Shown one piece after another: positions 1 through 64,000 of a DNA stretch of 64,000 nucleotides (positions are counted from its first letter, which is position 1; the number at the start of each line of letters is the position of its first letter). The translations under genes and the position numbers were made by a program. The DNA lies in NCBI GenBank assembly GCA_022316685.1, contig JAKJHU010001517.1, positions 56,361-120,360 of the forward strand, written 5' to 3'. This DNA comes from Progne subis subis. Lineage: Eukaryota; Chordata; Aves; Passeriformes; Hirundinidae. The notes below the pieces were generated by a model. The model saw nothing but the letters and a program-made list of their open reading frames with translations. It was not told the DNA's origin and did not search any database.

Positions 1-860
1 TTTACCACATCTCACCAGAACCAACAAGAGTCTCTGCCATTAGGAGCAGGTATCCACCAGCCAGGGAGAGAGGATACACTCCGTGGGGTAACTTCTGGTC
101 TTTTCTTTGGGAGCATGGAGAAGACATGAGGAAGTGGGATGGAAAACCCACCTCCTCGTTAGCAGCCCGGGTACATGAACTGAAGAGAGAGACACCTACC
201 ACAAGGAGCTCATCTAGAGTCAACGCTGCTCCAGTCTCTCAGGCACAGAACTCCAGATGGTATAGGAAGGATGATATGACTGATCCTCTTGAAGGGACCT
301 CAGGAACATGTTTACAGGAAGAGAGCAATGTGTACCGTGACCAGGAATAGGGGGGCCCTGCCTCTAGCCAGGTAGCGGAAAGGGACAATCAGATCTATTG
401 GACTGTGTGGATCCAATGGCCTGGCACATCTGACCCACAAAAATATACAGCTTTGGTTGACACTGGTGCCCAATGTACCCTGATGCCATCAAGGTGTGTA
501 GGAACAGAATCAATTTCTATTTCTGGAGTGACAGGAGGGTCCCAGCAGCTGACTGTATTGGAGGCCGAAGTGAATTTAACCAGAAATGGGTGGCAAAAAC
601 ACCCCACTGTGACTGGCCCAGAGGCCCCATGCATCTTCAGCATAGACTATCTCAGAAATGGATACTTCAAAGCCCCAAAAGGATATAGTTGGGCTTTTGG
701 GATAACTGCTGTAGAGACAGAAGACATCAGACAGCTCAATACCTTGCCTGGTCTCTCAGACTACTCCTCTGCTGTGGGACTACTGAGAGTCGAAGAACAA
801 CAAGTACCAATCGCCACAGCAACAGTACACCGTCGGCAATACTGCACAGAGACTCTGTGA
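1..860 (+). pseudogene. ERV-L-like gag 3' end and protease remnant
   Basis: The first 400 bases hold short broken frames probably from the end of gag; I recognise no zinc knuckle there. At 405-860 an open stretch encodes an aspartic protease active-site segment (LVDTGAQCTLMP, near 453-488), the retropepsin D-T/S-G triad followed by a hydrophobic patch. The same stretch runs towards RT without an intervening known domain. The frame closes at 858-860, and RT continues in another frame, so a frameshift separates protease from RT. Retropepsins cleave Gag and Gag-Pol precursors; this copy cannot make an active polyprotein. Confidence 0.75.
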
Positions 861-1623
861 TTCCTGTCCATGAGATGATTCATAAACTGGAGAGCCAAGG
901 GGTGGTCAGCAAGGCTCGTTCACCTTTCAACAGCCCTATATGGCCAGTGCATAAGTCCAGTGGAGAATGGAGACTGACGGTGGATTACCGTGCTCTGAAT
1001 GAAGTCACCCGACCACTAAGCGCTGCTGTGCCAGACATGTTGGAGCTTCAGTACGAGCTGGAGTCCAAGGCAGAAGAGTGATATGTGACCACTGATATTG
1101 CCAATGCCTTCTTCTCCATTCCTTTGGCAGCAGAGTGCAGGGCCCAGTTTGCCTTCACCTGGAAGGGCGTGCAGCGCACCTGGAACTGACTGCCCCAGGG
1201 GTGGAAGCACAGCCCCACCATCTGCCATGGACTGATCCAGACTGCACTGGAAAAGGGTGAGGCTCCGGAACATCTACAGTACATTGATGACATCATTGTA
1301 TGGGGGGGATACAGCAGGGGAAGTCTTTGAGAAAGGAGAGAAGGTTATCCAGATTCTGCTGCAAGCTGGTTTTGCCATTAAACAAAGTAAGGTAAAGGGA
1401 CCAGCTCAAGAAATCCAGTTTCTGGGAGTCAAGCGGCAAGATGAACACCACCAGATCCCCACAGAGGTAATCAACAAGATCACTGCAATGTCTCCTCTTA
1501 CCAAAATAAGGAGACACAAGCTTTCCTAGGTGCCATAGGCTTTTGGAGAAAACACATTCCCAAGTACAACCAGATTGTGAACCCTCTCTACCTGGTCACC
1601 CCCAAGAAGAACGATTTCCACTG
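840..1623 (+). pseudogene. ERV-L-like reverse transcriptase remnant, 5' part
   Basis: The fingers/palm region begins near 860 in an open stretch reaching 1081, with a conserved basic-W-R-L-x-V-D-Y pattern at about 966-990. A stop near 1081 and another around 1188, inside the conserved L-P-Q-G segment, break the frame. The catalytic YIDD box is intact at 1280-1291, within an open segment that reaches 1529. Codons near 1605-1629 lead into RT connection sequence that is cut by an inserted LTR and resumes at 2019. RT copies viral RNA into DNA; here it is disabled by stops and frameshifts. Confidence 0.85.
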
Positions 1624-1629
1624 GGGCCC

Positions 1630-2018
1630 TGTCACCCTGTGTTTTCTGAGTTTTTTAAAGCCTTTTGGTTGTTCATAAGATGTAGTCAGTCTTTTTAGCT
1701 TCTGTACAATATTAGGAGCAGTTTTTGCCTTTTCTCACACATGTAAAATAAACAAATCCTTTGTTTTTCATTCCCTGTCCTTTGTTTGCATATTTCTAAC
1801 CTGAAAACAATTGTAACTGACAGTTGGTCTGGCCATTTGGCTGGGAGGTGATAACTCCAGAAGCCAATCCACAGCCAGACCCACAAATGTATAAAAAGTA
1901 AGAAATAAACAGGCAGAGGGGCTCTCAGCCTGGGCTCAGCCTTGGGCTCTCTCAGAGGAACATCTCTGCCCTGCAAATCTCTCATCTCCGTGTGGTTGCT
2001 TTGCGTGCCGCGATCACA
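1630..2018 (+). mobile_element. Solo LTR (389 bp) inserted in ERV-L pol, 6-bp TSD GGGCCC
   Basis: The element starts with TG (TGTCACCCTG) and ends with CA (CGCGATCACA). It is flanked by perfect direct repeats GGGCCC at 1624-1629 and 2019-2024. Removing it and one repeat rejoins the pol coding sequence. It contains a TATA-like box (TATAAAAA, 1890-1897) and AATAAA at 1904-1909, so it reads on the plus strand. Six-base duplications are typical of class II (alpha/betaretrovirus-like) integrases. With no internal sequence, it is a solo LTR left by LTR-LTR recombination. Confidence 0.9.
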
Positions 2019-2024
2019 GGGCCC

Positions 2025-3058
2025 TGAATAGCAACAAGCCTTTGCCCAGATCAAGCAGGACATCGCTCATGCAGTAGCCCTTGGCCAAGTCAGGACGGGA
2101 CCAGATGTGAAGAATGTGCTCTACTCTGCAGCCAGGATCCATGGTCTGTCTTGGAGCCTTTGGCAGAAGGTGCCTGGGGAGACTTAGGGCCAACCACTGG
2201 GATTCTGGAGCTGCAGCTACAGAAGATCCGAAGCCAACTACACTCCCACAGAGAGGGAAATCTTAGCCGCCTATGAAGGAGTTCAAGCTGCCTCAGAAAT
2301 AATTGGCACTGAAACCCAGCTGCTTTTGGCACCCAGCCTACTGGTGCTGGGATGGATGTTCAAGGGAAAGGCTCCTTCCACGCATCACGCCACCGACACC
2401 ACATGGAGCAAATGGATTGCCCTCATCACACAGCACGCCCGTATCAGAAACCCGAATCTCCCTGGTATTCTGAAAATTATAACAAACTGGCGTGAAGGTG
2501 CGACTTTTGGATTATCTTCTGAAGAAGAGGAGGAACAAGTGACACATGCTGAGGAAGCCCCACCATATAATGAGCTACGGGGGACTGAAAGACAATATGC
2601 CCTCTTCACTGATGGTTTCTGCTGAATTGTAGGCACTAACAAGAAATGGAAAGCTGCAGTATGGAGCCCCACACGACGAGTCGCACAAGCTACTGAGGGA
2701 CAAGGTGGATCCAGTCAGGTTGCAGAGCTTAAAGCCATCCAGCTGGCTTTGGATATTGCCAAATGAGAGAAGTGGCCAAGACTACCTCTACACCGACTCG
2801 TGGACGGTAGCTAATGCTCTGTGGGGATGGCTGAATCGCTGGAAAAAGGCCAACTGGCAGTGCAGAGGGAAAGCCATCTGGGCCGCTGAGATTTGGCAGG
2901 ACATCACCGCCCGAGTAGAGAAGCTGACCGTGAAGCTCAACACGTGGATGCACACGTACCCAAGAGTCAGGCCAACGAAGAGCATTGCAACAATAAGCAG
3001 GTGGACAAAGCTGCCAAGGTGAAAGTATCATAAGTGGATCTAGACTGGCAGCAAAAGG
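2025..3058 (+). pseudogene. ERV-L-like RT connection and RNase H remnant
   Basis: After the inserted LTR, pol resumes with a stop codon almost at once (near 2031). Open pieces at 2326-2625 and 2705-3022 carry RT thumb/connection and RNase H. The first RNase H aspartate motif (LFTDG) lies near 2601-2615 and a second (LYTDS) near 2788-2802. A stop after FC near 2623 and a frame change near 2765 break it. RNase H degrades the RNA strand of RNA-DNA hybrids during reverse transcription. Order and spacing are normal for a pol gene. Confidence 0.8.
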
Positions 3059-3720
3059 GAGAAGTATTCCTAGCCCGTTGGGCCCATGGTGCATCTGGTC
3101 ATCAGGGGAGAGATGCAACATACCAATGGGCCCGTGACCAAGGTGTGGACTTTACTGTGGACAACATCTCACAGGTCATTCACAACTGTGAGACCTGCAC
3201 TACAATCAAACAGGCCAAACGGGTAAAGCCTCTGTGGTGCAGTGGATGATGGCTGAAGTACAGGTATGGGGAAGCCTGGCAGATTGACTAAATCACCCTG
3301 CCCCAAACCCGTCAAGGCAAACACTGATCATAGTGGAAGCAACCACAGGATGGCTGGAGACCTATCCTGTGCCTCATGCTACTGTTCAGAATACCATCTT
3401 TGGCCTTGAAAAGCAGGTCCTGTGGAGACATGGCACCCCTGAGAGAATCGAGTCAGACAATGGGACCCATTTCAAGAACAGCCTTATAAACACCTCAGTT
3501 AGAGAACATGGCATTGAATGGATTTATCACATCACATTTATCATGCACCAGCTGCCGGGATAGTTGAACAGTGAAACTACTTAAGACTACCCTGAAGGCA
3601 CTTGGTGAGAGGACTTTCAAAAATTAGGAAGTGAACTTAGCAAAGGCCACCTGGATGGTCAACATTCAAGGCTCGATCAGTCAAGCAGGTCCTGTCCAGT
3701 CTGAACCTTTGCACACTGTG
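3059..3720 (+). pseudogene. ERV-L-like integrase remnant (zinc-binding and catalytic core)
   Basis: An N-terminal HHCC zinc-binding region is readable in the 3034-3249 open stretch, with the paired cysteines (CETC) near 3190-3201. The catalytic core follows in broken frames: first Asp near 3284, second Asp in the SDNGTHF motif near 3453-3473, and a Glu-containing IVEQ near 3560. Stops interrupt at least near 3249, 3290 and 3561. Integrase joins viral DNA to host DNA; this copy is dead. The C-terminal domain is separated from the core by an inserted LTR and resumes at about 4351. Confidence 0.8.
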
Positions 3721-4350
3721 TGTGTCTGGTTCCGTCCCCGCTCTGGGTGGGAGCTGACCTCCAGCTAGCTCTGGTCAACACAGCCACAGATGTTTCCAGT
3801 TGGGATGGGCACGCAGGCTATTTACCTGCTGGTCGGCTTCTCAGCAGCTGGACTCAAGTGTCGTAACAGCAATGGCAGCAGAAGAGAAAAGGCTGGCTCT
3901 CAGCTTAGCAGGTTAAAAGATGTTTATTAGCTGAAGAGCTGAGGAGCAGAGAGCTGAGCTCCGAGCTGAGAGGCTGAGAGAGTTTGAATCTCCCTCCTCC
4001 ACCTTATAAGCGGGGGAGGGGTTCCAGGGAGGTTACAACAAGACAACAGATCAGGGGATTCAGGGGGTAACAATGTGTGCCCACCCCCAAGCCCTGGACC
4101 ACTAAAATCCAGAGCTAAAGGAATTCCCCCCAGGGGACCTATCACCTGAAGCCCTCTCCCTGAGATTTCGCAATCCGGAAGGGACCCCTGGAGTGACAGA
4201 CAGGCTGCCCCAGAGTGAGGGGGGTGGGAGGACTGACACAAAACACTTTGTTATACAGAAAACACAAAAAGAGTTACAACATTGGGGATACAGTGAAATT
4301 AACCATAACATAAACTTCTTATAAAAACCTAATAAAACAGTTCTGCACCA
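3721..4350 (-). mobile_element. LTR (about 630 bp) inserted in ERV-L integrase, minus orientation
   Basis: Integrase coding sequence breaks off at about 3720 and resumes near 4351, so the intervening 630 bp is an insertion. It begins TGTGTCTGG and ends ACCACCACA. On the minus strand it has a TATA-like CTTATAAG (4003-4010), then AATAAA (complement of 3923-3928) about 80 bases downstream, as expected for an LTR in reverse. Flanks ACTGTG and ACAGTG differ by one base, so the target duplication is likely six bases but not perfect. No internal genes are present, so it is a solo LTR. Confidence 0.7.
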
Positions 4351-4605
4351 CCACAACAGTGGATGGAGATAAAGCCCCTGTGGTTCACATGAAAGGTATT
4401 TTAGGAAAGACTGTTTAGATTAATCTCACCTCAGGCAAAGGAAGACCCAACTGTGGGGTTGTTTTTGCTCAAGAACCTGGTTCCCCTTAGTGGGTAATGC
4501 AGAAAGATGGGGAAACCCGCTGTGTAACACAGGGAGACCTAATTTTAAGTGAGAACTGCTACCACCATGGTGTCAGGTTATATTCTGACTCTGTCAGTGA
4601 TCTTT
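4351..4605 (+). pseudogene. ERV-L-like integrase C-terminal remnant
   Basis: Broken frames just after the inserted LTR continue the end of pol. The segment starting MQKDGETRC (4497-4560) is the clearest part. A TAG near 4417 and frame changes interrupt it. It precedes a microsatellite, after which no coding similarity is recognised. Assignment rests on continuity with the integrase core on the other side of the LTR. Confidence 0.6.
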
Positions 4606-4620
4606 TGTACTATTGCATAT

Positions 4621-4741
4621 TTTTTATTTTATTTTATTTTATTTATTTTATTTTATTTTATTTTATTTTATTTTATTTCATTTCATTTCATTTCATTTCA
4701 TTTTATTTTATTTTATTTTATTTTATTTTATTTTATTTTAC
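4621..4741. repeat. ATTTT microsatellite with internal ATTTC block
   Basis: About 24 units of a five-base ATTTT repeat. The central five or so units read ATTTC, consistent with one C substitution spread by repeat expansion. Long open frames through here are repeat artefacts. Confidence 0.95.
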
Positions 4742-4769
4742 TTTTTTTCTCTCCTATTAAATTGTTTTT

Positions 4770-5860
4770 TCTGACTTGGAGTCTCTCGCTGGTTTTGCTT
4801 CAAGCCAGCACAGTTTTGGATGGTTTTATTTTGGTAGCGAGCGGCCACAGAGGCGGCTTCTGTGAGAAGCTGCCAGAAACTTCCACCATGTCTGGCAGAG
4901 CCAATCCCTGAAGGCTCTGAAGATGGACATGCTGCTGGGCAAAGCTGGGCCAGTTAGAGAGGTTGGTAAAGCCTCTGGTATAACATATTTAAGAAGAAAA
5001 TCAAAACAAAGCAAACACAGTTTTTCCTGTAGCCAGAGAAGAGGAGAACTTGTGAGGGAAACAACATGGAGACACCAAGTTCAGAGGAGAAGGAGGGGCA
5101 GGAGGTGTTCCAGGCGCCAGAGCCGAGATTCCTCTGCAGTCCATGGTGAGACCATGGTGAAGCAGCTGTGCCCCTGCAGCCCTTGGGGATCCATGGGGAA
5201 TGCAGAGATCCACCCACAGCCCCTGGGGGAGGCGTCCACGCTGGAGCAGGTGGAGGCCTGGAGGAGGCTGTGTTCCCCTGGGAGACCCAGGAGAGAGTAG
5301 GCCCTTTCTTCCAGGCTGGAGCAGAGTGTCCTTGGAGGACTGCACCTCATGGAAAGAGCGACCCACAGGCTGCAGTTTTGGGAGCACCGTCTGCCTGTGT
5401 GGGCAGTTCACGCTGCAGCAGGTGCGGTTTGGCTGCTGCTCGTGAGAGTGGACCCACACCAGGAAAGTTCACGGAGAGCTGTCTCCCGTGGGAGGGACCC
5501 CACGGCCTCATAGGGAAAGGACTCCTCTCCTGGAGCAGTGGAAGGAAATCTCGGTGATGAACTAATCAAAACCCCATGCCCTGTCTCCCTGCACTGCCGG
5601 TGGGGAAGGAGAGAGGGCCTGGAGCTTTAATGGTGTTTTAATGGCTTGTTTTACTTCTCATTATCATCTTCTGATTCTGTTAGTAATAAATTTACTTTGC
5701 AATTTTAAATTGTGTCTGTTTTGCCCCTGGAGTGTTTTCTTCTCATCCTTATCTCAACGCATGAACCTTTTGTTAATTTTTTTTCTCTCTCCTCTTCCTA
5801 GCTGCACCAGGGGAAGGTGAGCAAATGACTTTTGTGGGTGCCTGACACTGGGCCAGTGTT
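4770..5860 (+). mobile_element. LTR-like segment at 3' side of the ERV-L provirus
   Basis: A moderately GC-rich block of about 1.1 kb stands out from the AT-rich DNA downstream. It has a TATA-like ATATTTAAG near 4984, purine-rich leader-like sequence, and AATAAA at 5685-5690 followed by a T-rich stretch. It lies directly after the decayed ERV-L pol and resembles abundant passerine ERV-L LTR sequence as I recall it. No TG/CA ends or target duplication can be fixed, so the limits are approximate. It has no convincing coding capacity. Confidence 0.5.
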
Positions 5861-8800
5861 TCTTTATTTGCTTGGGTTTTTTTTCCTCTGCATTCTAGGT
5901 TTATAGCTTATATATAAATATACGGAACAATGTGTTAGTGCTATTTGCTGTGATCTGTCTGTCTTCCACTTCTCTCAACTGAGATTTCTACTGTTTTGAA
6001 TGATAGTTGTTGCTAAGATCTCTATATATATGTCCTTTTGTTCCTTCCTATGTTACTCAGGTATTTCAACATCTCATCACTAAATGAAATTCCAATACAT
6101 TTTTGGCAAATTTAATTTTCTGCTATCTTGTTGCTCTTGCCCAAGTGATCTAACTCTTTTATCTACTTCATAGATGTAAGCCATTGTGGAGTATATCTGG
6201 CAAATTAGCTGCTCCTTGTATAGCTAAGCCTTTATTATCTACCACTAAGTTTGCTATATGTGATTTTGGGTATCTGTGTGGTCGTGTAATTTCTTGTCAG
6301 AGATATCAATTGACTCCTTGAAGCTACACTCGCACTTGATGTTTTTAAGCCTCTACCTTATTTTCCTGATATCTACCAAGAGATAACTCTGATTGAAACT
6401 CACTGTAACCTACACTTTCCCTGCACACAGATAAGCTTCAAAAAGTGTGACCAAGGCTTGTTGTGATTTTCAGATCATTTGCCACTGTTCTTGAAAATTA
6501 TGTCTAGAGTCTGTTCTGTGAGAAGATTGGTACACCAAGCACTGCCATCTGGAATATACCAGAGAAGAATATGTAGTTACTGTTGTTACTATTTGTTTAC
6601 AAAGTTAAGCTGAGTGAAACAACTACTTGTTCCCATTACTACTGATGTAAAATCTTTGGACTTTCATTTTATAGCAGACTAAGTGGAGACTTTCACTTTG
6701 ATTCTTTATTTTTCTTTTGTGTACAGACAGTTTCTTGACCAAGAATAATGTCATCAAAGATGAAAAGCTATTTATGGACACAATTCAGTTAAAAAATTGA
6801 GATAATAGATGCTGATTTTGCTGGGATTGTAGTTCTCAAAACTCTTTCAAACCTTGTAAAAATATTAATATTTTTGTTCTTACTATTAAACCAAATTAAA
6901 ACTTTTGGCTCTAAATCTCAATATCCTGTCTAAACCTAATTCTGACCCAGGTGTTGTTCTTGTCTTCTGATGAATTGTGTATGTTCTGCTTAATCCTGCA
7001 TATTTTTTTTATTTTTTTTTTTTTTTCCTTAAGAAAGGATTTAAGCTGAGATATGAAAATTGCTTTTCCCAAAGAATAACCCCATTACTCAAGGATAATA
7101 ATGCTGTTGATGGACTATGCTTAATAGCAGGTAATATTTACACAATTATAATAGTAACAGGTGTTTCCAGGGATAACTATTAGAGTGCCTTCAGTATTTC
7201 AAATGTACAGTTGTATTTTATTCCAAATAAAAATCCTATCTGCCAATATATTTGTAAATAATGTTTATATTTTTTTTCTGTGTATGTTTCTCAATATACT
7301 CAAGTGTTTCAATGAAAATCCCTGGATTTTGTGGCACATTTCTTTTCTACGTGAGGGAGCTGACATTACAGTACTGTCTGAGAACTACAGATTCAAGCAC
7401 TTATGAGGCATACAAGGTAACATAGATTTTCTCCGTAATTTTAATTGGTGGATTCTGATGTACAATTTCCTTTTTCAAGGCCCTTCATTAGTTAATACAT
7501 TGTGCAGCATTTCTTAGACAATCAAGGATTTAATGCATGCCCTAGTGGCTCAGCAAGTTTGTAATGTTTGCTGACACATTGCAACCTCTGTTCAGTAAAA
7601 TATAAAAAGCTACCCAGTCTAATAAATGGGCAATTTTTTCATTGGTTCATTAATTTTGATTTGGGTAGTTAAGGAAGAAGTAGAGTGAATTGGAATTATT
7701 ATTTTAATTATATCCAGTCAAATAAAATGAGAGCTAAAAATGTATTGATGTAGAAAATATCTTTAGGGAACTATTTCCATCTTTGATGGATGTGTCTTGG
7801 GAAATTCAGAGAAGAAAAAAATATCAAAAACATTTTGTTGAAATAAAAATGTTATGTAGAACCCTTAAACCGTTATTGCAATATTGGCAATAACAGTCTA
7901 AATTTATTTCTCTATACAAGTAAACTATTTGTAATTTTTGTTTTGCTTTCCATCCACATTTTATATTCAATCCTATGATATGCCTCTTTCTTTGTGGCAC
8001 ACCATTTATAATACCCTTTACCTCTTTAACATGCATATATGAGTGTTGCCATCCACTCTCTAAGCTGTTAATGATATTTTTACCATAGGAATCTACTTGT
8101 AAATTTCCTCCTCTAGTAGTAAAAATATATAGAAAGGTTAACTTATTATGAAGTAAATGTATGCAGTTAAGAGCTTATAAAAATACCTTAAATCAGAAAA
8201 TGTGTTTATTGTGAGGTTTTTTTTATTATCAGAATTTTAAAGAAATTATATCCTGGATATAGCATGACTAGGCTTTAATTCTTTTTGAAATAAATGCGTA
8301 GTTTTACAGTTCAATTAATTATATCATTACTGTGAATTCCATCTCATGAAAAAGGTGTGCTATGCATCTATGTTGTGTTTTATTTATTTTAAAATTATAT
8401 CAAAGAATTTAATGACAGACAATACAATTTTATAGTTACTGTGAAAATCATAAAAATATAAACCTAGTAAACTAAAAATAGATGTTTCAAAATAGTTACA
8501 AAATTAAACATTTGTGGGAAATAGAAGCAAAATAGTCTTTTCCATAAGTGTGTTCTTGTCAATCTGTTTGCAAAATCAGAGAAGCACTAGACCTCTGAAT
8601 TCAATGAAAATGAGAGACCTTGTTCATGGTATGTTGTAAATATTTTTCTTGTCTGATAAAGAAATATTAGTCAGGAGTGATATTCTACATGATTTTTTTA
8701 AAGGAAAAAGTAAAACTGAATACAATTACTGATTAATATTAGAACTGTACACAATTCCTGTAGGGAAAGACATAAAAGAGAACTTTTGCAAATAAGACCA

Positions 8801-9464
8801 ATATAGCTTATCTTCCTAATAACTGGCAACTGATACTTTTCAAAGTTTATATAAGATGTTTTATATAAAGTTTATATAAGATGGGGAAAACAAAGTCAAG
8901 CCTGATGGCTCATGCAAAATCCTTCTTTTAACCCTATCTATAACTGAAAAGGGAATTCATAGCTGTTCAAGGTCAGTGGATCCTATGCTATATATGGAAA
9001 CAGGTTTTAAAATTGAAAGTAATTCTCACACAGTGAATGTTGCCCTGGTAAATAAATATTTAATAGAAACATTTCTGAGTGTTAAAATATTCATGGAGTG
9101 ATGGCAGTATCTTTTTAATAGCTGCATTAATTAAAGCAGCAAAGGAAGAACACATATATAATCTAATGTGCAATTCCCTGTCATATACAGAAAAATTGCA
9201 AGGTGAAAAATGTGAGTTTCAGGGTCAGTACTTCATGCCTGTATCAATGCATGTAAGTACTGAGCATACAGAGTTCTAGGCATTTCTTATTCCATTAGAG
9301 AAAATAGATATTTCTTTTTGTGGCTGCATTTTTTTTATAATCAAAGCCTAAAATCACAATGCTAATTTCATTTTTCATTTCATTTTTATCCATATCTTCA
9401 GAGCAAAAACAACTTTTCTGTTTGACTAGAATGTTTTATTGAAAAGTAATAATATTACCCTATC
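5861..9464. other. Gene-free AT-rich DNA
   Basis: No ORF with recognisable homology, no CR1 or LTR match by eye, and only short homopolymer runs (for example a T-rich tract at 7003-7026). Could be intron or intergenic sequence. Confidence 0.6.
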
Positions 9465-9470
9465 AGAGCT

Positions 9471-9878
9471 TGTTACAGTGTGTTAATTGGGTTTATATTG
9501 TGTTTTATTTTATATTGGGTTCTGTATTTTTTTCTATTGCATCCCCTTAGAAACTGTTTCACGTGGTTTGTCCCTGCTCGGCCGCGCCCATGCCCCACAC
9601 TGGAATGTAACCCAGCTCTGTTCCACTCCCACCTTGTCCCTGATCGGGCAGTGGCTTGTCCCTGCCTCTGGGCCTGTCCCCCCTGGGAAAAACCCCGGGG
9701 AGTAGGACGGGTGGTCTCTTTCGCCTGGAAACAAGGACAAGGAAGGAGATAGCTACTGGCTGCAGACTTGCTAAGGGGCTGGAACCCAAATAAAGCCTTG
9801 ATTCTCTCCTGGAAAGAGCACACTCTCTGTGCCTTTTGCCTTCGGCAGCTGTCTGGGTCTCTCAAATGAACCCCCAGA
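9471..9878 (+). mobile_element. Solo LTR (408 bp), 6-bp TSD AGAGCT
   Basis: Perfect direct repeats AGAGCT flank it at 9465-9470 and 9879-9884. It starts TGTTACAGTG and ends CAGA (expected CA, one substitution). It shares its start (a TTAATTGGGTTTATATTG-type motif), a long U3 block near 9600-9670 and an AATAAAGCC polyadenylation region (AATAAA 9789-9794) with the LTRs at 28452, 44594 and 63195. GC content is far above the flanks. Six-base duplication indicates a class II ERV. Confidence 0.88.
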
Positions 9879-9884
9879 AGAGCT

Positions 9885-10395
9885 AAGTAGACAGACGTAT
9901 TTTTCAACGTTCCTCTTTTAATTAACTTGCCTTACAAACAAAGGCTACTGTATGAACATAGTTTCTCCACAGTATATATTTTCAGTTAGGAGGCAGATAA
10001 TTATTGCTTACTGCAGAAATAATGTTATTCTACTTGCTCATGTAAAACTAACTTTAAATGTCATTTTACAGAGATAATACTTACACACCACAGTGCCATC
10101 TTAAGATGCAGTAGTTACACAGAGGAACTTCTCATTAACCCAAAGGTCAGAGGTGAGAGATGATCACCAATTCTTGTTAATACAAACTTAAATTGGTTTA
10201 AGCTAAATGTAATGATCTAATAATCATGAAAATGGGGACTGTAAAAGTGTAATAGGTATTGTGGTACACTTCTAACAGAATCATGCAATCCATAAATATA
10301 AGAACAGTGTCACTTCCATCTCCCATTCTCTCTTCCTATTGAGTATTTCTTCTTGTGTACTCCAGGAAGAAACATAGCTGAAGAAACAAAGTAGC
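9885..10395. other. Gene-free DNA
   Basis: About 510 bases of AT-rich sequence between two LTR elements; nothing recognisable. Confidence 0.5.
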
Positions 10396-11835
10396 TGTGT
10401 AATGGTTTTAATTTAATGAAACAAGGTGGAAACACCAATTAATGTAGAGGTTTTAGTATTTGTTCTTTTTCTGTGGGAGGGAGAGATTAGGAGAAAAAAG
10501 CAAAGCAGGCTCAAGCTTAAAAATGAGAAAAATTGTTTTATTAACACACACTAAAAGAATGAAAAAATAAGTTGAGAAAAAGAAAACTTAAATTAAAACA
10601 GAATGAAACTTTAAAACACTCTTCCCTCCCCCTACAAACTATTAACTTTCTTATAAAACAACATAGAAAGACACAGCTTGTGATTTTCAGTCAGTTTGAC
10701 TATTTAGACATAATCACTCAGTAGTCTAGGAGAAGAGTCTCTCTAGGGTTTTCATGGAGATGCTTGCTACAAGACAAAGTAGTCCAGTGGCTTTTAAATG
10801 GTATACATCTGCTACCACCCAGAGTTTTTGCGGACTGTGATGTTCTATTAGCAAGGCCTCTCAGCGTATCTGGAGTACTCTGTACAAATACTTCTTCTAG
10901 TCTAAAATCATCTTCATCTCAATGGCTGAGACCTCCTTTTAACCCAGGAGCAGGGGCTTTAAAGTTCTCAATTAAATCTCAATCACATCAGTCCTCAATT
11001 TTGATTAGAATTAGCATTCTCCCCAACAACACCAAGATACTACAAAGAACAGTCTATTTCTCCATTGTTTACTCCAGAGAAGTCTGGTTTAAAACGTCTG
11101 CTTCTTCAATCCTATTCCAGTATTGTTAGTTCTTTCACTTCTAAGCTACTGACTTCATGCAGTGTCTGTTCTACATACCCTCTGGTTTATTTCTTTTCTC
11201 TCTTAAGGAAGAGTTTTGCTTTAGAAGCTCCATGTTGCTAGGAAAGAGTTAAATCCATCTAGGCCTGCAGGCCCTGGGCTGCAGGGCTGAAGAAAATGCA
11301 AAGCTGTGCCGATGGGGGAGGATGGCGGATGTCCTTTTTTCCACCCCTTGGTCCCAGGCGACTCGGCTCAGAGTGTTATGGAGCTGCAGGCTTTCTTTCT
11401 CTGCTGCAGTGGCTACTGAGCTGGGCCATGGCTTGGCCTCTTCTGCCACAGCCCTAGGCATGTGGCCAGCATCTCCAAGCTGCAGCTTCTTCTCTCCCCT
11501 GCCGACATCCAGGGGAAAGGTGGCTCAGCCGGCCTGGGCCACTTCCCGTGCAGGCAGTGGCTCCCGGAGGCTCGGCTGGGCTTGGCCCAAGGGCAGCAGA
11601 GCCTGAACAAGGCCTGAGCAGGGCCCTCCTCTGTTGCCCCACGATGTTACATCATGGCTGACCCAGAAGCAAGAGAAAGATTTGCCAGAGTTGAGAGTTT
11701 TAAATGTCCTTTTCTAAGTCACATTGGCATCGTATTGGTTAAATTAGCTGCCAATATCTTGGCTAGCTTTCTGATAGGTCTGATAGGTCTCTGTCCCATT
11801 CCCACCCCTCCCCCCCGCCCCTCGCTAAAGCAACA
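10396..11835 (-). mobile_element. Probable long LTR (about 1.4 kb), minus orientation
   Basis: A block with an A-rich left part and a CpG-containing GC-rich right part (11290-11640) contrasts with flanking DNA. Read on the minus strand it would start TGTTGCTTTAGCG at 11835 and carry AATAAA (complement of about 10538-10543). Small open frames at 11322-11606 reflect GC richness rather than genes. No target duplication is visible, so the ends are provisional. A CpG-rich non-LTR origin is not excluded. Confidence 0.4.
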
Positions 11836-12430
11836 CTAAGGACCTGGCAGGGAAACACATTCTACATTTCTCTGTAACTAGAAACAAAACTGTGCCAACC
11901 CATGATAGAAGTCAAGTCACTTATGCCACAAATGAGACATTATTTTAGTATAGGATCTCCCATCTCATTTTTAATATGCTTTGAAATAAGCATTCAAAGT
12001 ATGATTACCTCCTTGGAGATATAAGAAATGAGTGCAAATAATACAAATTAGTCCATAGGGGATGAGAAGTGTAAGCATTTAGAGAACATCCTAAGAGCTG
12101 GAAAGGTTTATTTTTCTCAATGAGTATAATGCAGATATATACATACCTTCTAAAGGCAGTAGCAAACCATGTCTACTTAGTAGCCACTTGCATATTTGAA
12201 GATTAATTGTTCACAGTTTGATTTACCCAGGAGCCGCACACTCTTCTTTTTGTTGTAGGCTTTGATGTCTAAAGCTGAGACATTAATTTGAAGAATTAGG
12301 GATTTTTAGGAAAGTTAAGATTATAAATTGCTGAATTAGCTGAAGTAGATAGGTAAGCTTGGTTCACAGTTAACAGAAGCCAGATCTTAGATAAGCTATC
12401 CTGGATTTAGCAACTCATTGCTTGTCAGCT
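11836..12430. other. Gene-free DNA
   Basis: AT-rich sequence without recognisable repeat or gene. Confidence 0.5.
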
Positions 12431-12907
12431 TTATGTTTATGTAGCTGTGCTTGTAATGAAAAACAAAATGCAGTAAATAGGACATAAAATAGCTGCAGGC
12501 TTCCTGCTTAAAGGACCCATTGAACACAGGAAACTGTAAGTTCTACCAAGGATCCATTTGTCATGAATGCATTGAAAAGGTAGAAAAGTCAGGATGAGGA
12601 AGACTCATCTTACTTCCTCATTTTGGGTGACCCCTCCCCAGAATAGACCCCCGACTCATTTTAGGAAACAAAGTACGCATGCTTAATAGCCTTTTTGTCA
12701 ATTAGCATATGAAGCGAGGAATGGGAGGTGATAGGGGTATGAATATGTATTTGTATTCTGGGTATTCAACACTTTTGTAAACAAAAGGCTTTGTAATTAC
12801 TTGTGAATTTCACAGTTCGAATTAGGGAAATATCCTGCCGTGCTGCCCGGCCGTAATAAACATACACTTTCTAACTTTAAACTGGTAGAGAGTTTTTGTC
12901 CATCACA
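12431..12907 (+). mobile_element. LTR-like fragment with polyadenylation signal
   Basis: The right end is LTR-like: AATAAA at 12855-12860 is followed about 45 bases later by a CATCACA terminus at 12901-12907. A TATA-like stretch near 12740 precedes it. The left end is uncertain (a TGTTTATG start near 12434 is one option) and no target duplication was found. No coding sequence. Confidence 0.4.
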
Positions 12908-15900
12908 GTTGGGTATCGATACTGGATCAATACCCATATTTCTTTAATAAGTCAAAGCAGCAAGAGAATGTGTAAATATCTGCTATTTCATAAGCCCTTT
13001 AATTCAGTGGATGTCCAAAATACTCAGGACAAAAACAATGCACAATGATCAAAGATGTCTGAATTAAACCCCAGAAATTTTAGCAAGCATGGAAGTTTCT
13101 ACCCTGAAAGGAGAAGAACAGTATCAAAACAATGGCTGTGCAGGCATTGCTATAGGAGGATGTTTTAGACTGAAAATGTATCTCTAGTTTGAAGACCAGA
13201 GTTTATTCACTAAAAGCAATCAAAATGGACAATGTACAAACCTAAATAGGTGAAGCACATTTAGCAATAGTGAAACTTCTAAGCAGCTTATATCTCTTAA
13301 CAATTTAAGAAAAAAAAATACAATGGGAGAAGGTTTATGATAATTAACAAATAATAAATATATTGATAAAAAATGCTTGGAAAAAACCACAATTATAAAC
13401 TCTTCAAAAATCAGTGAAGACAATGAAGAAAAATGTAAGGATCTAAACCTTTTGACAATTAACAAACTTTTCCCAGAGGTGTGACACCCAAAACTACAGA
13501 ACTTATCTGGGAAAACAACTGAGGCTCTGATTCTACTACAGTGAAAAATATTTCTGCTAATTGTGATATGTCAGATTCTAAATTTATGGGTTAAAGTCTT
13601 AAATACAACAAATTAAGAATGTCGTCTTGCATTTTTTTTCTTCTGTGATTCTAGTTTTCTCTTTAAAATTAATTATTCAGTAATACAGATCTTATTATTT
13701 GTAGCTCTGTTTAGTTTCCCCTCAAAAATAGTTGTAAATATTTCTGTAAGATTTTATTTTTGTCTTTATTTGTTTGAACAGGAAAAGAAATAAATCTTTG
13801 TGTTTTGTTGAAACAAATAAAAGATCACCTGTATCATTTAATGTACTGCCCTAGCATCTACTGCAAATTAGTTGATTTATATGTTAAATAATATTCCTTT
13901 CAGAACATGTGGTTTAATTGAATGTAGTATTCTTCCCTAAATTAAGAACTCAATAGGAACGGATCACTTTGTCAAAATGTAGCTCTGTAGATTATGAATG
14001 GGAACAATTTGTGGGTAGCAGTTACTGTTTTATATTTGGTTATCTTGATTTTTTGCAATGTACAATGTGTTCTCACTGATGATCTACCTCAATAACATTA
14101 ACTTATACCAAATGAAATGTTGCATAAATAAATAAATGCAAATATGAAATGGATTCAGAATCAAAACTGCAACAAAGTTTCAATAAATGATTAGGTGACA
14201 CAATTTCTGCCCCCAAGTTCATGTATGCATACCTTACTTAGGTTACAGATTTTCTAATGGAGAACAGCAATCATATCCTTTCATTATATATGGATTTTCT
14301 TCCAGGTGGACAAAAACAGCAAATAAAAAGGAACAGGTAGTAGAAAAAAGAGAAGCTGTGGTGTTGCTTCCTGCTGGCTCACAGAAATAACCCAACAGAC
14401 AGACAATGTAGCATTAAAATTTTGTAATTCTGCCATACTTATCATCAGTAGCTTGTCAAGTGCCTTGTTATCACCACACTTAAGTAAATACTTATCTAGA
14501 AATACAACTGCTATTAATTGGTTTGATGTTCAATACCTGCTGTGTGATGAACATGGAGCAAAGTTTGTCTCTGCAGAGTTCCAAGGTTGTTGTACAGAGA
14601 ATGTCAATTATCCAGCTCACTTTTGCAATGCTATGTACTGCATGTCATTAACAGTCACAAGAGGTTCCCACAAGAATGCTGGGGTTTATCTCAAGCAATG
14701 AGGGGTTTGTGTTTGTTCTAAAGTGTTGTATATCTTTCTGACTTGCTTGAAGATCTAGTAGAATGAAAATGATGATTACCAGAAAATTGGTTTATTCAGT
14801 ATGTATCCATGTTGTTAAACCTAAGTAACTTCTACTATTTCTGCTTATTTGTATAGTGATCGAGCAATCATAAAAATTAATTAGACCATAGCAATTGCAA
14901 AATTTTGTACTCCAGCTGCAGTTACGAAAACTGGAAGAGGAAAAAAAAAAAAAAGAGAAGAAAACATATCCGTTCAATATACAAACAGGTAAAACTGAAT
15001 TGTCCAAATCAAGCATAAAACACAACAAAGTAACACCATCCAGTAGTTAGCCCCTGCTGGTCACATACGTTGCATTCTCAAAGGCCTTCTTCTGGCGATA
15101 CCTTTTCCTTTCTACAGTGAAAAATATGTGAAAACAGGACTAAAAAGTATATTTTTACTCATTTTTATAAAACAGGCATGTTTCTAGTTACAGGACAGCC
15201 TGATATCATCAGATTACAGATGCTTGTAATTGTTACAATGTGTCAATTGTATGAGAGTTACTTATGTTTTAGTATATAATTCTCTCTTCCTTGAAATGGA
15301 TTAGGTTCCTCTTGCTCAAGAACAACAGCATCCCACAGTAAACTCCAATTTCATTTTAAACCTGTCAGCCTGAATAGCCTTCCATATGAAATAGTTGTTG
15401 GGAGTAGAGATGTTAGCATATTTTTTTCCCCATATATTTAAATAATGGAACCAATCAAAGACCAGACACTTCGAAGAGTGGTGAGGGCTCTTTTCTTATT
15501 TCTCTTGACAAAAACAATGAATAGCATCTGTCCTGAGGAACCATTTTCATAGAAGTCCAGTATATTGTAGGTGTTAGGTATGTGGCCCTAGTATTGTCAA
15601 ATATTCTAAATGTACTAAATATTAATTCTCTGTTCTCACAAACTTTAGCAAAATTTTCTTTCCATTTGTCNNNNNNNNNNNNNNNNNNNNNNNNNNNNNN
15701 NNNNNNNNNNNNNNNNNNNNNNNNNNNNNNNNNNNNNNNNNNNNNNNNNNNNNNNNNNNNNNNNNNNNNNTCTGATTTTAATGATGGAGCTGTTTTAAAC
15801 ACAGGCAGTGAATTGTATCTCCAGGATATGAGTGCTACATGATACATCATGAGAGCATCTCCATTTAAAAAATGGATAGAGGCATTTAGAAGACTTTTGT

Positions 15901-18819
15901 TATTGGTATGAATGACCATGAGAAAGGCTTGAAACATTTAGAAGTATGTTATTTAATAAGGGTAGCCAAATATTCATATGCTTATTATAATCCTCTGATT
16001 TTAGCAGGGCAATTTGCAGATTGCCACATGAGACAATGACCACAAAATGCAAATATCTGTTATTAAGAATATTGACAGTGATCAATTTAAATTATTTTGA
16101 AGTCAAGGATTATTATTTTCAATTGGAATGGAATGTGGACTAAAGTAATGCCAAGAAACTTTTCGTCATCTATCTTTCACTTCAATATTATGTGCAATTA
16201 AAAACAATTGTGAGAATTAATTTGGTATTAAGAAAACCTTGTGGTTTGGCATGCAGAATAATTTTAAGTAAAAGTGCAAAGACAGGCGGTGAGCAAATGC
16301 TCTTAAAACTATGGATGATTACTTAGCAAATGCAGCAAAGTATGTAGAATTAGAAAAGATGGTAATGTCTTGAGTCAAAAAGCTAAGGCTGAATTACTAT
16401 TAACTTAAAAAACTAGTGCAATCACATTTAAAGAATTACACACTTCTTATGTTATTATGAATGAAAATATGTCATTGAGAACTTTGGTTAACTACATTTG
16501 GCACATATTGTATATCTTAAGGCAAAAACAATCAATCAAGCTTAGTTTCCATTTAGGTTGTTATGATTACTTTTATATTTGCTTGCTTCGTTTCTAGAAC
16601 ACAAGTAATTTTTTGTTTTTTAAGAAAAACATAACATCAGCAACAAAACCCTGGGAGGAGAAAAAAAGGAAAGAAACCCAAAAGTCCCAAATTTAAAAGG
16701 TGTAGTTAATTAATACAATTTTATTTCTTTTCTAATAAAAAAATAAAGAGAAGCAGTCACAAAATTTTAATTATGTAAAAAATATCTCCATCAAAACAAA
16801 ATTGTTCGATACTCTGGTACTTAAGGATTAAGTTAACCATTCAGCAGTTAGATTTTGAATAAATTTTTTTCCTACTTCTTCCTGAAAATGCATAAAGAAA
16901 ATTGGATGCCCTGAAAAATAACTTTTCAAAACTCAATAGGTAAAAAAACTAAACCACCTAAAAATACCTTCTAAACCTGAGAAAGCTGCAACTGTACCAT
17001 CCCCTGAGTTTCTCAACTAAACTTCTAAGTGGCATAAAATGGTACTTTCATAAAACACTGATTTGATGTGTACCTACTTCATGGGAAACTAATTAGGAAA
17101 AGAATAAAATACTTATTTTTTCATTAGATATATAACAGTCAGGTTTAAAGGTCTTGGTGAAATTCATGCAAGATGGGCAACATCATTATCATATTTCTGG
17201 AAGACTTTTATTTTACTTTAATACTTGAAAGACCTGACATTGTCTGAGTTTCCTGTTGAAGAGAGAAAAAAAAAAAAAAAGTATATATACTAGTTCGAGT
17301 GAATGTGAAATTGGACAATACAGGATTCCTGTTTTCACTTAACAATTTTAAACAACAGATTTTATCAACTGAATCTGTATAAAATAATATTGGTGAAATA
17401 AAACTGATGCCTAAAGATTTTTAGTATTTTCATATATTTTTAGCTTTGTAGATTTATAATATGTAGCTTTATAGTTTCTAGCACTTTCTTACACTTTCAA
17501 ACACAAGTTACCCTTTCTCATACATTATGTCACACTCTTGAAAATTTGTTTGGTATTATTTTCAAGGAAAAGAATTTATAACAAGGATATCCTATTTTGC
17601 ACCAGCATCTGGGAGACTAACAAGGTATAGGGCTAAGAACCCCTTGGAGGGACTCTAATGGGGCATGGCAACCAGTCTTCTATTGGATGTACTTGCAGTA
17701 TATACTAATTATTTAAAATTATAAAAATTGTAAAAATTTGATCCTGTGCATGTGAACAAAGTATTATCTCTGCACCTGAAACCTTTCTCTAAAAGACTGG
17801 TTTTTGTGTTATCAATTCTAATATTGTTTGAAAATATTTTTTCCAATTTTAGGCATGAAAAAAAATGTCTCAGCCAAACTTCAACAGATTCCATAAGATT
17901 GCTAAACCAGTTTAGACAACAGAGACAAAAAAATATTCAAAATAACATTTTACAGAACAACTTGCTAACATGTTTTCTTCTTCTATTTCTAAGAAAACAG
18001 CCTGAGAAATTAAATTTTTCATTAAGAATAAATTAGGACCTTAAAAAAAAAAAAGCTTTTTCAACCAGTTATTTTTGAAAAAATAACTTGTTATTATTGA
18101 AAAAATAGGTGACTATTGTCTGTAAGAAAGATTTTTTTTTTTAAAAAAAGATAAGGAAGGAACTATTGACATTTATATTTCAGATAAAAACCAGGGATTT
18201 CTCGTCCTGAAGTAATGACTACTTTTGCATAATTAAAATAGAGTCTATGTTTTTACTTAGATAAGTACACAAAAGCAACAAATGTTTCACCAGGTAATGA
18301 ATCACACTGGTTTTGAAGAAATTAAAAACAGGTTTTTGATGAGTGGGTAGGGATGTGGGAGGGAAAAAAACAAACAAACAAAAAAACCCAAACTTGATGT
18401 CAAGTATTCAAACTGCTAAAACCTGGAAATGGAAATCTTCTCACATACCAAGAGAATATCACAGAGAACTGTGATATTTTCTTTGGGGAATACATTAGTC
18501 CTGGAATTGCAAAATACCACAAAGCAGTGGTCAAAAAAAATTTAACAGATGGAAAAGGAGCATAATAGTTTTTATAAAAACAAAACAACATTAAAAATAT
18601 AGACAACATATTTTAAAAAGAGAATCAAAAAAGCACCTGCGAAGAGGCATACAGTCAACGATTAACTGATTTCTAAAAAGTTTAGAAAACAAAAACCTTA
18701 AAAAACCCTGTATTTTGACAGTTACTTGATAAAGAAAACAGGACTATGAAAAAAAGTATGTTAAGGATTGAAACCATATTCCCATCCTTCAACACCACAG
18801 AAGTTTTGAAATAAACCTA
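12908..18819. other. Gene-free AT-rich DNA with one assembly gap
   Basis: About 5.9 kb with no recognisable gene or repeat beyond short A or T runs (14940-14954, 17264-17280). Small open frames here have no family resemblance. Confidence 0.6.
15671..15770. other. Assembly gap (100 N)
   Basis: Exactly 100 N bases, a conventional placeholder for a gap of unknown size. Open frames running through it are artefacts. Confidence 0.99.
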
Positions 18820-19455
18820 TAACGAGTGCCTCCTTGGTAAATTTGCTGGTGACACAAAATTGGGAGGAATGGCCAAAACTCCAGAGAGCTGTGCAGCCCT
18901 TCAGAATGACTTCAGGAAGCAGGAGATATTGGCAGACAGGAGCTGAATGAAGTTCAGCAAAGCAAGTGCAGGGTCCTGCACCTCAGGACAAATAAGCCCT
19001 GGCACTAGGACAGACTGGGACAGACCTTCTGGAAAGCAGCTCTAAGGAGAAGGACTTTGGGGTACCAGTGGACAAGAAGCTGACCATAAGCCAGCAGTGC
19101 CCTTGGAGGCAAGGGAACCTGAGGGGCTTTAGGAAGAGCATTGCCAGCAGGTGAGGGAGCTGATCCTGCACCTCTACTCAGTCCTGGTGAGGCACATCTG
19201 GAGTGCTGTGTCCATTTCTGGGCTCATCAGCATCAAACAGACAAGAAAGCGCTGGAGAAGGTCCAGCTGAGGGCTATGAATATGATGAGGGAATGGGAGC
19301 ATCCCATGAGGAAAATCTGAGGCTGGATTTGTCTAGGCTGGAGAAAAGACAACTGAGAGGGGACCCCATCAATGTATGTGAAGGGGAGAATCAAGCCTAT
19401 GGACCTCTTTGGTGCTGCCAAACAGGACAACAGGTAATGGGCAGAAACTGATGCT
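18820..19455 (+). mobile_element. CR1 LINE fragment, plus strand
   Basis: Matches the 3' half of CR1 ORF2: a degraded F-x-D-D-type segment (LLVTQNWEE-like, near 18840), then the conserved downstream order of segments seen in avian CR1 copies, ending near 19450 without the terminal 8-bp repeat. It is full of stops and indels, so it is an old 5'-truncated copy. CR1 is the dominant LINE in birds. Confidence 0.8.
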
Positions 19456-19468
19456 AACTATGGCAGTT

Positions 19469-20064
19469 TGTCACAAATGTCATTTAGATTTATTAAAGAA
19501 CCACCATCAAAGGCAGAAGCAAAATTGGTTTTAATATGATGTGCTAAAGCATGACTTAACACAGTTCAATGTCAAGGCTCACACGGTTATTTACAATGAG
19601 AAGAACACACAAATGCAAATTGAGTTAGAACCTAACTAGAATGACTGACACAGAGATCAGAGGCACTAAAGCTCCTAGGGAGAGATCCCCACCATGCAGC
19701 CACACTGCCTGGCACAGAGAACTCAAAGAAGGCTTGCTTAGGCTGTCATATCTATGGAAAAAAGTGGTTGGCCTATTATAGCAAATTTGCATGCAATGAG
19801 AATGTAACCATATTCTTGATGTTACTTGTACCCACAACTGTCCTTGAGCATTAACAATGCTTGGGAAAGCCACTTGCAATTCCTTTGTTAATTGCTTGAT
19901 CGGCGTTCCAACCTCATGAGCATGGGTGCCCAATGGGTCACTCTATTCCTTTGTGGGTTTCCTAGAGGGGTTCCTCACTCAGCTGCGGCTCGGGACTTTC
20001 TCTCCTTTGTAATTTGTACAATACAGCTGCTTGTTTGGTTAAGGGTCCAAGTCCATCTGTTACA
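19469..20064 (-). mobile_element. LTR-like element (596 bp) with inverted TG/CA ends
   Basis: The ends TGTCACAAATG and CATCTGTTACA are inverted matches at 9 of 11 positions, typical of LTR termini. On the minus strand an AATAAA (complement of 19490-19495) lies close to the 3' end. It abuts the CR1 fragment at 18820-19455. Flanking bases do not match, so no target duplication is seen, and orientation is tentative. Confidence 0.55.
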
Positions 20065-20627
20065 AACCCATCTTATTTTTTGTATCACCATTATTATGAC
20101 TGATTTATTATTGTATCATTGCTATATTTGTATAATTATCAATAATTTGCAAGTGATTCTATCCTACTTCTAAGAATTTTAAGATAAAATTTTAAAGTTT
20201 TAAAAATGTGTTGATCTACTGCTGCACATGTATTTTTTTCTTAGCAGTTTTGTGAGATGTGAATCATCAAAACATCTTCAGACATGAATGTGACATGAAT
20301 AAACTTGTGGAAAACACCATGCAACTTGGCCGACCCTCCCTTTCCTGCCCTGTCCTGCCTGCCCCAGGGGAACATTCTTCCCCACCCCAAGTTGCCTTAA
20401 CTGTACCGTAGTTTCACTTTTGCTTGTGGCCAAAATTCAGTCCAGTGAGATTTCTCTGTTTGGGATACTGATGTAGAAATATGATGTACAGTGCAAGTCT
20501 GGGTCTGACTCAGATAAAAATAAAAAATGCAAATACACTTGCGAGCATACTGCCATATATCTGTTGTATTTCTTTTGGCTTTAGATTGAATAATCACAGT
20601 AGATTAAGGATTTTTTTTTCTTTCTTT

Positions 20628-20659
<32 letters not shown>

Positions 20660-23600
20660 TAGCAATTAAGGTGATTTCATTATAGAATTTATGAAACTAC
20701 CAGACCAAATTGTTTAGTCAGTCATATAAATCTCTGCAAGGGCTGAGACCAGAGCAGCAAAATTCATCAGGCTTAAGATTCATGATGCATATTTCTTTCT
20801 CCAGTAGTTTTCAAAGGTCTTTTGCAGTGCCACAAGAATATTAACTATATAAGTTATAAAATAAAACCAAAGGCAGGGTGGTGAGAGTGGTGGGTGGTAG
20901 CTAATGGCAGAATCAAAGCATAGACATGTATTTAATTAAAGATTGGATACAGACAAGAGCATAAGAATGGAGACAGACAGGAGCATGTTGTTCAAGCTGG
21001 AGTCGCCCCGAGATGCACATCAATAAAATCAGTATTTACACATACCTAATTGCAGACACTGGTACCCTCTTCAATAATTAATCACTATGTCTCAAAATCA
21101 CTGCATGTGATTACTCTCTTTTGTTTTCACTGTATCTTCAATGCAAGTACTCTCATTTTTAATGTTATCCATCCAAAGTAACTTATTGATAAGAACATTC
21201 TCCTTATAGATCACTGTATATCATCCAGAATTAAATTTAACATAAAATTTGTTAAAGTATCTAGGACACTCTACCAACACATACTTCGAATAAAAGTTAT
21301 TTCTGATTTCACTCACTTTGACATGGTCCTTTTACATAAACCTTCCTTCAGAGTCATGTGTCTTAGAAACATTTTTAACACAGGAATAAGGCTTAGGTGT
21401 TTAGAGATTTCCCACAGATTTTTTTCTTTAGAAATAACTAATTCAGTAGTAGATTCATTTAATTCTTCACCTGTGATTTCTTTTCAAAACATGAAAGTAT
21501 TTTGAATGTAGTTTGTTTATTTATGTATTTTATTTCCTCAGTTTTCATTGCAGTTGTTTTAGTTTGGTTTGATTATCCTTCTAATACACACTTTAAAGAT
21601 AGTGATAGTAAATTTTCCCCTGACCTCCCTAACAGTCTAATAGTTATTCCCATATTTTACTGTCATTTCAAAGGAGAAAAAAAAACAACTTTCTTTTTAA
21701 GTACTGGTGTATTTAAAACTAACCTAGTCTGTTGATAATTTAGATAGCTTGAGAAATACCATGTTTGTTTCACTTATTTTCATATTTCTTGGTAACTGTA
21801 ATGTGAATAGAACTCAGGTGAGAATTACAATTTTGGACATTTCAAAAAGACTTCATATAAAAATATTGCTGAGATTGTGCCCTGATTCAAATATTTAATT
21901 TATTTTTTCTGGAAGATGCTTTGTTTTGGGGAATTTAGAGGATTTATTTGGTTTGATTGTTTTTGGTTGGTTGGTTGGTTGGTTTGGGGATTTTATGCTT
22001 TATAAAATTACCTTATTTTCAGGAAAGTATTACTCTACTTCACTCCACTTGTAAAAGATCTTTTTTTGGGGGAAGAAGAACATTCCTCACCTCCCTGCTT
22101 TCCTACAGGAATCTGGATGTCCAATCTTTGCAAAATTTGTACTGTCTGTTTTTTTTAACTTCAAATTAATAAAAATAGATGAAGCCTACAGAGAGCAAAT
22201 AAATACTTTGATCCTTCGTATTTCATAAATAGTCCTCCTGCATATCATTACAATATATCCTAAGTGATTTTTTGCCATAGCAAGATGTAACCCATTAAAC
22301 TCTGGCAACACATAGAAGTATACTGCCTCTTCAAACATCCAATAATTCTTAAAACCACATGTAAATAAAACCTCATTATAACATGAGGTTGCTGCAGGAC
22401 AATTGATTCCTGTTTTAGAAGGATCAGTCTATATAACCCTACAATCCAATGCTATAATGTCTTCTTGAGAATAAGGGAGAAAAAATATGTCTAAAAGCCT
22501 TGCCTTTTCTTTGCTACATATGTGGCCTTTCCAGCTGTCTTTCTGACAAGAGAACCTTTCTCCAGATATTTCCTCAGAGCATGTAGGAACTAATTGAACC
22601 TTTAAAAGTTAAAAAATGTCCTTTGAAGACTTATACAAATCACATTACATGTTCTTACAGTCTCTTCTTGTGATTAAGGTATATTATTCTTGTGATTAGG
22701 GTTTATAATAATAATAATAGTAATAATATTTGTGCAACCTGTGAAGGTTACATTCTGAAAAACACCAGTAAATGCTAAGTGTCATATTTCACTGCCTTTG
22801 AATGGCAAATCTGTCCTGTCAAAAGCAAGACACTAGATCTGTGATGGAACTGAATATGTTTTGAAAAAATTAACATGAAGAAGTTTGATTCTGGAATGAT
22901 GAAGCTTCTAAATGAGCTAAGAATTCCCTGAAAATAGACCTACTCATTGTAAAAAGCAAGACACATGAATGCAATGTAACATTCTATATAATACACTCTT
23001 GACACACTCATAATATCTAAAGAATCTCCAGTTATTCTGATAACAAAATATTTTCTACAGCTGGTTCATTTTGCTTTTGATTGCAGATGCCAGAATTGTG
23101 ACAAAAGGGTAAAGATTTTCTGGCTTTAATTTTGGAGAACTGATTCTGAGCCTTCTTTGTATATGTACTGAAAGCTGGGTCATGGTCCGCTTGGCTGTAA
23201 GCATGTTCATCTGGGCTAAGAACTCCAAGACATCTGGGTGTGGCATGCCATGTATTCCTGGCTACAAGAAACTGGCTTGCTTAAATTGTATTAACCAGCT
23301 TTTGAAATTTTGTGCAGATGAGAGGGGGAATATCAAACCAGAAGGGGAAGACAGTTGACTGTTGGACAATTGAAATCTCATGATGCTTAGTGTCAGGTAT
23401 TCCAAATTCAGTGAAACATCTTTTTTGTTAACAAAAATGCTGAGGACGTCAACTATACAACAAATCCTATGGGGATGTATTAAGGAACATGATGCACAAA
23501 AATGAGAATTCATTAACTTTGTACATATACAGTTATTGTGTTACTGTAAAGTTATATTGGGGTATTTGGGCATTTACTTTTGTGTGATTTATCTAGCCTA

Positions 23601-26041
23601 CTGGCAGGATTGTTAGGAAATAAACAAGTGAATCCATACAGTAGATTCAGATAAAACATCTGGTGGAGTGGGTCAACACCCAAGATAATAGCTATGACAA
23701 AGCCAATTTCAGGCTTTGGGTAAAGTTACCCAGTTATTTTTCCAAGGCTAGAAGCTCGAATACTGAAAGAATTCTAACTTCTAGTTAGGAAGTGATACTA
23801 CAGAAAACAAACAAACAAACAGGATTCATTATTTTTCATGAAATGTGAATAAGAAGAAATAGATAAGCTTTTAATAAAATACACTGTATACAATTTAAAC
23901 AACTGCAGCTTTGTTTTCCCTTTTAGAAAAAGAAATTATTTATTTACAGATGTTTTCCCTATCCACAAGTCAAAATTCATGACAGGAAACCTGGAAGTAG
24001 CTGTGAGGTTTGATGAGTTATTCTGTTTGGAAGCAGCTGATATTGAGAGAAAAAAAAAAAAATCCAAGTAGAAGTGAAGAAAAGGTTCTTTAACATGAAG
24101 GATATAGAAGAGTTGTGAAAAAATAAAAGTGGTGGTTTTTGTGACTGTAAACAACAGCCACAGCTCTTGTATATACCATCACTTCCTCTCTGCTCTTTTA
24201 TTTCCAAAAGAGAAAAATATTTATATGAGGACACAAAAATAGATATTTTAACCACAATCCAAAAAATTAATGTATGAAGCTGTTGTTCTTTTCACACAGA
24301 TTGTGTGGTCTAGACATAGCTTCACACGTCACAGTGATCAAGACCATCCATCTCATAGAGAGCAATTATCCAGATCAGCATAGTTCCTCTCTTGAAATGA
24401 AAATATTTGCTTTGTTCTGAAGGTTCACTGTAACATGAATTTTAAAGATAACATAAATTCAGTGTTTATTTTTTTTTTTTTTTTTGCCTACAATGCACTC
24501 ATGCTCCAATAAACCTGCAGATAAGATTTTCTAGAAATAACCTGTCAATCTCTATATTAGCTCTGTGAATTTCAGCTGATTATTTGTCCTTCCTAGACAG
24601 TCCACTTTTCATTTAAACATACAAATGCACAACAGTCTTTTACATGGGAAACATTTTACCAAAGCTGTGTGACTTGCTTACAATGTTATTTATTTGGAGT
24701 TAGGCACCAAAAAGTTTAGATGCCTTATTTTCAAAAGCAAATAATGCACACACAGCTATGTAGCTTTTTAGACTGTTATTGTACATATATTCAGATTACT
24801 ATATTGTTTTAAAACTAGGTTGAGCAGTGAATAAGGAATTCAAGTCTCATCTTCTCATGACAAAGATTGTAATGAGAGCTGGGAGGACACCTTGAGTCCC
24901 TGCCTGTGACAATTACAGAGAGAGCAGGAAATGTCAGGAACAAAACTTATGGCTTTAGGCTTATAATCGTGATGGAATATAAGCCTAAATTTAGGTTATT
25001 ATAAGTCAGATGCTACAATGAATTGTATCCTCACCATCAGAGAAATGCATTTCAAAACAAATTTAAGACCTAACCCCAAAGAAGAAAGTAGCTGAATAAA
25101 GTTTCAGGAAAACTCTTACAGACAACATAGATAATAACATCACAGTTCATAACTCATGAAGAGAGCTACTGTAGTCAAATAAAGACACAGTTACTTGTTT
25201 GTATTTACTTCTAAACAGAGGTTAAGGCCAATAGTAGGGATAAACAGAAGAAAATAAGGTACATGAAAAAGCCATGAAGTGAAATAAATTTTCTGAATTA
25301 AACACAGACCTTCCTCAGTTTGTGAAATCTGTTCACAACTTTATACTTTGCTAATCCTTATACCTAACATATTTAAATGAATTTTGTGGGAGTTTTAAAA
25401 TTAAATTGATTTAATTTTCTGGTTTCCTAATGACGTTCATTGTTTTTATTACTAATTTTATATTCCTGAAATCTTTGTTCTTCTCCTTATTATTAAATGA
25501 AGATTTTTAACTTACAATAAATAATTTCCTTCTAAGTGTTAGTCTGATGATAGATCAGAAATAATTAAAAAAAAAAAATACATTAAAGAAATTGATTTAT
25601 TGTTATTTTCTTCTACTTATAACTTCAAACATTGTGGATAATCCTGTTTCTTCACTCTCACTGCAATGTAAAAGAATTCCTTGGTAGAGTACCAGCAATG
25701 TTACAAAGCTTTTAAGTGTGATAGTGAAATCAGACTCTTAAGCCATTTATCACAAAGAAGAAGAAAACTACTAATAAACATCAAAACTAGAGACATTGTG
25801 ATATCTTAGCTGGAGATTTCTTCAGCATTGTTGCAAAGTTGTTGGAGGGCAGTGATGTGTCAGAGTTAAAGCAAAAGGAGTTGCGGTATGCAAGATCCCT
25901 TCATTGTAGGCAGCTTCAAACCTTCCAACCAAAGCTTCAAACCAAACGTCTTTAGTTCCTAAAAAATTGGTTTGAACCTCTGTTGTCTTGGGTCTGGTGA
26001 AAGCAAGCCATGAAGAAATCTTCATGTGATTTTACAGCAGG
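20065..26041. other. Gene-free AT-rich DNA
   Basis: About 6 kb without recognised genes. Minor features are a T-rich tract (20611-20656), a TTGG run near 21965-21983, an ATA/ATG run near 22707-22730, an AAAC run near 23806-23820 and a poly-T near 24470-24485. Confidence 0.6.
20611..20656. repeat. T-rich tract with CTTT units
   Basis: About 46 bases, nearly all T with three interspersed C; low complexity only. Confidence 0.9.
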
Positions 26042-27156
26042 TGTTGGGAGGAACTTCTTAAATTGTAGTTGTGTGTAAAACAATGGAGACAATGCTCTTT
26101 CTTCTGTTATGAAGAGCTGCCCTATATAACTATGAATAGGTGTCCTAGGGTGACTTTATGATGCTTGTATCCCCTGTCATCTGTTCTATTTGTGCTGTAT
26201 ATTGAGTTCTGTGCCTTTAAGACTGGTTCTAAGAGCAAGGAGAAGTGCGGAGTTTGTTTTGAGTAAACTGCCTGACTCCTCCACATTCTTCTCCAGACTG
26301 GGTGTTTGGTGGAGGCTGCAGGAGAGACTGCAGGACAGAGATTGTTTTTTGTTTTTAGTTAGTTTCAGCTAGCTGGGGCAGAGAAGTCTCCTGGACTGTT
26401 TTTATTTTTTTATTATTATTATTATTTTTCTTGGAACTGTTTAAACCTGCTCTGGACAGAAAACCCAGGGGAGCACTGGGGGCTGCACCTGCGGCCCACC
26501 AGGGCCTGGACCTCGGCATTTTCCAGCAGTGCCGGAGGGACTGGGACTGATGAGAGATTGAGAGAGAGCCGAGCTACACCCACGGCAAGAACTTTCTCAA
26601 TTTGCCATCTCACTCCAGAACGAGAGATTTTATTGTTTCGTATTAATAATTTTTCATACTTGTATGCACTTTATTAAGTAAAATAGTTTTTTCCACTTTT
26701 CTCCAAAGAAGTTTTTTAACCAGACCTGTTGGAGGGAGGGGCCACTTGGGTTTGCTCCCCAGAGGGATCCTATTCAGGGGTTTTCTCCCACGTTTGTCCC
26801 TAAACCAGGACACAGGAAATCCTCAGCATCGAGAAGGCCAGATGGAGGGGAACAACAAGACGTCATTGGGATCTCCAGAAGGGTGATGTGTTTCTACCTA
26901 ACCTCTGTCACTCTCTCCCTGTCCCCCCAACCCTCCCCCCTCTACACCTCTTTTTCTGTTTCTTTCTCTCTTTTTTTTATTTTTTCCTTTCTCTTTGCCT
27001 CTTTTACTATTAAATAAAACATAACAATTTTTTGGCACAAACTTCTAACCTCATTTGGTTTTAATCCCATTTTTGGGTATATTTCAAGCCTTTCTGAGTC
27101 CAGTCTGTTTTATTGGTCCTTAGTTTCCTTTGGTCTTCTTTCCTTGGTTCGTAACA
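26042..27156 (+). mobile_element. Probable outer LTR, split by a second LTR
   Basis: Sequence 26813-27156 ends like an LTR (pyrimidine-rich run, AATAAA at about 27013-27018, terminus TTCGTAACA). Sequence 26042-26140 starts TGTTGGGAGG and carries a TATA-like CTATATAAC near 26122. These would be the two halves of one LTR interrupted by the element at 26141-26812. No flanking duplication was found, so this pairing is inference. Confidence 0.4.
26141..26812 (+). mobile_element. LTR (672 bp) with TGTCCT...AGGACA ends
   Basis: It begins TGTCCTAGGG and ends CTAAACCAGGACA, giving six-base perfect inverted termini (TGTCCT/AGGACA). GC-rich segments near 26460-26560 and an ATT-repeat near 26408-26428 are internal. 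Flanking bases (TAGG and CAGG) match at three of four, so a degenerate four- or five-base duplication is possible. No coding sequence, so it is a solo LTR. Class is uncertain. Confidence 0.65.
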
Positions 27157-28335
27157 ACCACTGACATTACCTGTGTAGCAAACATCAGCAGAAAGGTGAA
27201 GACCCTTTAACTTTGCAGTATCTGATAGCTAGGTTAATTGCTACTTCGACAGCATACAACTTTGTTTTATCCTAGACAGGAGGCTGACCCACCTAGAGTT
27301 ATTTTTGTCCTTCTAGATTCTAACAAAATTTCTCTTCATTTATACAAGCCATGTGCTTCTTATCAGACAAGCAGACATGCAATAAGGATATTCTCTGTAA
27401 TTACGTAAAAAAGAAATTACTTTTCTTGCCAATCCAAACCAGATCAACCAAAATGACACAAAGAGAACAGGAAAGGTAGTTTAAAAATTTCTAACAAACC
27501 CATATCAACTTTAAGACTCCTAAATTTTGTTAAAATGAGGAAGTTACCAAGATTATATTCTCAGAACATTAATACCACTGGGCTTATCTTCAGGTAAATT
27601 TAAGTCATATATAGAGATATACATATATGTATATGTTATGTATATTACTTGAAATTATACAGATATTGACAATCAAGTTACACTTTGAGATGATGGTCAT
27701 AATATAGACATGCAGTGTGCTGACTCCTACTCAGTGACTTGGCCAAGCACTATTTTTCTTTTGGTAGACATTCTTTGGAGTACTTTATAGTAAATGAATG
27801 ATATTAAACCACACTAAAATATATGATACAATATCCTAGTCTTTTTTTTTTTTTCTTTTTTTCTTTTTTTTTCTTTTTTTCTTTTTTTTTTTCCTTTAAT
27901 TATTACATTCTTTCCAGCATTGGAAAAGCCACTTTTGTAATCTGAAATTTGGAATAGTCAAGAGGATCTCAAATTATCTGAAAGAATAGAGCACTATGAT
28001 CTTCAGATAGTCTCACATATTTCAGAATTTACTAATAACTTTTTCCTTTCCAGTGTAAATACTATTTTATTTAGAATTCTTTATGGCTGTGTAGTCTATT
28101 TAAATAAAGTGTTTTTATTTTTGTCTAAGTACTCTCATTCCCTTAAAAACCTAACCAAAAATTTTCTTGAGTGATTTATTTTATCCCACTTCTAAATGTT
28201 TCTTCTCGTACTTCAATATCACTCATTCTTCACTTTTCCCATTTCTTCTCTCTTTCCTTTAGATCTGTTCCTCTCCAACTACATAATCAGATATATTCCT
28301 TCTCTACCTTAATTTTCCTATAGTAGTGATTACTT
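27157..28335. other. Gene-free DNA
   Basis: AT-rich sequence with a TA/TG-rich patch near 27605-27640 and a T-rich tract at 27841-27895; no gene recognised. Confidence 0.55.
27841..27895. repeat. T-rich tract with C interruptions
   Basis: About 55 bases, nearly all T, with C roughly every 7-9 bases; low complexity. Confidence 0.9.
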
Positions 28336-29090
28336 GATCATAGAATCATAGAGTGGTTTGGATTGGAAGGGACCTTAAATCTTACCTCATCCCACCCCCA
28401 GCCAAGGGCAGGGACATCTTCCACCAGACCAGGTTGCTCTATGCCCCATCCTGTTGTTGTGCATTATTTGGGTTTATATTGTATTTCATTTTTATTTTGG
28501 GTTTTTTAATGGTTTCTTCTGTACCACTCTGTTCCCCTAGAAAATCTATTATCACGAGATCTGTCCCTGCTCCTTCGCCCCTCCCATCCTCCTACACTGG
28601 AATGTAATCCAACTCTGTTTCACTCCCACCTTATCCCTGATTGGGTAGTGGCTTGTCCCTGCCTCTAGCCCCTTCCCTCTGGGTAAAAGTCAGGAGAAGC
28701 CTGTGGATCTCTGTCTAGGGACAGGGACAGGGATGGGGACTGGACTGGGTTCCTGACCCTGCAGGGGCAGGACCACAGAAAGAATAAAGCCATGATTCCC
28801 CCCTGGACCAAGGGCAGACGCTTTCCTTTTGCCACCTGCTCTCTCTAAAGGAAAAGGTTTTCAGCCTCTGAGATCTTTAATGCCCTGCAGGAAAAAAATC
28901 CTTCTGGCTTTTCTCTCTCAAGCTAGCCGAGGCAAAAATGGAGCCAGGGCTCCGAGGGAGAGAGAGAGACACAGCACCATCCAACCTGTCCTCCCAGGGA
29001 AGGGGCAGCCACAGCTTCTCTGGGCAATGTGTGCCAGGGCTTCACTACCCTCACAGGAAGGAATTTCTTCTTAATAACTAATCTGTTCTG
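28336..29090 (-). mobile_element. CR1 LINE 3' end, minus strand, split by an LTR
   Basis: 28336-28451 is the reverse complement of a CR1 3' end: it starts with ATCATAGAATCATAGAG, the inverted 8-bp terminal repeat. CR1 sequence resumes at 28983 and fades near 29090. The 525-bp LTR between them was inserted into this CR1. The CR1 is short and 5'-truncated. Confidence 0.88.
28452..28976 (+). mobile_element. Solo LTR (525 bp) inside CR1, 6-bp TSD CCATCC
   Basis: Starts TGTTGTTGTGC, ends GACACAGCA, with perfect CCATCC repeats at 28446-28451 and 28977-28982. Removing the element restores continuous CR1 sequence. AATAAA at 28783-28788 sets plus orientation. It is the same family as the LTR at 63195-63724 and related to those at 9471 and 44594. 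Six-base duplication indicates a class II ERV. Confidence 0.93.
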
Positions 29091-30620
29091 TACATCAGGA
29101 GAAATATTACACACTTTGGGACTTGGTAAGATCAATGAAGAAATTATTAATATTAAAAATTAGTATTCACTAAATAATATCTTTAGCATACAGTACAGGT
29201 ACAAATCTAGTTTTTCAGAAATATGGTAGTCAACAGTTGAGAGGATTAATAATCCTTGGGGATGTACACACAAGAAAAAAAATGCTGACTATGCTCTTAT
29301 ATAACTTGTTTCTACCTTGCATCAGGTAAACAGTTAAATGTTAAATATAATCAGGAAATATTTTCACATTTTCTCTAGCTGAGATTTTTAGTGCTGAGTA
29401 GTTTTCATCCTCCCTACAATCAAGATATATAGAGATGAACCACATAGGGACAGTATGAAGTCAGACTGCTACTTAAAATTCCTATATGCCTTTTAGACTA
29501 TACTCTAGCCAGGTACTATCTGAGCAAGGTGTCACATTAGGGAGATGTGTACTTCTGATGCATCTTGAAGGAGATATTTCACAGTGAAGAGGCAGAGCAG
29601 GGCACAGAAGCACCATCACTTTAGTTCCCCAAACTCAGAGAAGCTATTAATGATTCTATATTAGTGCCACAAGCAGCAGCAGCTATGGCAAAGACTGAGT
29701 TCTGTGTATTTTCTGTACAACTGTTTGCAGTAGCAGAGACACATGACCCTGTGATGCCAAGTATTGAAACCTTCTGTGTTCAGAACTTCAGTTTTGGTAT
29801 CTAGTTGTTTTTTGTAAAGATTTGTTTTCTTACATATTTAATCATAAATTGTTATGGATTACGCTGCTACACTATAACTTTATTTGTTATTGAAGGGTTG
29901 TTCCAGAAAAAAAAAAGCAAACCAGGTTTATCATAGTGCCTTGAGGACAAAAATAGCTGCACACAGTGAAACTGCCAAGAGCTGTGAGAGCAGAACTGGG
30001 GTCAGAATAACTAACTCTCAACAGCTGCTGAAACACTCTCCACATGTGTACTAAAAGTACACCAAAATGCTAAACATCATGCAGGAATGACAATAATGTC
30101 AGCATTTAATTTTCATGTATATCATGGCCTTTCTACTCCTTTTCATATTAAAATATTCTAGTCAGGTGTTTCTTCTTAAACAGAACATATATGAGACCTG
30201 AGTTAAAAAATATTTTCTAAATCTTTCATGTTTCTTACAGCAGCATAATCAGATTGTATAACTTCAGGTTATTTCCCATTAAAGTACAGAACAGGTACTG
30301 GTTACGGTAAAGAGCAAAATATGATTTCTTAATATTTTTAACTGCTGTGGGGGTTTTCTCCAACATTAGAAAGAAAAGTTTAATGCTGTTTCATAGGGGG
30401 ATATTCTGTCTCTTTTCACAAGTTTTTATATTTCAGGAATATGAACATATGTGTAAACATTACCTGAAGTCAATGAACTGTGTTCTGAGAATGCAGAAAA
30501 ATTCTGTAGCATTTTTGAGAGAACCAAATAACTAATCTAAGTGATTCTTTCGTAGCTTATTCTAAATAAGCTTATTTAAGGTTAGTTTACAAAGTCGCTA
30601 ATGAAAATAGTATTGATGAT
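29091..30620. other. Gene-free DNA
   Basis: About 1.5 kb of AT-rich sequence with no recognised gene or repeat. Confidence 0.55.
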
Positions 30621-31149
30621 TGTCTTGGTTTGAAAAGACAAGTATCTGCCAAGGACAGGCGGGGCCTCTCTAGGAATGGGGATATCCAATCCCTTCCCTC
30701 TAAGTTATTATAAATTAGAAGATTAAAGAGGCTTTTCAGTCAGAGCTATGGGGAAAGGAATAACAGTTCTTTACTAGTAAGTATAACAAGGCAAACAAAC
30801 AACAACAACTACAGCATTAATAATAAACAGAACCAGGAACCTTGAGGGGTTTTGTTTCACAAAGCCCAGAGCAGTCTGATCCCTTGGGACCCCGAGAGCA
30901 CCAAGCTGGAATGGTGGAAACTCCCGGGCTGGTGGATGGAATGGTGAGGGTCCCCAGCAGGCAGGGACACAGCTAGCCGTCGCCCGACCGTCCTCTCTGA
31001 AACCGAGAGCAGAAGAAAACCACCCTCAGCTGCCGAAGCCCCTGAGCCTTTCCCTCCCCCCCGAAACTAAGTGATCTACTGCTCTGCCACTTCTTTTGTG
31101 TGGGCCAAGTGCCATTTCGGCATCAGTATTTAGTCTCTTAGCAACTTAT

Positions 31150-31180
<31 letters not shown>

Positions 31181-31211
31181 GGAATTCTATGGGAAAACTT
31201 AACCCCCAACA
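30621..31211 (-). mobile_element. LTR-like element (591 bp) containing a G30 run
   Basis: It runs from TGTCTTGG to CCCCCAACA, so both ends have TG/CA form. Flanks TTGATGAT and TTGATAAT match at seven of eight bases, which is longer than a usual LTR duplication, so the exact target site is unclear. The segment is richer in GC than its surroundings and has no coding sequence. Minus orientation is favoured by similarity of the right end to LTR starts but is not certain. Confidence 0.6.
31150..31179 (+). repeat. Poly-G run (30 G)
   Basis: Thirty consecutive G on the plus strand near the edge of an LTR-like element. Such runs can fold as G-quadruplexes and are hard to sequence, so the length may be inexact. 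Confidence 0.9.
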
Positions 31212-31971
31212 TTGATAATGAAAACAACAGTATTGACTAACAATAATGGGTTCTTTTTAAATGCAAAAGAGGAAGTGCTATATTATGAATATTAATTTGG
31301 GAAAGTACTTAAATCTTCTGAAGTTCTTGGGAAATTTTAAAATGTTCCTGGCCATAAAGTGAATTGTTTAGCAAGAGTATAATTAAGTTCATTAGTTCAT
31401 CAGTAAAGAAAAGAAGTAAGAATTTTAAAAAGAGTAAGTGTAAATTATAAAATAGATAAATAGAGTGTTATTGGGAGTAAAACTACACCATTTTGCCCTC
31501 AGAAAACAGAAAACCTGAGATCTAGGAGCAATTAGAGAAAGAAGAATTTAATTTGTTTTAAATCCAAACTAATGTGATTTTAAAAAGAACATTAAAAATT
31601 TAAATTGATTTCCATGTGGGTAGAATAAATAATGACTTTTGATTGAGCAAAAACAACCCAGGTAAAACTGACAGAATTTATTCCCCTGGATAACACTTCC
31701 ATGAAATATAGAAGAAAGAGTTTGAAAACAAATCCAGTGTTATATATACATATTTAATATGTATGATATGTTACATTTAAAACTCTGTTATTAATTGCTG
31801 CAATCTTATTCATTAATTAGTACGATGCAAAAATGAATTCTAAATCTACTTGTGTTGTAGAGGGAAAAAAACCCAATAGATATTTTTATAATTCAGGCCA
31901 GGTTATACATGACTGGTACAGTTTCAAAAGCAATGGTATTATTATCTAAATTGGACTGTCTAGTCCTCTAA

Positions 31972-32258
31972 CAAAAAAAAAAAAAAACAAAAAAAAAAAC
32001 CCAAACCAAACCAAACCAAAACAACAACAACAAAAAACAAAAAACCCCACCCACAAACAAACCAAAAAAACCCACCAAAAAACCACTATAAAATGTTATA
32101 ATATTATTTTTTATTTAATTTAAATTTAATAAATTTATTTTAATAATATTAATTAATTTATTAGTATTAAAATTAATTAATAATATTTTAATAATAATTA
32201 AAAATTAATTAAATTTTAATTATTTAAATTAAATTTATATAATTTAATTTAATTTAAA
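31972..32258. repeat. A-rich then A/T-only low-complexity block
   Basis: 31972-32080 is A-rich with interspersed CC and CAA units. 32090-32258 is almost purely A and T with repeated TTAATT and AATTTA words and local self-complementarity. Confidence 0.9.
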
Positions 32259-34588
32259 TGACCTGCAGTCCTTCCTCTGTGTGACAGAAAAAGAAAATTA
32301 GCATTCAGAAATGTGTTTTGTTCTTCTCAAGATCCTAAAGATAATTTTGTGTTTAGGCAGTCTTGAAAATCAACTCTTTGCTCTTCTTGTCCTTTATACA
32401 CATTCTCTTAAATTGGTCTTATCCTCTAAATTTCCTTTATTCCTTTACACCTGACTCTCTTCTTTACTGAACTCATATAACAGAATGTCACCACTTGTGT
32501 GACTCAGAACTTGATCATGTAGGGACCAGAAGTACTTTCCTCTCAGTTCTGTTTTTTTTAATAGTGTGTCTCTTCTCTGGCATCTTATCTGAACCACTTT
32601 TGTTGGGTTTATTTTTTGAGTGATATTTGTTTTCTGAGGCTGATAAGTACAGAAGCACAAACCTTGCTTGAGTGATATCTGTCTTCTAGCTGAAAATCAT
32701 TCCGGAATACCCAAAGGATAGACTTTGTTGTTGTGGACACTTCAGGAATCGTTCAGTAGGATTTTGGGCAAAATACTGAGGTTTTTTCTCTTGCTAAATA
32801 TAGATTCATTACATAAAAGAGAGGTATGAGATCTTAGCACAAATATGTAGCGGAATCTGGCCATAGACTATGCATGTCAGGAGCAAATTTCTCCACTCAT
32901 TCCATTTCCAAGCCAGGTAAGCACATTTATTATATATTGATGCATAGTATTTGGTAAGTCTTTGAGAAATCCACAAGCATTTGCATCTTTGTGCTTCTAC
33001 TGTACTCTGACCTTTAAAGCCACTAAAGCTTAGCTCCACTGAAACAGAGAAGACAAAAAACAGGCACTGCCTGCAGGGAGCCGATGACAAACATTTTTAT
33101 CAGGATTTAATTAGAATTTTCTCATTGCACGTCAGGCCTCAATATGCTTTTCATACCATACTGTATTGAAGGACTCAGATTTCATCAGCTCGAGAGATTT
33201 TTGTGGGTCAGTACATCAGCCAGTGGCAGTAGGAAATTAGGAAAAGCATCTGAAGCATGGTAATTTGTAAAGGTTATTTTAGATAACTAATTAAACAGTT
33301 GATATATGGATTTTCACTGCTATTGCTTAGGTTGCCACAGTGACACTAACCTCACTTCTCAATTAGCATACCTTACCATGACTCTTAAAAACTGTGTTAG
33401 CAATGCAGGAAAATATAAAGCAGAATAACACTAATAAATAAAACTTTTATCACCACTGCAGTATTGCATCACTAGAATCAATGAAAGTCAGTATGATCAA
33501 GCTCTCATGTCTATGCAGTAAAAAATTATACTGCCACAGGAAGAGCTGCACAATTTTTTTTTTATATTTTGCCTATGGGAAGATACTTTATTTGGCCTAC
33601 ATTTTCCTTAAGAACAGTGACAGATTGAGGCTATACTGGAGCTAATTAAAATCTAAATAGTTTTCATATATCCATTCCTTACAGAAGCAATACACTGTTA
33701 AGAACTTCAGGTGTCTTTATGGTTATACACAAAATGCTTATCAATAATGTCTACTGTAGCCTGATATTAAAGCTCCAAATGTGCTTGCCAATATAATGTC
33801 TCTAGGTAAACATATCTTGTCTCTATATACTCCATCCCTGTCTTATTGTAAATTGAGTCTTGGTGATAAAGTGTCATGGCTCTGTTCTTTTCTCACACCA
33901 GCAACCATCCTGCTGAGTCAACTGACATCTACAGAGTTGGATGAGTCATGAGAAAAACTGAAATTCAGGCATTATCATACAGATATAGAGACCTATGCTG
34001 AAGATAATTAAAGTGGAAAAACTCCCAAAGGACTTTGACTGTATTCAATTAAAGCTTAATTATAACAAATTGACTACCCCTAAAGAAGTTTCAGTTCACT
34101 AAGGATGAACAAACATGTCCACAGACGAAGTCTGTCTTTATTATTGCCATGATCTTTTTCTAGCACAGTGGCCCTTGGCAGGTAGTTGTGACATCACTTC
34201 TCCATCCATATGCCATGTAAATCAATAATTTTCAGGAAAAAATATTTTTTTTTTATAATTTCATGTCACTGTCACAAAATACTACACCCAGTCTTTGCTT
34301 TTACAGTACCTACATCAAATAAAACTAGTGGGACCAGCAAGTGAAATAAGGCTGAACACAAATGAAAGTCTCTTTTTATGGCCAGAAGCTTGATGCCAAA
34401 TAATTCCTGATAAAGGATGCTGTGAACAAAATTTCCAGGAAAGCCTAAGCAAGTTCAAAGAATGGAAATCCAATGGGCTTTAAACATAAAACATATCAGA
34501 GAAGTCATATTAGGAACATACATTCTCCGAGATTAATGCAGCTATAGCTGTAGCCCCACTACATGGGGGGGCAGAGTACCAGCTCCTC

Positions 34589-34643
34589 TTTTTTTTTTTT
34601 TTCTTTTTTTTTTTTTCTTTTTTTTTTTTTTTCTTTTTTTTTT
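34589..34643. repeat. T-rich tract with single C interruptions
   Basis: Fifty-five bases, T runs of 10-14 separated by single C; probable expansion of a T(n)C unit. Confidence 0.9.
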
Positions 34644-36146
34644 GCGTTAGTAGCCTGTTAGGGCTACTTAAAAGACCTAGTAGACCTCTGTTTCTGCATG
34701 CAATAAAAGAAATACATTATGATGATTTTTCACCTAAGTGGAACTAACAGGCAAATTCTTTGTAAATATTAACATCATTTGCGTTAAAAGTTGAGAAATC
34801 ATGAGTAATAAGTTAAAAGTGTCAGATCTTCATAAATGACAGTTTTCTTCAAAATGTTTTGTGATTTGAAGGTAGAAGTCTGGACCCCTATCTTACAAGA
34901 TTCAACTGAAAAGAAAATAAACAGAACTCAGAAATTGCTGCTACAACTTAGGTAGGGAAACACATTTTGAGAAGCTCTGAGTCATGCTAATGGCCATGTT
35001 ACCTAACAATTCACAACAGCATAAGAAAACAACATTAATGAAGATCATAATTTGGTATAGCACAAAGCTTTCCATGCAAAGTACATATCAACTAGAGACT
35101 TGAAAACTTACTGGTATTGGTCTTTGTTAATATATTTTTTTACTATCTTCCCTTTCTGATATTTTTAAATGCAGAGATTTAGGAGCCTTTCTAACATTAT
35201 TTAAAATATTAAATCAATAGATAAAGACTAATTCCCTGATGTTTGTTTACATCAGAAGTATTTGTACTCAGTTACGAGTTATTCTTTCTTTAAAATGGCT
35301 TATAAACTTGACACTTTGGTCTTCCAGGTCTTTGACCATAGAATTTTTAAATAATTTAAAATCAATACAATTGGAAGAATAACATTTATAGATGAAAACA
35401 GAAGCAAGGGAAGAAAATCAGCTTTCAGAAGAGGATTAGAAAAGGACTACACTTTACCTTTCTAAAACTGAATTTTATTTATAAAATTTTATCTGGTAGC
35501 TGTCATAATATGTTCTACATTTACATGTCTGTCTTCAGCAATACAGAAAGAGGTAGTATGAAACTGACAGGATGCCTTCTTTGAATGATATGTAAAGAAA
35601 CCTTTATGAGACAGACACTAAAACCTGGTATTCCAATAATTTCCAAAGAAACTTAAATTAAAAACTCAAAAAGTCTCAAAGTATAATGGGAAAAGACACT
35701 TCAAATGGGTCAAACAGACCAAAAATTACCTATTTTTTCTCTCTGATTTATGTTTTTTTAGTTAACTTTAAGCACCTTTTAAATTACAAAAAAGATTCTT
35801 TACTCCCATGTGTTTGAGGTTCTGTGGTTCAAACCATTTTGCAGCAGCCAAAAATGTTATTGAACAACAGGTTTAGATGCTTGCACTGTGATTTATTTTC
35901 TATAGTTGCTCTTAAATACATGCCTGTGTGCATATAGCTATGCCATTCTATGATTGATGGGATTAATTTCACAAAATTTTCTCTAATTGTTGTGATTTCA
36001 TTTGACCTTTGATTTTATGAGTATTTTAATTTATAGATTTAATAACATTTGCTTATTTTATAACCAGTGTGTACTAGACAGTATCTGTTCCCAAAGTGCA
36101 TCAACTCGAGTAAGTAGAGTTATTACAGTAACATTTTGTTTGGGAA

Positions 36147-36196
36147 TTTTTATTTATTTATTTTTTTTTTCTTTTTTATTTTTTTTTTTTTTTTAT
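36147..36196. repeat. T-rich tract
   Basis: Low-complexity T/A tract ending in about 16 T. Confidence 0.85.
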
Positions 36197-37286
36197 AATT
36201 TGCAGTCACTTAAGTAAAGCATTGAAAGCAATATTAGTTTAATAAGAGCTAAATTTCCTCTTCAAACTTTTAAACCACTCAAATTTTCCTATTATCTTGC
36301 AATAAGTCAGTACTGAAGTAACTGAAGTAGTGCAGTAAAAACTAAAATTTTGAAAGAAAGTTTAATCTGAAAGTGATGAAAAATATTTCTGAGGTAAAAT
36401 TTCAAAAATCATTCATCCACCAAGACAGACAGATGGGCAGATGGATATTATATTATGCACTGGGAGTTCCATTAAATCCATATTACTTTATGAATGAAAA
36501 CCACTGTAACACACATGATTGTTTTATTCTATTAACAAGAGCTTGCTTTTATTCCTTTCCATTGGCTTTAAAAATAATCAAGACTAGATCCTCTTCACAC
36601 AGGACAGAAATTTAATTTCAAGCAGACAGGTCATACTACAAGAAGCTTCCAAATAATTTTTAATCAGCAAAATTAGTTCTCTAGATCCTTCCATTTCAGG
36701 ATGTTTTTTTATTTGTGTCATTTTTCCCAACAAAAAGAGATCAGACCTGATATAATCTTTATTTTATATAACATGTAATTTATTTTTTAAAATCCCAAAC
36801 AATTGTTTTGAAATAAAACCATCTAAAAACTTTTAAAACCTTAAAAAAACCTTAAAATCCTTTTAAAATTAACTTTTCGTAATTGTTTTATCCTCTCCTA
36901 GCTTATATGTACCTCATCTGTAATGTCCTTCTTTGTAAAGACCTTACATTTCCAAACCTGGTCAAGAAGGAAAATGAAAATGAACTTAACCTAAAAAGAT
37001 GCACTTGCTATTAATGACCTCATTGATTCCTGACCATGAAATGTACTCATACTGATTGTCTTTAACCTCTTAATTACCTGATGAATATTATTCCCATTCT
37101 TTTTTGTAGGTAAATTAATTTGAAATTATTAGCTTTTCAAAGAATCAATTGTGCCACAAGTGTTATTTACACTGGGTAAGATGGCTTTTTTTTAATTAAA
37201 ATTACAATTGCAGTGCTATTTATTAGAAAGTGAAGTGAAATACAGTCACTTTGGAGATTTTCATGTGATTCTGAAAGTTTAGTAAC

Positions 37287-37883
37287 TGTGGAGGCCCAGG
37301 GGCCTGCCACCAGGGCAGCTATGCCTCAACCCTGCAGGAGCCGATGCAAAAAGGTAAAAACATCCCTCTAGGTTGTGGTGAGAAAAGCCTCCCTTCCGTG
37401 GACCTTTTCAGCCACATGATAATATTTTTAAGTTCTGTTACATTATTGGTTTGTTAGTTGATGTTACCCCTGTTCACCATGTATGTACCCTTTCCAGAAT
37501 ATTCTTTCCTTCCTTAACCCCCACTGGCTTAATTTTGCCACAGTACTCCACCCCTGTTACCCTCCTGGTTTCCTCTGGTTCCTATTTACCCACTGCACCA
37601 CTTCTCTTTATCCCTATTGGCCCTTGACTGACTCAGATCAGCCCCTTTTGTCTCGTGTATAACTCTGTGCCCTTGGCCCAATCCTGGTTCTTGTCCCTGA
37701 ACCTCTATTCTGTGTCGCTGGACCCCTTTGCTATTCCTGTTTGTGTTCCTGAATAAACAATCTTTGGATACTCAAATGAGAACTTGTCTCCTCACCTCGT
37801 CAGTGCCCTTACAGTCCTGCGCTCCAGGCTCAGAGACACCGAGTCGCTCTTTAGGACCCTGTGACATCGCACACACTGCAACA
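37287..37883 (+). mobile_element. Solo LTR (597 bp), near-perfect 6-bp TSD
   Basis: Starts TGTGGAGGCC, ends CTGCAACA, flanked by AGTAAC (37281-37286) and AATAAC (37884-37889), one mismatch. A GTATAACT box near 37657-37664 and AATAAA at 37752-37757 define a plus-strand promoter and polyadenylation layout. Pyrimidine-rich U3 contrasts with the AT-rich flanks. Class II is likely from the six-base target site. It differs from the 9471/28452 family. Confidence 0.8.
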
Positions 37884-37889
37884 AATAAC

Positions 37890-38645
37890 CATTCGGTGCT
37901 TAATGTTTTCTAATACTCTTGACATTTCTGAGTAGATCTCTTTTTTTAATGCACTCATCCCATCACTGCTATGCAAGGATACAAAAAAGAATTAATCTGT
38001 CTATTCGTAATTATAGACAAGGTGCTAATATATGGCTTAGGTTTAAATTGTGGAAAAGGCAAGTGGAGGAAATAAGTGTTTATGCTTGCTTCTTCATTTT
38101 ATTATTCAGAAGCATTTTTGGAGCACTCACTTCCTTAGAGTCTAAGTGCCAAAGTTTCCATGCTTTTATACACAGCGTGTTCAAGTGCACATAAATTCAG
38201 AAAGTGGTTTTATATTTTTAAAAATATGTTTCCAAAAGAAAAGAGAAGCAAATAAAAAGAATACTGCATATATCTTAGGTTCAGTTCACTACAAAAATGT
38301 CAGGGCTTTATGAGCTGAAGTTTTCAGTGCACTTTTTGTAATTTTTGTGACTTATAGTCATGGTCATCCTTATTAAAATAATAAAAAAGGAAATTATTTT
38401 AGCTCTTTTTTTTTTTTTTTTTTTCCTGTAGAAAGCAATATATGCTACTTTATTATTACTGCCTTATTACTTATCTTTCATGTTCCCTGCACTGTTCATT
38501 TCTGCATGGACAGCACACAAAAGAAGAAATGCCAAAGGCTTAAAGCATTAAAGAAAAAACTAGTCACTTAATTGCATGTCTTTAATGAAAAAATTAGTTT
38601 CTACACATTTACGGTCATGAATAAACTATTCCAATTGTCCATTCA

Positions 38646-38687
<42 letters not shown>

Positions 38688-39289
38688 GGGGAATTGGTTA
38701 ATAAAATATTGTGGATGTAATCCAAAGTTGCCATAAACTGAGCTTTTCCCCTTGTACTCTAGAAAAATGTTCCACTAAGATAAGCTCATTACTGTTGAAA
38801 CTTTTCATTGCTGAAATTGGCATTGGCAGAGAGAGTAACTGAAGTGTTATTAATGTACAAAATTTCTCAGGGAAAAAAAAGACTTAGATATTGTCTTCTC
38901 TGGGAAACCCTACTTCAAATTTAGTTTGTTCAGACTTCATGATAATATGCTATCAGACTGTTTGCACAAAATATAAGTTGGTACTTATATTCACAACTTC
39001 CAATACTTTCTCTCTAGACCTCTAGAAAAATAAATAATTATATTATTTTACTAAATATTCTTTCCTATCTTAGAACATGTCAAACACATTGGCCATTTCA
39101 TACTTCAGTAAATGCAATGTGCCTATTTAAAGAAACAAGAAAAAGGTATACTTCCATATTGTCAATGTACAAGCCTACTTTTACCCTTCCCTATTAGTAG
39201 CAAAGATAAAAAGAAATGGTATGGTATCTACCAACATGTCACAGTATTGACATTGGAGAGATAGTCATAAGTTAGGAAGCAACAGCAAA
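37890..39289. other. Gene-free AT-rich DNA
   Basis: No recognised gene; contains a T run (38407-38424) and a 38-base A run (38648-38685). Confidence 0.55.
38648..38685. repeat. Poly-A run (38 A)
   Basis: Uninterrupted A run. No recognisable retroposed gene lies directly upstream, so I treat it as a simple repeat. Confidence 0.9.
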
Positions 39290-41205
39290 GACCAGCCTCA
39301 TGATTTATGAACTGATCTTCATATGCAGAAAAGAGTAAGTGTGCTGCAACCTGAAGAACAACCCAAATATCAGGTTCCAAATAGGCTCAGAAAATATGCC
39401 AAGTATTATCTCACCTGTGTTACAAAAAATGTTTCTGTTGAAAGTCCAAGAGCTTGTGATTTCATTGTGGAAAAAATCAGGCAAGGAAGGAAAAACATGA
39501 ATACCGCCTAGTGAGGACCTCCTGGTGAAAATTACATCTAAGAAGGTAAAGCATACCAGAAGAATATACGGATACATGGATCTGGAATTAGGAAATGTGA
39601 GGCACAGTGGTGCTGAATTTGGCAAGGAATGTAAAGAATAACAAGAAGGACTTCTATAGATATATGTGTAACAAAACAAAAATTAAAGCACAGGTACTCC
39701 TCCAATAAAGGAAAAAGGAGTATGGACTACTGAGAATGAGAAGGCTAAGGTAGAGAAAAATGTTTTTAAAAATGTTTTTAAAACTTCAGTTTTCATTTTG
39801 CAAACAGTCTTCCCACATTTCTCAAGCCCTTGCACCTCAAGACTGGGGGAATAAAGTCACTCTCAGTACATAGGTTTATAGGACAAAGACCTACTGGTCA
39901 CCCACAGGTACCAAAGGGATGCTTCTCAGAGTCATGAGGGATGTGGCAAATTTATGTGCTAAGTCACTCTCCATCATATTTGAAAAGGCATGGAAGGCAG
40001 TTGAAGACTCTAGCAAAAAAGACGTATCACACCCATTTTACAGATCCTCTAGGAAGTTACGTGAAAGCATATGGAAGGCAAAGAGGTGACTGGAGACAGA
40101 CAGTGTGGCTTCAACTAGGGCAAATAATTCTGAACTAATCCAGTGGCCTCTTTGATGGAGTGACTTTCTCAGTGGACAAGGGAAGAGCTAGTTGGACTTC
40201 TATAAGACCGTTAATATAGTTAATATAGTACCCCATACCCACAATATTCTTGACTCTAAATAGAAAAGTTAACCGTTTGATGGATGAATGGTTAGGAGAA
40301 TAAAGTTTGTCTGGATGGCCATGTACAAAGATTAGAATCAAATGCTCACAGTTCAGTGTGAAACCAGTACCAAGGGTTGTTTCTCAATGAGGGCACCCTC
40401 AGCTTTGCAACTGACATCAAGCTGAATGGCGCAGTTAACACGATGGAGGGATGGGATGCTTTCCATAGAGATCTGGACAGGCTTGAGGAATTGGTCTACG
40501 TGAATCTCAAGAAGTTCAACAAAACCAAATGCAAGATCCTGCCTGTGGGTAAGGGCAATCCCCAGTATCTATACACGCTGGAGGATTAACTGATTGAGAG
40601 AAGTCCTGCAGATAAAAACTTTGGGATACTGCTCAGTGGAAAACTGGATATGAGTGACTAATGTGTAGTCTTAGCCCTAAGACACAATCAAATCCTGGGC
40701 CGCATCACTGGGCAGCAGGGCAAGGAGAGGATTCTGCAGCTCTGCTCTGCTCTGCTCTATTCCAGTGAGAACCAATCTTCAGAACTGCCTCCAGCCCTGG
40801 GGTGCCCAGTACAAGAAAGACATGAAGCTGTTTGATTGGGCGCTGGAACACCTTTGTTGTGAAGATGCACAGAAATTTGGGATTATTTGGAGAAAGAGAA
40901 GGCTCCAGGAGGATCTCCTTGCAGTTTTTTAATATACAAAGTCAGCTTATAAGAAAATTGAGAATTTTACCAAAACATATAGTTACAGGACAAGGGGTAA
41001 TTATTTTAAATTTAAATTAGATTGGCTACAAAGAACAAATATAAACAAATATAAAGAAAAATTGTAGATGTCCCATCATTGGCAGTGTTTAAAATCTGGC
41101 TTTGAACCACTGAAAGATGTCCCTGTCCATGACCTGGAGGTTGTACTAGATGATTTTCAAGGGTCCCTTCCAACCCAAATGTTTCTATGATTTTATGTTC
41201 TATAA
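39290..41205 (+). mobile_element. CR1 LINE copy (about 1.9 kb), plus strand
   Basis: Segments match avian CR1 ORF2 in order: the connecting region near 39480 and 39620, RT region near 40090-40210, an F-A-T-D-I segment (FADD-like) near 40410, the downstream conserved block to about 41160, and a terminus near 41180-41204 that approximates the ATTCTATG repeat. Numerous stops, indels and AT-drift mark an old copy. A short GCTCT repeat near 40738-40757 is internal. Confidence 0.85.
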
Positions 41206-44200
41206 GATCATCTATTTTTATGTAAATTTAGGAAAAGAGCAATTGGTATATGGCAACCAATATATTAGTATATTGGAGGTGTATATGTTACCAGGGCATT
41301 TAAACTTGTGTAAGCAATTAAAAGAACCTTTTAAAAGAAGTTGTGTGATAGTCTGTGAATTGATTTCATTATTTTAATGGAGTGAAGAGTCCAATTGTCC
41401 AACGGCAATATAGCAGTCAACTTTTGTGCCAGCCTCAGTACAAATATCAAAGACTGAATGGACTTGGAAGTGTTCCAAAAGTTAGTTCCTCCAAGTCTTG
41501 ATTTACACTTGTAGTAAGAGTTCTATGTCCTCCCATGTTTATCAACAAATCAGCACCCTCAGTCTCATTCTTTATCAATCCTGCAACTTCCTTAAAACTT
41601 TTATTTTCATATTTTGGGAAAGTAAAATAATTTTATCCTGCACTAGTCCTTATACATTCATATTCTTAACAATAGGGACACATAAGAGACAAGAGTTGGA
41701 GCATTCAAAACAAAATCCTAACACAAAATTAGTCCACTATCCATTCATAAAAGTGCATGTTTCTACTTTGTCCTTAGCAAGTAATCCTTGCTTTAAGTAA
41801 TGCTTGACTTTGTTTTAAAGAGGGGAAAAATAAGGAAATTGGTGTGGTATATAGTATTCTTCAAGTCCCGAATATGTGTCCAAATTTCAGAGATATTCAG
41901 TCATAGAAGAAATTTTAGCATTAGAAACAATAATTTTTTTCTGCATAAGATGAAGTCCGCTGACTCAAAATCCAAAGGTTTTCTATTTATCAGTTAATTC
42001 ATTGGCACAATATTCAGGAAAACAAATCTTATCTGGGTAGGCAGGTAAAAGTCCTGTTCTTTCTCTCCATCCTCTTCCTCCTTAATCTGTTTTCTAATTC
42101 AGATCCTGATCCTGGCATGAAAGCAGAAGCACAACACATTTGCCAGTTACATAGCCATGAACAACATGAGAAACCCTGGTTTCATAAGGGTTTTCCATTT
42201 TATTTATGGCTTTGTATTATTTCATGGTTTTTCTCAATATGCTGTATGCTGAGAGACACTTTCCAATAGAAAGTATAATTTTATGTCTCTGAAACAAGAT
42301 TATTCTCTCTTTTGATTTTGATTAAAAGTGGTGAGATCTTAGCTGTAAATCTACTATACCTGTGATGGAGAATATAAAAAGGATGATATGGAGAATATAA
42401 AAAGGATGATATCTGCAAGCTGTAGCTTTCTACTTCAAGATCTAAATGTAATAATTTTGCTCTACAAGATGAAGCTGTGTATTCTAACCTCAAAAATCAG
42501 AAGATTAGAAGAAACAACAATGGACCAAAATAGGCTGAAGCTTGCAAACAGGGAAGAGATATAGTGATAGTTTCAGGAAATTAGAAGACCAAAGAAAACC
42601 AACATTGCTAACAGATTTAAATCAGACATGAGCTGCAGTTTACATTTGAGACTGTGGCCTTAATGCTTTCTGAAAAGTATAAATGTAATCTCCAATTTTG
42701 CCAACATATTGAATGCATCTGTCATTGATGGTGTCATTTAAAACTGTGACTTCAGGTTATTTCCTGCTTCCGTATCAAAATGAGGGAATGATCAAATTTC
42801 TAGGCTTTGTCAGAAATGTCCTCTCTAATATGATTAACAACACTATTGTGATAGAAAAATAGACATTTTCAATAGCTACAAAATAACGAAGAATAAAGAG
42901 TCCAGATGTTCAAACCCAGAGGAAAATGAAAGTCAAGCAAAGATTAGTAGGGAAGAATAATTATTGCATATAATGCAAGTGAGGCAAACAGACAAGAAAC
43001 AGATTTTGTTTTTGTATTAGCACTGAAATGGATCATTTTATTTTCCATCTAAATTTATGAACATTTATTTAATAAATAGTGGCTTTCATAGAGAGGTAAT
43101 AAAATGCTTCACAGATGTATTAGTATGCAGACCATAATCAAATCATATAAATCTAGCTCTCTGTTGTATATATCATCATACCATGATCAATAAATGTGGT
43201 AGAGTTTATACAGAAAGAGGAAGAAAGGGCAAATTCTTCAGAGACTTCACTCTCCAGGTGAACCTGGGAGACCTGAAGAATAGACTATGAAAAGCAAATC
43301 TAAGGAGGATATGGTTTTCCAAATACATACGTGCAGACACAAACTCTACTGCAAATTGTCTGTCTGAATTTACATCATGAACCATTTAGTTGTTTCAATG
43401 AGGGAGGATAAAAAATGCAAATACATTGTAGGAATGCTTCTTTAACTTTGATGCCCTGCTTGCATTATTTGGTGATTTAATTGATTTGAAAAGCTTTATT
43501 ATAACCTCAAGTGCTGAATAAATGATGATTCACAATTATTTTGTAAGATTCATATTAGTAATAAAATAGTTTTAAGATCTCCTCATGGCACATTTGGGAA
43601 TTCAGTGAGCATATTTTCTGATAGAAAATTAAGGTTCACTGAATTTTCTGAAAATGTTTTATATTAAAGCTTAAGCAATTTGAAAGAAATGTTACCTGAG
43701 ATTGCTCATTAGTGCCTTGATCACAAACCATTCTCTCCCTGTTGTGTATTTATCACTGTGTGACTATCACCTGACTTTAAATATGGGCTGCAAAGCAACT
43801 TTTTAAGGGACAGAGTACTAAATGTAAAAACATCACTGGAATATTAGTAGAATGCTGACTTCCTCCTTGTGTTCTCATATAATATTTTAATTGTTCTGAA
43901 ATTCTGGTTTATATCCTCAAGTCCTGAAAAAAATGGAAAACTGGCTACTGATATTATCTCAAATTCAACCACTGACAGCAGAATTATCAAAAGATCACTT
44001 TTAGGCTAGATTTTAGAATTTGGGATAAGGCTCATACTGCCTGCTTTAGTTTTGCTACTGTGCTCTGTATGAGGCTGAACCTAAGATATTCACTAGCATT
44101 CCTGATGGTCTATACAGTCAAAGTAAATAAAATTTAATTCCCTCAGAGAATTAACTTCACGTTTTTGCTGAAAATATTGTAGGCACAGGACTCTGTCTAC

Positions 44201-44587
44201 TATATCACCTTACATGAAATAACTTGCCAATGATTATGTCTTAAATATAATAGACCTCTTAAGCTTTACTGAAGTTTCAATGTATATGTCTTCGCAGAGG
44301 GAGGTACATCTTGACACAACTGTGTATGGGCACTTAGGCCTTGGCCAGGAAGAGTTAGAATACTTTTTCTGCATGGAGTTGAACTACAACAACATGTCAG
44401 TTCCCTAAAAGTCCCAAAAGTTCCAGACTCTCATCACTCATCTTCTGAGTGACATCACCATCATCTTGAAAGAGAACTTCTTAAAAGGCTGCATTCCACA
44501 GATACTTTCACTTACGGCATAGTGTTACAAAGTTCATCTATGTGATAAGAAATCTGGGGTAGGTGTGGTAAGAAACCTAAATCCTGA
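41206..44587. other. Gene-free AT-rich DNA
   Basis: About 3.4 kb with no recognised gene. It holds one tandem duplication (42365-42410). Confidence 0.55.
42365..42410. repeat. Perfect 23-bp tandem duplication
   Basis: Two identical 23-base units beginning ATGGAGAATATAAAAAGG lie head to tail. Probably a local slippage duplication. Confidence 0.9.
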
Positions 44588-44593
44588 GAGATC

Positions 44594-44950
44594 TGTAGTA
44601 TTTCCCCATGAGACTAGACAACTGCTGATGGCAAAAGTAAGAGTCCGCTCTCTGGCTTCTGGTGCGATTTTACAGCTTTTATTCTCAAGTCCTGCCCTGC
44701 TTTGCTGGAGACCATTCTGGATGTCTCACCGATGCCAGAGAGCCCTCCTGCCTCCCCTGTCATGGATTTTTCCCGAGCGGGCAGGGCCCAAAGGCAGGGC
44801 CCAGAGGCACCACCCAATCAGGGAGAAGCGGGAGGGGAAGAGTTAGGTTACATTTCAGTGTGGGGGATGGGCACTGCTGGGCAAGGACAGATACATGGAA
44901 AAAACATTACAAATCCAATGAAATATAAACCCAATTAATGCATTACAACA
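44594..44950 (-). mobile_element. Solo LTR (357 bp), minus orientation, 6-bp TSD
   Basis: On the minus strand it starts TGTTGTAATGCATTAATTGGG at 44950 and ends ATACTACA at 44594. Flanks GAGATC (44588-44593) and GAGATT (44951-44956) differ by one base. AATAAA is the complement of 44678-44683. It shares terminal and U3 sequence with the LTR at 9471-9878 and is a shorter variant of the same family. Confidence 0.85.
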
Positions 44951-44956
44951 GAGATT

Positions 44957-45560
44957 CAACTCACAGCCTAAGGAAAACACCATCAGACAGGTGCTGCCTG
45001 ATACATCAGGAGGCCAGCTGGCACAGCTGGCAGCATTCTATACCCTCACAAAGACCAATGTCCTCTAAAATCAGTTGCAAACATCTCAATGATCTCAGGT
45101 CTGAAATGTATAAATCATGTAAGCATCCAGACTGTTCCTCCTGCAAACCCACCTGATGTTCTTATCTTGGTACAAACCAGCATCAGAGACAGCAAGAGGG
45201 GTTATGTGGCAGGAGTGGCACAGATAGACAGGAACACAAGACTATAATAGACAACATACAAAGGAAACATATGCAGACAGTGAAAACCCAAATATCTTTC
45301 ATCCCCATCACAGCACATTAGCACATATAAAACTCTTTAATCTGCAATAATGTAGTAAGAAACAGGTGATTAAAGAGTAACATAAAAACAAAACTAAAGT
45401 TTTTTTAAAAGCACAGACTGCAGAAGAAGCAAGATGGAAAAATAGGAAGGTATCTTTCAAAAATGAGACATAGAAAATAAGTCTTAGTAACCTAACTTAT
45501 TTGTATAAATGTATTAAGTGTGTATACAATTACTTTATTATAATGCAGAAAAATACTGAT
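44957..45560. other. Gene-free DNA
   Basis: About 600 bases with no recognised feature. Confidence 0.5.
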
Positions 45561-46961
45561 ACAGAATCATAGAAACAGAGAATATCCTGAGTTGGGAGGC
45601 ACCCAAAAGGATCATTGAGTCCACCTCCTGACCTGGAACAGCACAGCTCCAAGAACCATGAGTGTACCTGAGTATACTGTTCAAAGGCTTCTTGAACTCT
45701 GTTGGGCTGGTGCTGTGACCACTGCCTTGGGAAGCCTGTTCCAGTGCCCAAATACCCTAAGAGTGGAAAACAAACCCTTTTCTAGTATCTGACTTAAACA
45801 TCCCATGAGACAACTTCAGGCCATTCCCTCAGGTCCTGCCATTGGTCACCACAGAGAAGAAATCAGTGCCTGCTCCTCCTCGCCTCAGAAGGAAGTTGCA
45901 GATTGAAATGAGGTCTCCCTCAGTCTCCTCCAGGCGGAACAGACCGAGTCACCTCAGCTCCTCCTCATATGGCTTCCTCTCTAGACCCTTCATCACTTTT
46001 GTAGCCCTCCTTTGGACACTCTCTAATAGCTTTACATCTTTCTTTTATTGTGGCACCCAAAACTGCCCTCAGCACTCGAGGTGAGGCTGCCCCAGTGCAG
46101 AGCAGAGCAGGTCAGTCCCTTCCCTTGCCTGGCTGGTGACATTGTGCCTGATGTCCCCAGGACATGGGCAGCCCTCCTGGGCTGCCAGGGCACTGCTGAC
46201 TCATGTTTGATTTGGCCCCTGTTCCCTTCCTCCGGTGCCACTTTCCAGCCTCTCATTCCCCAGTCTATCTGTACATCCAGGGTTGCCCCATCAGAGGTGC
46301 AGAATCTGTTACTTGTCCTTTTAAACCCCATAGAGTCAGTGATTGCCCAGCCCTCTGATTTGCTGAGGCCTCTCTGCAGGGCCTCTCTGACCTCAAGGGA
46401 GTTGACAGATCCTCCCCCTTTAGTACTGTTGGCAAATAATATACATTCAAATCCCACATCCAATTCAGTTATGAAGATGTTGCAGGAGCCCTGACCTTGA
46501 AATGAAGCTCTGCGGAACACCAATGGTGACAGGTCACCAGTCTGATGTAAATCCATTCACTATAACCCTTTATGCCTGATGTATGAATCAGTGGCTCACC
46601 CAAGACATTATGTGTTTATCCAGCTGTGGGCTGGACATTTTTTTTTTTTTCCAGAAGAATGCTGTAAGAGACTGTGTTGGAAGTTTTACTGAAATCCAAA
46701 AAGATAATTAACATCAGGTGGTTTTCCTTGGTTAACTAGGTGGTTTACCTTGTCATAAAACGAAATTAAATTTTAAAAACAGGGCTTTCCCCTCATGAAG
46801 CCATATTGGCTGTGACCTATGGCTGCATTGTCCTTCAATTATTTTTAAATATCACCAGAATAATCTTCTCCAAAATTTTACCAGGCACTGAAAGGGAGAC
46901 TGAGAGGCTCGTAGTTTCCAGGATCATCTGTATTGCACTACAGCTCTAAAACTACAGTGGA
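45561..46961 (-). mobile_element. CR1 LINE copy (about 1.4 kb), minus strand
   Basis: Begins with AGAATCATAGAAACAGAGAAT, the inverted CR1 3' end, then follows the reverse complement of a CR1 3' UTR and ORF2 end, reaching the conserved segment near 46890-46961. A T run at 46640-46652 is internal. The copy has many substitutions but keeps longer colinear blocks than the two plus-strand copies, and belongs to a different CR1 subfamily. Confidence 0.85.
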
Positions 46962-47075
46962 AAAAGAAGAGATGGATGGATGATCTTTCTATTGGGGGAG
47001 AGGAGAAAGAAATATCTTCACAATATCTTCTATTTTTCTTTACTCTTCTCCATACTTCCTTTCATTCTTGTGATA

Positions 47076-47081
47076 GGACAT
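47076..47081 (+). repeat. Left target-site duplication GGACAT
   Basis: Perfect direct repeat with 52532-52537, flanking the whole 5.45-kb provirus. Confidence 0.95.
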
Positions 47082-47435
47082 TGTAGCAGGATTTTTGGAG
47101 ACAGACACAGAGAGGCCTGACAATGCTGGGAAAGTTCTGTTGGTTTAGCACTGTCAAGGACATTGAGCCTGAGAACCAGCTTTTTCCCTCAACCAAGCGT
47201 AAACAGGTAACTGCAGAAGAATGCTTATGCAGATAACACTAGCCAATAGCGAGTAGTAAAATGCCGTGTGAACAGCTTGTGCACAAGAATAATATATGTA
47301 TAAAAGAACCCTGTGTACCTCAATAAATGGAGCATTCACCACTACTTCTGTGAAGAAGGTGTTTGACTCTGGCTGTTCCCCGTGTTTTTGTTTTGTTTTT
47401 GTTTTGTTTTTCTTTCTTTTCAAAAATCATCTTCA
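47082..47435 (+). mobile_element. 5' LTR of the CEPT1-carrying provirus
   Basis: 354 bp from TGTAGCAGG to ATCATCTTCA. Contains TATAAAAG (47299-47306) and AATAAA (47322-47327) only about 16 bases apart, so the R region must begin close to the polyadenylation signal. A T/G-rich stretch near 47380-47420 is U5. The 3' LTR differs by a 21-base internal duplication and scattered substitutions. Confidence 0.95.
47299..47306 (+). promoter_or_regulatory. TATA box of the 5' LTR
   Basis: TATAAAAG, kept identically in the 3' LTR at 52393-52400. It would drive transcription of the provirus, including the captured gene. Confidence 0.75.
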
Positions 47436-47437
47436 AT

Positions 47438-47455
47438 TGGTGCCCGAACTTCAGA
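47438..47455 (+). other. Retroviral primer binding site
   Basis: TGGTGCCCGAACTTCAGA begins two bases after the LTR CA end, the standard position. The TGG start pairs with a tRNA CCA end and TGGTGCCCGAAC resembles known binding sites. The priming tRNA cannot be assigned with certainty from memory. Confidence 0.75.
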
Positions 47456-47715
47456 CCTTGGGGTGACAACCTGGAGGAGAAAATTAGCGGTGGGACGCTG
47501 AGCGGTTGGACGCTGAAGTTGCTGACAGATGCAGCAGCATTGAGGTGAGACCTCCGGAAAACAGCGGACAGATGCTGATCTGCCGAGAGATGCATCAGCA
47601 CTGAGGCAGAGGCTCGCCGTCCTTGCAAAGAGTACGAGGCTGAGCTGGTAAGAGGACCAGGGGGCAGTTTCTTGAAAAAAGGTGGAAGGCACTGAGTACT
47701 CACTTCCCTGCCCCA

Positions 47716-48480
47716 TTGACGACGGCAAGCATGGAATGCGAATTTGCTGCCGCATTGAAGTTATTTATTATTATGTTCTCTGAGAGAGGAAAAACAGTAG
47801 CAGAAAAAGTACTGCAAAAGCTGATTAACTGGGAGCGGGGAAATGGACATTTAACAACTCCGCGGCATTGCGAAGTCGCGGAAGCGCCGCGGGGCCCTGC
47901 CATGCCCTCTGGCCGCCTCCGGCGCCCCGGCACTGTCGCTGGCCGACGCCCGGCTCGCCGCTCCCAGTCCGCGGACCGCCCCCGTCCCTCCGCGGCAGCG
48001 GCTCCATCGTGCCTGCCGCCCCCGCCGCCCCGCAGCAACAGGCAGGACGAGGAGGAAGCGGCCCCCGGAGTCCGCACCGCCCCGCCGCCGCCCCCACAAC
48101 GCTTGTGCCGAGTGCCCCCCTTTCCCGGCTGTGCCCGAAGAGACACCGGTCGACCAGGAGAGGGCAACCCGTGACCCCTGCTGTCGACCACCTTCCCCCG
48201 ACAATGTTCCGCTGCCGAACAAATTAGAGGAGGACCCCGATGATGGAGCAGAACCCCCGGCAGAACCCCTGGCAGAACCCACGACTGGTTTAAAAGAACC
48301 GACTGATCAAATTCAGCCCTCGCCGTGACTCGATGGTCAAAAATTATATGTGATGTTATACTAGAAGGACAGTGGGAACCCGCAGGACACACGGCATGTC
48401 CTGTAGCGTGTCCTGTCGTGTTCAGAGATGGCAATCCTGTGTATGAGCAGCATGAATGGAAAATCTTGCAACAGGCAAAA
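47716..48480 (+). pseudogene. gag remnant: matrix, Pro/Arg-rich linker, start of capsid
   Basis: A frame from 47716 (second Met near 47731) gives a short helical matrix-like N terminus, then from about 47860 a CpG-rich stretch encoding Pro, Ala and Arg. It closes at 48174. A second frame (48131-48328) is acidic and Pro-rich. A third (48325-48480) carries a segment ending YEQHEWKILQQAK, which resembles the entry to capsid in alpha/betaretroviral Gag, where a W-K-x-L helix follows a Pro-rich linker. Capsid is cut off there by an A-rich tract. Gag packages RNA and would be kept by a transducing virus. The frame changes are most simply post-integration damage. Confidence 0.7.
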
Positions 48481-48503
48481 AAGAAAAAGAAAAAAAAGAA
48501 AAG

Positions 48504-48549
<46 letters not shown>
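48478..48549 (+). repeat. A-rich tract at the gag/CEPT1 junction
   Basis: About 70 bases of A with a few G, starting as AAAAAAGAAAAAG directly after truncated capsid and ending just upstream of CEPT1-related sequence. It translates as a lysine run, and its length decides which gag frame continues. A poly-A-like tract at the 5' side of a captured cDNA is unusual. Confidence 0.9.
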
Positions 48550-48553
<4 letters not shown>

Positions 48554-48599
48554 CACCACAACCAACCAGTAAAAGAGCACAGCTTGAAATCTGAAAAGT

Positions 48600-49571
48600 G
48601 CTCCAACAGTGTTAGATTGGATTCATACTGCAGATATCCATTCTCCAGCTTGGACTGCCCCCAATCTGATCACCATCATCAAACTGTTAATAATATATTT
48701 ACAACTCTGTTATTCATGTTACTGCTCAACAGCTTCAAAGGCAGACACCTTCCTGAACATTCATTTGCTTGTGCCTGTGGCATTCCAGTCCCTGAGTGCT
48801 ACAGATGGAAAACAAGCAAGAAGGACAAATAGCAGCACTCCATTAGGAGAGCTTTTTGATCATAGCTGTGATTCACTGTCCACAGTCTTTGTGGTTTTAG
48901 AAATTTGTATTGTTGTGCAGTGGGACACCAACCCTGACTGGATGTTCTTCTGCTGTTTTGCTGTGACATTCATGTTTTACTGCGCACACTGACAGACGTA
49001 CGTCTCAAGAATGCTGTGCTTCGGCATGATTGATGTGGCTGAAGTACAAATCTTCATAATAATCATGAATTTACTGGTAGTGATTGGAGGACCATCTTTT
49101 TAGCAATCTCTGATTCCAAGACTGAATATTCAAGTGGAGTTGGCAAAAATGGATCCACTTTAGCAGGAACAAGTGTCCTCTCACCTTTTCTTCATATTGG
49201 CTCCATGATTGCCTTGGCTGCAATGATCTACAAGAAATCTGCTGTGCAGCTCTTTGAGAGGCATCTCCATCTCTACATCCTGACTTTTAGCTTTGTGTGT
49301 GTCAAGATCACAAATAAACTGGTGGTTGCCCACATGACCAAGAGTGAAATGTGTTTATATGACACAGCATTCATAAGCCCAGCATTGCTGTTCCTTGACC
49401 AAATGTTTTAACAGCTTTACTGATAAGCATATTGTCCTCTGGATTACCCTGATCCTGTCCCTGTTTAACCTGCTCCAATACTGTGCAGCATGTGCAGCCA
49501 GAACTGCTGCCCACCTGCACATCCACGTGTTCCGCATCAAGGGCTGCCCCATGCCCTTAAACCATCACTAA
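48600..49571 (+). pseudogene. CEPT1: Captured intronless CEPT1 (choline/ethanolamine phosphotransferase) cDNA, broken
   Basis: CEPT1 transfers phosphocholine or phosphoethanolamine from CDP-alcohols to diacylglycerol in ER/nuclear membranes. The open frame 48609-48992 includes APNLITII near TM1 and the whole CDP-alcohol phosphotransferase signature DG-x2-AR-x8-G-x3-D-x3-D at 48804-48872, all key residues kept. Similarity continues through [34 protein letters not shown] and [11 protein letters not shown] to a C terminus HIHVFRI...NHH with its own TAA at 49569-49571. The continuous sequence has no introns. Residues and the C terminus fit CEPT1 better than its paralogue CHPT1. The N-terminal part of the host protein is missing or unrecognisable. 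Damage: TGG-to-TGA near 48990 and TGG-to-TAG near 49101, loss of about 27 codons at about 49133, and an extra base near 49408. Confidence 0.9.
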
Positions 49572-50030
49572 GGATGGGAGCTGCCACAGGGGAATGGAAA
49601 AAGAGTTAGGTTTTTACAGGAATGGATGAAGACTTGTAAGAGACAAATGCTAAAAGCAGATGGGAACAAAGTAATTTATAATAATCAATGTTGTATAACT
49701 TTTCTTCTTTGTTATTAGTAACACTTCTTAACTAGCCTCCTGCCTGAGAGTGAATTCTGAGTTCACCCTAGTCAACTCTCCATGTAGTCAACTCTGTTGA
49801 TTCCAAGCCTGGAAAAACATGCAGGAAACAAATGCTCTGTCTTTGTAATTACTTTGATTATTAATTTCACTCTATATAGTGAATAGAACCCCACCAACTG
49901 GAATTTCTAATGTAGTATAATTACAGCTGCAATCTGACTTGCTTTTAATTTTAACATTTCATCATCTCTTAGTGAAATACTTGTTTAGTGTCCACTTGGA
50001 TTTTATTTACTAAGGACTTAAGCTGGTAAA
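49572..50030 (+). other. Probable CEPT1 3' UTR carried with the capture
   Basis: About 460 bases after the CEPT1 stop are AT-rich, have no retroviral motif and lead into viral sequence near 50030. The simplest reading is host 3' UTR co-captured with the cDNA. No poly-A tail is present at this downstream junction, consistent with recombination inside the UTR. The right junction is approximate. Confidence 0.5.
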
Positions 50031-50399
50031 AACCCAAAGATACCTTACTAAGTTGTGTGGCTGCAGCAGCTGCCAAGTAAGAGCCAAGCTGGGGTGGTTT
50101 AACTCGTGCATTGCTGACAAAGCAGTTTCATGCTGAACAGGGTCACGGTAAGCCTTCTGCACGCAGTGAACACCGCAAGCCCTCTGAAGATAAAAAGCCA
50201 GATGGTCAGCTCTGGAGAAGATAAGAGGAACACTTCTGGACAGAGCAGCTGATCTCAAATTCGTCCCAGACCTACAGATCTCCAAGGCCCTGGAATTCAT
50301 CACTCTGAAACCTGCTGGTCAGAGATCAGGACACCTCTGAGGCGAATGGGACAACAGCTGCACCCAAGCCTTTGAGCTTTGCATCTGGACCACAATGGA

Positions 50400-50865
50400 T
50401 GCCAAGTAAATGGACTCGGCCAGCAAGGAAGGAAAAGAAGGAAAAAGAGCATGGATCATCAAGTCCTTGCTGAGACAGCTGGTGGCTCTGGCCACTGGTG
50501 AACAATGCCCTCTTGACCCAGAATGGGTTGTAGCATTTTTGATGGCCAAGGCCCCTTGGGATCATTGGAACTTTCCCAGGACTTGCATGAGTGGCAAGAA
50601 GAAGAGTGTCCTCAGTGTCAGGGAGTAATAGTTATAGAATTGAGCTGAGGAGTTTGTGGTGCACAATTTGAGAGAGAGACACCAAAGCTTTGGCCTGAGG
50701 GTGGTTTGTGTGACCACTGCTATAGTGGTACCCTTGGTGCCTTTTATCAAGCAGCACAGGTAGTGTTGGGAATACCTAACCCTGTTCCTGACGATTTTGG
50801 TGGAGTAGCAAACTGGGGATTTGCACAGACTGTGTGGGCCATGAAGAGAGGGATATGGTAGGTCC
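50400..50865 (+). pseudogene. Unrecognised ORF with paired cysteines upstream of env
   Basis: Two adjoining frames form a possible protein of about 150 residues. The first (50410-50628) is Lys-rich then hydrophobic. The second, read from about 50553, has a CPQC pair near 50607-50618, a further Cys near 50655 and a CDHC pair near 50713, then ends at a TAG near 50863. It has a single in-frame TGA near 50646. The spaced C-x2-C pairs suggest a zinc-binding fold. It overlaps the start of the env frame. I do not recognise the family: it could be a viral accessory gene, an extended env leader or a second captured sequence. Confidence 0.45.
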
Positions 50866-52120
50866 GCATGGTAAGACGTTCTTGCGTGTTGTGTGCCTTT
50901 TGCTCATGGTGTCAACAAGTGTTGCAGGATCTTCTCAACTAGCTCATCAAATTTCGAAGAAAACTAATGTATGGGTGACATTTTCCAAAATGACTGGACA
51001 GGATTCTATTTGCCTTAGCCTGGCCAATCCCCAAGACCCATTCAGAACTTGTTTGATAGGAACACCCCTTTGGAGCCCTGACAATTTTAAAGGTTATGTG
51101 AAAAATGAGACAATGCTGAATTTTACTGTGGCAAACAGCACGGTGTGAATGTCAGGTTTCAGCTGCCCAGGCTGATGGAGGCTGGCAGTGAAAAATTATA
51201 GAGCAACTTAATGATATGCTTACTTCACCACCTGAAGAATTAGACCCCCTTGATTGTATGAATGCCAGCTCTACGAATAGAAGTGAGGGAGGCCGGGTGT
51301 CCTTTGAGCCCCCCACAGAGCAGAGTTTAAATATACATAACCAGAAATGGGCTGCAATAAATTCAGCTTGACTATCTAGTAGCAGTGTACACCAACAACT
51401 CTACTCTAAATGTAATTTGACTGGCAAACCAGGAACAGGAACATTTTTAATATGTGGGGAACACACTTAGAATGGAGTTCCAGCCAGCCCACATGAGGGC
51501 CCATGCTATTTAGGGAAGCTTACCCTGTTTCACCCTAACATAACTGCATTGATGACTTTAGCAAAAGTCACTCAGAGAAAACGTGCCATACATGAGTTGG
51601 ATTGTACAGACATAAAAAGTCCTAAATTCTGGTCCCAAGCTACGACCAGATGTGTCAACATCCATGTTTATACCAGGAGCAACAGCTACCAGAGCAATGA
51701 CCACATTGAAGCAGATGGCATGCTGGACAAATCAGAATTAAATTTAACTGGCCAAATTTTAGATAAGCTATCAGCGGATGTTACCAGTGTTAACCATGTG
51801 GTTTTACAAATGTGCTGTGATTGATTTTTGCTTTTAGTACATAACCATAGGTGTGAAGAGTTTGAAGGAATGTGTTGCATGAACCTGTCCAACCATTCTG
51901 GATCAATTCACAAAAATTGCAATTAATGAAGAACAAATTACATGATTTAAAAGAAAGTGATGATGCATTTAAAGATTAGTTAAGTAGCCTTAGGATTACA
52001 AGATAGCTGAAGTATGTTATTAAACAAATGTTTGTTATATTATTACTTATAGTGGTAAGATTATTAGTACTAAGTCGTGTAATGTCATATATTAAGAATA
52101 TATTGCGTAAGACAATATCT
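50834..52120 (+). pseudogene. Alpharetrovirus-like env remnant
   Basis: A frame from 50834 has a hydrophobic signal-like segment (VVCLLLMVSTSVAG, about 50886-50927), then surface-subunit sequence with Cys and N-glycosylation sites up to 51148. A basic cleavage-like QRKRA lies near 51570-51585. In the frame 51549-51824 a helical heptad region follows. After one TGA (51822-51824) the same frame shows a C-x6-CC motif at 51852-51878, the disulfide motif of alpha/gamma-type transmembrane subunits. A hydrophobic anchor follows near 52013-52100. Layout and motifs fit avian alpharetrovirus-like Env. Several stops and frameshifts make it inactive. Confidence 0.8.
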
Positions 52121-52139
52121 AATGCTTAGCTTGTGCAAA

Positions 52140-52154
52140 AGAAAAAGGGGGAAT
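52140..52154 (+). other. Polypurine tract
   Basis: AGAAAAAGGGGGAAT runs directly into the 3' LTR start TGTAGCAG. Such tracts prime plus-strand DNA synthesis, and this position supports the LTR boundary. Confidence 0.9.
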
Positions 52155-52531
52155 TGTAGCAGTATTTTTGGAGACAGACACAGAGAGGATTGACAGTGAT
52201 GGGAAAGTTCTGTTGTTTTAGCACTGTCAAGGATGTTGAGCCTGAGAACCAAAACACTGAGCCTGAGAACCAGCTTTTTGCCTCAACAAAGTGTAAACAG
52301 GTAACTGCAAAAGAATGCTTTTGCAGATAACACTAGCCAATAGCGAGTAGTAAAATGCTGTGTGAACATCTTGTGCACAAGAATGATATATGTATAAAAG
52401 AACCCTGTGTACCCTCAATAAATGGAGCATTCACCACTACTTCTGTGAAGAAGGTGTTTGACTCTGGCTGTTCTCCATGTTTTTGTTTTTGTTTTCATTT
52501 TGTTTTTCTTTCTTTTCAAAAATCACCTTCA
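52155..52531 (+). mobile_element. 3' LTR of the CEPT1-carrying provirus
   Basis: 377 bp from TGTAGCAGT to ATCACCTTCA. Same TATAAAAG (52393-52400) and AATAAA (52417-52422) as the 5' LTR. A 21-base duplication of the GAGCCTGAGAACC segment near 52238-52274 accounts for nearly all the length difference from the 5' copy. Confidence 0.95.
52417..52422 (+). terminator. Polyadenylation signal of the 3' LTR
   Basis: AATAAA, about 24 bases after the TATA box, matching 47322-47327 in the 5' LTR. Confidence 0.7.
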
Positions 52532-52537
52532 GGACAT
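52532..52537 (+). repeat. Right target-site duplication GGACAT
   Basis: Identical to 47076-47081. This proves one integration event produced the whole element between them. Confidence 0.95.
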
Positions 52538-55500
52538 GAAATCCTAAGAGACAGTCTCTGTTTCAAATACAGGAAGGAAAGGAAATGAGAGAGGAGGATA
52601 AAGGAAGGATTAATAGAGTCTCGTTTTATAAACTAAAAATATGAGCAAGTGACTTTAAATTTATCTGCTAATATATGATTCATAGTTCCTTTTTCTGTTT
52701 AGAATTATGACACCAACATCCCCCAAATTTCTGAAGAGAATCTTAAGAATCTTATGAATTTACACTCTAATGTTTATGGGTCCATACAAATGAAAGGGAT
52801 TTTCATAAATATTACTTTTATTACTTTATTTGATTGAATTACTTCAGCAGTACCTTACAAATTTACAATTTAACAGGCCAAGCTATAAAATATGATAGAA
52901 TGAGTAACACCATAGCATGCTTTTATTTGCAGATGCAAGTTTCAATGAGCTTCTGCTGTTTTTCAGATTTTCCTATCAATAAAATAGAAAATATCAAATT
53001 AATTACTAATCAAGTATATTTATAATATTTAAAGTACAATTATAGGGTTTTTTTTCAATTGAGTTTAAAAAATTCTTAACCTTACGTAAGAAATCAGAAC
53101 ATCACTACCCTGCTCTAAAATGTTGTGACTGCCAGGATTGTTTTCTAATTCTTCATCTTATTAATTTTTACATATAAATTCATTTACTTTGTTCATTCTG
53201 CAAGTTTGAGAACAGCAAGTAGTTTTCTTAAGTCTAATAGTCAAGCCATGTAATGTAAACTGGCCAGCCAGATGCTAACTTGAATTTGTACCTTTTTTTG
53301 CTTCCTATACATAGTCAGTACAAAATTCTGCCACTTACACATCATATTCCTGTAGTCTTCAAGGTCGTTATAAGCAAAAAAGTGACCCTATAAAAATGTC
53401 CACTTATTTATCATCGTAGGAGCACTTGCCACTTCTTTCTTTTCTTTCTACTTTATCACATATCATAAAATATATATTAAATTGCTTTCCTGATTATATG
53501 CTTTGGAAAAAATGATGAGCAAGAGAGGGTGTGAAGGAAGAACTTGTGTCTAAGGGGTCATTTCATGCTTGGATGATGGATAAGGACGGCATTGAATGGG
53601 AGTAGTATGGTTACTACTGAGGGCCTTAATTTAGTGTAAATAGTGAAGTGTTTAGTATAAATTGACAGTCCTCATGCAGAGCAATGAGCTATAAAATTAC
53701 CAAAGTTATGCCACATTTAGATATTCCTACTGCTGGTCTGTTTAATATTTAAGAAAGCGTATTTCTTTTTGCCAGTTTTATTCAAACTCACAGATTCATA
53801 CAACCTAAAAAAATTTGTCACATCTGGACCTTCACTCTTCCAAGGTGAAATTGTAAATACTGTGTATTTATCAATGCACTGTCCCAACAGACATAAAGTT
53901 TAGTCTCATTTTAAATATCCTGAGGGAAAATATTCCATGGCCTAATAGATCTCACTGTCAAGTGGCTTTTACATGAAATTCAGCTTGAGTTCTCCCTTTC
54001 TTAATCTTATCTCATTACTCAAGAATGATGCACTGTAAACTAATGTAAATAATTCTTCTCTTACCAACTAGTAAAACCTTGCAGAAGCTGTGAATTGTCA
54101 TCATGTTTCTTTATTATTTATTTCTCACAGACAGTAACGTGGGAGCCTTGAAGTCTGATATTTTATCATAGAAAAAGATATTAGAAATACTAGCCAAGGT
54201 TTCTTTCCAAGTGTAGATGTAACTACCGTTATCTATACTGGTAATAAGTACTCAAAGTGTATATATCCAGTTTTCATCTCTTTCTATACTTACAGAAATT
54301 AAGAATGCAAAATGCATTCCTTCAATTCTTCTTTCACACTTCTTTATTACTTTTTTTTCCCCCCACATTATGCACAGGGAAGCACAAATTAAAAACCCTA
54401 ATGTTGCAGTTATTGCTTCAGAGATATTATACACAAAAAAGATAAGTGACATGTGATAGAAGTTATAGAATGGAAGACAATTTATTCTAAATTTGAAATA
54501 CCAACTGATTAATTCCTCCTCAGTTACATGAGTGAGGTAGAAATGAATCAGTTGGGCAAGAAGTCAGAAAAGAATTTCCATGTGCTTAGTAATGTCTGTA
54601 GAACTGATGATCATGGTCAGTAATACTGATCTTGGCTTTCTGGTGTGGAACAGGCAATAAGACATCAGCAGGTTAATAATGAACTGACTTTGGAGGCAGG
54701 GATGACATTACAGATGTAAAGATCTTTTCTTATACATTGAAGAAAAATTTACATTTAGGAGTATCAGAGAAGAGGAATTCATAGTAATCAGATAAAAGAT
54801 TATGAGATCCAATGGAAAGATTTTTGGCTAAAATAAAAAAATCTGTGCAAGACATAGACCAATCCAGAAAGATAACAATATCACTAAGGACGACAAAGAA
54901 ATTCTTAACAAAGTGTCCATGAAGACAATTTTCATAAATGTTGATTGACAATACATTTGACAAATAGAGAAAAATGTTCCTCTTTTCTGCTAAACAGAAT
55001 GACTACCTGGTTTTGCTTAAGTGACCCAGATCTACAGTTAAGTTTCTTTCTGGCATAAATGTAGACTCATATCTAGTTCCACTACATACCTATTTTCCAA
55101 TATTACTGATATATCTCTTCAAAATAACTTCTTTCCCTTCCTATGGGTATTTTTGATTGATTTCTCCACTCTTTTAAAAACCCTCTTTTTCTGAGCTAAA
55201 TCTCTTTCAATGCACATTTCTAATAATTCTGAGAAATAGGTTTCCAATGGTAAGTCTTTCTAATATAAAATAATCTGTGATTGTCATTAAGATTTTTACT
55301 GCCTTTTTGAGATCATAAATCAAGATGTTGGAGTTAACAAAATGTTACACCATTTCAGTAGGCTCCTATTAAGTTATGGCTATTTGTTGAAGTGGTGTTG
55401 TTCACAGCTTTTAGTATGTCTATAGTATATTCCAACTTTAATTTGATTCACAACAGATATAGGTACCAATCTACTATGTGTCTGCACGGATGTATACTGT

Positions 55501-55930
55501 TCATAATTTTGGCGGGTTTTAAATGTTTTCCTTGTCTTTTATTTTTTTAACTTGTGACTGGGTTTTGTTTTGTTTTATTTGTTCAAAAATCTTTAATTTT
55601 CTTTTGTTCATTGTAAACAGTTACAAGAGTCTAGAGTGGAATCGCATACGAAAAGAAGTATTTTCTTTACTCAGTAGAAAGCAGCTTGTGAACAATATAT
55701 TTGTAGATTCATCTTCAGGAAGAAAACCTGCACCAGAGCAAAAGGAATAATCTTTTAATTTATCATAAAAAAGCACAGGTATCTTTAAAATTGAAGGAAT
55801 TTGTGTAAAGTTTCTTTCCTAAATCTTAGGAGAAACTGGGTTTTTTTCTGACTGTCCTTGAGTTTCACTTGCATGTATGTCATACCAAAACTGACAGTGA
55901 CAGTCATCACTACTTACCTGATAGAAGTGA
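52538..55930. other. Gene-free AT-rich DNA
   Basis: About 3.4 kb with no recognised repeat or gene apart from one weak exon candidate at 55621-55750. Confidence 0.55.
55621..55750 (+). CDS. Candidate terminal exon, unrecognised protein
   Basis: A pyrimidine-rich stretch ending TTGTAAACAG (55611-55620) resembles a splice acceptor. It is followed by 42 codons of charged, soluble-protein-like composition beginning YKSLEWNRIRKEV and closing with TAA at 55748-55750. Codon use looks less AT-driven than the neighbouring random frames. There is no recognisable family, no upstream exon in the window and no clear polyadenylation signal close by. It may be chance or an old pseudogene fragment. Confidence 0.2.
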
Positions 55931-56516
55931 CAGTTACATTTCTCAGTGCCCAACTAAGGTCTGTGCAGCTGCTCGGGCATCTGGCGACTCCTCCCCACTG
56001 GGCTGCGGTGTTATCTTTTATACTAATTGTTACATGTTCTTTATTTATCATTATTTGCCAATACCTATCACTTATACTAAAAAGGTCATCCCTACTTTGA
56101 CCCAGTCTCTTTAAACTACTTTGTGCCACTGTCACTGCAGAAAATGGAGGGAGGGAAGAAGAAAGAAGAAGCAGGAAACAACGCCCCAAATCCTCCATCT
56201 TGCTCCCATTCACTTCCATACTAAAACCCCAAACCTACTGTTTTTTCACCCTGTGATAAGCTAAACTACTATCTTTCACACTCTTGTGGTTTGCAATCCT
56301 TCCCGCAGTGCAGGAAACCTTTCCCATGGACTGGGATCAAAGCCAATGTCCCTCTGGGCTCTGTGCCAGGGTCCCAGACCCTCCTGTCCAGGTCTCTGAC
56401 CCTCCAGGGCAGCCAAAGGAATGCCCTGGACTCCAACAATATGATCCAGACTTTGTCTGAAGGATTCAATGCAGACATGGCCGAATTGATGATGTTCTGG
56501 AAATGGTGTTGTTCTG
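55931..56516 (-). mobile_element. ERV/LTR-like sequence, limits uncertain
   Basis: Repeat-like block of mixed GC content. On the minus strand TATAAAAGATAACACCGCAG (near 56020 to 56001) looks like an LTR promoter. Part of it may instead be the leader of the class II provirus downstream. No duplication or TG/CA ends were found. Confidence 0.4.
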
Positions 56517-57554
56517 GGAAAAAAAAAAAGAGAGAGAGCCAGAGCCAGGAGACTTGCTCTTTTCTATGTTTATTATCTAGCTTGGCTCTGAGGGAGCTTG
56601 CTTGCTCCCTTGGCAACGCGGAGGAGGAGGTACACACAGCTTCGCTTCACAGCAAAGCTGGGGACTCCCACACCCCTCACGGGCTTTTTCCCCTTGCCGG
56701 GGAGCCGGGGAGTCCGTTTCGCTTCGCTGATCAGGGGTCATCCAGCGATGGGGGACTCCTTCTCAGGTCACGGCGACTAAATGAAGCTGCTTCGGTGGAC
56801 CCCCGTACCCCTTGCACTAGTCTAAAGTGCGACTTCAGTCCTGGATTCTGCTTTGGTTCTCTGCTTTTCAGAGTCTCTCGTTCTTGAGTCGTTCCCAGAA
56901 TTCCAGTGTTCTTTTTATTTGCATATTCAGACGCTATCCAACGAATGGGAGCAGAGATACAGGTAATAAGGTGAATTCTTAATTAACAAACAAGTAAATA
57001 AGGTGATTAATCAATATTAAAACAGGAATAAGGCAAATTCTTTAAACAGAACTAGTATTAACAATCTTAATGGATTTACTTAACAATTAAGTAACTAAAA
57101 CATAGATCATTTGAATAGAACTTGTTTATAACAGTGTTACAAGATGTTAGCAAGTTATGGGTCTTCTAATTCTGGTTCAGCAGGGAATTCTTCTGGGTTG
57201 GACAGTAAGGCTGAGGGGAAGGAACAACCACTCTTGGAAGCCGACACTCACCCCTCCCTTCCCCCCAGGCCGCTGCACTGGGGGATGTTTCCGTCTCTGG
57301 TCACCGGACTAGTTCCCCCAGGGTGGATGTGGCCCCCAGTCAGCTGGTCCCAGCTGACCGGCAGGTGGGGCAGGGACCTGCGGGTCTCTGGCGGTCCATG
57401 GAGATAGCTGCGCCAACTCCGCCCCTCCCTGAGCCCAGGAGGCAGGAGAGTGGGGAACAGCCGCCTTCTCTTTGCACTTTCCCAGTGTTGGGGGAGGCGG
57501 GGGGTCGCAGGCTCTCCCTGCGCCTCTGCTGGATTCTGACTCTGTGACAACACA
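56517..57554 (-). mobile_element. Probable LTR (about 1.04 kb), minus orientation
   Basis: The right end on the minus strand starts TGTGTTGTCACAGAG (57554 downward), a typical LTR start. AATAAA on the minus strand lies near 56562-56567 and near 56914. Left end candidate TGTTGTTC at 56517 is preceded by ATGG, which also follows the right end (57555-57558), a possible 4-bp duplication. GC-rich ends flank an AT-rich centre (56950-57140). No internal retroviral genes. Confidence 0.5.
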
Positions 57555-57558
57555 ATGG

Positions 57559-59480
57559 CATTGCCACAAAAAATTCCCTTGTATGCCCAGAGGATGGGGT
57601 TCTGATAGAGCTTCTTTCAGACCCGGTCCCAGTGGGCAGAGTTCCCATCTCACTCTGTATGGAGCGGGCAGTACTCACTGTTAGTTTCCATGTCACAGGC
57701 AGGATTAGGGGCAGTGCTGGCTGCTCCCCTCCCTACGCCGCCCCCCACATTGGCCGAGCCTTTGGCAGCGGTGCAAGACAGAGCCACGGCTTCACTAGCC
57801 ACGCCCCCCGACACTGCATCCAGCCCTTCCCACAGCTTCTTTCCCCCAGTGCAGCCTGCACTCCTCCCCACTCCAGCGGCTGAGCTTTCAGCGACAGTGG
57901 AGTGCGGCCCCGAGGCTTCTTCCCCTCCCGTGCCACCCCACTGTCAGCTGAGCCTTCGGCGATGGAGCAAGGCAGTGATGTGGCCTCGCTGGCCACGCCC
58001 TCCTCTTCGCTGCATCCCGCCACCCCTGAGGTGTCTTCCCCTCCCACACCGCCTGCGTCACTCCTCCCGCTGGCTGAGCCGGTGGCGGTGGCACAGGGCA
58101 GTCCCGTGGCTTCACAGGCCATGCCCCTCCCTGCATCCCATTCCCTTCTCACACTGGGGGAAGGAAGCCCAGGGCTGGTACTGCTCCGCCCCATGTCAGA
58201 TTCGCATGCCCTCCCGGGGATGGTGCCGGCGCCGGCAAGTGCAAGCCCTGCAGTGTTCACACTTGGCGCAGGTGGAGACACAGCCGTTATGAGGCCGGTG
58301 CCTCCCCAGGGCAGAGGGTCCAAGGCTGGTGGGTCTTTTTCAGCTAGTTTGTGGACTTTACCCCTGTGTCAGGTCAGTGTACATCTGAGAGATATATGCT
58401 ATTTTGGGGGGATGTGAAAGCCAAAGTCAAGGAGATGGGCGATTGTGACTCGGCACATCACCCTCTGGAGGGCAGAGATGGATTTTCTAGCCCTGCTGCT
58501 GAAGAGACTACTGTGGTATCAGGTGGTGTTGAGGTGCCCCCCAGTCAGGCATTTGCCCGTGTTCCTGTGGAGTCCACGGGACAAGATTTAGCAGATGCAG
58601 CAGCCTTCCCAGGAGGCCATCAGGTTTCCCTGTATTTCAAGGAGCAAATTATAACACCCATCAAACTTTATCATGGAAAGCCTTGATGGATCTCCGGGAT
58701 AAGGTTGGAAAATCTGGGCTAGGGTCTGTTGAAGTCATGCAGGTGCTTCAAGTTTTAATGCTGATGCGTTGCCACCCTATGATATCTGGTGTCTGGCTCG
58801 TGTTCTTTTTCAGCTTGTCGAATATGACATCTTTGAATCCAAATAGACTCAGCTGGCAGGCAAAGTCCTAGCGCAGAATGCTGCATTGGGTCAGCAGGAT
58901 CCCAGGCATGTGATTGGAATTGATGAGCTGCTGGGTATGGGCAGTTTTGCTGGTTTTAATAGGTAGGTTGCCCTTGACCTTCTTGTTCTTGACCAGTGCC
59001 AAAGAACGAGCATGGCAGTGTTGATTCAAACCATAGAAATGACTGCTCTGAAGGAATCCTTTGTGACTGTTGTCCAGGGGACTGGGGAACCCTTTCTGCG
59101 ATTTGCAGAGAGGCTGACTGCCTCTGTTGAGAGGCAGGTGGAGGATTTGAATGTGAGGATGTGTTTGCTCAAAACCTTGCGAGAATTAACTGTAATGCCA
59201 AGTGTAGGAGGATCATTGAGGCCCTTCCTGGTGATCCTTCTGTATCGCAAATGGCACAGGCCTGTGCAAAGGTAGGTGCCACAGGTGGTAAGGTGGCTGC
59301 CGTGGCTACTGCTCTGTGGCTGGCCTGGACCAGGCCTCAGGGCAGGCAGCGAAAGCAGGGGAATGCTCAGGCCAGCAAGAAACAGAAAGTAAGTACAGAG
59401 GGTGACAACTCCCTTGTTTTTGTGCAGCTGGTGTGGAAGGCCGAATCATACCATTAACGTCTGTAAGGCAACAGTTCATG
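57559..59480 (+). pseudogene. Class II gag remnant with repeat-rich linker, capsid and CCHC box
   Basis: The 5' part (57690-58420) encodes a Pro/Ala/Ser-rich linker built on a 126-bp repeat. Capsid sequence is spread over frames 58351-58871 and 59012-59275. The major homology region (GEPFLRFAERL) is near 59082-59115 and its continuation (ALPGDPSVSQMAQACAKV) is in another frame at 59221-59274. A nucleocapsid zinc knuckle C-x2-C-x4-H-x4-C is intact at 59423-59464, although the frame around it is broken. Gag assembles the particle and binds RNA. Frameshifts rule out function. Confidence 0.8.
57753..58150 (+). repeat. 126-bp minisatellite in the gag Pro-rich region
   Basis: Four GC(C/T)GAGC starts occur at 57753, 57879, 57947 and 58073. 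Spacings are 126, 68 and 126. 126 is 42 codons, so full units keep the frame; the 68-base unit does not, which moves the open frame at this point. Units share a Leu/Ala-Glu-x-x-Ala motif followed by Pro/Ser-rich sequence and are diverged. Confidence 0.75.
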
Positions 59481-59900
59481 CTAATGGTCAGCCTTTGTCA
59501 AGCTCGGGAAATGGGAGGCAGAGCGAGAAGGGGTGATGTGCTCAGACACAAAATTCTTTCCAAGCCCCAGAGCCAATGGACATCTGCTTGGCCGGCTTAC
59601 AGCCAGCACCTGTGGCTCAGCAGGTCTTGATGCCTGCACAGCAGCAATGGTTGTCTTAGACTCTTATGAAGTACACAAAGTTCCCCTGGATGGCTTTGGT
59701 CCTGTGGGTGGAGGCATGAGTGCTTTCCTCATGGGGAGGTCTGGTGCCACTGCCCAGGGTATCATGCTGCTTCTGGGACTCATCGATGCAGATTTTACAG
59801 GACAAATTTATGCTATGGTTACCACACCCACCCACCCCCGTCACTATCCCCAAAGGGACCAGACTTGCTCAACTTGTGCCTTTTAAGTCTTCTGTTCACA
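59481..59900 (+). pseudogene. Class II dUTPase domain remnant
   Basis: The frame 59533-59886 contains dUTPase motifs in order: SAGLDACTA near 59617-59643, GPVGGGMSAFLMGRSG (substrate-binding and Ser-containing motif) near 59699-59746, and LIDADFTGQI (hairpin motif) near 59779-59808. Betaretroviral dUTPase is fused ahead of protease and limits uracil incorporation into viral DNA. Spacing of motifs is normal. A frame change just before IPKGTRLAQLVPF (59840-59880) breaks the C terminus. Confidence 0.85.
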
Positions 59901-60330
59901 GAGCAAAGAACTGGTTGCGGGAAACAGCGGCTTCGGATCCGCTGGGCCACCTCAGGTTCACTGGACCTCTCTCCTGTCCAAAGACCGTCCTGAGAAAGTG
60001 TGTACCCTGTCCATCCCTGGTGTGACACCATCAGAGATCTGCCTCCGTGGGCTCCTCGATACTGGTGCGGACATCATGATTCTCTCTCTTACCACTTGGC
60101 CCATGGAGTGGCGGTTGGATTCGGTGCAGATGTCTGTCGCAGGGTTGGCAGGAACAGTGCAACGCTACATGAGCCAGAGGCCTGTGATGATCATGAACAC
60201 AAAGGGACAAACAGCCATGGTTTGGCCTCATGTTACAGCCGAAACTCGTGTCAGTCTCTGGAGGACGGATGTTCTGGCCAGGTGGGAGGTGCACATTGGG
60301 ACGTATTTTTGATGAGGGTCACTGTGATGA
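59901..60330 (+). pseudogene. Class II protease remnant
   Basis: The frame 59998-60312 holds the retropepsin active site L-L-D-T-G-A-D (Asp codon 60058-60060) followed by a hydrophobic strand and a long body that ends in a stop at 60310-60312. It follows dUTPase directly, as expected for a betaretrovirus-like pro gene. The glycine-rich C-terminal part is not clear. Confidence 0.75.
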
Positions 60331-61250
60331 AGGGTGAAGAGTGTCCTGTGCCTCCTATACGGTGGCTGGTAGACAAAACTGTTTGGGAGAACCAGTGGAC
60401 CCTCTCCCAAGACAAACTAGTAGCCATTTCTGATTCAGTTCAGGAGCAGTTGGACCAGGGTCATCTGGAGTCTTCTACCAGTCCCTGGAACACTCCTGTC
60501 TTCTGCATCAAAAAGAAATCTGGGAAATGGAGGTTGTTACAAGACCTCAGGAAAGTCAGTGCCATGAGTGAAAGTATAGGGACATTGCAGGCTGGTATGT
60601 CATCACCCGCCATGCTTCCCACAGATTGGCCAGTCCTCATTGTGGATCTGAAGGACTGCTTCCTTACAATTCCTTTGCATCCCAATGACAGACAAAAATT
60701 TGCTTTCTCAGTGCCAGCTATTAACAATGCTGAACCTGCACAGCGATATCAACGGAGGGTTCTTCCCCAGGGTTGTCGCAACTCACCAGCCATATACCCA
60801 TGGTACATGGCCCGAGCCTTGTCTGGAGTTCGCAAGCAGTTTCTGGATGCTGTATGGATGACATATTGATGGCTGCGTCCACCCAAGATGAATTGCTGAG
60901 GGTACAGCCTCAGTTGATCAATGCTTTGCATTCTCATGGACTGCAGGTGGCTCCAGAAAAGGTTCAAAAACCACCTCCTTGGAAATATTTGGGAGTCAAA
61001 ATTTTGGAATGAACGGTTCAACACCAAGCTGTGCAATTTCTGCATTCGGTGAAGACACTGAATGATACCCAGAAACTTGTGGGTGTCATCAGTTGGTTGC
61101 CTCCATATCTGGGACTGACCATGACACAACTGTCTGCTTTGTTTGATTTGTTAAAGGGAGACTGATTTGAAGTCACCTCACATTGACCCTTTAGGCACGT
61201 CAGATGCTGGAGGAGGTTCAGCAAGCTGTTTCTGATTGCCAAGTTTATTG
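60331..61250 (+). pseudogene. Class II reverse transcriptase remnant, altered active site
   Basis: The frame 60000-60869 carries fingers/palm motifs: K-S-G-K-W-R-L-L-Q-D-L-R-K, then I-V-D-L-K-D-C-F and V-L-P-Q-G-C-R-N-S-P. The catalytic box reads CMDD (60851-60862), so the first residue of the family's YMDD is changed to Cys (TAT/TAC to TGT). Frame 60773-61012 continues the palm with WKYLGVKILE near 60979. Stops at about 61010 and 61163 follow. This copy is not expected to be active. Confidence 0.85.
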
Positions 61251-62060
61251 CACTGACCCCTCCGCTGATGTCACTGTTTTCATTACCACTCTAGATCTGC
61301 ATCCCACAGGCATCATTGGCCAATGAAATGCAAAATAGTCAGATTCCTTGCACACCTTGGAATGGGTCTTCTTGCCCCATCAGCCGCAGAAGACGGCAAC
61401 TGCATTGTTTGAGCTGATTGCTCGTTTGATAATCAAATGCCAGCAATGGTGTTTGCAGTTAATGGGGGCGGATCCCGCAAAGAACATACTCCTGGTACAG
61501 GGGGAGGACTTTGACTGGAGCTTTGCAAACAGTATTTCTCTGCAAAGTGCTCTGGAAAACCTTTCTTGGCAGATCACTTACCTGCCCAGCCACAAGCTAC
61601 TGCAGGTGGCAAAATTTGCAGAAATTTCTTTGCAGCCCAAAATTAGTCAGGAGCCTGTCCATGGACCCACCATCTTTGCTAATGGTTCAGGGAGGACAGG
61701 CAAGGCCATTGTTACTTGTAGGGTAAGTGGCAGGTTCTGGAAGGTCATGAGGATGGGTCAGCCCACTTGGTTGAATTGAGGGCTGCTGTCATGGCATTTC
61801 AAAGATTTTCCCAGCAACCTTTCAATTTGGTCACAGATTCTGCCTATGTGGCCGACATAGCACAGCGGCTGGGTCATTCAGTTTTGAAGGAAGTCAGCAA
61901 TGCTGCTTTGTTTCATTTGCTGAAGACCCTGTGGTGTGCCATTCAGGTCCAAGTTCATCCATACTACATTCTGCATGTGAGGAGTCATACCAATTTGCCA
62001 GGGTTTGTAGAGGAAGGTAACATGAGGGTTGACAAGTGGCTAACCCAGCGTGGGTAGCAC
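61251..62060 (+). pseudogene. Class II RT connection and RNase H remnant
   Basis: The frame 61348-61779 covers the connection domain and the first RNase H motif, read as FANGSG near 61675 where F-T-D-G-S is expected, so the first catalytic Asp is replaced by Asn. The frame 61767-62057 has the downstream VTDSAYVADI motif near 61831-61860 and a His-containing HVRSHT near 61974. A frame change near 61770 separates them. Confidence 0.8.
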
Positions 62061-62900
62061 CTCAGCCTCATACACTCATGCAGGCCAAGGCATCGCATGG
62101 GTTTTTCCATCAGAACGCACATACCTTGCAGAAGCAGTTTCAGTTGATGCCAACTGAGGCCCATGACATTGTCGAGTCGTGTGACGACTGTCACCCGCTT
62201 GCTGTGCCTTTGCTGGCAGGGGTAAACCCCAGAGGCCTTAGGGCCTTGGAGATTTGGCAGACTGATGTCATTCAAGTTGCTGAGTTTGGCCAGCCCAAGT
62301 ATGTGCATGTCACAGTCGACACTTTCTCCTCTGCGATGTGGGCTTCTGCTCACACTGGAGAAAAGACCCGCGATGTCATTGCCCACTGGAGGCAGGCCTT
62401 TGCCGTCCTAGGCATACCCTCTGCTGTGAAGACCGACAACGGTCCTGCTTATGCCTCACAGAAGGTGCAGCAGTTCCTGCAGTTGTGGAGCGTGTCACAC
62501 AAGTTTGGTATCCCTCATTCTCCAACTGGTCAAGCTATTGTAGAATGTGTGCATGGTACTCTAAAGTGGGTTCTTCAAAAACAAAAACAGAGAATGCAGG
62601 GTGTAACCCTGCACAGCCGGTTGGCAAAAGCTTTGTATACCATCAATCACCTTACATTGCCGTATAATTCCAATAATCCTGTCATTTTGAACCATCATCT
62701 TTCGTTACAGGCTTTGGACGAGATGCATCAACCTTGAGCAAAGTTTGAGTGCAGAATTTAGTCACCAAACAGTGGGAAGGTCCCTATGACCTTATCGCTT
62801 TGGGACACGGGTATGAATGTGTATCCACAGATACTGGGTTACACTGTGTACCTGCAAAGTGTGTTGGTCCTGACCTGCAACTGCAAAGGGGATATCTGGT
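62036..62900 (+). pseudogene. Class II integrase, DDE triad intact, long open frame
   Basis: A 233-codon frame (62036-62737) holds the N-terminal zinc-binding H-x3-H (HQNAH, near 62111) and CDDC (near 62183), then the catalytic core with Asp 62264-62266 (WQTD), Asp 62435-62437 (TDNGPAY) and Glu 62543-62545. The last two give the D-x35-E spacing. After the stop at 62735-62737 the C-terminal domain (WEGPYDLIALG) continues in another frame to about 62910. This is the best preserved domain of the element, but without the rest of pol it is a pseudogene. Confidence 0.87.
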
Positions 62901-62910
62901 CAACAGGTAA

Positions 62911-63071
62911 ACTGGAGACCATGACCAAAATGAAAGTCATCAAGTGGATGAACCACTGAGTGATGACCCTGATGCAGATGACGCGAGTGGTCCCTCCGAT
63001 GGTCCCTCCACAAGAAGAAACTGAACATTGTTGATTTTTCTTTTTCTTTTTTTAATGGACAGAGGGTGAGA
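62911..63071 (+). other. Short spacer between integrase and 3' LTR
   Basis: About 160 bases, acidic-looking short frame then a T-rich patch and a purine-rich GGACAGAGGGTGAGA just before the LTR, a plausible degenerate polypurine tract. There is no env. Confidence 0.5.
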
Positions 63072-63875
63072 TGTTGCCCTGAGCTTTAGCCTTCTGTGAA
63101 TGTTTACATTTCCGTAGTGTAACATAAACAAGTGGCTGTTTTTCGCATTCCTCTCTGATGAGGGACAGTTGATGGGCTTCTAGCCTGGCCAGTGTGTTGT
63201 TGTGTATTATTTGGGTTTATATTGTATTTCATTTTTATATTGGGTTTTGTAATGATTTCTTCTGTACTCCCCTGTTCCTCTGGAAAATGTATCAGCCCAA
63301 GGTTTGTCCCTGCTCCTTTTCCCCGCCCATTCTCCCATACTGGAATGTAATCCAACTCTGTTCCACTCCCACCTTATCCCTGATTGGGTAGTGGTTTGTA
63401 CCTGCCTTTAGCCCCTACCCCCCGGGATAAAAGCCAGTAAAAGCATGTGGAATCTCTCTTGGCTCGGGGACAGGGACCGGGTTCCTGACCCAGGTGGGGA
63501 CAGAACCACAGGAGAAAGACTGAATAAAGCCCTGATTTTCCCTGGATCAAGTGCAGGCCCTTTCCTTTGCCATCAGCGGGTACCTGCTCTCTCTAAAGGA
63601 AAAGGTTCACAGCCGCTCTGGGATCTTTGGGGCCTTGAGGAAAAATCCTTCAAACTGCGGTTAGTCTCTCAAGCTAGCCAAGGCAAAAACAGAGTCAGAG
63701 GGCTCCGAGAGAGAGACTGCCATACCAGTGGAATGGAGAGGTTGTAACCTTATTCTCCAATCCCCGGTCATTGTCCAGAATCTATGTATACGAGGTCATC
63801 TAAATAAACTTCCCTTCTTTTGCTCTGGATGACTTGAGTGTGTGTATCATTTTCTCTTCGTGTCCTCTAATGACA
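63072..63875 (+). mobile_element. 3' LTR of the class II provirus, split by a solo LTR
   Basis: Starts TGTTGCCCTGAG at 63072 after the purine tract. It is interrupted after 63194, resumes at 63725 and ends near 63875 (TCTAATGACA). AATAAA at 63803-63808 and a TATA-like ATGTATACG near 63784 lie in the right half. Without the insertion it is about 270 bp. The pairing of halves relies on the perfect duplication around the inserted LTR. Confidence 0.7.
63195..63724 (+). mobile_element. Solo LTR (530 bp), 6-bp TSD CCAGTG, nested in an LTR
   Basis: Starts TGTTGTTGTGTATTATTTGGG and ends GACTGCCATA (terminal CA changed to TA). Perfect CCAGTG repeats at 63189-63194 and 63725-63730. Close match in length and sequence to 28452-28976, with AATAAA at 63523-63528. 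Its own duplication shows that it is not the 3' LTR of the provirus it sits in. Confidence 0.9.
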
Positions 63876-63884
63876 TATAGTTTG

Positions 63885-63973
63885 TTGTTTGTTTTTTTGT
63901 TTTTTTTTTTGTTTTTTTTTTTTTGTTTTTTTTTTTTTTTTTTTTGTTTTGTTTTGTTTTGTTTGTTTTTTTT
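63885..63973. repeat. T-rich tract with G interruptions
   Basis: Low-complexity T(n)G sequence just after the class II provirus, including TTTTG units near 63945-63965. Confidence 0.9.
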
Positions 63974-64000
63974 GGTAGGTTTCTATTATTTCCCTTTTAT

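What the first reader, a model, noticed from the sequence alone, without database searches (positions are those of the whole stretch)
47076..52537. A retrovirus that captured a host phospholipid-synthesis gene (CEPT1)
Seen: two LTRs, primer site, polypurine tract and perfect GGACAT duplication enclose gag start, intronless CEPT1 sequence and env, with no pol. Known: transducing alpharetroviruses replace pol/capsid with a host cDNA, almost always a proto-oncogene, and avian LINEs (CR1) rarely make processed gene copies. Inference: this is a fossil host-gene-transducing retrovirus whose cargo is a CDP-alcohol phosphotransferase, a class of cargo I do not know from any described virus.
Basis: partly seen in the sequence, partly recalled or inferred. 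Interest (0 to 1): 0.95.

Follow-up and report, generated by a model that had tools for sequence, protein, structure and literature searches.

The report
Endogenous retrovirus carrying captured CEPT1 mRNA
A defective endogenous retrovirus in what looks like a bird genome picked up the messenger RNA of a lipid-making enzyme gene (CEPT1), still shows traces of its poly(A) tail in some copies, and spread to many places while the captured gene decayed.

Summary
In detail: a provirus (47082-52531) with two LTRs, a 6-bp target duplication, a gag start, intronless CEPT1 and env, and no pol. The parental CEPT1 gene lies elsewhere in the same genome, intact, with 8 coding exons; the insert is its spliced mRNA from codon 81 into the 3' UTR, 7 introns missing. 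It is not confined to this locus: of 40 places scored in one search (27 of them DNA duplicates of one), at least 9 integration sites are distinct, and three carry different perfect 6-bp duplications. The gag/CEPT1 joint lies at the same position in the 20 copies aligned across it, so one capture was multiplied as a retrovirus. Four of 28 copies read at the 3' joint keep CEPT1's own 3' end and an A-run, in three joined directly to env: this points to template switching onto polyadenylated mRNA. In one copy Gag and CEPT1 share a native open frame. Lesions accumulate stepwise between copies and most changes fit neutral drift, so the cargo looks like a passenger, mobilised by a helper that I did not find. 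Host-gene capture by ERVs is known; this is a new variant.

The parts
47076..47081 (.). 5' target-site duplication GGACAT
   Evidence: direct reading
47082..47435 (+). 5' LTR
   Evidence: 334 of 354 aligned sites identical to the 3' LTR
47438..47457 (+). primer-binding-site-like TGGTGCCCGAACTTCAGACC (tRNA not identified)
   Evidence: direct reading
47731..47860 (+). gag start (MA-like N-terminus, MECEFAAALKLF...; no Pfam match in the window's own ORFs)
   Evidence: ORF; no family; kept at about 82-95% in other copies
47861..48643 (+). rest of gag up to the first residues of CA; about 180 nt shorter than in most copies mapped
   Evidence: the native ORF of copy L054 matches Gag_p24 (E 3.5e-6) directly upstream of CEPT1
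48477..48549 (+). A-rich tract, an expansion of an A6 in gag CA codons; length varies between copies
48644..50154 (+). captured CEPT1 cDNA: codons 81-416 plus about 580 nt of 3' UTR; 7 introns absent; carries an 8-nt deletion, a W198 stop, an internal gap of about 76 nt and small indels relative to the parent
50155..50843 (+). segment between CEPT1 and env, absent in L054, L057 and L013; ORF with CxxC motifs in relatives; origin not determined
50844..52140 (+). env remnant (gp85-like; CEEFEGMCC, a CX6CC motif by eye and recall, near the TM start), broken
52142..52154 (+). polypurine tract AAAAAGGGGGAAT
   Evidence: direct reading
52155..52531 (+). 3' LTR
52532..52537 (.). 3' target-site duplication GGACAT

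Best explanation
It is one copy of a multi-copy, pol-less endogenous retrovirus family that captured the polyadenylated mRNA of the host gene CEPT1. Reverse transcriptase, while copying viral RNA from the 3' end, switched at the start of env onto the poly(A) tail of a co-packaged CEPT1 mRNA, copied it to codon 81, and switched back into gag (inferred from both junctions). The rest of gag and pol were thereby replaced. The product kept LTRs, leader, gag start and env, was multiplied in trans by a helper (inferred) and integrated as a retrovirus (shown). The CEPT1 part decayed while the family spread and is best read as a passenger.
For: Parent gene on C1358 intact, 416 aa, 8 coding exons; the insert is colinear with its spliced form across 7 exon joints. 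The gag joint is at the same position, with point differences around it, in 20 copies aligned across it (12, 8 more; the 12 include 3 duplicates of one site and the L013/L021 pair). Forty places scored: 27 duplicates of one site, 2 of another, 7 single, 4 undetermined, so at least 9 sites. Perfect 6-bp TSDs GGACAT, TTATGT, CTTCCA in 3 copies. Of 28 copies read at the 3' joint, L054, L057, L013 and L061 have CEPT1 3' UTR plus an A-run; in L054, L057 and L013 env follows directly. No TSD flanks the insert in L054 or L057. A native 357-aa ORF in L054 holds Gag_p24 plus CDP-OH_P_transf. Decay steps nest between copies. N:S is 8:1 on the late stem and 117:51 and 77:27 for private changes, against 2.4-2.65 expected at random.
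Against: No helper was found. Of 40 env places, 17 had no listed CEPT1 nearby (by eye, against capped lists); 4 were read in 0.9 kb slices: one carries CEPT1, three show neither CEPT1 nor recognisable pol. No perfect TSD was seen in L009, L010, L013, nor by eye in L053 and L055. In L061 the A-run is followed by other, non-env sequence. 24 of the 28 copies have the later 3' form. Changes shared by at least 17 of 19 copies are 3 N: 5 S, so an early phase under constraint is not excluded.
Confidence: 0.88

Rival explanations
1. A LINE-made (CR1 or other) processed CEPT1 pseudogene landed in an already pol-deleted provirus, which was then transcribed and multiplied.
For: Four copies do have an A-run at the 3' end of the cDNA, as a LINE copy would.
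Against: No direct repeat flanks the insert in L054 or L057. The insert sits between gag CA and env, where more than the cDNA is missing, which needs a prior deletion at the same point. [quoted passage not shown]
Confidence: 0.07
2. The CEPT1 cargo was useful to the virus: a Gag-CEPT1 fusion enzyme altered membrane lipids and was selected before it decayed.
For: One native open frame joins Gag and CEPT1 in L054 through residue about 214. L054, L056 and L057 lack both the W198 stop and the 8-nt deletion, and L063 looks alike by its translations. Changes shared by at least 17 of 19 copies are 3 N: 5 S.
Against: The first 80 codons are absent. L056, L057 and L063 carry other frame breaks. Later lineages spread with the stop and the deletion present. 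Late-stem changes are 8 N: 1 S.
Confidence: 0.15
3. The copies arose by DNA duplication of one locus, not by retroviral copying.
For: True for 27 of the 40 places, which share one flank (96-100% where printed).
Against: At least 9 distinct 5' flanks, three different perfect TSDs, and copies on several multi-megabase contigs.
Confidence: 0.03

Closest known systems
Oncogene-transducing (acutely transforming) retroviruses such as those of the Rous type (general knowledge; PMC4997597 and PMC515179, passages seen)
   Same: Spliced host cDNA inside a provirus at the cost of viral genes, LTRs kept, possible Gag fusion, helper dependence expected (anatomy recalled)
   Different: Cargo is a lipid-synthesis enzyme, fixed in a germ line in many copies, apparently a passenger; the 3' joint is at an A-run, whereas the passages seen name chimeric or read-through transcripts as the believed intermediate
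Crocodilian CrocERV29 (KIT-ligand) and CrocERV31 (nectin3) captures (PMC4299795, passages seen)
   Same: Endogenous retroviruses that captured a host mRNA and multiplied
   Different: There the cargo replaced env or cost no ERV domain and was reported under purifying selection; here the rest of gag and pol are replaced and the cargo decays
LTR-mediated retroposition, Tan et al. 2016 (paper not held; known from the review PMC5408686, passages seen)
   Same: Template switching between LTR-element RNA and cellular mRNA
   Different: Here the chimera itself became an amplified family, and an A-run at the mRNA end is retained
Maize Bs1, as described in the same review passages
   Same: LTR element with transduced cellular gene sequence
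   Different: Plant element, other genes; not compared here

Membership tests
Host-gene-transducing retrovirus | Paired LTRs and short target duplication | tested here: met
   window, L012, L022; no perfect duplication in L009, L010, L013
Host-gene-transducing retrovirus | Spliced host mRNA between viral sequences, parent gene with introns elsewhere | tested here: met
Host-gene-transducing retrovirus | Viral genes replaced by the cargo | tested here: met
   Gag CA runs into CEPT1, and env follows within about 0.7 kb in the window and copies with env; no pol family in the 9 window ORFs scanned. A 1.5 kb insert in gag of L022 was not inspected
Host-gene-transducing retrovirus | Cargo copied along with the virus to new sites | tested here: met
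Host-gene-transducing retrovirus | Replication by a helper virus | tested here: inconclusive
   no helper found; the Gag_p24 family search did not complete
Host-gene-transducing retrovirus | Cargo is a growth-promoting gene | tested here: not met
   cargo is CEPT1; this feature is usual, not required (recalled)
Alpharetrovirus | Avian gp85-type env | tested here: met
   Pfam Avian_gp85 above cut-off in L009 and L010; below it in the window
Alpharetrovirus | pol phylogeny and tRNA-Trp primer site | not testable with these tools
   pol absent; primer site read but its tRNA not identified; the usual Trp primer is recalled
LINE-made processed pseudogene | Target duplication flanking the cDNA and its poly(A) | tested here: not met
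   absent in 2 of 2 copies checked

The most novel reading that the evidence does not exclude
A retrovirus lineage once encoded a Gag-CEPT1 fusion that changed phospholipid synthesis at the site of assembly. It was selected for that in its early phase; the decayed copies are the tail of that history.
Probability: 0.13. Interest if true: 0.95.

Novelty: new variant of a known kind. Interest (0 to 1): 0.82.

Why it matters
It is a fossil of host-mRNA capture by a retrovirus with the mRNA's own 3' end still visible in some copies, the intact parent gene in the same genome, and successive stages of cargo decay preserved in different copies. That makes the mechanism of capture and the fate of a cargo that is not an oncogene directly readable. 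It also shows one way in which a genome can gain many intronless copies of a gene without LINE activity.

Tried and rejected
Rejected: the poly(A) tract at 48477-48549 as a capture joint. A single-locus insertion. CHPT1 as the source. The ERV at 57-63 kb of the window as the helper: no gag or env similarity by tblastn. IMG/VR relatives: CEPT1 and env queries confirmed none (such scans may leave out the own genome). Rfam (gathering threshold) and tRNA scans of the window were empty. Helper hunt: a gag pattern gave 190 matches, about 100 listed; five that I did not see in the CEPT1 lists (by eye) were fetched and 5 of 5 carry CEPT1, so the other matches were not inspected. The Gag_p24 family search (PF00607) did not complete, nor was PF01066. 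Literature: CEPT1 captured by an ERV did not appear among the papers listed (15 listed of 743; both papers holding 'CEPT1' and 'endogenous retrovirus'; listing only) or (10 listed of 1,012); searches used other terms. Papers outside the open library were not searched.
Full report
Observation. The element at 47082-52531 has LTRs of 354 and 377 nt differing at 20 of 354 aligned sites (K2P 0.059), and a 6-bp duplication GGACAT on both sides. Inside are a gag start, an intronless CEPT1 segment and an env remnant; none of the 9 ORFs scanned matched a pol family. CEPT1 identity rests on human CEPT1 8gyw as best hit for three pieces.

The parent gene. A search of the window's own genome (1.17 Gb, 2896 contigs, unnamed) with human CEPT1 residues 28-113 found the parental first coding exon on contig C1358, at 86% amino-acid identity. 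Reading on gave 8 coding exons and an intact 416-aa product. The window's insert matches its spliced form from codon 81 through the stop and about 580 nt of 3' UTR, with 7 introns absent; the two matched stretches are 87.8% and 91.5% identical.

Not one locus. With the CEPT1 segment as DNA query, 40 of 240 candidates were scored, giving 49 matched stretches at 40 places. With residues 28-113, 105 of 105 candidates were scored: 95 matches, the parent and CHPT1 among them. With the later part, 150 of 472 candidates were scored: 151 matches. A gag pattern just upstream of the joint gave 190 matches and 0 for the control. Most of these places were not inspected, and many are duplicates. The 40 places were resolved by 5' flanks: 27 share one integration site (duplicated DNA), 2 share another, 7 are single, and 4 could not be judged. 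That gives at least 9 separate integrations. Perfect 6-bp TSDs were found in the window (GGACAT), L012 (TTATGT) and L022 (CTTCCA); L009, L010 and L013 had none that was perfect, and I see none by eye for L053 and L055.

Anatomy shared by copies. Copies run LTR, leader, gag MA, gag, CEPT1, then env and LTR where not truncated; several have later insertions or losses. The A-tract at 48477-48549 is an expanded A6 in the gag CA codons; the stretch between gag and the next conserved base is 4 to 98 nt in 21 copies. The true 5' joint lies at the same place in the 12 copies and the 8 further ones, with point differences around it. In copy L054 a native 357-aa open frame holds Gag_p24 (E 3.5e-6) followed by CDP-OH_P_transf (E 1.9e-10).

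The 3' joint. Of 28 copies whose maps reach this point, 24 (12 of them duplicates of one site) continue into the window-type segment and 4 do not. In L057, L013 and L061 the CEPT1 3' UTR runs to its own polyadenylation region (AATAAA or a near form) and then into an A-rich run; L054 lacks the last part of the UTR but has an 18-nt A-run. In L054, L057 and L013 the start of env follows the run directly; in L061 other sequence follows. The parent contig has only A6 there. A pattern for this end had 9 matches in the genome against 2 for the control; 6 of the 9 lie close downstream of known CEPT1 copies, L057 and L013 among them (compared by eye). The window-type segment of about 690 nt could be a later recombination (inference). 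No direct repeat flanks the cDNA in the two copies tested. An A-run together with replacement of the rest of gag and pol favours template switching onto mature mRNA over a LINE insertion.

Decay. L054, L056 and L057 lack both the W198 stop and the 8-nt deletion; L056 has a 1-nt gap at that codon and other breaks, and L063 looks like this group by its translations. L061 has the stop without the 8-nt deletion; the other copies aligned have both. A 56-column gap is shared by 9 of 12 rows. The order fits stepwise decay during spread, with some mosaicism: L013 has the mRNA-type 3' end but later lesions. Changes shared by at least 12 of 14 late copies and at most 1 of 5 early are 8 N: 1 S; private changes are 117:51 (late) and 77:27 (early); random expectation is 2.4-2.65. 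Changes shared by at least 17 of 19 are 3 N: 5 S, which mixes parent-lineage with stem changes. The late set includes the related L013 and L021 and one short row, L060. So the late family shows no sign of protein constraint; the earliest phase is open.

Age. LTR pairs give K2P 0.025 (L012), 0.034 (L022), 0.039 (L010), 0.042 (L009), 0.059 (window) and 0.084 (L054, part of the LTR); L053, L055 and L013 give 0.12-0.16 and may be mosaic. At an assumed 2e-9 per site per year (recalled), the first six span roughly 6-21 million years. The CEPT1 tree of 12 rows has short inner branches, only 2 of 9 well supported, and end branches of 0.023-0.044 outside the duplicated group.

Mechanism, shown and inferred. 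Shown: retroviral integration at several sites, spliced cargo, constant 5' joint, A-run at the 3' joint of some copies, no pol in the element. Inferred: co-packaging with a helper genome, the two template switches, and trans-mobilisation. The helper was not found; the ERV at 57-63 kb of the window (RVT_1, rve) shows no gag or env similarity.

Known context. Passages of PMC4997597 and PMC515179 describe capture through co-packaged, chimeric or read-through RNA; passages of PMC4299795 describe KIT-ligand and nectin3 in crocodilian ERVs; passages of PMC5408686 describe LTR-mediated retroposition. CEPT1 as an ERV cargo did not appear in the listings.

Noticed in passing
L014-L020, L023-L026, L028, L030-L037, L040-L045, L047: One CEPT1 provirus, 3'-truncated in the 12 longer slices, occurs at 27 places with closely similar flanks, mostly on small contigs: a large segmental amplification. 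In L014 it lies next to an opposite-strand ERV pol (RNase H, integrase).
   Followed up: partly
window 57200-62734: Another ERV block with RVT_1, Integrase_Zn and rve matches and gag-like translation.
   Followed up: partly
window 351-2622: ORFs with a protease-like LVDTGAQ motif (by eye; no Pfam match) and RNase H-like matches (E 1e-4, below cut-off): perhaps a third ERV remnant.
   Followed up: partly
L013 and L021: The two share a 5' flank (92-94%), yet the interior of L021 is closer to the duplicated group: possible gene conversion or mosaic.
   Followed up: no
window 50155-50843: ORF with CxxC pairs (CPQC, CGVC, CDHC in relatives) upstream of env; no family match above cut-off for the L010 version.
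   Followed up: partly
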